IMG/VR virus record: IMGVR_UViG_3300009285_003081 | Location: 1 to 42,068 of that record | Length of the DNA stretch: 42,068 bases | Strand: one strand, 5' to 3' | From: a virus | Shown: positions 1 through 42,068 of the stretch, one piece after another | Numbering within the stretch: the first letter of the stretch is position 1 | Layout of the letters: each line of letters begins with the position of its first letter | The notes under the pieces: generated by a model | Told to the model about the DNA's origin: nothing | Seen by the model: only the letters and a program-made list of their open reading frames with translations | Databases searched by the model: none | Translations under genes and position numbers: made by a program

Positions 1-441
1 GTCAGTAGTAGTCGTGGCAGTAGCAGCCGCCGCCGCCGCTGCTTCCTCCCTGTTCGAGCCGTCCAGCCATGCGGTGGCCCAGGCTACAAATCTGGCGTCA
101 CGATATACGGCCAGTGCGCACCCAATCGCGTAGCGGACCACATGCTCGACCGACACCGCCGGAAGTGGAATCTCGCGGATAAGGGTTAGCTCAGTAACCC
201 CACATTTCATCTGCCCATCCCTTAAGATATTCCCGCCGGACGCTTCAAACAGACGCGGATTAACGATATTCGCTCCCCCGGGATTGTGGAATACCGCCAA
301 GAGAGGATGTTCATACGCGTGCAGCCAGCCCGGCCCGCACAGGGATCCTTGGCCGGAAGTGGTATATTTCTTCCCGACTTCCCACTGAAACCCGCCGTAG
401 GTTTTCAGGTCTTGATCGGTCAGCTTATACACTGTCGTCAT
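1..441 (-). CDS. DUF7666-like Ala-rich phage protein, N-terminal part (runs off the window)
   Basis: The ATG at 441 overlaps the stop of the Erf gene (ATGA) and has AGGAG six bases upstream. The 147 residues seen open with YKLTDQDLKTYGGFQWEVGK, then GPGWLHAYEHPLLAVF and NPRLFEA, which I recognise as the DUF7666-type N-domain common in phages. The reading then enters a run of Ala and Thr and leaves the window at base 1 without a stop. Proteins of this family end in long Ala/Trp/Arg repeats followed by a conserved IDLI-IA tail. That tail is present at 41933-42068 on the same strand, so the two pieces are probably one gene cut by the contig ends. Function is unknown. Confidence 0.8.
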   Translation of the reverse strand, partial: MTTVYKLTDQDLKTYGGFQWEVGKKYTTSGQGSLCGPGWLHAYEHPLLAVFHNPGGANIVNPRLFEASGGNILRDGQMKCGVTELTLIREIPLPAVSVEHVVRYAIGCALAVYRDARFVAWATAWLDGSNREEAAAAAAATATTTTD

Positions 442-1163
442 TTGCTTCTCCTTTTGGCTTCGAGTCCTGTAATCGCTTTTTGCAAGTCCCGGACCGCAAT
501 CTCTGTGGTCTTGGCAACGTTCATCCACTTCAAAAACTCCGGCCAGTTCGCTTTCACTTCCTGGCCGAGCGCTTCAAGCTCGCGGGCTTGATCCGGCGTC
601 AGGAATACCAGCGCTTCGCCGTCCGTATCTTCGTCCCGGTCTGTAATATTGAGGTGCATTTTGCGCAGATTACGCTTCGCTAGCGTTACCGACGCTACGA
701 CGGACTGGGAGCCCGTCCGGTAATCGGAAAAGTCGATCGGCACTGGCAGTGATTTGATGTCGAAATGACCCTCACTGTGTGAGAGACGACAGATGACTTT
801 GATAGTCTTCGCATCAATGGCTTCCGTGTCGTCGGAAAAGGCGAAGCCATACTTCGCGCAGATTGGCCGGATGACCGCATCAATGTCTTCCAGTTTCGCG
901 TACTTACTCCGGAGCACCCCTTTCACGATAACCCGACCGTGTTTTTCGATCTGAGGAATTTCCGCTTGCGCCAGCGACAAAGCCGCGAAGAATACCTGTT
1001 TCCGCCGGTCGGCCTCGACGCGTTCCTGCATCGCGAGAAGCCGCTCCATCTTCTCCACGTCACAGCGCGGGTCTGCAACCGCGGCGGCGATGAGCTCCAA
1101 TAGACTCGATGGCGGCCTCGCTTCCTCGATCTTGTCGTCCTGCCTCACAACCAGGCCGCTCAT
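438..1163 (-). CDS. erf: Erf-family single-strand annealing protein
   Basis: This 241-residue protein matches the ERF recombinase pattern: a helical start, then FFAALSLAQAEIPQIEKHG (about 59-77), a lysine-rich strand, YAKLEDIDAVIRPICAKYGF (about 88-107) and a Ser/Thr-rich core. Erf proteins coat single-stranded DNA and anneal complementary strands, promoting phage genome circularisation and recombination. A YqaJ-type exonuclease lies at 39678-40499 on the same strand and would be in the same operon if the window ends join, giving a Red-like exonuclease/annealase pair. The start overlaps the stop of the upstream gene by four bases. The family call is strong; the pairing is inferred. Confidence 0.88.
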   Translation of the reverse strand: MSGLVVRQDDKIEEARPPSSLLELIAAAVADPRCDVEKMERLLAMQERVEADRRKQVFFAALSLAQAEIPQIEKHGRVIVKGVLRSKYAKLEDIDAVIRPICAKYGFAFSDDTEAIDAKTIKVICRLSHSEGHFDIKSLPVPIDFSDYRTGSQSVVASVTLAKRNLRKMHLNITDRDEDTDGEALVFLTPDQARELEALGQEVKANWPEFLKWMNVAKTTEIAVRDLQKAITGLEAKRRSK

Positions 1164-1363
1164 TTTGTGCCGCCCTGCATCATGTCGAGCACATCCTTAT
1201 ATGCCTTCACCTGCCCCTGGACATGCAGTGACGGCGCCGGCTGCACGTCTTCCGGTTCAGATTTGATCCGAATCACCGTCCGAATATAGGTTTCGAGATT
1301 CTCCCAGTCGCGAGCGAAGTTGCGCCGCGGCTTCCGTGTTCGTTTTGCTGTGGTCTCAGCCAT
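1160..1363 (-). CDS. hypothetical 67-residue basic protein
   Basis: A short protein with a very basic start (KRTRKPRR) and a helical body with no recognisable domain. The start has a perfect AGGAGG eight bases upstream, inside the end of the preceding gene, and the stop overlaps the Erf start by four bases. The basic N-terminus could bind nucleic acid, and its position suggests a helper in the recombination operon, but nothing in the sequence proves this. Confidence 0.75.
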   Translation of the reverse strand: MAETTAKRTRKPRRNFARDWENLETYIRTVIRIKSEPEDVQPAPSLHVQGQVKAYKDVLDMMQGGTK

Positions 1364-1970
1364 TTTTCGTGCCTCCTAAATCTGGCGGATTAGGGTAATG
1401 CGCCCGGACAATCCCAGCGCAGCGTTTCAGAGTTTTTATGCGAGCAGCAGCATCAGCAGCAGCATCAGCAGCAGCAGCAGCATAAGCAGCATCAGCAGCA
1501 GCATCAGCAGCAGCATAAGCAGCAGCATAAGCAGCAGCAGCAGCAGCATCAGCAGCAGCATAAGCAGCAGCAGCAGCAGCAGCAGCAGCATAAGCAGCAG
1601 TTCTGGCTGCCAGTGCTCCCTGCCGCGCCGCTCTCACATCTTCGATGGCCACTTCTCCGCGCGCCCACGCCTCAGTGACTTCGATCGCCTTTTTTACGCG
1701 TTCGTCGCTTGTGTGCGGCAGCGCCAATCTTGCGCATTCGCACGCTACCAGAACCAGCTTCTCGCGCTCGATGCCGGCCCTGCCAACCAGCCACAGCATC
1801 CAGTCGCCGCGCTCGCAAGCTGCCCATGCCTGCTCCGGCGTGGCGAAGCGGGAGGCCCACTCCACGGCTTCCGCGCACGCATTCATGCGCCGAAGCGCGT
1901 CGATGTATGCGGGCTTCGCCGAAGCCCGCGTTTGCGTCTCAGATTTCCGTTGCCGTCCTGTGCTCTTCAT
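1356..1970 (-). CDS. Imm-5-like protein with Ala-rich repeat tail
   Basis: A 204-residue protein. Residues about 20-115 (YIDALRRMNACAEAVEWASR, then CERGDWMLWLVGRAG, KLVLVACECARLAL, AIEVTEAWARGE) match the Imm-5-like domain often seen in phage and bacterial Ala-repeat proteins. Residues about 125-180 are almost pure Ala broken by Tyr or Asp, from a GCA-type trinucleotide tract. It ends with IVRAHYPNP, typical of the family. The name comes from a predicted immunity-protein family; its role in phages is unknown. It is the first gene of the leftward operon. The start shows no Shine-Dalgarno site and lies close to the predicted transcription start. Confidence 0.82.
   Translation of the reverse strand: MKSTGRQRKSETQTRASAKPAYIDALRRMNACAEAVEWASRFATPEQAWAACERGDWMLWLVGRAGIEREKLVLVACECARLALPHTSDERVKKAIEVTEAWARGEVAIEDVRAARQGALAARTAAYAAAAAAAAAYAAADAAAAAAYAAAYAAADAAADAAYAAAAADAAADAAARIKTLKRCAGIVRAHYPNPPDLGGTKNG
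1441..1600. repeat. GCA/ATC/ATA trinucleotide tract within the Ala-rich gene
   Basis: About 160 bases built almost wholly of AGC, ATC and ATA triplets in a loose pattern. On the minus strand they encode the Ala/Tyr/Asp run. Length changes by whole triplets would keep the frame. The tract also creates a Ser-rich open frame on the plus strand, which is an artefact. Confidence 0.9.
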
Positions 1971-1978
1971 GGTGCTTG

Positions 1979-2007
1979 GTTATACGCTAGAGTTTTACGT
2001 CATGCAA
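1979..2007 (-). promoter_or_regulatory. candidate leftward promoter for the recombination operon
   Basis: On the minus strand, TTGCAT (2007-2002) and TATAAC (1984-1979) are separated by exactly 17 bases, a good sigma-70 match. The predicted start of transcription falls near 1972, only one or two bases before the ATG at 1970. The mRNA would be leaderless or nearly so, which fits the lack of a Shine-Dalgarno site there. Confidence 0.55.
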
Positions 2008-2015
2008 GTAAAAAG

Positions 2016-2045
2016 TTGCTCGCGTAAAATATCTTGTGTTATGGT
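2016..2045 (+). promoter_or_regulatory. candidate rightward promoter, back-to-back with the leftward one
   Basis: TTGCTC (2016-2021), an 18-base spacer, and TATGGT (2040-2045). A start near 2052 would again be very close to the ATG at 2053. The arms TTTTACG (1993-1999) and CGTAAAA (2023-2029) form an inverted repeat spanning the space between the two promoters and could be an operator. The ribbon-helix-helix protein encoded next door is the obvious candidate regulator. This is inference from spacing and motifs. Confidence 0.4.
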
Positions 2046-2052
2046 GTGCGGC

Positions 2053-2223
2053 ATGAATACGAGACCACGAATACAAATCGAATATTTCGGTATCAAACTG
2101 GAGACGGACTTAAAGCGTGCGGTTGAAGCCTCCGCCAAGCGTCAGAGGATTTTCGCCAGCGAGTGGATTCGCCGCGCGCTGGTGTCCAAGTTAGCGAGAG
2201 AAAAGGCGCGAGGGAAAACATGA
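2053..2223 (+). CDS. ribbon-helix-helix (Arc/CopG-like) DNA-binding protein
   Basis: A 56-residue protein: a short strand (PRIQIEYFGIKL), then helix ETDLKRAVEASAKRQR, a turn, and helix FASEWIRRALVSKLAREK. This is the size and layout of a ribbon-helix-helix dimeric DNA-binding protein. It is the first gene of the rightward early operon and sits beside the divergent promoters, so control of one or both is likely. The stop overlaps the next start (ATGA). An in-frame ATG at 2041 is an alternative start; neither has a clear ribosome site. Confidence 0.7.
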   Translation: MNTRPRIQIEYFGIKLETDLKRAVEASAKRQRIFASEWIRRALVSKLAREKARGKT

Positions 2224-3053
2224 AAGATTACCACGTGCTGAATCTGGGCGCAGGCGTGCAAAGTACCACGCTGGCGCTTCTCTTCGCTTACGACGAGCTG
2301 CGGCCGGCTCCCAATGTGGCGATATTCGCAGATACCCAAGAAGAACCGACCTACGTATACCCACATGTCGAGTGGCTTCAAAAGAAGTGTCCTTTCCCGA
2401 TCTGGATACGAACGGCCGGCAAGCTGGGCGATAATCTAGTTCGTGGCGTTAACTCGACGGGCCAGCGGTTTGTATCCATCCCCGCGTTCACAGCGGGCGC
2501 GGGCGGTAAGCGCGGCCAGGTGCGCAGGCAGTGCACATCTGAATACAAACTGAAACCGATAAATCGCGCTGTTCGGCGGGAACTGCTTGGTTTGGCTTAT
2601 CGTCAACGCATCCCGAAAGACATGCGAGTCCATCACTATATCGGGATTTCCATCGACGAGGCGGGCCGGGCGAACAAGATACGAGACAGAATGAAGCGCT
2701 ACGAGATCGCGCATTTTCCTTTGATTGAACGCGAATGGACGCGGGGTGATTGCGGAATGTGGCTCATGGATCGAGTTCCGTATGACGTTCGTCGGTCTGC
2801 TTGTGTCTTCTGCCCGTACAAAGACGACTCTGAATGGTTCTATCTGAAGACAGAGGACCCTGAGGGCTGGGCGCGCGCACTAGAGATTGACGAAGCGCTT
2901 CGCCGGCCGGGCAACGTCATCAATCGCGGCATGGATTCGCCGATGTACATTCATTCGTCTTTGGTTCCCTTGAGAGATGTTGCGCTAAATCCAACAGCGA
3001 AATACGAACAGAACCGTTTCAAATACGAATGCGTTGGGATGTGTGGAGTGTGA
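2220..3053 (+). CDS. PP-loop ATPase, phosphoadenosine phosphosulfate reductase-like
   Basis: A 277-residue protein opening with VLNLGAGVQSTTLAL, the pyrophosphate-binding PP-loop of the adenine nucleotide alpha-hydrolase superfamily, followed by IFADTQEEP. Further on are RRQCTSEYKLKPI (about 118-130), a GISIDEAGR segment, CVFCPYK and a C-terminal C-x3-C. PAPS reductases, DndC and tRNA thiolases share this fold; the Cys pairs suggest a metal or Fe-S site. Phages often carry this subfamily and its substrate is not known. Sulfur or nucleotide chemistry, perhaps nucleic-acid modification, is inferred only. The start at 2220 has GAGGGA upstream; the longer frame from 2163 overlaps the previous gene and is rejected. 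Confidence 0.8.
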   Translation: MKDYHVLNLGAGVQSTTLALLFAYDELRPAPNVAIFADTQEEPTYVYPHVEWLQKKCPFPIWIRTAGKLGDNLVRGVNSTGQRFVSIPAFTAGAGGKRGQVRRQCTSEYKLKPINRAVRRELLGLAYRQRIPKDMRVHHYIGISIDEAGRANKIRDRMKRYEIAHFPLIEREWTRGDCGMWLMDRVPYDVRRSACVFCPYKDDSEWFYLKTEDPEGWARALEIDEALRRPGNVINRGMDSPMYIHSSLVPLRDVALNPTAKYEQNRFKYECVGMCGV

Positions 3054-3329
3054 GTCTCAAACTTCCCCCTTGAAACCCATCGCGGAACTGGCGCATCATC
3101 TCTCATAGCAAGCCCTTTTCTAGTCACCCAATGGGCTCGGTTTGGTTTCTCAGACCTTGATCCGAGCCGATCTCGGCATTAAACCGATAGCTCGTGATTT
3201 TAGTTAGACATAACACAACAGAAGAGGACCGGAAGGAATTCCTCGGAATGATTGAGCCGGGCGCTTCCCGGACAATCCCACAAAGGGCAGACGCCTAAAC
3301 GACGGATACGGGCGTCCCCGAAAAACCCA
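3054..3329. other. intergenic region with partial promoter repeat
   Basis: No gene is convincing here. The 15-base TTGAAACCCATCGCG at 3070-3084 recurs at 3330-3344, where it forms part of a better promoter. In the first copy the -10 position reads CATCAT with an 18-base spacer, so it would be weak. Small inverted repeats (for example GCCGA/TCGGC near 3168-3179) are present. Minus-strand open frames here look like chance. Confidence 0.5.
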
Positions 3330-3357
3330 TTGAAACCCATCGCGATTGGTGTATGAT
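3330..3357 (+). promoter_or_regulatory. candidate promoter driving a structured leader
   Basis: TTGAAA (3330-3335), a 16-base spacer, and TATGAT (3352-3357) give a good sigma-70 match. Transcription would begin near 3364, which is the first base of the long inverted repeat described next. The promoter overlaps the ATG ATG at 3353-3358, which argues against translation from that point. Confidence 0.55.
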
Positions 3358-3362
3358 GCCAC

Positions 3363-3436
3363 GTGTGCTGGGGCTGATCGTCGGAAGTCATGAGCCGCGA
3401 GAAGCCTTCCGCTGTCGGGCGCGAGCCCCAGCACAC
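3363..3436 (+). ncRNA. structured 5' leader: 13-bp stem with inner hairpin
   Basis: GTGTGCTGGGGCT (3363-3375) pairs perfectly with AGCCCCAGCACAC (3424-3436), enclosing 48 bases. Inside, CGGAAG (3382-3387) pairs with CTTCCG (3406-3411). It begins where the predicted promoter would start transcription, so it is probably the 5' end of the replication-gene mRNA or a small RNA. I do not recognise a known riboswitch. Attenuation, RNA stability or a protein-binding site are possible roles. Confidence 0.5.
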
Positions 3437-3466
3437 ACACAAGACAGCGAGAATCGAGACAGCGCT

Positions 3467-3718
3467 TTGTCCGATCTCACACTCACTTGCTCAGAATTGG
3501 ACGCGTTGTGTCAGGCTACGATCGCCGAACTACAGAGCGACATTGAAGCCTACGACGAACGCGCCGCACTGCAAATCGTGGATCACGGCCGCACCACGGA
3601 CGCCTTGGCGCTACAGGCTCTCACGCAACCCGATACCCCATGGGGCGCGCATAATGTTGCCAAGATGTGGCTCTTCCGATCGCCAACAGCCAGGATTTGG
3701 GGCAGGACTGGCGAATGA
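3467..3718 (+). CDS. hypothetical small protein ahead of the replication ATPase
   Basis: The frame ending with TGA at 3716-3718 overlaps the ATG of the ATPase gene, which supports it. From a TTG start at 3467 it gives 83 residues (LSDLTLTCSELDALCQATIA, then helical acidic sequence and APHGAH-like end GAHNVAKMWLFR). Upstream starts in frame (ATG 3353, GTG 3365) would place coding sequence through the hairpin and yield an Arg-rich, unlikely N-terminus. No domain is recognised. The start is uncertain. A competing frame, 3390-3734, reads as out-of-frame sequence. Confidence 0.45.
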   Translation: MSDLTLTCSELDALCQATIAELQSDIEAYDERAALQIVDHGRTTDALALQALTQPDTPWGAHNVAKMWLFRSPTARIWGRTGE

Positions 3719-4884
3719 GTGGCTGGACACTTGAGGTTCCGGCATATGGCTTAGTATTCGAGGCCGACCGCTTGCGCCGCGAGCGTCACGAACTGACGGG
3801 CGAATTAACGGTACGCTGTTCCTTGCCGGGAGCGCGGACCATCAACGGGATTATCTCCACAGCCGACTTCAACTTTTCCAGCCTTCGCGCGCGTCAAGAT
3901 CGTGCGAAACACCTTGCCGAGCGAGCGCGCACAAAGGCCGAAATTGACTGGTACGCCTACCTCGAAGAATTCTGCCAGGGCGTATTTTCGCGTGAGCGGG
4001 AAGGCTCGCCCAGTGTGGATCTGCGGACAATCGAAAAGCCATCACGCGAGGAACTACTGCTCGACGGCATGCCCGTACCCGCGCGGCATCCAACAATCAT
4101 GTTTGGCGACGGCGGCGCGGGTAAGAGCCTGCTGGCTCTCTGGTGGGCCGGGCGATTGGTTCAGCGCAATATGATGCGCGTCGGATTTTTCGATTGGGAA
4201 CTTTCTGGCGAAGATCACCGGGAGCGGTTAGAGCAATTATTTGGCGCCGATATGCCGCGGATTGAATACTGCCGATGTGAATTACCACTACACCAAGAGA
4301 CCGACCGGGTCGCGCGTGTGATCCGGGACGCGAAACTGGATTACGCCATCTTCGACAGCGTTGCGATTGCCTGCGATGGGCCGCCAGAATCCGCCGAGAT
4401 CGCTGCGAAGTACTTCCGGGCGCTGCGGCCGCTGACCGTCGGAAGTCTCCATATCGCGCACGTCAATAAATCTGAGACGGCCGACCGGAGACCTTTCGGG
4501 AGCGCGTTCTGGCACAACCTAGCCCGCTCAACCTGGTTTATTGAAGCCGAGGACCGCGATGGCGACGAGAAACAGCTTCGCGTGGCGTTGCATAACCGCA
4601 AGGCCAACCTTGGGGGGTTGTCGCGCTCCGTCTCTTACCTGATTCGCTTCGATGATGGCGTGTCGATATCGCGGGCCGACATTGCCGAGAGCGGGCAATT
4701 AGCGGAGCGATTGTCCGTCCGTCAGCGGATGGTTTTTGCGCTAAAGCGGGGCTCATTGACGGCGGATTCGCTTGCCGAAGAGACGGGTGCCGACATCGAA
4801 ACGATCAAGCGAACAGCGCGCCGAAACAAGCGTGATTTTGTACTACTAAACGGAGGGAAAATTGGCCTTCTGGAAGCCATCTAG
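3715..4884 (+). CDS. RepA/AAA_25-like replication ATPase with C-terminal winged helix
   Basis: A 389-residue protein. Residues 131-138 are GDGGAGKS (Walker A), about 209-214 DYAIFDS (Walker B), followed by LHIAHVNK (about 245-252) and a FGSAFWHNLARS stretch, as in RecA-fold hexameric ATPases of the RepA/AAA_25 group used as replicative helicases or loaders. The last 55 residues look like a winged helix (QRMVFALKRGSLTADSLAEE). The start at 3715 overlaps the previous stop and has AGGA upstream; the frame extending to 3667 is less likely. Directly downstream lies a dense repeat cluster, the expected place for an origin bound by such a protein. No primase or polymerase is seen, so host enzymes are probably recruited. 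Confidence 0.8.
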   Translation: MSGWTLEVPAYGLVFEADRLRRERHELTGELTVRCSLPGARTINGIISTADFNFSSLRARQDRAKHLAERARTKAEIDWYAYLEEFCQGVFSREREGSPSVDLRTIEKPSREELLLDGMPVPARHPTIMFGDGGAGKSLLALWWAGRLVQRNMMRVGFFDWELSGEDHRERLEQLFGADMPRIEYCRCELPLHQETDRVARVIRDAKLDYAIFDSVAIACDGPPESAEIAAKYFRALRPLTVGSLHIAHVNKSETADRRPFGSAFWHNLARSTWFIEAEDRDGDEKQLRVALHNRKANLGGLSRSVSYLIRFDDGVSISRADIAESGQLAERLSVRQRMVFALKRGSLTADSLAEETGADIETIKRTARRNKRDFVLLNGGKIGLLEAI

Positions 4885-4959
4885 GGCGGACACTTTGTCC
4901 GGCTGTAAGTCTTTTATCTACAGCATATTCCACTTTATGCCACAAAGTGTCCGCCCTAG
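4881..4959. repeat. 18-bp perfect inverted repeat after the ATPase gene
   Basis: CTAGGGCGGACACTTTGT (4881-4898) is the exact reverse complement of ACAAAGTGTCCGCCCTAG (4942-4959), with 43 bases between. The first arm includes the TAG stop of the ATPase gene. It may be a transcript-end hairpin, but each arm also contains the TGTCCG core of the surrounding cluster, so it is more likely part of an origin or operator. Confidence 0.85.
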
Positions 4960-5167
4960 TGTCCGGGGCGGACAGTCACATTCAAGAGTGTCCGCCAATA
5001 TTTTGACACTAGGACTAACCGATGAATTATGAGTATGATACAAGCCGGACAAAGTGTCCGCCGGACATCCGGACAGTGCAATTTAGCAGGATAGGGCGGA
5101 CACTTCCGTCCCCCCTCTTTAGAGGGGGACGGTGTCCGTCCATCTGTCCGGAGAGAGAAAAGTGTCC
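4885..5167. repeat. iteron-like cluster: 14 copies of TGTCCG/CGGACA, candidate origin
   Basis: In about 280 bases without a gene, the hexamer TGTCCG occurs 14 times on one strand or the other, at about 4887, 4896, 4948, 4960, 4969, 4989, 5046, 5055, 5062, 5070, 5097, 5133, 5145 and 5163. Chance expectation is well under one. The fuller form is AGTGTCCGCC. The region follows a RepA-like ATPase gene, the classic place for iterons. AT-rich stretches lie near 4910-4940 and 4997-5040. An operator array for a regulator is the alternative. Confidence 0.7.
5106..5132 (+). terminator. strong hairpin inside the iteron-like cluster
   Basis: CCGTCCCCC pairs with GGGGGACGG, and TCT with AGA inside, with one bulged C and a TTTA-sized loop. 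There is no T-run after it, so it is a weak terminator candidate at best. It may be a cruciform in the origin or protect the mRNA of the next gene. Confidence 0.4.
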
Positions 5168-5227
5168 GGGAGAAAGACCGGTAACTTTGCGGGCGAGAGT
5201 AAAGGCCCAAGAGCAGGGGTGGACGAC

Positions 5228-5686
5228 ATGAAGGAATCACAAATAATTCCACTAAAATTAAGCGAGGCAAACGCCCTGGTAAAGCAATGGCATCGGCATC
5301 ACAAACCAGTCATTGGGCATAAATTTGCGATTGGCTTAGTGTTAGCGATTGCGCCGACGCGCATTATCGGTGTGGCAATCGTCGGCCGGCCGGTGGCGAG
5401 GATGCTCGATGACGGACTGACGCTGGAGGTCAACCGCGTGGCGGTTCCCGATGGGCAGAAGAACGCCTGTAGCCAGCTATATGGGGCTTGCCGAAAGGCC
5501 GCATTCGCGCTTGGCTACAAGCGTCTCGTGACTTACACCCTACCATCGGAAAGCGGTGCGAGTCTTCGAGCTGCGGGCTATCGGCTAATCGGCGAGGCTG
5601 GCGGAGGTACATGGGATCGCCAATCCCGTCCGCGCGTCGACAATGCGCCCACGCAAAGTAAGCTGCGATGGGAGGTAGTTGCATGA
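5228..5686 (+). CDS. XF1762-family phage protein (GNAT-like)
   Basis: A 152-residue protein with the XF1762 signature: SEANALVKQWHRHHKPVIGH, then GVAIVGRPVARMLDDGLTLE, NRVAV, NACSQLYGA and LGYKRLVTYTLPSESGASLR. The family is found mostly in phages and resembles GNAT acyltransferases; its substrate is not known. The ATG at 5228 is preceded by AGGGG; extension to 5132 would run into the repeat cluster. The stop overlaps the ATG at 5683. It is the first gene after the candidate origin. Confidence 0.82.
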   Translation: MKESQIIPLKLSEANALVKQWHRHHKPVIGHKFAIGLVLAIAPTRIIGVAIVGRPVARMLDDGLTLEVNRVAVPDGQKNACSQLYGACRKAAFALGYKRLVTYTLPSESGASLRAAGYRLIGEAGGGTWDRQSRPRVDNAPTQSKLRWEVVA

Positions 5687-5888
5687 TCCACGCGCGCACC
5701 ATCTACCGTGGCCTGGGAGCGTTCCAGGACGCACGCACACGCAAGGAGAGGGCCAGACGAGCCGCTACACGCTCACGCAAGCGTTCCGCGCGGGCCAGCG
5801 GGCCAGAGCGGCCGGGAAGTCGTTCAACGCGTGCCACTACGCGGACCCGCGCAAAGTCGAGGCATGGCGGAAAGGATGGGAAGGGTGA
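5679..5888 (+). CDS. Rmf-like small protein, possibly frameshifted at its start
   Basis: The C-terminal half (TQAFRAGQRARAAGK, then ADPRKVEAWRKGWEG) resembles ribosome modulation factor-like phage proteins that end in an A-x3-G-x2-A plus W-x2-GW pattern. The stop overlaps the GTG of the DUF1064 gene (GTGA), supporting this frame. However, the best start (ATG 5683 with GGAGG seven bases upstream, ATGA overlap with XF1762) is in another frame, which continues as an Arg-rich tail to 5892. In this frame only a TTG at 5679 with poor spacing is available. A true frameshift, a sequencing error or use of the TTG are all possible. Confidence 0.55.
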   Translation: MHDPRAHHLPWPGSVPGRTHTQGEGQTSRYTLTQAFRAGQRARAAGKSFNACHYADPRKVEAWRKGWEG

Positions 5889-6193
5889 GTAAGTACAAGT
5901 CGGTGCGCACCAGCGTCGACAACATTTGTTTCGCCTCGAAAAAAGAGGCGGCCCGTTTCGTCGAGCTGAAGATGTTGCTACGCTCAGGCATCATCAGCGA
6001 CCTGAAGCTCCAGCAGCCGTTCGCCTTGAACGTGAATGGCGTTAAGGTGTGCAAGTACGTCGCGGACTTTGCGTATAAGGATCAGGCTGGACGCGACGTC
6101 GTGGAGGACACGAAAGGGGTGCGTACCGCAGTGTACAAACTCAAGTCAAAACTCATGATTGCCTGTCACGGCATTCGCATTGTGGAAACCTAG
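5885..6193 (+). CDS. DUF1064 protein, predicted nuclease-like
   Basis: A 102-residue protein with the DUF1064 layout: KYKSVRTSVDNICFASKKEA, ARFVELKMLLRSGIISDLKL, QQPFAL, YVADFAY and VVEDTKGVRTAVYKLKSKL. The D-F plus V-E-D-x-K arrangement is that of a PD-(D/E)XK nuclease fold, and such proteins are often suggested to act as phage resolvases. GTG at 5885 is chosen because it begins the conserved region, overlaps the previous stop and has AAGGA upstream. It ends the rightward early operon and faces the leftward cluster four bases away, with no terminator in between. Confidence 0.82.
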   Translation: MSKYKSVRTSVDNICFASKKEAARFVELKMLLRSGIISDLKLQQPFALNVNGVKVCKYVADFAYKDQAGRDVVEDTKGVRTAVYKLKSKLMIACHGIRIVET

Positions 6194-6197
6194 CCGA

Positions 6198-6512
6198 TTA
6201 AAACGGCGGCTCTGGCGTCCAGCCGTCATGGGTCCGGGCCTTACGCTGGACCCACTCCAGAGCAGGCGCATATCCAGCTCTGGCAAACTTCTGGATCACG
6301 GATTCGGCGGCTTCAAGGTCGGCTCTGAGTCTAGCAATCTCAGCAAAAGTGGAAATCGTGTTCAGAACAGCATTGCATTCCGCCAAGTCCAGCTCCAACT
6401 CCTCGATCCGCTTCAGGCAGTCACGCAGAAGAACACGCGATTTGGTATGAGTCGGCCATGCTGCGTAGCGTTGCAGGTAGTCCGCGATCCGTGCTTTCAG
6501 GTCGTCGCTCAT
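6198..6512 (-). CDS. hypothetical helical protein
   Basis: 104 residues, largely helical with a heptad-like centre (CLKRIEELELDLAECNAVLN, then EIARLRADLEAAESVIQKFA), so a coiled coil is likely. No family is recognised. AAGGAG stands before the start. It is the last gene of the leftward small-gene cluster and ends four bases from the convergent DUF1064 gene. Confidence 0.7.
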   Translation of the reverse strand: MSDDLKARIADYLQRYAAWPTHTKSRVLLRDCLKRIEELELDLAECNAVLNTISTFAEIARLRADLEAAESVIQKFARAGYAPALEWVQRKARTHDGWTPEPPF

Positions 6513-6555
6513 CGCGTCTCCTTGGCCTTTCGTTCAAAACCCGGCACGTTCGGCG

Positions 6556-6777
6556 TCATCGCGGCTCGAACTCCGAACAAATACATACAGAGCAATCGGT
6601 CCTGCGAGGATTCCCTGTACCTTGCGGCTCGCTTCTGTGACGACGCCGACTATGACTACAGGTGCATAGGTCCATCACGAAGTCACGATAAACCTGTACA
6701 AGCTCTAACAGTTCCGCCTTCATCGGCAATGATTCGCGGCCAACTTCAAGTTCGGCTAAGCGGTCTTTTGTAATCAT
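6556..6777 (-). CDS. small Cys/His-rich protein, probable zinc binder
   Basis: 73 residues: a helical first half (LAELEVGRESLPMKAELLEL), then CTCSHSRRRH and CSVCIC followed by EFEPR. The pattern of a CxCxH unit, a second His, and a later CxxCxC-F resembles a family of small phage proteins with a metal site. A related pattern appears in the gene at 7025-7225. The start overlaps a micro-ORF stop. Function unknown. Confidence 0.7.
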   Translation of the reverse strand: MITKDRLAELEVGRESLPMKAELLELVQVYRDFVMDLCTCSHSRRRHRSEPQGTGNPRRTDCSVCICSEFEPR

Positions 6778-6839
6778 CGTTGTCTGTCGAGCGATTCGCC
6801 CGCCTCCTTATCTATCTCGGCCTGTGACTGGCCGCTCAT
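6774..6839 (-). CDS. 21-residue micro-ORF with strong ribosome site
   Basis: ATG at 6839 is preceded by AAGGAGAAGCG, the same ribosome-site cassette used by neighbouring genes. It encodes MSGQSQAEIDKEAGESLDRQ plus one Arg and ends in a TGA that overlaps the next ATG. The tight spacing suggests it is translated, perhaps only for coupling. It may be the remnant of a longer gene. Confidence 0.5.
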   Translation of the reverse strand: MSGQSQAEIDKEAGESLDRQR

Positions 6840-6854
6840 CGCTTCTCCTTGCCC

Positions 6855-7028
6855 TTACATCGGCTCATCTGTGACCTCGCCAGTGTGCTTGTCATAATTA
6901 AAAGGCCGTCCATCTCGTAGATCAAGGCCGTGACCGAGCGCATACTTGATAATCCGAGGCTTCATTAATGATTTCTCGATCAGGCAGTCAATAACCTCTT
7001 GTTCGTCGTCGTCGAGAGTAATTGTCAT
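6855..7028 (-). CDS. hypothetical 57-residue acidic protein
   Basis: MTITLDDDEQEVIDCLIEKS, then a helical stretch and a tail with DGRPFNYDKHTGEV. ATG 7028 has AAGGAG eight bases upstream; the longer frame to 7157 overlaps the preceding gene and is not used. No family recognised. Confidence 0.7.
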   Translation of the reverse strand: MTITLDDDEQEVIDCLIEKSLMKPRIIKYALGHGLDLRDGRPFNYDKHTGEVTDEPM

Positions 7029-7225
7029 CGCTTCTCCTTGGCCTGGAAGTTTGCACAATGACAGACAGTCAACCCAGTGAACGTCGAGTAGAAATATCGA
7101 CAAACTATTTTTGTTCCATTGCGACGGTGCCGTTGACGGTTGTGCCCGCATTTGCAAGGTGTCTGTGGCCCTATGGAAAGACGTGCAATAGCCTTGTTCC
7201 TTTTCTTGACCGATGGGCGCTTCAC
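7025..7225 (-). CDS. small Cys/His protein, probable zinc binder
   Basis: 66 residues beginning with GTG (GTGA overlap with the upstream stop). A basic N-terminus is followed by PCKCGHNRQRHRR, then C and VCHCANFQ. The CxCGH...H...C...CHC-x-F layout resembles the gene at 6556-6777, so the two may be distant paralogues. Role unknown. Confidence 0.7.
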   Translation of the reverse strand: MKRPSVKKRNKAIARLSIGPQTPCKCGHNRQRHRRNGTKIVCRYFYSTFTGLTVCHCANFQAKEKR

Positions 7226-7575
7226 GGCTTCACCTTGGCCTGGAAGTAGGCGTCGATTTTCGGCTTCACCGCAGCGACCGGCTTACTCATGACCGGATTC
7301 ATTTCGGAGCAGGACATCACCTCCCGGAGCAGCTGCTCAGCGGCTTCCAGTTTCACGGCCTTGCGCTGAGCCTCGTGAAGGTCTTCCACTAAGTTCTGAA
7401 GGAGGCGCTGCGCAAACTCTTTGTTGTCCGGCAAATACTCCGGATTCACCCGCGCTGAGCCTACGTCCTGGTTGTCTGTCTCGCCGCAATTGAGACAGGT
7501 TTTGCGTACGCGTCCGAAAGTTTTCGTGACGCTGTAAAAAGTGTGCGGACAGCTCGCATCGCTACTGGCTGACAT
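7222..7575 (-). CDS. hypothetical protein with N-terminal zinc-ribbon-like motif
   Basis: 117 residues. The start has DASCPHTFYSV and KTCLNCGETDN, which resembles a small zinc ribbon; the rest is helical (LLQNLVEDLHEAQRKAVKLE). ATG at 7575 is chosen because GGAGG lies ten bases upstream; a GTG at 7593 inside that site is less likely. Its start overlaps the end of the ABA-like gene. Confidence 0.7.
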   Translation of the reverse strand: MSASSDASCPHTFYSVTKTFGRVRKTCLNCGETDNQDVGSARVNPEYLPDNKEFAQRLLQNLVEDLHEAQRKAVKLEAAEQLLREVMSCSEMNPVMSKPVAAVKPKIDAYFQAKVKP

Positions 7576-7933
7576 TTTTACTTGTCCTCCCACGTGCCGT
7601 CATCACAATTGCCCGAGCTCGCGCCTCGGATGGTGTGCGGCCGTCACAACTCGTAATTCTGTCCGCTATGCCGCCGACCATGCGGAAGAACGCACAGTTG
7701 TAGATGCCATCAGTGAATGACGACACGGTGAACTCGTAGCCGCGTTGCTTACAGAATCCATCAGTCAGCGGCTCGCTCACGGCAGGATCAGACTCGACGG
7801 CTGGGAGATCCATTTCCCGACAGTCACATTTCAGGCCGCCATTAACTCGCGTGCAGAAGCGCGAGTGCTTAATCGACATCGCCTCGCACACCGCTTTTCG
7901 CAGTTCCAGGCCGGTTAATCCACTAGTTGGCAT
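7562..7933 (-). CDS. ABA-sandwich-like phage protein, copy 1
   Basis: 123 residues. It begins GLTGLELRKAVCEAM, then LPAVESDPAVSEPL, FCKQRGYEFTV and ends TPSEARARAIVMTA. This order is that of the phage ABA sandwich domain family (function unknown). Paralogues lie at 7999-8388 and 38361-38690. About 216 bases of its 3' half are nearly identical to 38375-38590, showing a recent duplication or gene conversion. GGAGGAG precedes the ATG. Confidence 0.78.
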   Translation of the reverse strand: MPTSGLTGLELRKAVCEAMSIKHSRFCTRVNGGLKCDCREMDLPAVESDPAVSEPLTDGFCKQRGYEFTVSSFTDGIYNCAFFRMVGGIADRITSCDGRTPSEARARAIVMTARGRTSKNVSQ

Positions 7934-8006
7934 TAGCTCCTCCCCGTATCTGGTGGTATGCCGCGAGCACCTTCCGGCGCGCCTCGGCGGGCGTGCGGCT
8001 ACTCAT
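7923..8006 (-). pseudogene. 27-residue remnant of a duplicated gene
   Basis: From ATG 8006 the frame reads MSSRTPAEARRKVLAAYHQI then RGGANAN. This matches the last 25 or so residues of the 86-residue gene at 8378-8638 (GGTPAEARLKVLAAYDQI then RGGANAR). In both places the stop overlaps the start of an ABA-like gene by about ten bases. The remnant and the gene at 7562 are therefore a second copy of the two-gene unit 8638-7999, with the first gene cut down. Confidence 0.7.
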
Positions 8007-8388
8007 CGTCTTGCTCCATTTTCACGATTGCCCGGGCGCGTGCCTCGGATGGGGTTGAGCCTTGCACACTCACAGCGAGTATCCCTATTCGGGAAGGCAG
8101 CGCTTTGAGGTGCACGACATATCTTGTCGCCGTGGCTTCGAGCCGCCAACTGAAACCTACTTCAGCGCACCGAGCGTTAAACAGGGGTTCGCTGACAGCG
8201 GGATCGGAATCGACGGCCGGCAAGCCGGAACAAGCGTCCGTCAATGAGGTGAATCCGCAGACTAAATTGCCGTTCAGTTCTGTGCGCAACCAAAGGTTTG
8301 TGCCGCGCGGGTCGCGCCGAATCGAGTATCCCAACGCCTCACACGCTGCTCTTCGCAGCGCCAGGCCGGTTAATCCACTATCTTGCAT
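7999..8388 (-). CDS. ABA-sandwich-like phage protein, copy 2
   Basis: 129 residues with GLTGLALRRAACEALGYSIR, LPAVDSDPAVSEPLF, CAEVGFSWRLEAT and TPSEARARAIVKMEQ, the same plan as the copies at 7562 and 38361. The middle is diverged from the others, so it is the older paralogue. Function unknown. Confidence 0.78.
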   Translation of the reverse strand: MQDSGLTGLALRRAACEALGYSIRRDPRGTNLWLRTELNGNLVCGFTSLTDACSGLPAVDSDPAVSEPLFNARCAEVGFSWRLEATATRYVVHLKALPSRIGILAVSVQGSTPSEARARAIVKMEQDDE

Positions 8389-8638
8389 TAGCCCCTCCCC
8401 GTATCTGGTCGTAGGCCGCGAGCACCTTCAAGCGCGCCTCGGCTGGCGTGCCGCCTTCAATTATGATGTCCACCTCTTCCGTCTCTGTCGAGCCTCGGAC
8501 CCAGAGCGATATCGACTCATGCGGGTCCTGGATCATGGACCATGTACAGTTCCGCTCTGCGCACCACGCGACGAAAGCGTCTTCGGTGTTCTCTTTCACG
8601 ATTTGCCTTCCTAGTCCAAGCTTTTCGAAGCGTGTCAT
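8378..8638 (-). CDS. hypothetical protein, distant ABA-like C-terminus
   Basis: 86 residues with FVAWCAERNCTWSM and a final GGTPAEARLKVLAAYDQI, echoing the C-terminal motif of the ABA-sandwich-like genes. The start overlaps the preceding stop (ATGA) and has AGGTGAGGA upstream. A shortened copy is at 7923-8006. Function unknown. Confidence 0.72.
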   Translation of the reverse strand: MTRFEKLGLGRQIVKENTEDAFVAWCAERNCTWSMIQDPHESISLWVRGSTETEEVDIIIEGGTPAEARLKVLAAYDQIRGGANAR

Positions 8639-8895
8639 TCCTCACCTTTCGCTTTCTTAATGGCCGCTCGGAGCGCATGGATCATCCGTCTCGACAACTG
8701 CGCCTTAATCAGCACCCCGCCATCGTTGCCGTTCCACGCCGGGACGTGCCTACATACCCACTCCACGTCTTTGCACGCCTCCAGTAGTTCTGGCGCTGCT
8801 TCGTGCAATCCGCAGAAGACGAGGTAGACTAGATCTTCAGTCCCCTGAATACGCGGAAGAGCCCGCCGGATTTCACAGCCACATTGCAGTTTCAT
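8635..8895 (-). CDS. hypothetical phage protein
   Basis: 86 residues: LQCGCEIRR, then FCGLHEAAPELLEACKDVEW and a basic helical end (MIHALRAAIKKAKGEE). The H-x-AAPELLEAC string is a common element in small phage proteins of unknown role. Overlaps both neighbours by four bases. Confidence 0.72.
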   Translation of the reverse strand: MKLQCGCEIRRALPRIQGTEDLVYLVFCGLHEAAPELLEACKDVEWVCRHVPAWNGNDGGVLIKAQLSRRMIHALRAAIKKAKGEE

Positions 8896-9209
8896 TTTTT
8901 ACCTTCAGCTCCCTTGATGGCCGCGCGGGCTTGAAGCACGCAGACCCGAAGTTGTTCGGACATGTCGGCCAATCCCGCATCGCCTTTAGCAAAGCGCGAT
9001 GAGATTTCCAATTCGAAAGTCTTCAACGCCTTAAGCATGTTTGGCGCTGCGGCTATCAGGCGGGCATTGGCGTCAGCTTCCCCTGTTGCCAGGCCCGAAT
9101 GCTGAAGGGCATCAGCAACCGCGTAATGACGCCGATTGCCATTACCGTCTTCATAGCTTGCGTGCACGTGTAACCCGTGTCGATGCCACGGCCCCGGTGT
9201 GTGCTTCAT
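8892..9209 (-). CDS. HTPGPW-motif phage protein
   Basis: 105 residues starting KHTPGPWHRHG, then ADANARLIAAAPNMLKALK. The HTPGPW start with a later ANA-LIAAAP-LL element is a widespread phage family without a known function. ATG 9209 is chosen for GGAGG upstream and ATGA overlap; the extension to 9260 lies over the previous gene. Confidence 0.78.
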   Translation of the reverse strand: MKHTPGPWHRHGLHVHASYEDGNGNRRHYAVADALQHSGLATGEADANARLIAAAPNMLKALKTFELEISSRFAKGDAGLADMSEQLRVCVLQARAAIKGAEGKK

Positions 9210-9442
9210 AACCCAGCCTCCTTCCTGATTTCTTCCGCTTCCGCGAACGCCACCGTGCACGCGCCGATTACATCGCAGCGCAGGACCGTGAGCGCGGATC
9301 CCACGTCCTCGCCCGCCATAATCTGAATCACTGCGGCGCCCACGAGACGGTTAAACTCCGAGTGCAGTTGAAACAGCCGATCCGAAATCGGGGCCCGCGC
9401 GATGGCACGCTCGCCGTCGAGGCGCTGTTGTTCAGTTACCAT
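9206..9442 (-). CDS. hypothetical 78-residue helical protein
   Basis: Helical throughout (QLHSEFNRLVGAAVIQIMAG, then VIGACTVAFAEAEEIRKEAG). No domain recognised. The start lies within the end of the 41-residue gene upstream and the stop overlaps the HTPGPW gene. Confidence 0.68.
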   Translation of the reverse strand: MVTEQQRLDGERAIARAPISDRLFQLHSEFNRLVGAAVIQIMAGEDVGSALTVLRCDVIGACTVAFAEAEEIRKEAGL

Positions 9443-9557
9443 GACTCAACCTCCGATCCGCTTCTCGGGCTTCGTCCTCAGCCCGGCGTTCTTCTGCCGT
9501 GATCGTCCGTTCTGGCCGGACTTCCTCGTTCGCTTCCTCCGCGCAGTCCTGACTCAT
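9432..9557 (-). CDS. hypothetical 41-residue charged protein
   Basis: ATG 9557 overlaps the upstream stop (ATGA) and has GGAGG nine bases before it. The product (SQDCAEEANEEVRPERTITA, then EERRAEDEAREADRR) is almost wholly Glu, Asp and Arg, likely a single charged helix. The longer frame to 9638 is a shadow of the upstream gene. Confidence 0.6.
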   Translation of the reverse strand: MSQDCAEEANEEVRPERTITAEERRAEDEAREADRRLSHGN

Positions 9558-9781
9558 CGCAGATCCTCCGCCATCGCGGCCTTGACCGCCAGCCACAAGT
9601 CGTGAGCCACGTACCGCGGCAGGATCGGGCCGTCCCATCCATAGCTGCCGTAGTGGTCCACGTCACTACTCAGCAGCGCGTCCAGGTGACGCCACTTTTC
9701 CCAGACAGCTAAGAGCCTGTCTTGGCCCGTGGGCGCGCCGCCGGCTGTTGTGATGTGTCGTAGCTTGTAGGATTTGCTCAT
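9554..9781 (-). CDS. hypothetical 75-residue protein
   Basis: Contains RLLAVWEKWRHLDALLSSDV, a Tyr/Gly turn and VAHDLWLAVKAAMAEDLR. No family recognised. It overlaps both neighbours by four bases, as expected for a translationally coupled cluster. Confidence 0.68.
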   Translation of the reverse strand: MSKSYKLRHITTAGGAPTGQDRLLAVWEKWRHLDALLSSDVDHYGSYGWDGPILPRYVAHDLWLAVKAAMAEDLR

Positions 9782-10017
9782 TTCGGGCTTCCCTTTTTAC
9801 CGGCCAGTCCCACTTGCTGCATACCACACAGCCTCTCTCTATCTTTCTCGGAGATCGCTGTCAGGCTGTCTGCGAGATAATCCCGCGCGATCAGTTTTCC
9901 GACGCGGGCTTCCGCGTCCGAAATCGAATTGGCCTCGATTTCAACCGGGACGAGGACCCAGACCCGATAAACTGGATACCTGCTTTTCGTGGGTTCGCCC
10001 TTTTTAGTTTTCTTCAT
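9778..10017 (-). CDS. hypothetical 79-residue protein
   Basis: A Lys-rich start (KKTKKGEPTKSRYPVYRVWV) then a short strand-helix unit (LVPVEIEANSISDAEARVGK) of the kind seen in small phage proteins that process 'EIEA-s-s-EA' motifs. ATG 10017 has AGAGG eight bases upstream; the frame to 10131 overlaps the previous gene. Confidence 0.68.
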   Translation of the reverse strand: MKKTKKGEPTKSRYPVYRVWVLVPVEIEANSISDAEARVGKLIARDYLADSLTAISEKDRERLCGMQQVGLAGKKGSPK

Positions 10018-10201
10018 TTTGATAACCTCTTTTTTCCGCCTGCTCAATCTCTTCTGTCGAGCACCCGGCCGCGCGGCAGTCCTCGCGCAGCTCGTACAGC
10101 ACCGCACGGTCCCGGCCCGCCTCGACGGCATCGGCCAAGTCGCGGAGCCGGTGGGTTGCTCGCATGTCCGCGAGCGTGAGTGATAGATTTGCTGTCTTCA
10201 T
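10004..10201 (-). CDS. hypothetical 65-residue helical protein
   Basis: Helical, with MRATHRLRDLADAVEAGRDR and CSTEEIEQAEKRGY. A GGGAG ribosome site precedes the ATG. No domain recognised. Confidence 0.68.
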   Translation of the reverse strand: MKTANLSLTLADMRATHRLRDLADAVEAGRDRAVLYELREDCRAAGCSTEEIEQAEKRGYQNEEN

Positions 10202-10248
10202 TTTTCCGTCTCCCTTTGCCGCCGCGCTCGAACCACGGCGGGAAATGC

Positions 10249-10587
10249 TTAAATCCTATCTGCCGGGTCGGATCCCGGGATTGCCTTGCTCGCGACCGGG
10301 TTCCCGAACTGGTCGCAATTCCAGCCGTGCCCGTCCGGATCAGGCTGACGGGGAGCGAACGTTTTGCTGGTCCAGCGGACGATGCCGCCTACCATGAGCT
10401 GGCATCCCTGCTTGTTGCCCGAGATGCTTTTCACGACCTCGATGTTCGGCCGCACGGCCAATTGCTCGGCCGCAGCGTCCGTCACCAATCGGTCCCAGTG
10501 TCTAGCACTGGGATTCCATCGCCATCCCTGGCGGGCCAGGTGCGTTCGGATCGGGTACGTGTCACCCCGGAGGGTTGCGATGATCAT
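10249..10587 (-). CDS. hypothetical protein with GDTYPIR/GWRWNP motif, first gene of the cluster
   Basis: 112 residues. The N-terminus (IATLRGDTYPIRTHLARQGW then RWNPSARHWDR) matches a small domain widespread in phage and plasmid proteins, in which a short strand, a helix and a W-rich turn repeat. A QGCQLMVGGIVRW segment follows. It is the promoter-proximal gene of the leftward cluster; I could not find a convincing promoter upstream. Confidence 0.72.
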   Translation of the reverse strand: MIIATLRGDTYPIRTHLARQGWRWNPSARHWDRLVTDAAAEQLAVRPNIEVVKSISGNKQGCQLMVGGIVRWTSKTFAPRQPDPDGHGWNCDQFGNPVASKAIPGSDPADRI

Positions 10588-10864
10588 GCCCGCAATAGAG
10601 CATGCAACGGACCAAACATGCAGCGTTGAAACGTAAGCACTTAGCTGCGCCCATAACTGGCTGTTTTGACGATATGGCAGAAACAGCGGGAAAACACGAT
10701 TTTAGCGTGTGACGGAACGTCAGGAAATGGCATGGAACTGACTTGACGAAACGACAGGAACGACAGGAATGGAGCATGGGGAAGAGTGGAACGTGGCTGT
10801 AAGTGCTTGATTGTGCGTCAGAGCCCGGCGGGAAACGTGGTAGCGAACGTGCTAGACGTAGAGC
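10588..10864. other. divergent intergenic control region
   Basis: No gene is supported between the leftward cluster and the tiny rightward gene at 10865. A motif of the form (G/A)AACG(A/T)CAGGAA occurs at 10714-10726, 10748-10760 and 10757-10769, the last two in tandem. These could be operators. No clear -35/-10 pair was found in either direction. Confidence 0.5.
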
Positions 10865-10987
10865 ATGACTACATATGATGCAAGAGTAACACTTCATGAC
10901 GCGATCGAGTATCTGCGCGACGAAGTCGGCTGCATGAGCCGCGCCGTCGTGCAGCGTATCAACGAGATTCTAGGGGAGGCAGTATGA
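10865..10987 (+). CDS. hypothetical 40-residue protein
   Basis: MTTYDARVTLHDAIEYLRDE, then a helix with SRAVVQRINEILGEAV. It is helical and could be a small DNA-binding or coupling protein. The stop overlaps the ATG of the next gene (ATGA). Too short for a family call. Confidence 0.55.
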   Translation: MTTYDARVTLHDAIEYLRDEVGCMSRAVVQRINEILGEAV

Positions 10988-11142
10988 CAACATGGACGAG
11001 AATGATGATCGGGGAGGCCGTCTCGGACAAGGCGGCCGGCGCACTACTCAATATTGCGGATGCCCACTTGGTGGAGCAGCTTGAAACCTACGGCGCCACG
11101 CAAGCCCGACGACTCGTCACCCCGCCAGTCGCTGCCCGCTAA
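10984..11142 (+). CDS. hypothetical 52-residue protein
   Basis: Starts MTTWTRMMIGEAVSDKAAGA and continues as helix (LLNIADAHLVEQLETYGATQ). GGGGAGGC lies directly upstream. A strong GC hairpin follows its stop, so these two small genes form a short unit of their own. Function unknown. Confidence 0.58.
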   Translation: MTTWTRMMIGEAVSDKAAGALLNIADAHLVEQLETYGATQARRLVTPPVAAR

Positions 11143-11151
11143 CCCGCCACG

Positions 11152-11172
11152 GGGGTGAGGCAGCCTCACCCC
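11152..11172 (+). terminator. GC-rich hairpin after the two small genes
   Basis: GGGGTGAGG pairs with CCTCACCCC across a CAG loop. No T-run follows, so it may be a partial terminator or an mRNA end-protecting hairpin. Confidence 0.5.
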
Positions 11173-11595
11173 GCCTCGTCCTAATACTGCGTAGCTTCCA
11201 GCATAATCCACGCTAATACAAACTTCGCGCCCAGCGCAACAGCCTGAAACCATCGAATGCTACTCTTGTATAAGTCGCCAGTCCAAAATCGGCGTGCAGT
11301 ATTAGAATTTCTAATACAAGACCCGCGCCAGCGCAGGAAAGTCAGAAACTTCTTGACACGATCGCGCCGATTCAATCATTCTCGCGCGCGGCACAAGCCG
11401 AGACGAACCCGACAAGCTACTCCACTTCAAAGGCTGCCGAATCGCTGAGAGTCGGCTAGCCTCGGGGCGGTAGCCGGAGGCGGAACTCCACGCGGTGTAG
11501 AATATCAAGTTTCGAATGCCGAGCGCTTCAGCGCGGTACCTTATTGATTCCCTGTTCCAGTTTCAGATAAGATTGACCTGGACACCAAAATATTT
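11173..11595. promoter_or_regulatory. late-operon control region with CTAATAC repeats
   Basis: About 420 bases without a credible gene. CTAATAC occurs near 11181, 11211 and 11311, and as its reverse at 11299, where GTATTAGAA and TTCTAATAC form a 19-bp palindrome (11299-11317). A perfect -35 TTGACA is at 11353-11358 with a weak TCATTC 17 bases on. A second candidate, TTGATT (11544-11549), 18 bases, TAAGAT (11568-11573), lies just before the terminase small subunit gene. The region looks like the switch for late transcription. Confidence 0.5.
11544..11573 (+). promoter_or_regulatory. candidate late promoter
   Basis: TTGATT, an 18-base spacer and TAAGAT place a transcript start near 11580, sixteen bases before the terminase small subunit ATG. 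It is a moderate sigma-70 match, chosen for its position. Confidence 0.4.
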
Positions 11596-12297
11596 ATGAT
11601 CACGACACCTAGCCAAGCGGGCCAAATCGGGGGCGAGTATCGGCGCCGCGCAGCCGCGAAGCGGAAGGAACGCGTGCTCATGCTACATTGTGCTGGCATG
11701 TCCCAAAAGGAGATCGCTAAGCAGCTTCACATTACCTGGCGCACAGTCTACCGCGACTTGGCCGAGATCCAGGACGCGCGCGTGGAGGTGGAGCAGATCA
11801 TCGAGGATGCCGGCATCGACGCACACGATGCGTGGCTCACGCTGTCGCGCATGCATGACGCGGATCTCAGCGACATCGTGCTCAATCCCGATGCTCCGCT
11901 GGAGGAGCTGCGGTACAAACCCATCGCACAGTGGCCGGCGATCTGGCGCCAGGGGTTGGCGGGTAAAATCCGCATCACTCCGGTGGCGGTGTCGGACGGA
12001 GAGCGGACCGAGGGCGGCGACACGGTGCGCTACAAGATCGAGATCGAGCGAGCGGATTTGCTCAAAATCATCGAGCTAGCGGGCCGGCTCAAGCCTGTCG
12101 ATGCGTTTGTTAAGCAGCAACAGGCCGACGTCAACATCACTGTCGTGACGGCAGACGAGGCGCGTCGCGTGGCTGGGGCCCGCCGGCGCCTGGCACTGGC
12201 GGAAGGATCTGACATTATAGATGTGTCGCCGGCGCCGGAGGCCACTTCGGACCCGGAAGCTGCACCACAACCTGTAGAGCCGGGCCATGTCGCATAA
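11596..12297 (+). CDS. terminase small subunit-like protein
   Basis: 233 residues. A helix-turn-helix lies at about 25-60 (LMLHCAGMSQKEIAKQLHIT, WRTVYRDLAEIQ). The middle helices (HDAWLTLSRMHDADLSDIV) and the position two small genes before the large terminase support a DNA-recognition subunit of the packaging motor. The Pro/Glu-rich tail after about 205 looks disordered. No clear ribosome site precedes ATG 11596. A generic regulator is the alternative. Confidence 0.72.
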   Translation: MITTPSQAGQIGGEYRRRAAAKRKERVLMLHCAGMSQKEIAKQLHITWRTVYRDLAEIQDARVEVEQIIEDAGIDAHDAWLTLSRMHDADLSDIVLNPDAPLEELRYKPIAQWPAIWRQGLAGKIRITPVAVSDGERTEGGDTVRYKIEIERADLLKIIELAGRLKPVDAFVKQQQADVNITVVTADEARRVAGARRRLALAEGSDIIDVSPAPEATSDPEAAPQPVEPGHVA

Positions 12298-12348
12298 TGA
12301 CCATTATGTAAACCTGCGAAAAAGCACCACAAGATGTAGGAGGGAAGG

Positions 12349-12486
12349 ATGATCGCGAAACTCATTGTTGTCGTAATGCTGTCGTTCGCGCTTGCCCGCT
12401 GCGGAGGCCCGGACCTGGATTGTGTTCGCGCCGGTGTGGCGTGTGATCCGGTAGGCCGGCCGGTGTGCCCGTTCGGGTTCTGCTGA
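12349..12486 (+). CDS. 45-residue Cys-rich exported peptide
   Basis: GGAGG precedes the ATG. A hydrophobic start (IAKLIVVVMLSFALA) is followed by RCGGPDLDCVRAGVACDP and VCPFGFC. Five Cys in about 25 residues after a signal-like segment suggest a disulfide-bonded peptide or a small lipoprotein, though the lipobox is poor (Arg before the first Cys). The stop overlaps the next ATG. Function unknown. Confidence 0.6.
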   Translation: MIAKLIVVVMLSFALARCGGPDLDCVRAGVACDPVGRPVCPFGFC

Positions 12487-12626
12487 TGACGAAATTGTTA
12501 CAGGTTCTTACTGTGCTGTTTGTCGTGGCCTGGGTCTGCGTCTCGGCATGGAACCTGTACTTGGTCTACGACATCGCGCGTTGGCAGGCACAACTAATCT
12601 CACCAGATCCGCACTTCAGGCCATGA
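12486..12626 (+). CDS. 46-residue single-pass membrane protein
   Basis: One strong membrane segment (LLQVLTVLFVVAWVCVSAW) then a short polar tail. It overlaps both neighbours. Together with 12349 and 12623 it forms a run of three tiny membrane or exported proteins between the terminase genes. A holin or spanin-like role is possible but unsupported. Confidence 0.58.
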   Translation: MTKLLQVLTVLFVVAWVCVSAWNLYLVYDIARWQAQLISPDPHFRP

Positions 12627-12724
12627 TGAAACTTCGCTCCTCGCTGATCAACATCCTCATCGGCGTGGGAGCCGTGATCGGGGTCGCCGTGTTGTTCCTC
12701 GCGGCCGAGACCCTATTCCGGTGA
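12623..12724 (+). CDS. 33-residue membrane peptide
   Basis: MMKLRSSLINILIGVGAVIG followed by VAVLFLAAETLFR: a basic start, then one membrane helix. Its stop overlaps the GTG of the large terminase gene. The second Met may be the real start. Confidence 0.52.
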   Translation: MMKLRSSLINILIGVGAVIGVAVLFLAAETLFR

Positions 12725-14226
12725 GCGTGAATCCCGACACCGATCTTCTCAACCTCATCGCCGAACATCAGTACTATCCCGACCGACTCGCGCGGATGCT
12801 GTGGCCCTGGGGCGAAGACGAACTGGCCGGCATCGAGGCGCCGGACACGTGGCAACTGCGCGAACTGCGCGAACTGGGCGAGGACATGCGGGCGACCGGG
12901 TTCGACGGGGTCAATTCGGTTCGCAAGATTTTGAGGAGCGTGGGGAGCGGGAGAGGCATTGGTAAGAGCGCGGACGTGGGCATGACGGTGACCATCATCC
13001 TGGCAGCGTGGCCGGACGCCAAGATCACCGTCATGGCGAATAGCGGCGATCAGCTCGCCAACCGCACGTGGCCGGAGATTCGGAAGTGGCTGCGCCGCAG
13101 CATCGTGGCGCATTGGTTCGAGGCAAATTCCTCCATCATCTACCGCGTCGGCGCGCGGGATAGCTGGTTTGCCGTGCCCGTGACCTGGAACCTGGAAAAC
13201 CCGCAGGCCAGCGCGGGCCAGCAGAACCTGGGCAGCGCAAACGTGATCATCTTCGACGAAGCGTCGGAAATCCCCGACAAGATCGCGGAAGTGGCCATCA
13301 GCGGTCTCACGACCGGGTTGCCCATCGCCCTACTGCGCGGCAATCCCACCATGGCGACAGGCTTTTTCGCGGATTCATTGGAAGGCCGGTATGCCTTCGG
13401 GACATGGAAGGCCAAGTCCATCGACGCGCGAACGTGCAGGTTTCCCAACAAGGACGAAATTGCCGAAGCCATTGAGCATTACGGGATCGATTCGGACTAC
13501 GTGCGCGTGTGGCACTTGGGACTGCCGCCAAAGTCGAGCTTGGATCAATATTTCCCGAACGAGCTGATAGCGACTGCGCAGAAGTCCAGACCGCGGGGCC
13601 TGTATTCAGATGCACTCATCGCGGGTGTGGATTTAAGTTGGGGTGGGTCGGACCCCACGCGCATCTGCTTTGCACACGGACTGGATGCGTGGTCGCTGGA
13701 AGGTATCGAGGTGAGCGGCGAGCGCACGCGCAACCCGGATTACATGATTGGGGTGCTGGCGGACATGCTCGATAAGACGTTCAAGCCAGCCGGCGCGCCG
13801 GTGGGCATGAAGGTGTCGCACATGTTCCTGGATGCCGCGGGCAGCGCGAATGTGATTGCGCGAAGGCTAGGGGAACTGGGGTACAAGCATGTGACCCTGG
13901 TGAATTTCGGTGGCCATGCTATCGATCCACGCATGGACCGCAACATCCGGTCACAGATGATCCGGGGGGTACGAGAGTACATGGAGGCGGGCGCGGGGAT
14001 CGGGACGTCGCGCAACCTGGAAGGCGACTTGAAAAACATTCAGAAGATCAAGACGATCCCGTTGCAGTTCGAGGAGAAGGATCTCATCCGGAAGCGCTTG
14101 AAGCGGTCCACGGACGAACTGGACGCGCTCGCATTAACGCGGTATGCTCCCGTGCGGACCCGCATCGCGGATGATGAGCAGAGGGGCCGCCGGAAGGTGG
14201 TCGATCACGTGGGGCCATGGGGATAA
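12721..14226 (+). CDS. terminase large subunit
   Basis: 501 residues, the DNA packaging motor. Walker A is GSGRGIGKS at 75-83, Walker B VIIFDE at 175-180. The C-terminal RNase H-like nuclease begins at GVDLSWGGSD (about 302-311), with later acidic positions including TDELDALAL near 467. Length is usual for the family. GTG start overlaps the upstream stop. It would act at the portal encoded at 16418. Confidence 0.93.
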   Translation: MSVNPDTDLLNLIAEHQYYPDRLARMLWPWGEDELAGIEAPDTWQLRELRELGEDMRATGFDGVNSVRKILRSVGSGRGIGKSADVGMTVTIILAAWPDAKITVMANSGDQLANRTWPEIRKWLRRSIVAHWFEANSSIIYRVGARDSWFAVPVTWNLENPQASAGQQNLGSANVIIFDEASEIPDKIAEVAISGLTTGLPIALLRGNPTMATGFFADSLEGRYAFGTWKAKSIDARTCRFPNKDEIAEAIEHYGIDSDYVRVWHLGLPPKSSLDQYFPNELIATAQKSRPRGLYSDALIAGVDLSWGGSDPTRICFAHGLDAWSLEGIEVSGERTRNPDYMIGVLADMLDKTFKPAGAPVGMKVSHMFLDAAGSANVIARRLGELGYKHVTLVNFGGHAIDPRMDRNIRSQMIRGVREYMEAGAGIGTSRNLEGDLKNIQKIKTIPLQFEEKDLIRKRLKRSTDELDALALTRYAPVRTRIADDEQRGRRKVVDHVGPWG

Positions 14227-14588
14227 GCGTGCAACAGAATACGACATGCATAATGAAAGAAGAAATCCTTGCCCAATTACGGCCATTTTTGAATGCCACG
14301 GCGTTGGCAGATGACCTGGAACTGGATGACTCATCGCTACGATGGTTTTTGCTGTCCGTTGAAACGATGGCGCGGCGAATATACGATTTGCACTCCCAAC
14401 GAGATATTCAGGCAGTGCTAGGTGTAGGAATGACACCGATCGAAGAATTGATTCTTGATCGTCTGCGAAGCGCCAAGGCCGAACGATGGTGCGGCACTCA
14501 AAAGCAGAGGCATGAGTGGTGGAAAATCTGGCGCATTGAAGTGTATTTCTTGGAAAGACTCATCGAGGAGCACACGCTGCTGCTATAA
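14217..14588 (+). CDS. hypothetical helical protein
   Basis: 123 residues with LDDSSLRWFLLSVETMARRI and a Trp-rich helix (HEWWKIWRIEVYFLERLIEE). It starts inside the last codons of the terminase gene. An internal ATG at 14253 is possible, but has no ribosome site. No family recognised. Confidence 0.65.
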   Translation: MGISVQQNTTCIMKEEILAQLRPFLNATALADDLELDDSSLRWFLLSVETMARRIYDLHSQRDIQAVLGVGMTPIEELILDRLRSAKAERWCGTQKQRHEWWKIWRIEVYFLERLIEEHTLLL

Positions 14589-14597
14589 AGCACAAAA

Positions 14598-14619
14598 GGC
14601 GCCCCGGAGGAGAGGCGCC
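14598..14619 (+). promoter_or_regulatory. hairpin presenting a ribosome site in its loop
   Basis: GGCGCC (14598-14603) pairs with GGCGCC (14614-14619); the loop CCGGAGGAGA carries a Shine-Dalgarno-like GGAGGAGA, followed by ATG at 14624. It could tune translation of the next micro-ORF or be an attenuator. Confidence 0.4.
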
Positions 14620-14623
14620 CTTC

Positions 14624-14695
14624 ATGCGGAAGGAGAATCACACAGTGAAGTGTACGGGGACATTTTACCCAAAACGTGGTAAAACGCAAGCATGA
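14624..14695 (+). CDS. 23-residue micro-ORF coupled to the next gene
   Basis: From ATG 14624 (or GTG 14645, which has AAGGAG nine bases upstream) a short frame reads KENHTVKCTGTFYPKRGKTQ and stops overlapping the ATG at 14692. The following gene has no good ribosome site, so coupling through this micro-ORF is plausible. Confidence 0.4.
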   Translation: MRKENHTVKCTGTFYPKRGKTQA

Positions 14696-14991
14696 TTAGC
14701 GAAATCCATGAAACGTTTGATCCGAAGACACAGAGATTTTTCCGTTCTCCGTGTTCGACGTGTGACACCCAATGTACCGGCCATATTTATCGAACGGTTG
14801 TCAGAGATGAAAGTGCTAAGAATGTACGAATCTTACTGGAAACACTTCTTGCAAGGTATGGCTCGTTCCGGCGCCTGTGCGCGGCATATTGGCATGGTGA
14901 ATTGACTCCCGCAGAAGAACGGATCATCGAGGAGCGGCATGCTGCGGCGGAACTGGCCAGTTACAAGCCAGTGGAAGGGCGTGAATCATGA
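14692..14991 (+). CDS. hypothetical protein with Cys cluster
   Basis: 99 residues with RSPCSTCDTQCTGHI near the start (CxxCxxxC plus His, possible metal site), then a helical region (NVRILLETLLARYGSFRRLC) and an acidic ELTPAEERIIEERHAA. The stop overlaps the GroES-like start. Function unknown. Confidence 0.68.
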   Translation: MISEIHETFDPKTQRFFRSPCSTCDTQCTGHIYRTVVRDESAKNVRILLETLLARYGSFRRLCAAYWHGELTPAEERIIEERHAAAELASYKPVEGRES

Positions 14992-15305
14992 AGGTTGGCG
15001 CGTTTCCCCGCATGCTGCATGACAACATCCTGGTGCGACTCGAAAAGCCCGAGCGCCTGAGCGCGTCGAAGCGGCTTCACATTCCCGAGGGTGCCAAACG
15101 TCAGGCGCATGAATTGTATGAAGCCGTCGTGTTGGCCGTAGGTCCGGGGGTGCGAAAGAAAGACGGAACGCGGAGGCCCGTGGACGTGTCCGTAGGCTCG
15201 CGCGTGCTCTGTTACTGGCCCGCATTTGAATTCCCGGCGCTTCCGGAATACGGCGCCGATTGCCGCTGCATCCGGGAAGGGCTGATCCAGGCAATTTTGT
15301 CATGA
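14988..15305 (+). CDS. GroES-like co-chaperonin
   Basis: 105 residues matching the Cpn10 fold: a start reading LHDNILVRLEKPERL, then the mobile-loop region (KRLHIPEGAKRQ), AVVLAVGPGVRKKDG, VSVGSRVLCYWPA and CRCIREGLIQAIL. The order 'NILVRL... I-P... VVAVGPG... V-VGD-VL... I-E--I-A-L' is the GroES pattern. No GroEL is encoded, so it would cap the host chaperonin during folding of coat protein, as T4 gp31 does. It lies in the packaging and head region, which fits. Confidence 0.85.
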   Translation: MKVGAFPRMLHDNILVRLEKPERLSASKRLHIPEGAKRQAHELYEAVVLAVGPGVRKKDGTRRPVDVSVGSRVLCYWPAFEFPALPEYGADCRCIREGLIQAILS

Positions 15306-15565
15306 ACGAGCGAGTCAATCTAGGCGAATGTCCCGACATGAAAGGCCGTATCGCTCCAGTGGTGTTGTCTCCCGGCCGTTCGATAATACATCTTACCGGA
15401 CCCGTTGTTGACGATGTTCAGAACTGCGCGCGTTGCGGCAGATTGCTTGCGGGGCGGGGCTTTGGTAAATGGAAGACTGGCGCAAATCTTGAAGAACGCA
15501 AAGAGCGCAATTATATTCAATGGATGGTAATCCCGGTGGAAGTGACGGAATATGTCAAATTCTGA
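15302..15565 (+). CDS. hypothetical small protein with CxxC
   Basis: 87 residues. NCARCGRLLAGRGFGKWKTG is a possible half zinc site; the rest (VVLSPGRSIIHLTGPV) looks beta-rich. ATG 15302 overlaps the previous stop; the longer frame from 15260 lies in the GroES gene. Confidence 0.65.
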   Translation: MNERVNLGECPDMKGRIAPVVLSPGRSIIHLTGPVVDDVQNCARCGRLLAGRGFGKWKTGANLEERKERNYIQWMVIPVEVTEYVKF

Positions 15566-15827
15566 CGAACTGTTAGCCGCAACCGCCAATACGAACCGCG
15601 TTAAGCTGATTTTCGATTTTGGCGACGGGAAGACGGGCTGGGTTGAGGTGGGCATACAGCTATCTGATTTTAGTTGCCCTCCAAAGATGGCCATGGAACT
15701 CTTCTTTGAGCCAGCGTACATGCAGATGCAAATCATGGTGGAAGAGGCCGAAGCCCGAAAGGGAATGGAACATCCAAGAATGCGGGAACTGGACATCAAT
15801 CATGCCAAAGACGCGACTGAACCGTAA
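15552..15827 (+). CDS. hypothetical 91-residue protein
   Basis: An alternating strand region (RVKLIFDFGDGKTGWVEVGI) followed by a Met-rich helix (YMQMQIMVEEAEARKGMEH). No family recognised. Overlaps both neighbours. Confidence 0.65.
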   Translation: MSNSDELLAATANTNRVKLIFDFGDGKTGWVEVGIQLSDFSCPPKMAMELFFEPAYMQMQIMVEEAEARKGMEHPRMRELDINHAKDATEP

Positions 15828-16062
15828 AGAGTCCCGCCGGATACGCGATAAGGCGGCCTACGCGAACAATCTGGAAGTGGCCACGAAAGTTCGCCTGATT
15901 GTGGAGCAGCTTCCCAACCAAGCCGCCCTCGACACGTTTCTACTCCAGATTGACGACTATGAAAAGCGCGAGCAGATGTTTCGCTATTGCCTTCCGTTCA
16001 TCCGGTTCAGCAAGCCCCGGTGTCCGTCGAAACTGGATCAATCGAGGATCGTCCTGGCATGA
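15802..16062 (+). CDS. hypothetical basic helical protein
   Basis: 86 residues, basic at the start (PKTRLNRKESRRIRDKAAYA), then helices (TKVRLIVEQLPNQAALDTFL) and an aromatic-rich end. ATG 15802 is chosen as the first in the overlap. Could bind nucleic acid; not shown. Confidence 0.65.
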   Translation: MPKTRLNRKESRRIRDKAAYANNLEVATKVRLIVEQLPNQAALDTFLLQIDDYEKREQMFRYCLPFIRFSKPRCPSKLDQSRIVLA

Positions 16063-16235
16063 AGCGTCGTCCATTTTGGGGGGTTCTGTGCGGCGCGATT
16101 CTATCCCGGTTTATTCCGAAATCGAAAGCAGTGGGGCGCAAAAAAACGGTCAGACATGAAATCAGGTTTGACGTGGAGTGTGCGGGCTGCGGGGTAACGC
16201 TTCCCGGTAAATGTCGGCCGGTGTGTCCGTTTTAG
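16059..16235 (+). CDS. 58-residue zinc-ribbon-like protein
   Basis: A hydrophobic basic start (KRRPFWGVLCGAILSRFIPK) and a tail with VECAGCGVTL and KCRPVCPF: CxxC and CxxxC, a small metal-site pattern. ATGA overlap with the gene before. Confidence 0.58.
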   Translation: MKRRPFWGVLCGAILSRFIPKSKAVGRKKTVRHEIRFDVECAGCGVTLPGKCRPVCPF

Positions 16236-16268
16236 TTGACAGCGCGTAGATAATCATTTCAGGTAAAT

Positions 16269-16421
16269 ATGCCGCTTAAGCGAGGAACGAGTCAGGAAAT
16301 CATCAGCGCGAACATCGCAGAACTGCGCGGAAGCGGCCGTCCGCCCAATCAGGCTGCCGCGATTGCGTTGAATGCTGCGCGGCGCGGCCGTAAGAGCATG
16401 GCGGACGCGAAAAAGCGATGA
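16269..16421 (+). CDS. small basic protein preceding the portal gene
   Basis: 50 residues: PLKRGTSQEIISANIAELRG, then SGRPPNQAAAIALNAARRG. This 'PLK-G-S---IS-NI-e---G-p--QAvAIAL' pattern (DUF6496-like) is very common just before phage portal genes. Role unknown. AGGT precedes the ATG, and the stop overlaps the portal start. Confidence 0.75.
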   Translation: MPLKRGTSQEIISANIAELRGSGRPPNQAAAIALNAARRGRKSMADAKKR

Positions 16422-18598
16422 CTGACGCCGAACAATCCAAGCTCAAACGCAAGTACACTCCAGAGAAAATCAAAGCCATCCGCCAGATGTTTGACGAAGA
16501 TCTCCAGGCATGGCAGCCCGTCATGGCGCAGATCGATGCCGATCTTCAGTGCATTTCGACCGATAAGGGAGATGGCAGCGTGGCGGGCCCGTGGCCTCAA
16601 GACGAATGGCGGGCGCGGACGAGCGGCCCGCATAAGCGGCCATGCTTGCATGAAGATGTCATCACGCCTTACTGCAATCAGGTCGAAAACCAGATCGAAC
16701 TGAACCCCATGGGGGTAGAGGCGCAGCCGCTAGGCGATGGCGCCGACGAAGACTCCGCCGAATTCCTCGAAGGGCGCATCCGGAATATCGAGTACGAAGA
16801 ACGCGCTCAGATTGCGTATCTCCGGGCGGCGGGCAATGCCATTAAGTGTTCGTTTGGGGCATGGAAACTCGAAACGGCCCCGCGTAGCGACGGTTCCCAG
16901 AAGGTTTGTATCGAGGAAATCCAGGACCCGAAGTCCGTCATCCCGGGATTCTTCAAGAAAGCGGCCGGGCAAGACATGCGGCGCTGCTGGGAACTGGACC
17001 GCATGACGCATGAGGAATTCCGGAGGACGTGGCCCAAAGCAGCTATCCGCAACTTCGAAGGATGGCGGGCGAGCGCCCCGCAATGGGTTGACGATACCAC
17101 GGTCCAGGTTGCGGCATTGTGGCATCTCGAGGAGGACGAGCGGGAATTGCTCCGGATCGCCACCCCTGAAGGCGAGGTTCAAGCCTATACGGATGAATTC
17201 GAATCGGGCACAAAGGCATTGCCGGGTGAAGTGGTTGAACGACGCCAGGAGTCGCGGCGACGGGTCCTGAAGACCATTTTCGACGGCGTCGAAGCGCTCA
17301 ACGAAACGGAATGGATCGATCCGGGCGACGGCGAAGCCTATCCACCTGAGATTCCCGTAATTTTCGTTACGGGGCGCATTAAGTACGAGAAGGGCGTACG
17401 GGTGATTGACTCGCTTGTCCGTAAGGGCCGCGTAGGGCAATTGCTGTACGATTACGTCATCTCCCAGAGTCAGGAGACCATGGCGCTGGCTCCGCGCACG
17501 GCACGGCTCGGCGCGGAAGGCTCGTTCGATACGTCGACTAACTGGAATCCGCGCAGTATCACGTCCACGAAGGAATATAAGCCTACCGTCAACCCCGAGA
17601 CCGGACAGGCCAACCCCGCACCGATATTGGAACAATACGACGTCAGCGGGATTCAGTTCCTCGAACTCGCCAAGGATTCCGTGCTGCGGGGCATTCAGAA
17701 CTCCCTGGGCATGTCCGCCACCGAACGAAAAGACCGGAGCGCGAAGAGCGGCAAGGCTTTAGAGTCACTCAAGGAAGAAATGTCGGTGGGATCCGCGCAC
17801 TACTTCGGAGCGCTCCAGGTTGCACAAGAACGGCAATACCGCATTTTGCAGCGCATCCTCCCGTTGATTGAGGCGGATCAAGAGCAGCTCAGCATCCGTG
17901 ACAAGTTCGGGCGGCACAAAATGGTACCGCCGCTATATCGCGGGAATCACATGATTGCGATCGGTACGGGCAAGCGCTACCAGACCTTGCAAGACAAACA
18001 GGAAGAATTCGCGGATGAACTCGTCAAGGTGTCCGGCGATCCGCTGATTACGCTGGTCGCGTTGCGTGGCGCCGCCAAAATGCGCGGCCTGGGCGAGTAT
18101 GGCGATGAAATCGTAGAAGTCTTCGATGCGCTCATCGCCGCGAAGTATCCCGACGTGTACAAGGCCATGAACAAGGAGGAAGGCGCGCCTATGCCTCCGG
18201 AGGCGCACGCCGCCATGCAACAGGCACAGGAGGCCGTGAAGTCGCTCGATGGCTACGCGAAGCAGTTGGAGCGGCGCATTATGGAGTTGGAAGAGGACAT
18301 CAAGGCGCAGCGCGTCAAGTCGGAATCTCAGGAACGGATTTCCGCACAGGATAACGAGACCAAGATCCAGCTCGAACAGATGAAGATCGACGCGCAGCGG
18401 GAGCTGAAGAATATCGAGTTGCTCATCGAGCGGGTACGCGCCACAACGGCAGGTGTAACAAAAATGGCCGAATTGGAACATGCCAGCGAAGCCCGCGACA
18501 AAGAACTCGCTCATCTCGAGACGGAATCGGAACGCGCGCGGCGCGCGGCTGCAGAGCAGTCGGATCGTGACCGCGAGACGGCCGCCACACAGGAATAG
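16418..18598 (+). CDS. portal protein (P22 type)
   Basis: 726 residues, the size of P22 gp1-like portals. The N-terminal wing has VITPYCNQVENQIELNPMGV and EFLEGRIRNIEYEERAQIAY, and GAWKLET, typical of the P22 portal family. The last 130 residues form a long charged helix (GYAKQLERRIMELEEDIKAQ and onward), comparable to the barrel helix of P22 portal. It forms the dodecameric DNA channel at one vertex and docks the terminase. Confidence 0.9.
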   Translation: MTDAEQSKLKRKYTPEKIKAIRQMFDEDLQAWQPVMAQIDADLQCISTDKGDGSVAGPWPQDEWRARTSGPHKRPCLHEDVITPYCNQVENQIELNPMGVEAQPLGDGADEDSAEFLEGRIRNIEYEERAQIAYLRAAGNAIKCSFGAWKLETAPRSDGSQKVCIEEIQDPKSVIPGFFKKAAGQDMRRCWELDRMTHEEFRRTWPKAAIRNFEGWRASAPQWVDDTTVQVAALWHLEEDERELLRIATPEGEVQAYTDEFESGTKALPGEVVERRQESRRRVLKTIFDGVEALNETEWIDPGDGEAYPPEIPVIFVTGRIKYEKGVRVIDSLVRKGRVGQLLYDYVISQSQETMALAPRTARLGAEGSFDTSTNWNPRSITSTKEYKPTVNPETGQANPAPILEQYDVSGIQFLELAKDSVLRGIQNSLGMSATERKDRSAKSGKALESLKEEMSVGSAHYFGALQVAQERQYRILQRILPLIEADQEQLSIRDKFGRHKMVPPLYRGNHMIAIGTGKRYQTLQDKQEEFADELVKVSGDPLITLVALRGAAKMRGLGEYGDEIVEVFDALIAAKYPDVYKAMNKEEGAPMPPEAHAAMQQAQEAVKSLDGYAKQLERRIMELEEDIKAQRVKSESQERISAQDNETKIQLEQMKIDAQRELKNIELLIERVRATTAGVTKMAELEHASEARDKELAHLETESERARRAAAEQSDRDRETAATQE

Positions 18599-18625
18599 AT
18601 TGACAGGCGGCATACAATATTTTGT

Positions 18626-18698
18626 AGCGGAGTAGTTCAGTTGGTAGAACGGTTGGCTCATACCCAACAGGACGGGCGTTCGAATCGCTCCTCCGCAA
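18626..18698 (+). tRNA. tRNA with anticodon CAT (Met, or Ile2 if modified)
   Basis: A full cloverleaf folds from 73 bases: acceptor AGCGGAG/CTCCGCA (six pairs plus an A-A mismatch at 1:72), D-arm GTTC/GAAC with an 8-base loop, anticodon stem GTTGG/CCAAC with loop CTCATAC (anticodon 18659-18661), a 5-base variable loop, and T-arm GGGCG/CGCTC with loop TTCGAAT. No CCA is encoded. The anticodon stem lacks the three G-C pairs of initiators, so an elongator is likely. A TACAAT box sits at 18613-18618, about ten bases before the gene, without a clear -35. Confidence 0.88.
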
Positions 18699-18752
18699 TC
18701 GACAACCTTTCTATCCGGGCTTAGCGGCCCGCTGGTAGAACCATAGAGTAAC

Positions 18753-18799
18753 AAACGGGCCGTTTCTGTTCGAACAGGCAGAAACGGCCCGTTTTCTTT
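18753..18799 (+). terminator. rho-independent terminator after the tRNA
   Basis: AAACGGGCCGTTTCTG (18753-18768) pairs perfectly with CAGAAACGGCCCGTTT (18779-18794), with a ten-base loop, followed by TTCTTT. It is the clearest intrinsic terminator in the window. It separates portal and tRNA from the scaffold gene, so the head genes below may rely on partial read-through or antitermination. Confidence 0.85.
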
Positions 18800-18810
18800 G
18801 GAGCACCTAC

Positions 18811-19932
18811 ATGCCCGATGAGCCGATTGTAGCCACCGAACAGCCTTCCGCGCCGTCACTCGAAGACCGTGTAGCGAATCTTCAGGGTGAGGCCCGCATG
18901 CATTACCGCATGACGGGGCGCCTGGATGAAGCGGAAGCGAAGATGGCGCCGGCCGAACCGCATTCTGACGTACCTGCCGCTTCGTCACCGGCGCCTTCTG
19001 AGCCGCCTTCCGAACCGGAAGCTGGCGAAACCGAGACGGATTCAGAGCCCGTTCCACGTGGAACACAGCCGACACCGAAGGATAACCCGAAATATGCCCC
19101 GCAACTGAGGGCGGAACTCTCCAAGCAGCGCACTCGCGCGGAGCGTGCCGAGGCGGAACGCGATCTCTTGCAGCGTCAATTAGCTGAGACCCGGAATTCA
19201 GCACCGGGGACGCCTGCCGTGAAGGAGACGTCAGTTCCAGCACCGGGACAAGCTCCGAAGAAACCCGAGTTTCCCGATATTGATGCGTATGATGATGTGA
19301 AGTCCTGGAATGCGGCCGTCCGTCAGTACGAATCGGACTTTGAGGCGTACCAAGACTGGAAGATGGAGCAGCGGTTTGCCCGCGAAACACAATCGCGGCA
19401 GACCGAGGCCGTCAACCAGACGTTGACTGAACGCATTGCGGCAGGACGGGCGAAATACAAGGATGACTTCGACGCGGTTGCCTTTAACGAGGCTGTTCCC
19501 GCGTCGGATGTGTCGATTGCGGTAATTCAAGACCGCGCCGACTTCGCTGACCTAGCCTACCATCTCGGTAAAAACGTGAAGGTGGCCGAGCGCATCGCAT
19601 CACTGACCAGCATCCCTAAACCGGGAGGCGGATCGTGGCGAAATTACGCGGAAATGCTGGCAGCAGCCAAGCAGGACGCTGATCTCGCTATCCGCATTGG
19701 AGAAGCCCGCGCGTTAGCCCGCGTCGAATTCGACCGCATTGCCGAATCCTTCAAGACGGCCCCGAAACCCAAGAATAGCCTGCCTAAACCCACATCCGAA
19801 GTTAGTTTGCCTCAGAACCGTGCCAACGTGATTGGCGACGATGAGGCCGCCGCGGTAGCGAACAATAACCAGGAAGCGTTCAACCGCATCCGGAATCGGA
19901 AGGATTTGGAAAGGGCTGGCATTCGCATCTGA
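18811..19932 (+). CDS. scaffold-like protein
   Basis: 373 residues between portal and coat genes. A disordered Pro/Glu/Ser/Thr region (about 35-100) leads to a coiled segment (LRAELSKQRTRAERAEAERD), more disorder, then helical and acidic sequence and a basic end (NRIRNRKDLERAGIRI). This composition and position fit an internal scaffold that shapes the procapsid and then leaves. GGAGC precedes the ATG. Confidence 0.78.
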   Translation: MPDEPIVATEQPSAPSLEDRVANLQGEARMHYRMTGRLDEAEAKMAPAEPHSDVPAASSPAPSEPPSEPEAGETETDSEPVPRGTQPTPKDNPKYAPQLRAELSKQRTRAERAEAERDLLQRQLAETRNSAPGTPAVKETSVPAPGQAPKKPEFPDIDAYDDVKSWNAAVRQYESDFEAYQDWKMEQRFARETQSRQTEAVNQTLTERIAAGRAKYKDDFDAVAFNEAVPASDVSIAVIQDRADFADLAYHLGKNVKVAERIASLTSIPKPGGGSWRNYAEMLAAAKQDADLAIRIGEARALARVEFDRIAESFKTAPKPKNSLPKPTSEVSLPQNRANVIGDDEAAAVANNNQEAFNRIRNRKDLERAGIRI

Positions 19933-19944
19933 GGGTCTCAGTAA

Positions 19945-21204
19945 ATGCCTCCAGTAGCAGGATCTTTTGCCACAACCGATTGGGTCGGCATGGAATGTTT
20001 GCGATTTCTTGAAAACATGCTGGCCGCCGCCGGGTACGCCAATTACGGCTACCAGGACGAATTCAAAAAGAAATTTGCGGTAGGCGATACCGTCCGCGTC
20101 AAATTTCCGCAGGAATATCTCGTTACGGATGGGTTTGCCTACAATCCGCAGGGGATCAACCGGCTCACGACCAACATCACCATCGACCAGCCCATGCAAA
20201 TCGGGTTTGGATACGATTCCATCGAAGAAGCGCTCGAATTGGAACGTAGCCAGGACGAGATTTCAGAGCAGTATATCCGGCCCGCCGTCGGTCAGCTTGC
20301 CAGTGAAATCGAACTGCGGTTCATGAACTACGCGTTCTTTAACACACCCAACGTGGTGGGTACGTTGGGAGCCATCCCAACGGCGTGGACGACTTATGCC
20401 ACTGCCCGTCAGCGCATGGTGGAGTTAGCCACTTTCGCGCGCAACAAAAACGTCATGGCGGTAACTCCCGCTATGATGCGCACAATGATCGCGAACCAGT
20501 TGACCCAGTTCAACCCGACCGACGCGATTTCCCAGCAGTACAAGGAAGGCAGTATGGGGCGGGCCGCTGGGTACGACTGGTTTGAGTCGATGTATTGCCA
20601 CCGGCATACCACCGGCGTCATCACGACCCAGACCAGCGTGACCGTAAACGGAGCGGGCCAGAGCGGATCTACGCTCAACCTGAACTGCACCACGGGGGAC
20701 ACGTTTTTACGCGGCGACATCATCAGTGTCGGTGCGAACTATGTCAACCCGCGTACAAAGGTCTCCACCGGCACCGAGCGTCAGTTTGTGGTGCTCACGA
20801 ATGCTACCGGCGCGGCTTCGGTGGTGTCTCTGAACATCTATCCCGCCATCGTGGGTCCTGGATCTCCGTATCAGAATGTGGACGCGTTGCCAGGCGCACT
20901 GGCCGCCGTGACCTTCTGGCCTGGAACCACCATCACCAATGGCGCGGCGTCCACGGGAATGTGCGGTCTGGCGTTCAACAAACTGGCATTTGCCATCGCG
21001 GGCGTCGAACTCATGATGCCCAAGGAAGGCGGCAACGTCAAAATGGCGGTCCAGAAGAAGGACAAAAATACGGGGCTCAGCATCGCGATCATCAGCATGT
21101 TTGAGGGCGAGAACCGGACCCAGATCAACCGTCTCGATTTCCTAGGCGGCTTCGGGACACTGTACGGCGACCGCGCGGCGGTACGCGTGGCCAGCTTGAG
21201 CTAA
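19945..21204 (+). CDS. major capsid protein (P22 coat-like)
   Basis: 419 residues, near the length of P22 gp5. It starts ATTDWVGMECLRFLENMLAA, then FKKKFAVGDTVRVKFPQEYL, INRLTTNITIDQPMQIGFGY and SEIELRFMNYAF, in the order of the P22 coat family. A central domain of about residues 220-300 (TTQTSVTVNGAGQSGSTLNL) would be the inserted I-domain. A strong hairpin follows the gene. Confidence 0.9.
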   Translation: MPPVAGSFATTDWVGMECLRFLENMLAAAGYANYGYQDEFKKKFAVGDTVRVKFPQEYLVTDGFAYNPQGINRLTTNITIDQPMQIGFGYDSIEEALELERSQDEISEQYIRPAVGQLASEIELRFMNYAFFNTPNVVGTLGAIPTAWTTYATARQRMVELATFARNKNVMAVTPAMMRTMIANQLTQFNPTDAISQQYKEGSMGRAAGYDWFESMYCHRHTTGVITTQTSVTVNGAGQSGSTLNLNCTTGDTFLRGDIISVGANYVNPRTKVSTGTERQFVVLTNATGAASVVSLNIYPAIVGPGSPYQNVDALPGALAAVTFWPGTTITNGAASTGMCGLAFNKLAFAIAGVELMMPKEGGNVKMAVQKKDKNTGLSIAIISMFEGENRTQINRLDFLGGFGTLYGDRAAVRVASLS

Positions 21205-21213
21205 CTTCACCAA

Positions 21214-21239
21214 GGGGCGAGGGTTCAAACTCTTGCCCC
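21214..21239 (+). terminator. hairpin after the coat gene
   Basis: GGGGCGAGGG pairs with CTCTTGCCCC (two G-T pairs), loop TTCAAA. No T-run follows. Likely a 3' mRNA stabiliser or partial terminator that raises coat expression above the genes behind. Confidence 0.5.
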
Positions 21240-21259
21240 GCAGAATAGGAGAAAGGATT

Positions 21260-22117
21260 ATGAAGCATTTCACCAGGATTCTGTGCTGCATGGTGGCGTT
21301 GGTTCTTGGATCCGCGCCAGCCATTGCCCAGACCACCACCACATCCACGTCGGTATCGGCCGCCCTGGCCGGCGGAGCGCAGAAAAATATTTTGACGGTC
21401 GTGAGCGCGTCCGGCATGTCCGCCAGTACGAGCAGCACGCACACATTCCTGCACCATGCCGGAGGTGCGGGACCAGGCGAACAGATGCAAATTGCCTCGA
21501 TTTCAGGCAGTACGCTCACCGTCCGCCGGGCCACCAACGGCACTGCTGTTCCGCATGCCATCGGAGAAACCGTTTGGTACGGCACGGTAGGTTCGTTCAA
21601 CGTGAATACGGGAACGGCCTACGGGGTATTCGTGAGCACGGTTCCGTGGGGCCAGTGTACGCGCACCTCGCAGCAGTTCCTTCCGGTCATCACACCATCG
21701 ACGGGGGATATTTCCGATTGTATTTTGTCGCCTCCGCAGGGGTCTCCGACAGCCGCGAATTCCACAACGGGCCGATGGAGCAGCGTCAACAACCGGCAGG
21801 CGGCCAGCCAGCGTCCGTATAAGAAGCTCGCCGTGACCGCCACGACTTACACGGCGTTGCCTACCGATTACATTATCGGTTACAACACCAACGTCAATGG
21901 GACTCTCACCTTGCCCGCCTTGACGGGCTGGGTCGGGAAAGAGTACATCGCGCAGTTGGAAATCACGGGGACGCATTCGCTGACCATCGCTCCAAGCGCG
22001 GGCGGCAGTATCAACGGATCGGCAGCCAGCATCATCGTCGGCGGCGCCACTAGTTTTGGAGGTGTCCATCTGTACACGGATGGAAACAACGCTTGGTTTA
22101 CGCGCCGGGCGCATTAG
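21260..22117 (+). CDS. secreted beta-rich virion-type protein with signal peptide
   Basis: 285 residues. The start KHFTRILCCMVALVLGSAPA followed by IAQ is a typical Sec signal peptide, cleavage likely after AIA or AQ. The first domain (about 25-115) has the phage decoration pattern TLTVRRATNGTAVPHAIGET. The C-terminal half is rich in Gly/Thr with short strands, of the kind seen in fibres. GGAGAAAGG precedes ATG 21260. It lies directly after the coat gene, where decoration or tail proteins are expected, yet it should be exported. Confidence 0.75.
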   Translation: MKHFTRILCCMVALVLGSAPAIAQTTTTSTSVSAALAGGAQKNILTVVSASGMSASTSSTHTFLHHAGGAGPGEQMQIASISGSTLTVRRATNGTAVPHAIGETVWYGTVGSFNVNTGTAYGVFVSTVPWGQCTRTSQQFLPVITPSTGDISDCILSPPQGSPTAANSTTGRWSSVNNRQAASQRPYKKLAVTATTYTALPTDYIIGYNTNVNGTLTLPALTGWVGKEYIAQLEITGTHSLTIAPSAGGSINGSAASIIVGGATSFGGVHLYTDGNNAWFTRRAH

Positions 22118-22256
22118 TCTCTGGGCTGCACTTGCGCTAGGGTGCAGCCTACTTTTTGGGGACGATCCGTATGGGGGAGCAATCCCGAAGGTTCCAGGCT
22201 GCACGTTGAGCGTGGACACTTCATCGGGACTGATCATTCTCGGGAGTACGCAATGA
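22080..22256 (+). CDS. 58-residue exported or lipoprotein-like peptide
   Basis: Overlaps the end of the previous gene in another frame. A hydrophobic segment (ISLWAALALGCSLLFG) with a possible but non-ideal lipobox is followed by IPKVPGCTLSVDTSSGLIIL. The stop overlaps the TPR gene start, which supports it. An earlier TTG start at 22056 follows no better site. Confidence 0.5.
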   Translation: METTLGLRAGRISLWAALALGCSLLFGDDPYGGAIPKVPGCTLSVDTSSGLIILGSTQ

Positions 22257-22870
22257 AATATGCCGCTACCGCGCTCATCAGCATCTTGGTGGCGTGCACC
22301 ATTGCGCGGAATGATGTGTGGCGCAGCGAACGTTCGCTGTGGGCGGATGCGGCGGCCAAGTCGCCCGGATCGCCGCGGGCAGCGCTTAACCTCGCAAGGG
22401 ACTACCACCTCAGCGGGAACTTGCAGCGGGCATTTGATGGCTACCAACTCGCCATGGCGTTGGCGCATGCCAAGATGCAGGCGTCACCGCAGCAGGCGTT
22501 TCTATACCGGGACATGCTGGCAAGCGCTCAGACCAACCTCGGGAACCTCCTCATCTCGACCGGGCACACACTCGCGGGGGAGCGGGCCTTCGAAGCCACG
22601 CTGGGGCTCAGCCCCGCGTTTGGACCCGCCATCATCAGTCTGGCGCATTTGTGGAATGTGCAAGGGCGTCACATGGAGGCGCTTCAGTTGATTGAGTTAT
22701 CCACAGGAAAAGACGGCGCCGGATTTACTGGCAAATCTCGTCTGTACTTTGAAAAAGCGGTTGCGCTCTGCGGGATTGGAGCGCAACTGGAATCTGATTC
22801 CTATTTTTATCGGGCGGCGCGCACGGATGCGGACATCCGGCGGATTGCCTGCCCAGGAGCACGCCAATGA
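22253..22870 (+). CDS. TPR-repeat protein with N-terminal membrane or signal segment
   Basis: 205 residues. After a hydrophobic start (AATALISILVACTIA) comes NDVWRSERSLWADAAAKSPG, then SPRAALNLARDYHLSGNLQR and AFDGYQLAMAL, TNLGNLLISTGHTLAGERAF, and AIISLAHLWNVQGRHMEALQ: at least three TPR units. The VWRSE-SLW-DA--KSP element followed by NLA---Y is the linker seen in bacterial TMTC-like membrane proteins, which suggests capture of a host gene end. GGGAG precedes the ATG. TPRs bind proteins, so it may be an assembly or receptor-related adaptor outside the cytoplasm. Confidence 0.72.
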   Translation: MKYAATALISILVACTIARNDVWRSERSLWADAAAKSPGSPRAALNLARDYHLSGNLQRAFDGYQLAMALAHAKMQASPQQAFLYRDMLASAQTNLGNLLISTGHTLAGERAFEATLGLSPAFGPAIISLAHLWNVQGRHMEALQLIELSTGKDGAGFTGKSRLYFEKAVALCGIGAQLESDSYFYRAARTDADIRRIACPGARQ

Positions 22871-23298
22871 TGTTGAATGCGACACAGAAGAATTATCCGG
22901 TTCCCTTGTTCATGGACCGGCATTTGCCCCGATGGGTGAATACCGCAAAAGAGGAAAACGAACTCACTGCGTTGGGCTGGAACCCGGACTCCCGGAATAT
23001 CCCGCTGCAGGAATATCCCAAGGCTATGTATGACGCCAGAGGGGGCGTCGTCCCGGCGGGCGGTTTCGACAAGAATGGATTCTGCGATTGGGATGCGGCC
23101 AAAGCCGAAGAGAAGCGGCTTTTGAAAGCCGGCCACACTCATGTCCGGCCAGCCATCGTGCCCGCTGAGGCGCGGGAGCGCACTGTGGCGACCGGCACCG
23201 CCGGAACACGCCTGGATGCGTTAGAAGAGCGCGTCGATGGAATGCAAGACACTCTCAACGAGATCCTTCAGGTATTGCGCGAGAAGGCGTCCAAGTAA
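22867..23298 (+). CDS. hypothetical protein with C-terminal coiled coil
   Basis: 143 residues. The centre (KAMYDARGGVVPAGGFDKNG, then FCDWDAAKAEEKRLLKAG) is a recurrent small-phage-protein pattern with a K-A-Y-D-x-G element. The end (RLDALEERVDGMQDTLNEIL) forms a coiled coil. No signal peptide, unlike its neighbours. ATGA overlap with the TPR gene. Confidence 0.7.
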   Translation: MMLNATQKNYPVPLFMDRHLPRWVNTAKEENELTALGWNPDSRNIPLQEYPKAMYDARGGVVPAGGFDKNGFCDWDAAKAEEKRLLKAGHTHVRPAIVPAEARERTVATGTAGTRLDALEERVDGMQDTLNEILQVLREKASK

Positions 23299-24063
23299 AT
23301 GCCTGGGGCGTTGCCAACGACTCTTAGCATCCTGACCGCCGCTATGCGTAAACTCGGGGCGCTCGGCGCGGGCGAGACTGCGCCGAGCGGCGAGGACACG
23401 GAATTCTTGCTGGGGGAGTACAACGACCTTCTCGGACAGTTCAATACACGCGCCAAGAAAGCATACTTCACGCGGTTCCAATCGTTCACGTTTACCACCG
23501 CCCAGGCCAGCTACACCATCGGGACGGCCGCCAACGGCGCTAACTTTGTGGTATCTGCCGGGGACCGTCCGGTACGCATCGAGGCGGCCCAGATCGTCCT
23601 GACCGACACCACGCCAAACAGCTTCATCAACATTCCTGTGTGGAACTGGCCGGAATATACGTTGCTCGCGCTTCCAGGGCAATCGGGGTCATGGCCCATT
23701 GCGATCTATTACGAGCCGGCCACCCCAAACGGGATCATCTATCCGTACTACGCCTCACCGACACAAACGGCCTATCAGATTCGTCTGTGGTGGTGGAATC
23801 AACTGGAGACGGTCGCGATCGCGGATATCGCCACCACGTTGAATTTGCCTCCAGGACTGGAGAGAGCGTTGAAATTATCGCTCGCCGAAGCGGCATGGCT
23901 GGCGTTCCCGAAACGGACGGACCTGGAAGAATTGAAGCGGCAGGCGCGGCATGCCCGCGCGGATTTCGAAAGTCTCAACGCGCAGCCGCGGCAGATCTCC
24001 AGTACCGACGGGATCCAAACAGAGGGCGGAACCTTCGACTACCGAAGCCGCCAATTTTTATAG
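23299..24063 (+). CDS. head-tail connector, P22 gp4-like
   Basis: 254 residues. The N-terminal helices (LSILTAAMRKLGALGAGETA, SGEDTEFLLGEYNDLLGQF) and the beta middle with a WNW element resemble the P22 gp4 tail accessory family, which sits under the portal. The C-terminal helices (GLERALKLSLAEAAWLAF) fit this too. The start is directly after the previous stop. No signal peptide, so it is a cytoplasmic structural protein between exported ones. Confidence 0.72.
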   Translation: MPGALPTTLSILTAAMRKLGALGAGETAPSGEDTEFLLGEYNDLLGQFNTRAKKAYFTRFQSFTFTTAQASYTIGTAANGANFVVSAGDRPVRIEAAQIVLTDTTPNSFINIPVWNWPEYTLLALPGQSGSWPIAIYYEPATPNGIIYPYYASPTQTAYQIRLWWWNQLETVAIADIATTLNLPPGLERALKLSLAEAAWLAFPKRTDLEELKRQARHARADFESLNAQPRQISSTDGIQTEGGTFDYRSRQFL

Positions 24064-24070
24064 GTTCACC

Positions 24071-24604
24071 ATGAAAACCAAATATATCGTCCTGTGTGTT
24101 GTGTTCTGCGGCTTCCTTGTAACCGCCAACGCCATGTTTCAGCGGGCAGGAGCGCCGCCGGTGGGCGGAGTGGTGGGCAACTCCGAGGCTGTAGCCGCGC
24201 TCAATGTGGATAGCGATGGCAACCTCCAGGTTGAACTCGTAGGCGGCAGCGGAGCCACAATCACGATCAACGACGGGGCAAAAGTGCGGACAACTCCGGC
24301 CATGTCGGGCTACACGACCGACTTCGAATATGGGCTGGCTCCCATTGTCTCAGTATCCACAACCACGACGATTACGTCCACGACCACGCTGGTTCAGGAG
24401 ATTTACGCCAACAATACGACAGCGGGAGCAATCACGTTGACGATTGCGAATTCCGCCGGGACGCAGGCGGTAAGCGCGTATTCGATTCCGGCGAATTCCA
24501 ATTTGACTTTGGATTGGCCAACAGGAATCACGTTTACGAATGGAATGAGCGCGACGGCCAGCGCATCGAATGCGATCAATATCGCGGTGCGCGGCAAACA
24601 GTAG
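24071..24604 (+). CDS. secreted beta-rich protein with signal peptide
   Basis: 177 residues: KTKYIVLCVVFCGFLVTANA is a clear signal peptide, cleaved near ANA. The mature part is Thr/Ala/Gly-rich with repeated strands (VSVSTTTTITSTTTLVQEIY, ANSNLTLDWPTGITFTNGMS), like a small adhesin or decoration domain. No family named. GC-rich, with Thr codons dominating. Confidence 0.7.
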   Translation: MKTKYIVLCVVFCGFLVTANAMFQRAGAPPVGGVVGNSEAVAALNVDSDGNLQVELVGGSGATITINDGAKVRTTPAMSGYTTDFEYGLAPIVSVSTTTTITSTTTLVQEIYANNTTAGAITLTIANSAGTQAVSAYSIPANSNLTLDWPTGITFTNGMSATASASNAINIAVRGKQ

Positions 24605-24617
24605 ACGCCAAACAATC

Positions 24618-24890
24618 ATGCAAGGATTTCCATTCAGCTTCGATTTCGATAGTTCCGGGAGTCCGGATGCCATTGTGCTTCCGCAGGACTTTCCATCGGG
24701 GGTTGTCACGATACGACTCAAACCTCCGGTCGGCCATGCCTGGAACTTTTACGGTCCAGGGGCAGCGTTTTTCGCGCTGCAGATGGATGAAGAATTGACT
24801 CTGGGTCCGGCGGTATACGTCGCTGGAGAAACCATTGGAAGTGCCGCGTTGGATTCCGGCACAGGGACAGGCCGCGGGATCGCCTCATGA
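24618..24890 (+). CDS. hypothetical 90-residue beta-rich protein
   Basis: Reads QGFPFSFDFDSSGSPDAIVL, then PPVGHAWNFYGPGAAFFALQ. Alternating strands, no signal peptide. ATG 24618 is used because the 5' extension to 24570 reads as the previous gene. The stop overlaps the next ATG. Unknown role. Confidence 0.6.
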   Translation: MQGFPFSFDFDSSGSPDAIVLPQDFPSGVVTIRLKPPVGHAWNFYGPGAAFFALQMDEELTLGPAVYVAGETIGSAALDSGTGTGRGIAS

Positions 24891-26137
24891 TCTACAAGAA
24901 TACGCCGCAGTTACGCACATGGCTTCAAGACGCTGCGTTCAACGTCATCGCGGAATATGAAGAATTCACGCTGTCTGAGGAAGACTACCGCAGACAACTG
25001 AGCAAGGTTCAGCGTAGGCCGGTCGGCGAGCGCGAGGATGCGGCAGCCTTCCGATGCCTCACGTCTGAGAAGCAGCCGGAACGGCGGAAGGACTCTACTC
25101 CCGTTCAGATTCTTCTTCAGCAGGATCAGTTACTCAAGTCGCAACAAGCCCATCAAAGCAAGATTGACGCTTCCCATGGCGAGCATGAAAATGCGCTGGA
25201 GAAGCTCTCGCGGCAGGTCGAGCAGGTCGAAACGCGGCTGAATGCGGGACTGGTCGGAATGCATACGAAATTGGTTGAGATTGAAGGCAAGCTCCATGCC
25301 TCCAATGCCAACCTGAAGACGCTTCAGGAGACATGCTCGCGTGCCGTGACGAACCAAGCGTTCTCTCGCCTCACCAAATGGGCTGCTATCATCGCGGCTC
25401 TACTGTTGCTGTTGTCCATGGCGGACCTCGCTTATGGACAGAACACGAATCCGACGGTTGTGGTGGCTAATTGCGGCACTCCGCCCACGCCGTATCCTGG
25501 CGCAGGGAATCGCGCTCCAGCCACAGTAGACGCGAATGGCAAGCTGTGCGCCGATGTGAGCGGCGCGACGGTCAACGTGAACTTCCTCACGGCCGCTCCG
25601 AGCGTGTCGATCTCCAACACGCCCACCGTCACGGTTGGGACGTTCCCAGACAACGAGCCCTTCAATCTCGCTCAGGTCAATGGCGCGACGGTCACGACGG
25701 GCGTGGGCACGGCCACTGGCGCTCAGCGCGTGGCGTCGATCCAGCACGATGGCACCAACGTCGCCTTGATTGATCCCTGCCAGAGCGAAACAGCGTCCTT
25801 CTTCAACATCTCGACGACCGCCAACGCGCAGATCATCACGGGCACCGCCAGCAAGCGCGTCTATCTGTGCTCTCTCAACGTCGTCGTTGCGGCCGCAACG
25901 AATATCGCCATCGTGGCGGGCACAGGAAGCGTGTGCGCTTCCACCACGGTTGCCGTGCCCGGAACCTCCGGCGGTGCTACCGCCGCGACGGGCTGGAATT
26001 TCTCGGCCAATGGAGGCATCGCTCTGGGCAACGGCACGTCCTCATTTGCCCAAACGACGGTCAATGGAGACAACGTGTGCATTTTCTTGAGCGCCGCCAA
26101 TCAGACCTCAGGCGGCGGAAAGTACGTGGTGCGGTGA
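24887..26137 (+). CDS. coiled-coil, membrane anchor and secreted domain fusion
   Basis: 416 residues in three parts. Residues 1-164 are cytoplasmic-type and helical, with a coiled coil (ALEKLSRQVEQVETRLNAGL). Residues 165-184 (WAAIIAALLLLLSMADLAYG) form a membrane helix that ends like a signal peptidase site (AYG-Q). Residues 185-416 are Thr/Gly/Ala-rich strands with several Cys (VANCGTPPTP, CQSETASFF, VYLCSLNV). It looks like a phage coiled-coil protein joined to one of the local secreted domains. If cleaved, two products result. Confidence 0.72.
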   Translation: MIYKNTPQLRTWLQDAAFNVIAEYEEFTLSEEDYRRQLSKVQRRPVGEREDAAAFRCLTSEKQPERRKDSTPVQILLQQDQLLKSQQAHQSKIDASHGEHENALEKLSRQVEQVETRLNAGLVGMHTKLVEIEGKLHASNANLKTLQETCSRAVTNQAFSRLTKWAAIIAALLLLLSMADLAYGQNTNPTVVVANCGTPPTPYPGAGNRAPATVDANGKLCADVSGATVNVNFLTAAPSVSISNTPTVTVGTFPDNEPFNLAQVNGATVTTGVGTATGAQRVASIQHDGTNVALIDPCQSETASFFNISTTANAQIITGTASKRVYLCSLNVVVAAATNIAIVAGTGSVCASTTVAVPGTSGGATAATGWNFSANGGIALGNGTSSFAQTTVNGDNVCIFLSAANQTSGGGKYVVR

Positions 26138-26466
26138 GGAAACACATTCTCTACCTTTCCATGGCGGCATTCTTCGTCCCTGCGTTGTTCCAGACCACCG
26201 AGCCTAGCGTGGAACTTCAATTAACCATTACCCGCAGCGCGGACGGTGCGATCCATGTCCGCGACCAGGACGGCCTTGGGCTCGTATTCTGGCGGGGCAT
26301 CGAAGAAGTACGGGAATATGTCCAGACTCCAGATTCAGGCGATGGCTGGGAATCCCGGCTGAAGTTTGTACTGGCGGAGAAGCTCAAGACAGACTCCAGA
26401 CTCCCCAATGTGAAAGATGAGACATTCACGCTGACCGAGCAGAAGAGAACGGCGGTTCGACGATGA
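26134..26466 (+). CDS. small exported hypothetical protein
   Basis: 110 residues from GTG 26134 (GTGA overlap). A hydrophobic start (HILYLSMAAFFVPALF) suggests a signal peptide. The rest (VELQLTITRSADGAIHVRDQ, IEEVREYVQTPDSGDGWESR) is a strand-helix mix. The long frame from 25867 is antiphase to the previous gene and rejected. Confidence 0.58.
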   Translation: MRKHILYLSMAAFFVPALFQTTEPSVELQLTITRSADGAIHVRDQDGLGLVFWRGIEEVREYVQTPDSGDGWESRLKFVLAEKLKTDSRLPNVKDETFTLTEQKRTAVRR

Positions 26467-27590
26467 AGAAACTGGCAGTGTTTTTATTGATCGTTCTGAC
26501 GTGGTCCATCCCGATACGGGGTATCGGAAAGTGGAGCAATAATACCAATTTCATTTTTGGATTTCAGAATATTGCATCCACAACAACGCTAGCCCTTGAC
26601 TCCGCTTTTGTTTACGAGACTTCAGGCGATGCCGGAGTCTTTATCTTTAACTCTCCAGTCTCGCAAACCAATGCCGCGCTCACTTTTTATGTCTATTGCA
26701 CGGCGGCGTCTGGAACGCCAAGCAGTTCGTCAATGGACATCTACGCCAGCGCAACAACTGGAGATCCGCAGCGGCCGCAAGCTGGAGCGAGTCCGCTGGC
26801 GAGTTCCTCCAATACCTCCGCCTCTGGATGTACGTCGGCGTCCTGGTTGACTTACACGATCGCATCGGTCTCGCTCACGGCAGGGCAGAATTATTTCCTA
26901 ATCGTCAAGAACGACACGGCGACACCGGGAAGTAATAATTTCACGATCACGACTCGCTCAATCATATCGAGATTGACCGGCTCAACTTACGGAGATTACT
27001 TCCGGAGTTGTACGACCACGGACGGCATCACGACTGACCCGACATGCCAGAGCACTACCGTTGCCCCTCATGGCGTGATTGCATTCGGCGATGGAACGAT
27101 TATTGGCAATCCGTTTGTGGCTTCTGCTAACTCCACGAGCAACACGAACTATCGTGGTGCCCGATACAACTTCGATGAAGATGTCATTGTCTCGGGGATG
27201 ACCGTGAACACTAGCATCACAACAACGATCACCACCACGGTTGAAGTCTATAATGGCGCATCGCAGCTCGACACTGTTACAAAGGATCTCTTTTCTAAAG
27301 GCAATAATCTCAGCGGCTTCTTTGCATCCCCAGTCACGTTTCCAGGCGGCACGGATATTGACGTGGTGATCAAGCCAGGCTCCAACTCCACCGGCGGAAC
27401 TTACGTTAGCATCGGAAATTCCCCGCCTGCCGATGTGCAGACCTCGGCTGGGCCGGTGACCTACGTCAACGGCGCGACTCCTGGTTCGTTCACGGAAACC
27501 GCGAATCAATTCATCCCGATGGGTCTGATCATCGACACGAACCCTGCGATCTCGGGCGGTGGCGGCGGCTGCATCATCGGAGGACGGTAA
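26463..27590 (+). CDS. large secreted beta-rich protein with signal peptide
   Basis: 375 residues. KKLAVFLLIVLTWSIPIRGI acts as a signal peptide. The mature part has two similar halves of beta-sandwich character (SAFVYETSGDAGVFIFNSPV and RGARYNFDEDVIVSGMTVNT), with a few Cys, and ends GGGGGCIIGGR. It resembles extracellular choice-of-anchor-type domains rather than cytoplasmic virion proteins. Base composition looks less GC-rich than the flanks, hinting at separate origin. Confidence 0.7.
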   Translation: MKKLAVFLLIVLTWSIPIRGIGKWSNNTNFIFGFQNIASTTTLALDSAFVYETSGDAGVFIFNSPVSQTNAALTFYVYCTAASGTPSSSSMDIYASATTGDPQRPQAGASPLASSSNTSASGCTSASWLTYTIASVSLTAGQNYFLIVKNDTATPGSNNFTITTRSIISRLTGSTYGDYFRSCTTTDGITTDPTCQSTTVAPHGVIAFGDGTIIGNPFVASANSTSNTNYRGARYNFDEDVIVSGMTVNTSITTTITTTVEVYNGASQLDTVTKDLFSKGNNLSGFFASPVTFPGGTDIDVVIKPGSNSTGGTYVSIGNSPPADVQTSAGPVTYVNGATPGSFTETANQFIPMGLIIDTNPAISGGGGGCIIGGR

Positions 27591-27651
27591 AGCGCAAAAG
27601 CATGCCTGCATGATGTGGGCGGTTGTATGACGAAAAGAAGGGTGCTATGGA

Positions 27652-27855
27652 GTGGATCTCTTGACTGAAAATGCATGGGAAGTACTCACCCGTATTACAG
27701 TGATTGCCGCAATGTGCGGGCTACTGTCATCGACCATCGTGACGGTGTATCACATCGTTCAGTTTTTCAAACGTCTGGAGTGCAAGATGGATGACCTTCT
27801 CGACAGTCACGGAAAGTTCATGAAAATTGTCGAACGCGTTGTGGAGCGACCATGA
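27652..27855 (+). CDS. 67-residue single-pass membrane protein, holin or antiholin candidate
   Basis: GTG start. A membrane helix (VIAAMCGLLSSTIVTVYHIV) is followed by a charged helix (FFKRLECKMDDLLDSHGKFM). It stands three genes before the lytic enzyme and close to the holin-like gene, so a role in lysis is plausible. No family seen. Confidence 0.6.
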   Translation: MDLLTENAWEVLTRITVIAAMCGLLSSTIVTVYHIVQFFKRLECKMDDLLDSHGKFMKIVERVVERP

Positions 27856-28043
27856 AAAGTGATCCCGAGGATCTACGTAATTTGGCCGAAGACTTGAAGG
27901 GCTGCATTCAGAGGCATCCATCGGCTATCCGGGCGAATCCGGACATTGCCGGCGACATCGTGAAGGCACGCGACCTGGCCGAAGCGAAGTATAGGCGCAT
28001 CACGGAAAACCGATATCCGCGCACGTTGAAGGATTACGAATGA
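27852..28043 (+). CDS. hypothetical 63-residue helical protein
   Basis: Helical and charged (SDPEDLRNLAEDLKGCIQRH, DIVKARDLAEAKYRRITENR). Overlaps its neighbours by ATGA on both sides. No family recognised. Confidence 0.62.
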   Translation: MKSDPEDLRNLAEDLKGCIQRHPSAIRANPDIAGDIVKARDLAEAKYRRITENRYPRTLKDYE

Positions 28044-28399
28044 TGTGGTTTTATGCTCAGTCCACGGGACAGTTGCGACACGATGATGAAGAGTTGTCGC
28101 GCGGATACTCCGGCGCGGGTGAGTGTAAAAACGATCCCGCCATGCAGCATGTACACAACAAAGGGCCGATTCCTCGCGGGCTCTACCACATGGAGGCGCC
28201 GCGGGACACGCATACTCACGGACCTTATGTGATCGGGCTGAAGCCGTCCATGGACAACGCCATGTGTGGACGTTCAGGATTCTTGATCCACGGCGACTCC
28301 ATCGATGGGTCCGCCAGCCAAGGATGCATTATTCTGGGCCGCATGGTCCGCCATCGGATGTGGTCCAGCGGCGATCACGATCTGGAGGTTATTTCATGA
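28040..28399 (+). CDS. Tlde1/DUF2778-like peptidoglycan L,D-transpeptidase, probable lysis enzyme
   Basis: 119 residues: RGYSGAGECKN, GPIPRGLYHM and a catalytic half GFLIHGD (80-86) plus SASQGCI (91-97). H84 and C96 match the His and Cys of the YkuD-type active site shared by Tlde1 effectors (DUF2778). Tlde1 proteins are type VI effectors that cut and exchange peptidoglycan peptides. Here a holin-like gene follows directly, so the protein probably acts as the endolysin. It has no signal peptide. AAGGATTACGA precedes the ATG. Confidence 0.82.
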   Translation: MMWFYAQSTGQLRHDDEELSRGYSGAGECKNDPAMQHVHNKGPIPRGLYHMEAPRDTHTHGPYVIGLKPSMDNAMCGRSGFLIHGDSIDGSASQGCIILGRMVRHRMWSSGDHDLEVIS

Positions 28400-28605
28400 A
28401 GAAGTGGAAGAAATGGCTACATGGGTTACTGGCCGCGGTGATTTCGAGTGCCTCCACCACCATCGGGGCAATCGCGGGCTCGGCGGCTGCCGGCGCGGAT
28501 CACATCGACCTGGGGCAGGTAAGCGGGGCGGCCATCGGCGGCGCCATCATGGGCGCCGTGCTGTATCTGAAGCAGTCTCCATTGCCTCCAGCAGACGAGG
28601 AATAA
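28396..28605 (+). CDS. holin-like two-helix membrane protein
   Basis: 69 residues with two membrane helices, HGLLAAVISSASTTIGAIAG and SGAAIGGAIMGAVLYL, and the end YLKQSPLPP. The 'KGLLAAVI ... A-YLKQSPLP' frame is a frequent small phage membrane family in lysis cassettes. It would open the inner membrane to release the enzyme encoded just upstream. ATGA overlap with it. Confidence 0.75.
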   Translation: MKKWKKWLHGLLAAVISSASTTIGAIAGSAAAGADHIDLGQVSGAAIGGAIMGAVLYLKQSPLPPADEE

Positions 28606-28608
28606 GCC

Positions 28609-28755
28609 ATGTGGGAACGCTTAGTCATCAGCAGTCTTATGCAAATTTTGTTGATTGCGGTCAAGAACGAGCAGAAGCGCGCTGCGCTTCGAGACCGGCT
28701 CCGCGAGGTTCGAGATGCCATTGAAGCGTGCTATGCGAATGATCCCGATTTTTAG
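28609..28755 (+). CDS. 48-residue membrane-associated protein next to the holin
   Basis: MWERLVISSLMQILLIAVKN followed by a charged helix (QKRAALRDRLREVRDAIEAC). A short hydrophobic start with a helical tail may be a spanin-like or antiholin-type protein. It overlaps the start of the tailspike gene. Confidence 0.58.
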   Translation: MWERLVISSLMQILLIAVKNEQKRAALRDRLREVRDAIEACYANDPDF

Positions 28756-30853
28756 GCTGCTGGTTGGTATCACGGTCATTCTCAGTGCAGGCCGCCCGGC
28801 CTCCGCCCAGAACAGCGGGGCACTCGCGCCCGCGCTTCCTCCGCAGTTCTTCAATGCCTCTGGAGCGGTGGCTGCCTCGGCTAAACTCTGTACCATCAAG
28901 GCGGGAACCACCACGACCTGGCAGGCCACCTACAGCGATAACGCACTCGCGAGCGTGCTTCCGAATCCCATCACGCTCAACGCGCTTGGACAGCCTACCA
29001 CCAACGGCAGCACCACCACGGCGGTCTATCTGAGCGGAAGCGGCGGCGGATCGTACAAGTTCATCCTGTATGCGGCAGGGACTGGAAACACATGCAATGG
29101 CACCGCGGTAGGCGCGGCCATCTGGACGCGGGATAACGTTTACGACCTCGGTCAGCTCATCGTGAACGGACTCGCCACGATCACGTCTCTCAATAATCGT
29201 CAGTATTGCGTGACGGGAGCCAATTTTGGGGCGAAGTTCACGGCGGCTGCGGCGCTGCTGCCTTCCACCGGCGGCATTGTGGATTGTAGTAACCTACAGG
29301 GGGCGCAAACCATCGCGAGTGACGTGTTCACAGGCCAGACGAAACCGATCACGTTGATTTGGCCCACCGGGACTGCATCCAGTTCTCTGAGTCTTAGCAT
29401 TCCGGCCACAACGACGATTGACTTCCCTGAAGGCGGTATCTTGTCGATGGCAGTAGCCACCACGGCGACCGTTCTTGGTGAAGTTCGCGGCACCATGAGC
29501 CAACACTTTGCTGGATCAGGCAATGTATCGTTTCTTGGAAGTGCAACACTGTCCCGTACTCAATATTGCTTTCCGCAATGGTGGGGGGCTACTGGTGATG
29601 GGACTACTGACGACACGGCAGCGATGTTCACAGCAGTTCAAATGTGCCACGACGTGTTCATCCCAGACGGGGAGTATCTGGTCAACAATTTAACCCGAAG
29701 AACTATAGGCACAACTTCATATGCTCCAGGCGCTATATGGGCTATCGACAATCAAACCATCACGCTTAGCCGACGAGCCAACATCATCACTAGGTCCTAT
29801 GTTGCCGGAGACGATTGCTCTGGCCGTATTATCTCCGTGTACGGCGTGGCGAATGTAACGATTCAAGGGGGTCGCATAACTGGGAATTACTCTTACCCGA
29901 CTGTACCAGGCGCTCGTGCGGCTGCTTGTGCAATCGGGTCCAACCATGGCATTGAGATTGGTAACTCAACGAATGTCTCTGTGCGGGATATGCTTATCCT
30001 TAACAACTGGGGGGACGCTTGGACTGTATCGTCTATCGGTGATTTGGCTGGTGTGGCAAATTCGACCAATGTCAATTTTATCAACGTCCGCGCCACCCAG
30101 AATTACCGGAATGGTGGCTCATGCGTGTCGTGGGATGGCGGCACCGTCGTCGGCGGCGAGTACAGCTATACCAACGGCGCCGCGAGTCCATTAGCAGGGA
30201 TTGACTTTGAGCCCAACGGCGTGGGTGCAAACTTGACGCAGGTATGCAGAAATATTTCTGTCATCCATCCTAAGTTTTCCAACAACGGCACTTCCGACAT
30301 CCAGGCCATCAACGCGAGTACTTCCGGTTTGACCATTGACGCGACAGGAACATTCATCGTGCAGAATGTTCGTGGAGCCAAGATCATGGACGCGATCGGC
30401 GCCTCTGCCGAACCGGGCGTGACGGTGATGACCTTTGCTGGGACCGGCGCGGCTACGGGAAACCTTCTTGGGCGCACCGATTTTTACAACTCCGATACGG
30501 TAGACGGTAACGGGGTTGTGGTTCGCGTTGAAGGGGAGCGCGGCACCAGCAGCTTGACTGGCCGGTACGACATCCAGACCCGCGGCGCGGGCGGGTTAAC
30601 GACGCGGGTTTTGGTCGATGATGTCGCCATCGCCACACAAACCGAGGAGTTTCGTGCGGGGTCGTCGGTGGTGACGGCTATCGGCACAGGGAGTACATTC
30701 GCCGCGATGGGAGCGGCGAACAACGGGACCCTTAAATATTGCTCGGACTGCACTGTGACGAGCGGCGCGGACAATACTTGCACCAGCGGGTCCGATGGGG
30801 CTTTGGCCGTGCGCCTGGCCGGTGCCTGGCGATGTTTTAAGAATCAAAACTGA
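28733..30853 (+). CDS. pectate-lyase-fold tailspike with signal peptide
   Basis: About 706 residues from ATG 28733. The start (IPIFRLLVGITVILSAG then RPASAQ) is a Sec signal peptide cut near SAQ. Residues about 30-180 are a strand-rich head domain. At about 280 is WWGATGDGTTDDTAAM, the usual entry to a right-handed beta-helix of phage tailspikes that bind or cut surface polysaccharide, followed by turns such as NVTIQGGRITGNY and NHGIEIGNSTNVSVRDMLIL. The C-terminal part is strand-rich. The signal peptide is unusual for a tailspike. Frame from 28655 would overlap the previous gene and is not used. Confidence 0.8.
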   Translation: MRMIPIFRLLVGITVILSAGRPASAQNSGALAPALPPQFFNASGAVAASAKLCTIKAGTTTTWQATYSDNALASVLPNPITLNALGQPTTNGSTTTAVYLSGSGGGSYKFILYAAGTGNTCNGTAVGAAIWTRDNVYDLGQLIVNGLATITSLNNRQYCVTGANFGAKFTAAAALLPSTGGIVDCSNLQGAQTIASDVFTGQTKPITLIWPTGTASSSLSLSIPATTTIDFPEGGILSMAVATTATVLGEVRGTMSQHFAGSGNVSFLGSATLSRTQYCFPQWWGATGDGTTDDTAAMFTAVQMCHDVFIPDGEYLVNNLTRRTIGTTSYAPGAIWAIDNQTITLSRRANIITRSYVAGDDCSGRIISVYGVANVTIQGGRITGNYSYPTVPGARAAACAIGSNHGIEIGNSTNVSVRDMLILNNWGDAWTVSSIGDLAGVANSTNVNFINVRATQNYRNGGSCVSWDGGTVVGGEYSYTNGAASPLAGIDFEPNGVGANLTQVCRNISVIHPKFSNNGTSDIQAINASTSGLTIDATGTFIVQNVRGAKIMDAIGASAEPGVTVMTFAGTGAATGNLLGRTDFYNSDTVDGNGVVVRVEGERGTSSLTGRYDIQTRGAGGLTTRVLVDDVAIATQTEEFRAGSSVVTAIGTGSTFAAMGAANNGTLKYCSDCTVTSGADNTCTSGSDGALAVRLAGAWRCFKNQN

Positions 30854-30854
30854 C

Positions 30855-32489
30855 ATGATTCCATTCGGCGGCATTACCGGACAATCTTACGTCTTGGCGT
30901 CGACCAAGGCCGAGACCGAATTGTCCATCAATGTCTATCGGGAGCGGATCGAGTCGGGCGAAGGCATGGGCGAATTCTGCCTAAATAAATCGCCCGGACT
31001 CAATGCGAACGGCTCCATCGGGCTGATTGCGCAGGCCCCCGTGCGCGGACTGCTCGAACTGAACGATCATCTGTTTGCAGCGGTAGGCGCGCTGATAGGC
31101 GACTACACCTCATCCTATGTAGTCGCCACTTATGGAGCCATCGCGAATGACGGACTTCCCGTCCAGATGGCCGCAAGTCCTACGAGTCTGGTGTTCGTGT
31201 CTGCTGGCGTGCTGTACCGCATCAACGGCGGGGCGCTCACCACTCCCGCACTCCCGTTCACCCCTGCCGGAGTGGTCTACGGGAAGAACTACTTCATCGC
31301 GCTATCGCGCTATTCCGGGGTGGCCGGCAGCGGACAGCAGTTTTTTTGGTCTTCGGATGACGGGGCGACATGGCCTGCAGGCAATGTGCAAACCGCTGAA
31401 GCGCAAGCCAATAACATGGTCGCGATTCAGTTCATCAACCAGATGCTTTGCCTCATCGGCAATCGCATCACGCAGTGGTTTTCGGTGGGCTCAAATCCCA
31501 ACGCGCCATTTGTACCAATTGACTCGGGCGTGATCCAGAGCGGTACGGAGGCCGCGTCCAGCATCGCGAAGCTTGGACAATCGCTGCTCTGGCTAGAGCA
31601 GAGCGAAGAAGGCCAGCATTCGGTAATCATGACAAACGGCTTTACGCCGAACAAAATTTCGAATAATTACGTCGCCAACAAAATAACGGAGTTAGCTGCG
31701 GCATCTCGCGTGGATGACGCCATCGGCATGACCTACAGCCTCAAGAATCAGGACTTCTACCGCCTGACTTTCCCCACAGCCGATTACACGCTGGAGTACA
31801 ACAAAACTCTGAACGAATGGCAATGCCCGCTGTGGTGGGATTGGCGCAACGGTCAATATCGTCGTCACCGGGCGAACTGCATCACGTCCGCTTTCGGGCG
31901 AATCTACGCGGGCGATCATACCGATGGAAACATCTTTATCCTCGATCCCACGTGTTACCACGATCGAGGCTTTCCGATACGCTGGAACCGCAGGTCTCCG
32001 CATGTGGCTGAGGCTAATAAGCATCTATCGGTAGACCGTCTGGAATTGTGGATGCAGACCGGAGTGGGCCTCGTCACGCCGCTATGGCTCAACGATTACA
32101 CCCTGGATGCGGCTACGTTTGCGGCTAACCTGAACACTCAACTCGTAGCAGGCAACATCACCGTACAGCAAGCGCTTGTGCTGCAACTGATTTACGACGT
32201 CAAGCCGTACAGCACCGCGGTAGCGCTCCCGGATGCCGCCATCATGACGCCTCTGGGGTTCTACGAGTGGGGGCGTGATCCACGCATCACGATGCGATAC
32301 TCCCCCAACGGCGGTAAGGGCTGGTCCAACGAACTGAATCGCGCCCTGGGCCGGGCGGGCGAGGACAGGACGGTCTACTGGAATCGCTTGGGAGCCCCCA
32401 GAGATTTCGTGGTGGACCTGTTTGGCGACGATCCATGCCAGGTCGCTATTTCAGGAGCTTGGCTGGATGCCGCGGAGTTGCTGTCATGA
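30855..32489 (+). CDS. tail hub / DNA stabilisation protein, P22 gp10-like
   Basis: 544 residues with the plan of P22 gp10 (packaged DNA stabilisation): a start FGGITGQSYVLASTKAE, NVYRERIESGEGMGEFCLNK, then blades such as LFAAVGALIGD and GVLYRINGG, FWSSDDGATWP, and WFSVGSNPNAPFVPID. Such proteins close the portal vertex below gp4. No signal peptide. A longer frame from 30795 lies in the tailspike gene. Confidence 0.8.
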   Translation: MIPFGGITGQSYVLASTKAETELSINVYRERIESGEGMGEFCLNKSPGLNANGSIGLIAQAPVRGLLELNDHLFAAVGALIGDYTSSYVVATYGAIANDGLPVQMAASPTSLVFVSAGVLYRINGGALTTPALPFTPAGVVYGKNYFIALSRYSGVAGSGQQFFWSSDDGATWPAGNVQTAEAQANNMVAIQFINQMLCLIGNRITQWFSVGSNPNAPFVPIDSGVIQSGTEAASSIAKLGQSLLWLEQSEEGQHSVIMTNGFTPNKISNNYVANKITELAAASRVDDAIGMTYSLKNQDFYRLTFPTADYTLEYNKTLNEWQCPLWWDWRNGQYRRHRANCITSAFGRIYAGDHTDGNIFILDPTCYHDRGFPIRWNRRSPHVAEANKHLSVDRLELWMQTGVGLVTPLWLNDYTLDAATFAANLNTQLVAGNITVQQALVLQLIYDVKPYSTAVALPDAAIMTPLGFYEWGRDPRITMRYSPNGGKGWSNELNRALGRAGEDRTVYWNRLGAPRDFVVDLFGDDPCQVAISGAWLDAAELLS

Positions 32490-33334
32490 CGCCGATTCCG
32501 CCCAATGATGCGCCCCTTCTTGAAGTCGGCCGCGACGGAAAATTCACCGGCCGGCTCGATTGGCGCTGGCGGATGTATCTGATTGACCGGGATGCCTCCA
32601 TCGAAGCCCAGGCGGACGAGAACGCTTTCCCCGACCGATCGGCACAGATCCAGGAAGCCCTGGAGATGGGCCTACGGATTCACGAGACCGCGACTCCCGT
32701 GGCTGAGCGCGATGCAGAGCGGCTCATGCCGTTACATGCCCGCCCAGTCGATGAAAAGGACGGATTGCTACTGGCGAGCGTTCCTGAGCGATCCTGGAGC
32801 CGTTTCGTGTTGATCGCGGATACCGCGGCCAACCAAGCCAATTATCCCGCTGCGGCCTATCCTGAGGCTCTGTACTTGGCTACGGATACGTATGACTGGT
32901 ACAGGTCCAACGGCGGGGCCGGATGGGTCCAGATTATCTATCCCGTTCTGTTGTTCCTGGGCGCAGCCGCCGCCACGCATGGGGCCCTGGCCCGAAGCGG
33001 GGCGGGACTGGAAAGCCGTCTCGGTGATAATTCGGCGGCGAGCTTTATGAAGGTGCTCGATGAAGTATACGGTGCGGGCTGGGACGGATCTACGGAAGTG
33101 CCTACCAAAAACGCCGTGTACGACAAAATTGAGGCGGTCATCGCGGCCGCGGTGGCCCTTATCAGCGATGCGGCGTTTGGTGCAGGCTGGAACGGTGTTA
33201 CGACGATCGGGCCGAGCAAGAACGCGGTGTACGATGAAATGATCACGAAGCTCACGGCGAACGGAGTAAACTTCGGCCCAGCCGCCGTGGCTTCTATAAC
33301 GATTGTGGACGGCCAAGTGACGGCCGTTTCCTGA
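32486..33334 (+). CDS. tail fibre-type protein with SKNAVYDK repeats
   Basis: 282 residues. The end holds two copies of the phage fibre repeat: GAGWDGSTEVPTKNAVYDKI and GAGWNGVTTIGPSKNAVYDE. The middle (LYLATDTYDWYRSNGGAGWV) is a small display element common in phage tail proteins. ATGA overlap with the gp10-like gene. Probable fibre or tail component; target unknown. Confidence 0.75.
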   Translation: MTPIPPNDAPLLEVGRDGKFTGRLDWRWRMYLIDRDASIEAQADENAFPDRSAQIQEALEMGLRIHETATPVAERDAERLMPLHARPVDEKDGLLLASVPERSWSRFVLIADTAANQANYPAAAYPEALYLATDTYDWYRSNGGAGWVQIIYPVLLFLGAAAATHGALARSGAGLESRLGDNSAASFMKVLDEVYGAGWDGSTEVPTKNAVYDKIEAVIAAAVALISDAAFGAGWNGVTTIGPSKNAVYDEMITKLTANGVNFGPAAVASITIVDGQVTAVS

Positions 33335-33344
33335 GGAATTTCGC

Positions 33345-33707
33345 ATGGGTGCTTTTCCGGTTACGTTCCCAGCCGCTTCAGTGCAACTGGCTACCACTCC
33401 TGGCACGGATCTGTATACATGCCCGAGCGGGACGCGCGCGCGCATCATCAAATTAACTGTGCTCAACACCACCGGAACGGCACGAACCGTCACCATTCAC
33501 ATCGCTCGCGGCGGGGCGGCCAATGCGGACAACAACCAGATTGTGAGCGCGGCGCCAGTGCCCATCGAGACCACGGCTCCGCACGGGATCGAGATTTATG
33601 CCGCCGAGGGTCAGGTATTGAACCCCGGCGATATTCTTCGGGCATTCAGCGACGGAGCCAGCGGGGCGGCCTTGACCGCGATGGGTTCCGTGGTGGAGTT
33701 TACCTAA
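33345..33707 (+). CDS. small beta-sandwich virion protein
   Basis: 120 residues, all short strands: DLYTCPSGTRARIIKLTVLN, TVTIHIARGG, VLNPGDILRAFSDGAS. This pattern is known from small phage tail or decoration proteins. No signal peptide. Five bases separate it from the fibre gene's end region. Confidence 0.68.
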   Translation: MGAFPVTFPAASVQLATTPGTDLYTCPSGTRARIIKLTVLNTTGTARTVTIHIARGGAANADNNQIVSAAPVPIETTAPHGIEIYAAEGQVLNPGDILRAFSDGASGAALTAMGSVVEFT

Positions 33708-33708
33708 G

Positions 33709-35124
33709 ATGCCTTCCTTGAGTGACATTCTGAAGTATGCGGCGCCCGCCGGCGCTCAGGTCTTCGGCGGGTTGCGTAATCGTGCTGCGGCGGGATCGGC
33801 CACGAGAAGGCTTGCTGGCGCGGCCGATACGGCAGCTACCACCATCCAGGGTGGCGCGGACGCGGCTCGGCGCACCATGGCAGATGTCTACGCGGGCCAG
33901 CAGCGCACACTGGCGCCTTATCAACAGGCGGGCGAGAAGTCGCTCGGGGAACTCAGCGCGGGACTCGAACCAGGAGGCGAGTTCCGGCAGCCGTTTACGC
34001 GCGCTACGGAATTTACCTGGATGCCGCCGGATCTCGAAAAAGATCCCATGTTCCAGCGACGTCTGGAGCAAGGACGGCGCATTATCGAAGCGGGCGCCAA
34101 TGCAGGCGGTATCCGGTTCAGCGGAGCCACCATGAAGGACTTCGCGGACTACGCCACCGGCGAGGCGCAGAAGTACCTTACGGAAGATTACGCCCGCGCC
34201 GAGAACACCTTTGGGGAGAACTACGCCCGCGCCAACGAGCAGTTCCGCACGAATCAAGCGGTTCCGTTTGATCGACTGCAAACCATGGCGACGGCTGGCC
34301 AGAATGCCGCCAACCAGGAAGTCGCGGCCGGCAGCGCGTATGGCGCGAATCTATCCCGGCTTCAGCAGACCACGGCGGCGCAGTTGGCCGAACTGCAGAC
34401 TGAGAAAGCCAACGCGGAAGCTGAAGGGGATTACCAGAAAGCGGGCGCTATCAATGACATGATTTCGGGCATCCTGGATACGGTAAACAGAACCAGCATG
34501 GCGAAGGCGGCTCAGAAGGTTGCGGGGGTCGCGGGGCCTGCCGTTGCGGCTGGAGTCGCGAGCGGGACAGTGGGAGCGGTTCCAGGGATCATGGCTCCTA
34601 TCCTTCCGGCCGGAGCAACCGGGGTTATGGCGCCGTCCGCTGCCGCAGTGCCCGCGCTCGCGCCTGGGGTTGCGGCGTCCGCCCCACTTACCGGATATGC
34701 CGGCGGCGGGCTCGTGACTTCCCAAGGCCCGCTCATCGGCATGATGACGAACCCTATCACCATCGGCGTGGCGGCGGGAATCATCGGCATCACGGCGCTT
34801 CTGAAGTCACAGGCGCACCATGAGGCCAATACCTGGGTTCAGGGATTCCAGAACAAATTCGACGCCAACATGGATCAAATCAATCGCGGATTCTTTAGCG
34901 CGGCGCAGTCCGGCCAGTTGAGCAAGGAAGAGGCCATGCAGATCCGGGATGAAGCAGCCGCGGCCATGCAGGCGTATGAACAGAAACGGCAGAGTTTCTC
35001 CGCAAAAGGGAAGGACGAAAAGACCGTGGCGAATCAGGCGCTTCAGACGTTCAATAAATATTACGGCGTCAACGGCCAAGACTTCCTTGGTAAGATGGAC
35101 GCCGTGATTCAAGGGCTGGCGTAA
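33709..35124 (+). CDS. ejection (DNA transfer) protein, P22 gp7-like position
   Basis: 471 residues. A helical Ala/Gln-rich N-terminal half (QAGEKSLGELSAGLEPGGEF, DYARAENTFGENYARANEQF) and a Gly/Ala/Pro-rich hydrophobic centre (VAGPAVAAGVASGTVGAVPG) precede helical tail (NTWVQGFQNKFDANMDQINR). Such proteins are injected with the DNA and help it cross the envelope. First of three in the same order seen in P22-like phages. Similarity is by position and composition. Confidence 0.68.
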   Translation: MPSLSDILKYAAPAGAQVFGGLRNRAAAGSATRRLAGAADTAATTIQGGADAARRTMADVYAGQQRTLAPYQQAGEKSLGELSAGLEPGGEFRQPFTRATEFTWMPPDLEKDPMFQRRLEQGRRIIEAGANAGGIRFSGATMKDFADYATGEAQKYLTEDYARAENTFGENYARANEQFRTNQAVPFDRLQTMATAGQNAANQEVAAGSAYGANLSRLQQTTAAQLAELQTEKANAEAEGDYQKAGAINDMISGILDTVNRTSMAKAAQKVAGVAGPAVAAGVASGTVGAVPGIMAPILPAGATGVMAPSAAAVPALAPGVAASAPLTGYAGGGLVTSQGPLIGMMTNPITIGVAAGIIGITALLKSQAHHEANTWVQGFQNKFDANMDQINRGFFSAAQSGQLSKEEAMQIRDEAAAAMQAYEQKRQSFSAKGKDEKTVANQALQTFNKYYGVNGQDFLGKMDAVIQGLA

Positions 35125-36470
35125 TGGCTCTTCGATTCCCATCCATGGCGCTCCTGAAGCCGATCACGGTTCCCGATCCCATGGAACGTGTTCGCACGCT
35201 CGCGGACGCGCGTCAGGCAGCTCAGCAGGAACAAATGCGCGGCCTTCAGATTCAGGGTGCGACTCAGGCCCAACAGCGCGCCACGGAAGACGATCAGGAA
35301 TGGACCAAGGTGTCGGAGATTTTCGCAAAGCACAATGGCAATGCCACGCAGGCAATTCCGGAAATCCTCAGCACGCCGTGGCGAAACCCCGAAATTACCG
35401 ACACCTATATCAAGATTTCAAATCAATTAACCGCACGGGAACTTCAGGCGCGTAAGGTGGCTCAGGAGAACGTTGAGGCCCTTGAAGGGCAGGAGTTGCC
35501 TTCTGCGACGGTGCAGCGGGCTACAGCTACGCCGATGGCCTATCCCGGACAGGTTGGACAGGGGCCGTCAATGGAAGGGCGTACCGAGACGCTCGGAGCC
35601 ACATTCCAGCCTCAGACCATTCCCGGCGCTCCCTCCCTGGGACAGCCGGGAGTGCAGGTTACACCGCAGGCGGCATGGCAGAAGTTGAAAGAAACCACGG
35701 ACGCCGAACAGCGGAAACTGGAGAACGAAAAGCAGTTGTATCGGGAGAGGCAGAAGGCGGAATTCGAGTACAACACGACCGCTAGCGGCATTCCCAATCT
35801 CCAGAATGACACGCAACTGTATCAAGGCAAGCCTACGGATGTCGCGGTTGATCCACGAAGCGGAAGAGTATTTCTTAGGACGGCTAATGGATTACAGGAT
35901 GTGACTGGGCAGACCTCGCACTACGAGAGGCCCCTCTCGCCGTCAGCGCAGGGTAAGCCCGGATCGTACACCCCCGTATTCAACGCCAGAGGCGAAATTA
36001 CGGGTAAGTTCGATTCGGAAACTGGCAATATTGAGCCGGTTAAAAATGAGGGGTATCGCAGGACCGCGCTGGCAACCGAGCGCCAAAAAATGGAAGAAAA
36101 TGCGAAATCCGGGTTGCGCGTGATCAAAGACCTTCGCGTGGAACTGGCGAAACCGGGAATGCTTGCTGCTCTTGCTGTTCCAGGGTCTCCCATGGCACGG
36201 AAAGCGCGTGCTGCCCGCAACGAAATGGTGGATGTCATGACGCGTTTGAGAACGGGCGCGGCGCTGAATAAGGATGAACAGGACTTCTACCGTGATCAAG
36301 CGCCCGGCTTGATTGACAGTCTTTTTAGCGATCCAAGTACGGTTGAATATAAGCTCAGCATTTTTGAGAATGAATTCAAGGGACTGGCTTCCGCCGATGA
36401 CGCCAAGGCTGCCACGCATCGCTTCAACCCGGCCACCGGCCAGATCGAAGAGATCAAAGAGACCAAGTAA
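35124..36470 (+). CDS. ejection-type structural protein
   Basis: 448 residues, Gln/Ala-rich and helical (ADARQAAQQEQMRGLQIQGA, KLENEKQLYRERQKAEFEYN), with a disordered middle and a helical C-terminal region (NAKSGLRVIKDLRVELAKPG) common in phage 'gp20/internal' proteins. Start overlaps the previous stop by one base. Confidence 0.66.
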   Translation: MALRFPSMALLKPITVPDPMERVRTLADARQAAQQEQMRGLQIQGATQAQQRATEDDQEWTKVSEIFAKHNGNATQAIPEILSTPWRNPEITDTYIKISNQLTARELQARKVAQENVEALEGQELPSATVQRATATPMAYPGQVGQGPSMEGRTETLGATFQPQTIPGAPSLGQPGVQVTPQAAWQKLKETTDAEQRKLENEKQLYRERQKAEFEYNTTASGIPNLQNDTQLYQGKPTDVAVDPRSGRVFLRTANGLQDVTGQTSHYERPLSPSAQGKPGSYTPVFNARGEITGKFDSETGNIEPVKNEGYRRTALATERQKMEENAKSGLRVIKDLRVELAKPGMLAALAVPGSPMARKARAARNEMVDVMTRLRTGAALNKDEQDFYRDQAPGLIDSLFSDPSTVEYKLSIFENEFKGLASADDAKAATHRFNPATGQIEEIKETK

Positions 36471-38197
36471 TGCAAAAGATTGTCGAAGTCCCAGGAATCG
36501 GCAATGTGGAGTTTCCAGATTCCATGTCCGATGACGACATTGCTGCCGTTCTCCGAAAGCAATATTCCGGCGCACCATCCGAACCCACCGGCGGCAAGCC
36601 CCTGGCTGAGCGCCAGGCCGAATCCAAAGCGGCATTCGAAAAGAATCTTCCGAAGTCGGTCATTGCTCCTGATGCCAACACCCCATGGAATGTTCTGAAA
36701 GGTCTGGGGCGCGGCGCGGCGAGTCTCGCTACTATGGCCGGAGGCGCGATCGCCGGATACGGAAAAGGCGTTCCAGGGCTCGATACCATGGTGCTTCAGG
36801 GCAAGGCCGCGATTGCGCCAACCACTGCAGAGAAGGTAGGCTATTACACTGCGGCTCCGCTTCCAGGAATCGGCCCGTGGGCCGCGGAACTGGGAGAACG
36901 AGCCGGAGCCGGAGACATCTCAGGGGCTGCGGCCGAACTTGCTACGATGATGGGTGGCCCAAAGATCGCTTCGAAACTACCGGCGGCGCGAAGGGCGATT
37001 CAGTCTAGCGACTTACCCCGTAAGCTTCTGCAGCGTGCCGAAGACATCCGCAGCGCTGAGCCGTTTGTCCGAATTCCGCGCACAGTGCCATTATCCAAGT
37101 TTGCAGCAATCAATACGGCAATCGGGGAAGTCGTGTCTCGCAGGCCGATTGCTAAAACATACGAGATGATCGGAAGCCGGCTGGCCGGCAAAGACCGTTT
37201 TCCGCTGACAAGAAGAGAGATTGCAATGGACGAAGCGAGGCGGATTGAGCGGCAATTGGTTGAGGACTCTTCGCGCCCCCTAATAACTCCCGAGGAAATG
37301 GCGGCCAATGAGGCGATGGCGGGGGCCCGGCGCGGAGTAGGACCCATGGAGCGTCCTCCAGTTCAGCCTCCAGTTCAGCGTCCTCCAAGCGTTCCAAGAT
37401 TCATCCAGCAGCAGCTCGACGAGGCCCGGCTACAGGCGGGGTACGAGTATTATCCGTCAGGAGAACTGAAGCCGCCTGCTCGTCCCGCGCAACCTATCCC
37501 GTTCGACGAGGCCCGGCTACAGGCGGGACCCCCGGCGATTCTTACCGACAGTATGGTCGAGATGGCGGAGAATGCCATTCGGCCAACCGGACTTGGAAAG
37601 AAGTCCACATTGGCTAATGTGCCCAGACTCCTGAAGGAGGTTCCCGAACTTGTCAATGTTCGCAAAGGGGCAAACTTCGATGCCAGGCTCGCGGACGCCT
37701 TCACTAAGCGAGAAGCAAATGTCATCAAGGCGGAAGCTGCTGTACCTCGGGAAGTGACCGTACCCAACCCTAAAGAACTCATCGACGCCATCAAGCAGGA
37801 ATTCGACCCGAACCCGCACATGCAGCAGACGGCAGCCAAATTGGGCCGAATCGTCGAACAATGGGAAGCATTGCCGGATCAGGTCTCGTGGGAACAATTC
37901 CGGGACGCGAAGCGGGCCTTTTTTGAGGAAAACAGCACCGTATCGACTCCAATGCGCCGGGTATACGGGGCACTCATGGAATCCGTCAAGGGGATCAGCC
38001 CGGAACTGGATGCGGCGAATCGGGCGTATTCGATTGTCCGCCGAGCGATGGATGATGCCAAGATTGAGACTTCATCGAAAGTGATTGAAGGCAAAACCAT
38101 GCGCGGGCGCCGAATTAGCGATGTTGGAAAAGAAAAAAAACCAACCATCTTTGAGCAAATCAAGTCGAAGCCTCGGAAAATACTAGACTTAGAATAG
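36470..38197 (+). CDS. large ejection protein, P22 gp16-like
   Basis: 575 residues. The first 30 residues (EVPGIGNVEFPDSMSDDDIA, AAVLRKQY) are a leader motif common to phage ejection proteins. A Gly/Ala-rich region (SLATMAGGAIAGYGKGVPGL) may span a membrane. A Pro-rich repeat region follows (about 300-350), with a DEARLQAG element twice, then helices to a basic tail (KEKKPTIFEQIKSKPRKILD). Likely enters the cell with the DNA. It ends the late operon two bases before a convergent gene, with no terminator visible. Confidence 0.7.
   Translation: MQKIVEVPGIGNVEFPDSMSDDDIAAVLRKQYSGAPSEPTGGKPLAERQAESKAAFEKNLPKSVIAPDANTPWNVLKGLGRGAASLATMAGGAIAGYGKGVPGLDTMVLQGKAAIAPTTAEKVGYYTAAPLPGIGPWAAELGERAGAGDISGAAAELATMMGGPKIASKLPAARRAIQSSDLPRKLLQRAEDIRSAEPFVRIPRTVPLSKFAAINTAIGEVVSRRPIAKTYEMIGSRLAGKDRFPLTRREIAMDEARRIERQLVEDSSRPLITPEEMAANEAMAGARRGVGPMERPPVQPPVQRPPSVPRFIQQQLDEARLQAGYEYYPSGELKPPARPAQPIPFDEARLQAGPPAILTDSMVEMAENAIRPTGLGKKSTLANVPRLLKEVPELVNVRKGANFDARLADAFTKREANVIKAEAAVPREVTVPNPKELIDAIKQEFDPNPHMQQTAAKLGRIVEQWEALPDQVSWEQFRDAKRAFFEENSTVSTPMRRVYGALMESVKGISPELDAANRAYSIVRRAMDDAKIETSSKVIEGKTMRGRRISDVGKEKKPTIFEQIKSKPRKILDLE
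37416..37527. repeat. 25-bp direct repeat within the ejection gene
   Basis: The 25 bases at 37416-37440 recur exactly at 37503-37527 (start TCGACGAGGCCC), 87 bases apart (29 codons). They encode DEARLQAG twice in a Pro-rich linker. Confidence 0.85.
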
Positions 38198-38199
38198 AG

Positions 38200-38364
38200 T
38201 TACCGATAGCCTAGCCGTTCCGCCAACTCTTCCGGCGTCTCTGTCTGCGCGTTCGCCTGACACTCGACATGCCTGATCCCCTTGCCGCGCTCGTAGTCGC
38301 AGGATTCACCGGGCTCGATACGGACACCGCACAAAAAGCACGGGCCGGCATACTTCGCAATCAT
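38200..38364 (-). CDS. 54-residue zinc-finger-like protein
   Basis: MIAKYAGPCFLCGVRIEPGE, then SCDYERGKGIRHVECQAN: CxxC with a later C and H-x-x-C, the layout of a small zinc ribbon found in phages. ATG 38364 overlaps the ABA gene stop (ATGA), with GGAGG about twelve bases upstream. Last gene of the leftward operon. Confidence 0.66.
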   Translation of the reverse strand: MIAKYAGPCFLCGVRIEPGESCDYERGKGIRHVECQANAQTETPEELAERLGYR

Positions 38365-38690
38365 GCAGGAAACTTTGTCCTCCCACGTGCCGTCATCACG
38401 ATTGCCCGAGCACGCGCCTCAGACGGCGTTGAGCCGTCACAACTCGTAATTCTGTCCGCTATGCCGCCGACCATACGGAAGAACGCACAGTTGTAGATGC
38501 CATCAGTGAATGACGACACGGTGAACTCGTAGCCGCGTCGCTTACAGAATTCATCGGTCATCGGCTCACTCACGGCGGGATCGGATTCGATGTGAGGAGC
38601 ACTGGTACCAAACACATCGTCTCCAACTTGATAGCCCAACGCCTCGCACGCTGCTCTTCGCAGTTCCAGGCCGGTTAATTCACCTTGCAT
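38361..38690 (-). CDS. ABA-sandwich-like phage protein, copy 3 (mosaic)
   Basis: 109 residues from ATG 38690, chosen by alignment with the copies at 7562 and 7999; ATG 38702 is possible. The start (LTGLELRRAACEALGYQ) is like the 7999 copy, while the rest (CKRRGYEFTVSSFTDGIYNC and onward) is nearly the same as the 7562 copy. So the gene is a mosaic, and 31 kb or, round the circle, about 11 kb separate it from its relatives. Confidence 0.76.
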   Translation of the reverse strand: MQGELTGLELRRAACEALGYQVGDDVFGTSAPHIESDPAVSEPMTDEFCKRRGYEFTVSSFTDGIYNCAFFRMVGGIADRITSCDGSTPSEARARAIVMTARGRTKFPA

Positions 38691-38694
38691 GCAT

Positions 38695-38862
38695 TTACCC
38701 ATCGCCTTTTTCCTCACGCGTCAGCTCGCGCACCATCGCCTCATGTAAAAGATTCCGTTTATCGACGGCGTAGAACCATTGGCCTTCACCTTCACCACCT
38801 ATTAAGCGCACGTCGCGCACGATAAACGGATACTTGTCCTTGCCATCCTGGCTTATATACAT
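38695..38862 (-). CDS. hypothetical 55-residue protein
   Basis: MYISQDGKDKYPFIVRDVRL, then GGEGEGQWFYAVDKRNLLHE. Beta-rich start, helical end. GGGG lies nine bases before ATG 38862. In the same frame upstream, codons back to the previous gene's stop read KWGQVV, which looks like coding sequence, so the true start may be further up, or joined by a shift from the ATG that overlaps the nuclease stop at 38896. Confidence 0.55.
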   Translation of the reverse strand: MYISQDGKDKYPFIVRDVRLIGGEGEGQWFYAVDKRNLLHEAMVRELTREEKGDG

Positions 38863-38895
38863 CACAACTTGGCCCCACTTTAAATTTCGCGTGCG

Positions 38896-39678
38896 TCATT
38901 CCTCTCTCCATCCATACGTGTCCAACGCCCGTCTCAATAATTTTGTGAGCGTCTTAAGTTGTTCGCGCGCGGGAGTGGCGGACATACCGCGCCGAAGGTT
39001 TGCAACTAACTGCTTGATCCGCCATGGTGTAGCGTCGGGATTGCACGTGAGTATGTCGCACAATTCCACGCGTGCTTGTGTGAGCGTGTCGCGAACTTCC
39101 TCCGCCTCGCGTCTGGCGTGCTCAAGGATACGTTCGGCATCACTGCGGGCCATGTCGATACGTCCTCGCACGCCGCGCCAGTCCCGCAGGCAATCCGCTA
39201 CGTCGTCGCCGAACTTGCGGCGTATTGCCGCGACAGCCTTACTCTCATCGAGAGTCCTCGGCGCATGTCTGCGCGCCGCCACGCCCGCGATGAGCAGTTT
39301 GATAAATGCGTCCGCAGGCACATTCACGGGCGCCAGCACGGCTTTGCGGGCGACCCGCCACGCGGTGCGGTACACGATCAGTCCGCAGTGCGTGGGGACG
39401 TCGCTTGGCTTGATCAAATCGCCTTCGCACGCGAAATAGACGCCGGTGGCATACTTCAGATAGGTCTGCCATTTACCGCTGGTCACGTCGCGCCGGAAAT
39501 CGGCCACGCTCGCCTTGACTTCATACGCAGTCGGCTGCGGCCGAACAAAGGACTTGAACATGGTGTACACGTCTGGACGCGGTGAATGCGCCGGCCCGAG
39601 TTGCAGGTCGGTCCAGACCATCCTTTCCTCGCAGCGCAGGTGTGCGGCTAGGCTGGCGGCAAGTGCGTCATGTTGCAC
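38896..39678 (-). CDS. PD-(D/E)XK nuclease, MmcB-like
   Basis: 260 residues. RPDVYTMFKSF (34-44) and AYEVKASVADFRRD (51-64) supply the D...ExK active site (D36, E53, K55). KWQTYLKYATGVYFACEGDL completes the fold. MmcB-type proteins are linked to DNA repair; phage forms probably process recombination intermediates. The C-terminal 100 residues are helical (ARSDAERILEHARREAEEVR). The start overlaps the stop of the exonuclease gene by one base. Confidence 0.78.
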   Translation of the reverse strand: MQHDALAASLAAHLRCEERMVWTDLQLGPAHSPRPDVYTMFKSFVRPQPTAYEVKASVADFRRDVTSGKWQTYLKYATGVYFACEGDLIKPSDVPTHCGLIVYRTAWRVARKAVLAPVNVPADAFIKLLIAGVAARRHAPRTLDESKAVAAIRRKFGDDVADCLRDWRGVRGRIDMARSDAERILEHARREAEEVRDTLTQARVELCDILTCNPDATPWRIKQLVANLRRGMSATPAREQLKTLTKLLRRALDTYGWREE

Positions 39679-40499
39679 TACGGCACTCCTGCCAGTTTCA
39701 AAAGTTCGTCCAGTGCCGGAAGGTGCTTGAAGCGCGAGTCCTTGAGCGCCTCACTCGCCGCGCCCCAGCCTCGCGCTTTGCACTCCGCCCACTTCGCGTC
39801 CAGTTCGTCACAGAACTCTCGGGACGCCGTTTCGATGCGGGCGATAAACCGTTCGTCACGCTCGATGCGGATGATGGCCTCGGGCAGACCAGGGAAGTAG
39901 GACACCACGTCGCCCCAGTAGCGCTTCGACACAAATAGGTGCGTCTGGCACTGGACTTTGTAGGCGGTATACGCGCCGCCGGCCTGCATGAGGTACATCA
40001 TGTGAATCTCGGGCGACGGACATTTGATTTCGAGGCAGCCGTCTTCGCCGATGAGCTGATCCGGCGACGCCCCCACGCGGCCGTCAGCGGTGGTAATGAA
40101 TCCGACCGGCCGCGTCTCACAGTCCCGTTGGAAGCGATAGTACGCCAGCGCCTCGGCCTCCATCTCGGAGCCGCGAATGGTCCAAAAGGATCCCTTGTCC
40201 TGGTCAAGCGGACGACCGATGATCCGCTCACCCAGGAGCCGGTACAAGTACTTCTCCGCCGACCGCGATGGCTCTCCACCAGGCGTGATGATTTTATCCA
40301 TCGCGGAGGCCGTCGGGATGCCGGAACGCACCCGGAACCATTCGGTCGTGCCCTGCGCGAGGTCGTAGTAGTAACGCGGTGCACCATTGGAAGTCTTCGG
40401 CGCCGTACTCCGGACGCCCCCGCCGCTTTCGGGCGCCGCTGGCTGCATGCCAGGACTTCCAATTCCGCGCGATCGGAGAAGGTCGTCAAGCGCGCTCAT
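39678..40499 (-). CDS. YqaJ-type exonuclease
   Basis: 273 residues with all YqaJ/lambda-exonuclease motifs: WFRVRSGIPTAS (54-65), RGSEMEAEALAYY (109-121), GASPDQL (143-149), CLEIKCPSP (155-163) and YKVQCQTHLF (180-189). D147, E157 and K159 would hold the metal. It resects double-stranded ends so that the Erf protein at 438 can anneal. Genes between them fit one operon if the genome is circular. Confidence 0.88.
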   Translation of the reverse strand: MSALDDLLRSRGIGSPGMQPAAPESGGGVRSTAPKTSNGAPRYYYDLAQGTTEWFRVRSGIPTASAMDKIITPGGEPSRSAEKYLYRLLGERIIGRPLDQDKGSFWTIRGSEMEAEALAYYRFQRDCETRPVGFITTADGRVGASPDQLIGEDGCLEIKCPSPEIHMMYLMQAGGAYTAYKVQCQTHLFVSKRYWGDVVSYFPGLPEAIIRIERDERFIARIETASREFCDELDAKWAECKARGWGAASEALKDSRFKHLPALDELLKLAGVP

Positions 40500-40804
40500 C
40501 TGCCCTCCTTGTCATCGCTTCCTCGCATCTCGTCCAGGATGGCCGCCATTCGGTGCCACACACACGGAGAACCGGCTTGCGGGAGAGCAATGCTGGATCT
40601 GATGTTTCTGTCTCTCGATTCTATTCCACACTCCAGGCACTTAAGTTCCCTCCACGGCTGCCCCATCAGGCGGATCTCGGTGCATACCTCGACAAGAGCG
40701 TTGAGTTGACGTGTCAATACCAACCGATCCGCGATCGTACCGGAGCCGTTTCGGAATAGATCTACTGCAATGCGCTTTGCTAGACCCCTAATTTCTGCGC
40801 TCAT
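40496..40804 (-). CDS. hypothetical 102-residue protein with CxxC
   Basis: Helical first half (SAEIRGLAKRIAVDLFRNGS, RLVLTRQLNALVEVCTEIRL), then LKCLECGIESRDRNIR and a later C-x-x-H. Possible small zinc site. ATG 40804 overlaps the previous stop; GTG 40816 is less likely. In the recombination operon. Confidence 0.66.
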   Translation of the reverse strand: MSAEIRGLAKRIAVDLFRNGSGTIADRLVLTRQLNALVEVCTEIRLMGQPWRELKCLECGIESRDRNIRSSIALPQAGSPCVWHRMAAILDEMRGSDDKEGR

Positions 40805-41943
40805 ATCCAACTCCACGTCACGGCGGGGATTTTGCCGGACGAAATCGCCAGCACGACTTTGCGGGCCGTGTCTTCGTCGACTCCGCAGTGCTCTATGAGC
40901 GCGACTTTCGCGGCAGTCATCACGGCCGCCCGGTGTTTTTTGTTGGCCGCGATTTTGGCTTCTTCTGCGGCCTTACGCTCGGCCTGCTCTTTGCGGATTC
41001 GATCGGCTTCACCAGCTACGCGTATGTCGCGCTCGATCCGCTCTCTGGCTTCCCGTTCGGAAGCCTCTGCCGATTCTTGTGCCTGTCTGGCTTTTCGGAT
41101 TTCCGCTTGGTACTCAGCTTCGATGCGGTTGCGTTCGAGCAGTGCTTCGGTTTCGATGCGGCTACGGGCTTTGGCTTGCTCTGCAAGCGCAACCTGACGC
41201 GCTTCTTCAGCCTTCCTGGCGGCCTCCATGTCCGCGAGACGTTGCTTTTCGCGCTCTTCGCGCTCCTTCATCAATCGCGCTAACTCGGCCGCTTCTGCCG
41301 CTTCCCGGTCGGCAATCGCTCGCGCTTCCGCTTCCGCACGCAGGCGAGCCAGTTCGAGTTTCTCAGCTTCCTGCTGCTGGACGCGGGCGAGCGAGGCGCT
41401 TAGCGATTGTACGGCCGCGGCTTTGGCGTGCTTCGCCTCGTCGAACCGCTCTTGAAATATTGACACCTGAAGCGGTTCTTGCGCGCACGCTTTCAAAAGC
41501 ATAGCCACCGTCTCGCTAGTATCATCCGCGCGGATGACCACTACCGAGCGGAATTTCTCAAAGGCTTCGGCTACCCAGGCGGCTCGGTTCTCTTCTTCCT
41601 TCTCCCAATCCGTGAGCGGTTGGCGGGCGCGGTCACGTAGCGCGTCGAGCCGGTCCCGAATCTCCCGGCGTGATACGTCGATTGCTTGGCTCTTCTTCAG
41701 CCATTCGCTTTTCAACGCGGCGCCTGCGTCGTCGATTGCGGTTTTTGTGCGACTCACCTTGTACGCGAGCGAGGCAATTTGCTTGCGGCTCGTCTCGGTC
41801 GAGAGGTCCGGAACGAACGCGTCGATCTCGCGCTCAAGGAAAGCGTACAGTTCCTCCTTCTGCTTCGGGTCCAGCAACGCCACGCTGGGCGTCTGCGCGA
41901 TCACGACTTCGATCGCCGTGCTTTCTTGCTCTTCAGTTTTCAC
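40801..41943 (-). CDS. long coiled-coil phage protein of the recombination operon
   Basis: 380 residues. The first 130 (QIASLAYKVSRTKTAIDDAG, KSQAIDVSRREIRDRLDALR and QPLTDWEKEEENR) match a family often seen beside phage recombination genes. Residues about 190-340 form one long charged coiled coil. The end (KVALIEHCGVDEDTARKVVL, AISSGKIPAVTWSW) is a small conserved domain. GTG start with AGGAG five bases upstream. It probably helps the exonuclease/annealase pair; the mechanism is unknown. Confidence 0.75.
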   Translation of the reverse strand: MKTEEQESTAIEVVIAQTPSVALLDPKQKEELYAFLEREIDAFVPDLSTETSRKQIASLAYKVSRTKTAIDDAGAALKSEWLKKSQAIDVSRREIRDRLDALRDRARQPLTDWEKEEENRAAWVAEAFEKFRSVVVIRADDTSETVAMLLKACAQEPLQVSIFQERFDEAKHAKAAAVQSLSASLARVQQQEAEKLELARLRAEAEARAIADREAAEAAELARLMKEREEREKQRLADMEAARKAEEARQVALAEQAKARSRIETEALLERNRIEAEYQAEIRKARQAQESAEASEREARERIERDIRVAGEADRIRKEQAERKAAEEAKIAANKKHRAAVMTAAKVALIEHCGVDEDTARKVVLAISSGKIPAVTWSWI

Positions 41944-42068
41944 GTGGTCTCCTGGGTTGTTCGGTTATGGCCCATTCTGCTATGACTATAAGGTCTATCG
42001 AACGCGCCTCCCGCGCCGCCTCCCACGCCGCCTGCGCCGCCGCCGACCACGCCTCCCACGCCGCCTGC
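41933..42068 (-). CDS. C-terminal end of the DUF7666-like Ala-rich protein (partial)
   Basis: On the minus strand the frame enters from the window edge as AAWEAWSAAAQAAWEAAREA, then RSIDLIVIAEWAITEQPRRP and stops, overlapping the coiled-coil gene. The IDLI-IA-WA end is that of the protein that starts at 441. If the two window ends were joined directly, the frame would be off by one base, so some repeat sequence is missing. Confidence 0.75.
   Translation of the reverse strand, partial: QAAWEAWSAAAQAAWEAAREARSIDLIVIAEWAITEQPRRPREN
42018..42068. repeat. 18-bp direct repeat at the window end
   Basis: GCCTCCCACGCCGCCTGC occurs at 42018-42035 and again at 42051-42068, ending exactly at the last base. 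The period is 33 bases (11 residues) in the Ala-rich gene. This is where an assembler would be expected to stop. Confidence 0.85.

Follow-up and report, generated by a model that had tools for sequence, protein, structure and literature searches.

A probable replication origin of hexamer repeats beside the gene of an SF4-type ATPase in phages and acidobacterial prophages

The origin repeats of satellite phage P4 are short and run in both directions; the P4 alpha protein is an SF3 helicase, and P4 possesses a second element, crr. Classical iterons are direct repeats of about 17–22 bp. As summarised in PMC4234260, alpha unites a helicase, a primase and a winged helix acting on the origin repeats in one protein. 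The IncQ plasmid RSF1010 employs RepC, RepA and RepB' together with the iterons of oriV and two hairpins, ssiA and ssiB, that are exposed for priming, and in the crenarchaeal plasmid pRN1 (ORF904) and phage BIP-1, a replication protein consisting of Prim-Pol, helicase and C-terminal winged helix is encoded directly upstream of a cis element with a stem-loop (PMC4234260). In iteron plasmids (RepA/RepE/TrfA) and in PLE RepA_N systems, the initiator gene lies beside its own iterons and A/T-rich DNA, and the motif is specific to the initiator (PMC4980987; PMC7145576). GP46 of lactococcal phage F13 is a RecA-fold helicase close to RepA/AAA_25 with catalytic Lys, Glu, Asp and His residues, and according to the same 2022 study no function has been described for AAA_25-type proteins (PMC8965321).

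Here we analyse a viral record of 42,068 bases (hereafter, the window) from a soil-type phage with a P22-like layout (its terminase matches those of P22-group phages at 30–35%), in which an array of TGTCCG hexamers follows the gene of a RecA-fold ATPase. The array is very probably the replication origin of the phage and, at the same time, the binding array of the preceding ATPase, which would act as helicase and initiator in one. As far as it is summarised in the cited source, P4 alpha comes closest in logic, since a single polypeptide contacts the repeats through a winged helix, unwinds and primes; however, it combines an SF3 motor with a Toprim-type primase, whereas the window ATPase has a RecA-fold, SF4-like motor and no fused primase, and crr has no counterpart in the window, where a single TGTCCG cluster is found in the 42 kb of a record that may be incomplete. 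RSF1010 RepA, compared by description, is closest in motor type (SF4), and an iteron origin with origin hairpins is common to both systems. RSF1010, however, uses three proteins, with RepC on the repeats, whereas the putative iteron binder here is the C-terminus of the ATPase; moreover, the iterons are of 6–8 bp in both orientations, a single hairpin is present instead of two, and the window genes scanned yielded no RepB'-like primase. The pRN1 and BIP-1 systems are closest in position and in having a stem-loop, and Prim-Pol domains also occur in relatives of the window ATPase, but these systems have SF3 motors and a single large stem-loop, with no iterons and no binding motif identified, in contrast to the clear cognate hexamer array and only small hairpin found here. 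With iteron plasmids the locus shares an initiator gene that adjoins its repeats and A/T-rich DNA; their initiators, however, are not helicases but recruit one, and their iterons are longer, in-phase direct repeats, whereas the hexamers here lie in both orientations at spacings of 7–57 bp. F13 GP46 has the same catalytic set as the window ATPase, and neither an iteron array nor a winged helix is mentioned in PMC8965321. With a non-SF3 motor, no separate RepC and an array of iterons, the locus falls outside the definitions of the P4, RSF1010 and pRN1 systems and is read here as an SF4-type initiator-helicase with a cognate hexamer array.

The array and the ATPase gene in the window

A preliminary description of this DNA had reported fourteen hexamers in both directions within about 280 gene-free bases, and a recount returned exactly 14 copies of TGTCCG/CGGACA (8 forward, 6 reverse) in the 282 bp between 4887 and 5168; these counts, and a position conserved in homologues, are the basis for reading them as iteron-type sites of a putative origin. 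The sites start at 4887−, 4896+, 4948+, 4960+, 4969−, 4989+, 5046−, 5055+, 5062−, 5070−, 5097−, 5133+, 5145+ and 5163+, that is, in the order − + + + − + − + − − − + + + on the plus strand, with irregular start-to-start spacings of 9, 52, 12, 9, 20, 57, 9, 7, 8, 27, 36, 12 and 18 bp. Two 15-bp near-palindromes, CGGACA-NNN-TGTCCG (4887–4901 and 5046–5060), are mutual reverse complements. The extended unit proposed previously, (A)AGTGTCCGCC, describes the commonest copies fairly, whereas the consensus across all 14 sites is.ca.agTGTCCGgc. The whole window contains 55 copies of the hexamer, compared with 26.3 ± 4.9 expected from shuffles; the 41 copies outside the array are scattered, and the hexamer is nowhere else equally dense (~1 per kb elsewhere versus ~50 per kb in the array). 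When all hexamers were counted in 300-bp windows, the array was the sole dense non-coding cluster (14 copies; the next had 6), and only one place was denser, an alanine-codon repeat at ~1440–1600. The gene at this place (1356–1970, −) contains a long alanine-rich repeat with a 9–12 bp period (GCAGCAGCAT..., 14 overlapping copies). Diverged direct repeats occur elsewhere in the window, at 7582–7797 and 38375–38590 (92% over 216 nt) and at 7877–7999 and 8332–8454 (86% over 123 nt; also 38637–38683); they lie in two clusters of small genes separated by 30 kb, which may reflect duplication of small early genes.

The array lies directly behind the ATPase gene (3715..4884, +), the probable start of which, ATG 3715, overlaps as ATGA the stop of a small upstream ORF (3353..3718, +) with no Pfam or PHROG match and no recognised primase domain. 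The longest ORF begins at GTG 3667, from which residues are numbered here. An N-terminal beta domain (16–112) is followed by the P-loop GDGGAGKS with K153 and by E178, D230, H265 and R287. The Walker A Lys (K153), motif 1a Glu (E178), Walker B Asp (D230) and motif 3 His (H265) correspond to the SF4 set of PMC8965321, R287 is a candidate Arg finger, and all five residues are identical in 28 of 28 homologues. In profile comparison, the P-loop domain matches AAA_25 (PF13481) with 24.5 bits (E = 2.4e-5), under the curated cut-off of 27; the match is above the cut-off in L207, L309, L311, L346, L354 and other homologues. The AlphaFold2 model (pLDDT 91.5) retrieved RadA, KaiC, DnaB and RecA from the PDB at about 1e-10 in Foldseek, pointing to a RecA-type fold of the SF4 RepA/DnaB type, and Prim_Pol/AAA proteins and replicative helicases in a structure search among viruses. 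AlphaFold2 secondary structure, together with the covariation described below, delineates a C-terminal winged helix (4693..4881, +; about residues 343–405), which weakly matches Z-alpha/winged-helix chains and has its predicted recognition helix at residues 377–386 (IETIKRTARR), with K381 and R382 as specificity positions. The modelled RecA fold and winged helix agree with the earlier view that the array directly follows a RepA/AAA_25-like ATPase with a winged helix of its own.

The first gene past the array (5228..5686, +) is of the Mom-like DNA-modification/acyltransferase type (phrog_1384, E = 2.9e-35) and is thought to lie outside the replicon. It probably starts at ATG 5228, not at GTG 5132, because the family match begins at residue 32; between the ATPase stop at 4884 and this start, the array stretch is free of genes. 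Together with a PAPS-reductase-like gene (2163–3053), the Mom-like gene may form a DNA-modification or anti-restriction set.

Inside the array, we found A/T-rich gaps and a hairpin that were absent from the preliminary description. The gaps, at 4902..4945 (36% GC, beginning with GCTGTAAGT, lowest 0.8% of 44-bp windows) and 4995..5045 (35% GC, lowest 0.4%), divide the first three site groups, rank within the 1% of phage sequence poorest in GC and represent candidate unwinding elements. The hairpin CCGTCCCCCCTCTTTAGAGGGGGACGG at about 5106–5132 (DNA fold z = −5.6 versus shuffles) has the stem CCGTCCCCCCTC-TTTA-GAGGGGGACGG between the inverted hexamers 5097–5102 and 5133–5138 (feature 5097..5138, +), with TTTA on the ATPase coding strand, near the downstream end of the array; it is a candidate priming or assembly structure. 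It is unlike an ordinary terminator because no T-run follows it, and an Rfam search with the hairpin produced only sub-threshold chance matches. Cumulative GC skew of the window gave no support for an origin and is uninformative in this case because the skew tracks gene orientation.

Relatives of the ATPase and the elements downstream of their genes

Since tblastn searches with the full-length ATPase against phages and plasmids, as well as a first viral scan, yielded no relatives, we turned to a motif-first DNA route. A scan for two GTGTCCGCC within 30 bp detected mostly unrelated repeats in GC-rich coding DNA and a single useful viral fragment (L064), which carries a TGTCCG array and the same C-terminal winged helix. 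A second scan, blind to protein, for three AGTGTCCG with short gaps in one genome per bacterial species matched locus L207 in a Solibacteraceae (Acidobacteriota) assembly, with a full-length ATPase homologue (462 bits, 54% identity) adjoining a 14-site TGTCCG array. L207 is a prophage with genes for an integrase, a CHC2 zinc-finger protein, the ATPase and, past the array and some short ORFs, an HK97-type capsid. The alignment of the two ATPases was then used to gather viral and acidobacterial homologues, giving some 60 relatives. Samples of Myxococcota, Pseudomonadota and Verrucomicrobiota produced weak RecA/KaiC-type matches only; therefore, outside viral records and among the genomes sampled, the family was seen only in Acidobacteriota. 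The available sequence of two terminase relatives (L122 and L123, 63%), both fragments, does not include the ATPase. A literature search found no paper on iteron origins in acidobacterial prophages. Separately, an O-like helix-turn-helix gene with TGTCCGCCCC repeats within its coding sequence was observed in L024 (2542–3177, −) and also in L008, L026, L037, L043, L076 and L106; this arrangement resembles the lambda origin inside O, and the genes perhaps encode an unrelated initiator with a similar word.

Arrays were assessed by comparing the commonest hexamer in the 500 bases past the ATPase stop with Markov shuffles of the same DNA. Most relatives that keep the ATPase also keep an array at the same place: the hexamer was significant at p ≤ 0.03 in 37 of the 56 homologues and at p ≤ 0.01 in 31, the median count being 8 copies. 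The 500 bases upstream of the gene passed p ≤ 0.03 in 1 of 48 cases (none at 0.01), and control DNA located 1.5 kb beyond did so in 0 of 42. No significant array lies directly downstream in roughly one third of the homologues; these are mainly distant relatives but include L313, L322 and L334, and L307 likewise belongs to those with weak or absent arrays. In L307, the ATPase gene is directly followed by an HNH-endonuclease-like ORF (6160–6900) that has a second helix similar to the recognition helix of the ATPase; this locus lacks the usual array, and a hairpin is preceded by recurrent GGTCG/CGACC words.

The hexamers across relatives comprise TGTCCG, TGTCCA, CGTCCG, TGTCGG, TGTCTG, TGTCAC, TGTAGC, TGCAGC, TGCAAC, TGTTAC and TGTCCC, and the hexamer switched at least 18 times on a tree of the ATPase core from which the winged helix was left out. 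This pattern bears on the possibility that the array is a sequence accident or a mobile repeat that expanded without function. Arrays can indeed grow by slippage or recombination, and one of them (L331) includes a duplicated piece of the gene end; however, the sequence between the sites shows no repetition, the hexamer shifts coherently over whole arrays and along with the protein, and the position is kept in dozens of divergent elements, so that we regard a functionless expansion as extremely improbable.

The other elements of the window array also recur. A/T-rich dips are commoner in the arrays of relatives than in control DNA (p = 3e-6), and stems of at least 5 bp with a TTTA loop on the ATPase coding strand were found in 21 of 57 downstream regions; the reverse orientation gave 0 of 57, the regions upstream gave 0 of 47, and among random segments the frequency was 0.7%. 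Between arrays, the hairpin sequence varies less than the hexamer, and in many of them it takes the form C-run/TTTA/G-run, with fixed orientation and adjoining A/T-rich gaps. In its strand specificity (one orientation only, 21 versus 0) the hairpin is of the RSF1010 type, and its fixed, non-palindromic TTTA loop suggests single-strand recognition, for instance in priming; the ssi hairpins of RSF1010 are described as acting in this way, and the same has been proposed for the stem-loop of pRN1 (PMC4234260). The TGTAAGT-type element of the first gap recurs in L207, L064, L311, L325 and L331; in these and in the window, GTAAGTGATTGA or a similar sequence appears as a second element near A/T-rich stretches. 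It is present, in either orientation, in roughly a third of 34 arrays and is thus not universal. DnaA boxes (TTWTNCACA), which belong to the origins of classical iteron plasmids, were found in 0 of 56 downstream regions of homologues, and the window array contains one single-mismatch site (4914), which is at chance level; a self-recruiting initiator would have no need for them.

Several homologues are fused to replication domains, namely Prim-Pol and PriCT_1 (L309, L335, L336, L346, L354, L356), Toprim (L310, L319, L355) or a DnaB-N domain (L318, L321, L331), and these primase and DnaB-N fusions support a replicative role of the predicted array-bound protein. One homologue (L314, 3723–5825, +) contains an intein (Intein_splicing, E = 6.5e-12); replication proteins are a common home of inteins. 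Given that the array module is found in the P22-like window and in L207 with its HK97-type capsid, it is shared by elements with unrelated virion genes, and moving among unrelated virion gene sets is how replication modules behave.

The alternative that the preliminary description had placed second is a multi-site operator, at which the ATPase or a phage regulator would bind the array solely to control transcription of its own or the next gene. Arrays are intergenic, short sites in both orientations do occur at operators, and some arrays of relatives are small, with 5–6 sites. However, the array follows the 3' end of the ATPase gene rather than occupying its promoter, and the gene that comes next varies, being Mom-like in the window, short ORFs before the capsid genes in L207 and an unrelated gene in L333. 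Furthermore, up to 16 sites with A/T-rich gaps and an oriented hairpin are more than an operator needs, and primase and DnaB-N domains occur as fusions to the predicted binder. A plain operator is therefore much less likely than an origin, and we consider it improbable.

A centromere for partition or a pac site for packaging, with the ATPase or a terminase as its binder, has in its favour that ParA/MinD-type P-loop proteins are among the weak profile matches and that short repeat arrays also act as centromeres. Yet the SF4 helicase motif set is complete, with K153, E178, D230 and H265 invariant, the fold is that of RadA, DnaB and KaiC, and the fusions are to primases; the ParA/partition reading was dropped in view of the helicase motifs and primase fusions. 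The array also follows the ATPase gene and not a terminase gene, and the module is present in elements with unrelated virion genes (the P22-like window and L207 with its HK97-type capsid); both functions appear even less probable than the operator. Operator, centromere and packaging site all fit less well than an origin, given a site 3' of the gene, a following gene that differs between elements and a predicted binder of the helicase-primase kind.

Covariation of the hexamer with the recognition helix

For comparison of recognition helices we used the scheme a-[ST]-[ILV]-d-e-f-g-h-[RK], in which d is K381 and e is R382 in the window; the assignment of motifs and of the helix register was manual. 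Of 31 homologues, 19 carry K or R at position e, and 18 of these 19 have a GTCC motif, compared with 1 of the 12 homologues with another residue (Fisher test, post hoc, 1.6e-6). Because this test had been picked after the data were seen, the rule was fixed in writing ahead of new relatives, among which it was correct in 7 of 7 scorable cases: L378, L417, L424, L427 and L429 have K/R and GTCC, and L379 and L428 have neither. Left unscored were L377 (no downstream DNA), L380 (different C-terminus) and L433 (no clear array), and L425 duplicates L424; L377–L379 had been listed before the rule was written, with their helices and arrays then unexamined. Residue 381 is linked to the last base of the motif, as Tyr at d goes with TGTCCA in 5 of 5 carriers (L321, L331, L344, L417, L427), two of them predicted beforehand. 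Thus, the class of residue 382 covaries with motif bases 4–5, and Tyr at residue 381 with A at base 6. The homologues are related to one another; when only phylogenetically independent pairs are counted, all agree with both relationships (residue e, 4:0 and 2 ties; residue d, 5:0), but the pairs are too few to reach 0.05. The hexamer tracks the recognition helix of the winged helix and, since the word shifts in step with the tail of the protein, each is largely predictable from the other. This covariation argues strongly that the winged helix binds the TGTCCG hexamer.

Two pairs of natural recombinants point in the same direction. Genome G204 harbours two elements, L318 (contig 78) and L331 (contig 34), with 88–99% DNA identity between the ATPase cores, ~70% in the winged-helix codons, background level in the array and at least 92% further on. 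L318 has Arg in the helix and TGTCCG in the array, whereas L331 has Tyr and TGTCCA. Within the L331 array there is also a degenerate second copy of the end of the ATPase gene, possibly a trace of exchange. Conversely, L335 and L336 share only 52–68% in the core, compared with 99% in the winged helix, and also have the array and downstream DNA in common. In both pairs, as judged from these alignments, winged helix and array move together, which would make them a single cassette of specificity, similar to the incompatibility determinants of plasmids. The reading put forward in the preliminary description, in which the array is an iteron-type origin and the ATPase encoded beside it is the protein that acts there, is accordingly strengthened by the agreement between motif and winged helix, by recombinants that keep both together and by the primase and DnaB-N fusions.

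Predicted mode of replication and its implications

As in iteron-type origins, the sites lie beside the initiator gene beyond chance and an A/T-rich region lies beside the repeats; specificity of the sites for the DNA-binding domain of the initiator is suggested by the covariation, the pre-stated predictions and the recombinants. From the array, its position, the family, the covariation, the linkage, the fusions and the invariant motor residues, all of which can be read directly in the sequences, we infer origin activity, ring loading and a role for the hairpin. In the mechanism that we propose, the C-terminal winged helix, around K381 and R382, would dock on TGTCCG sites at variable spacing and in both orientations, and docking of many subunits would raise the local concentration of the RecA-fold SF4 motor next to the A/T-rich gaps; on DNA opened there, a helicase ring may assemble. 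The C-run/TTTA/G-run hairpin, constant in orientation and located at the downstream end, could offer a structure in single-strand form that serves in priming or in assembly of the ring, and forks would follow ring formation and priming. The primase would be the fused Prim-Pol or Toprim in some relatives, others having DnaB-N; no primase was recognised among the window genes scanned and the ATPase has none fused, so that primer synthesis in the window phage would depend on the host, which presumably supplies the enzyme; this is a weak point of the replication reading for this phage. On top of its origin function, the array may serve in autoregulation.

The family probably represents a widespread, previously undescribed class of phage and prophage replicons in which an SF4 helicase is its own origin binder, two helix positions set the hexamer, winged helix and array are swapped as a compatibility cassette and the TTTA hairpin stays constant. 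AAA_25-type proteins are common in phages, and this family gives one of them a testable job together with a cis target. It would also add an SF4 motor to the few single chains that combine a helicase with origin recognition, so far P4 alpha and pRN1-like SF3 proteins. Because hexamers differ between co-resident elements, such elements would be able to replicate side by side from different origins in one genome; the natural specificity code, in which helix residues predict the origin word, is illustrated by two near-identical replicons with different words in a single genome. The module could be used for shuttle vectors for Acidobacteriota, of which, to our knowledge, few exist. The consequences for origin recognition, for the compatibility of co-resident prophages and for the prediction of origins from sequence are all testable.
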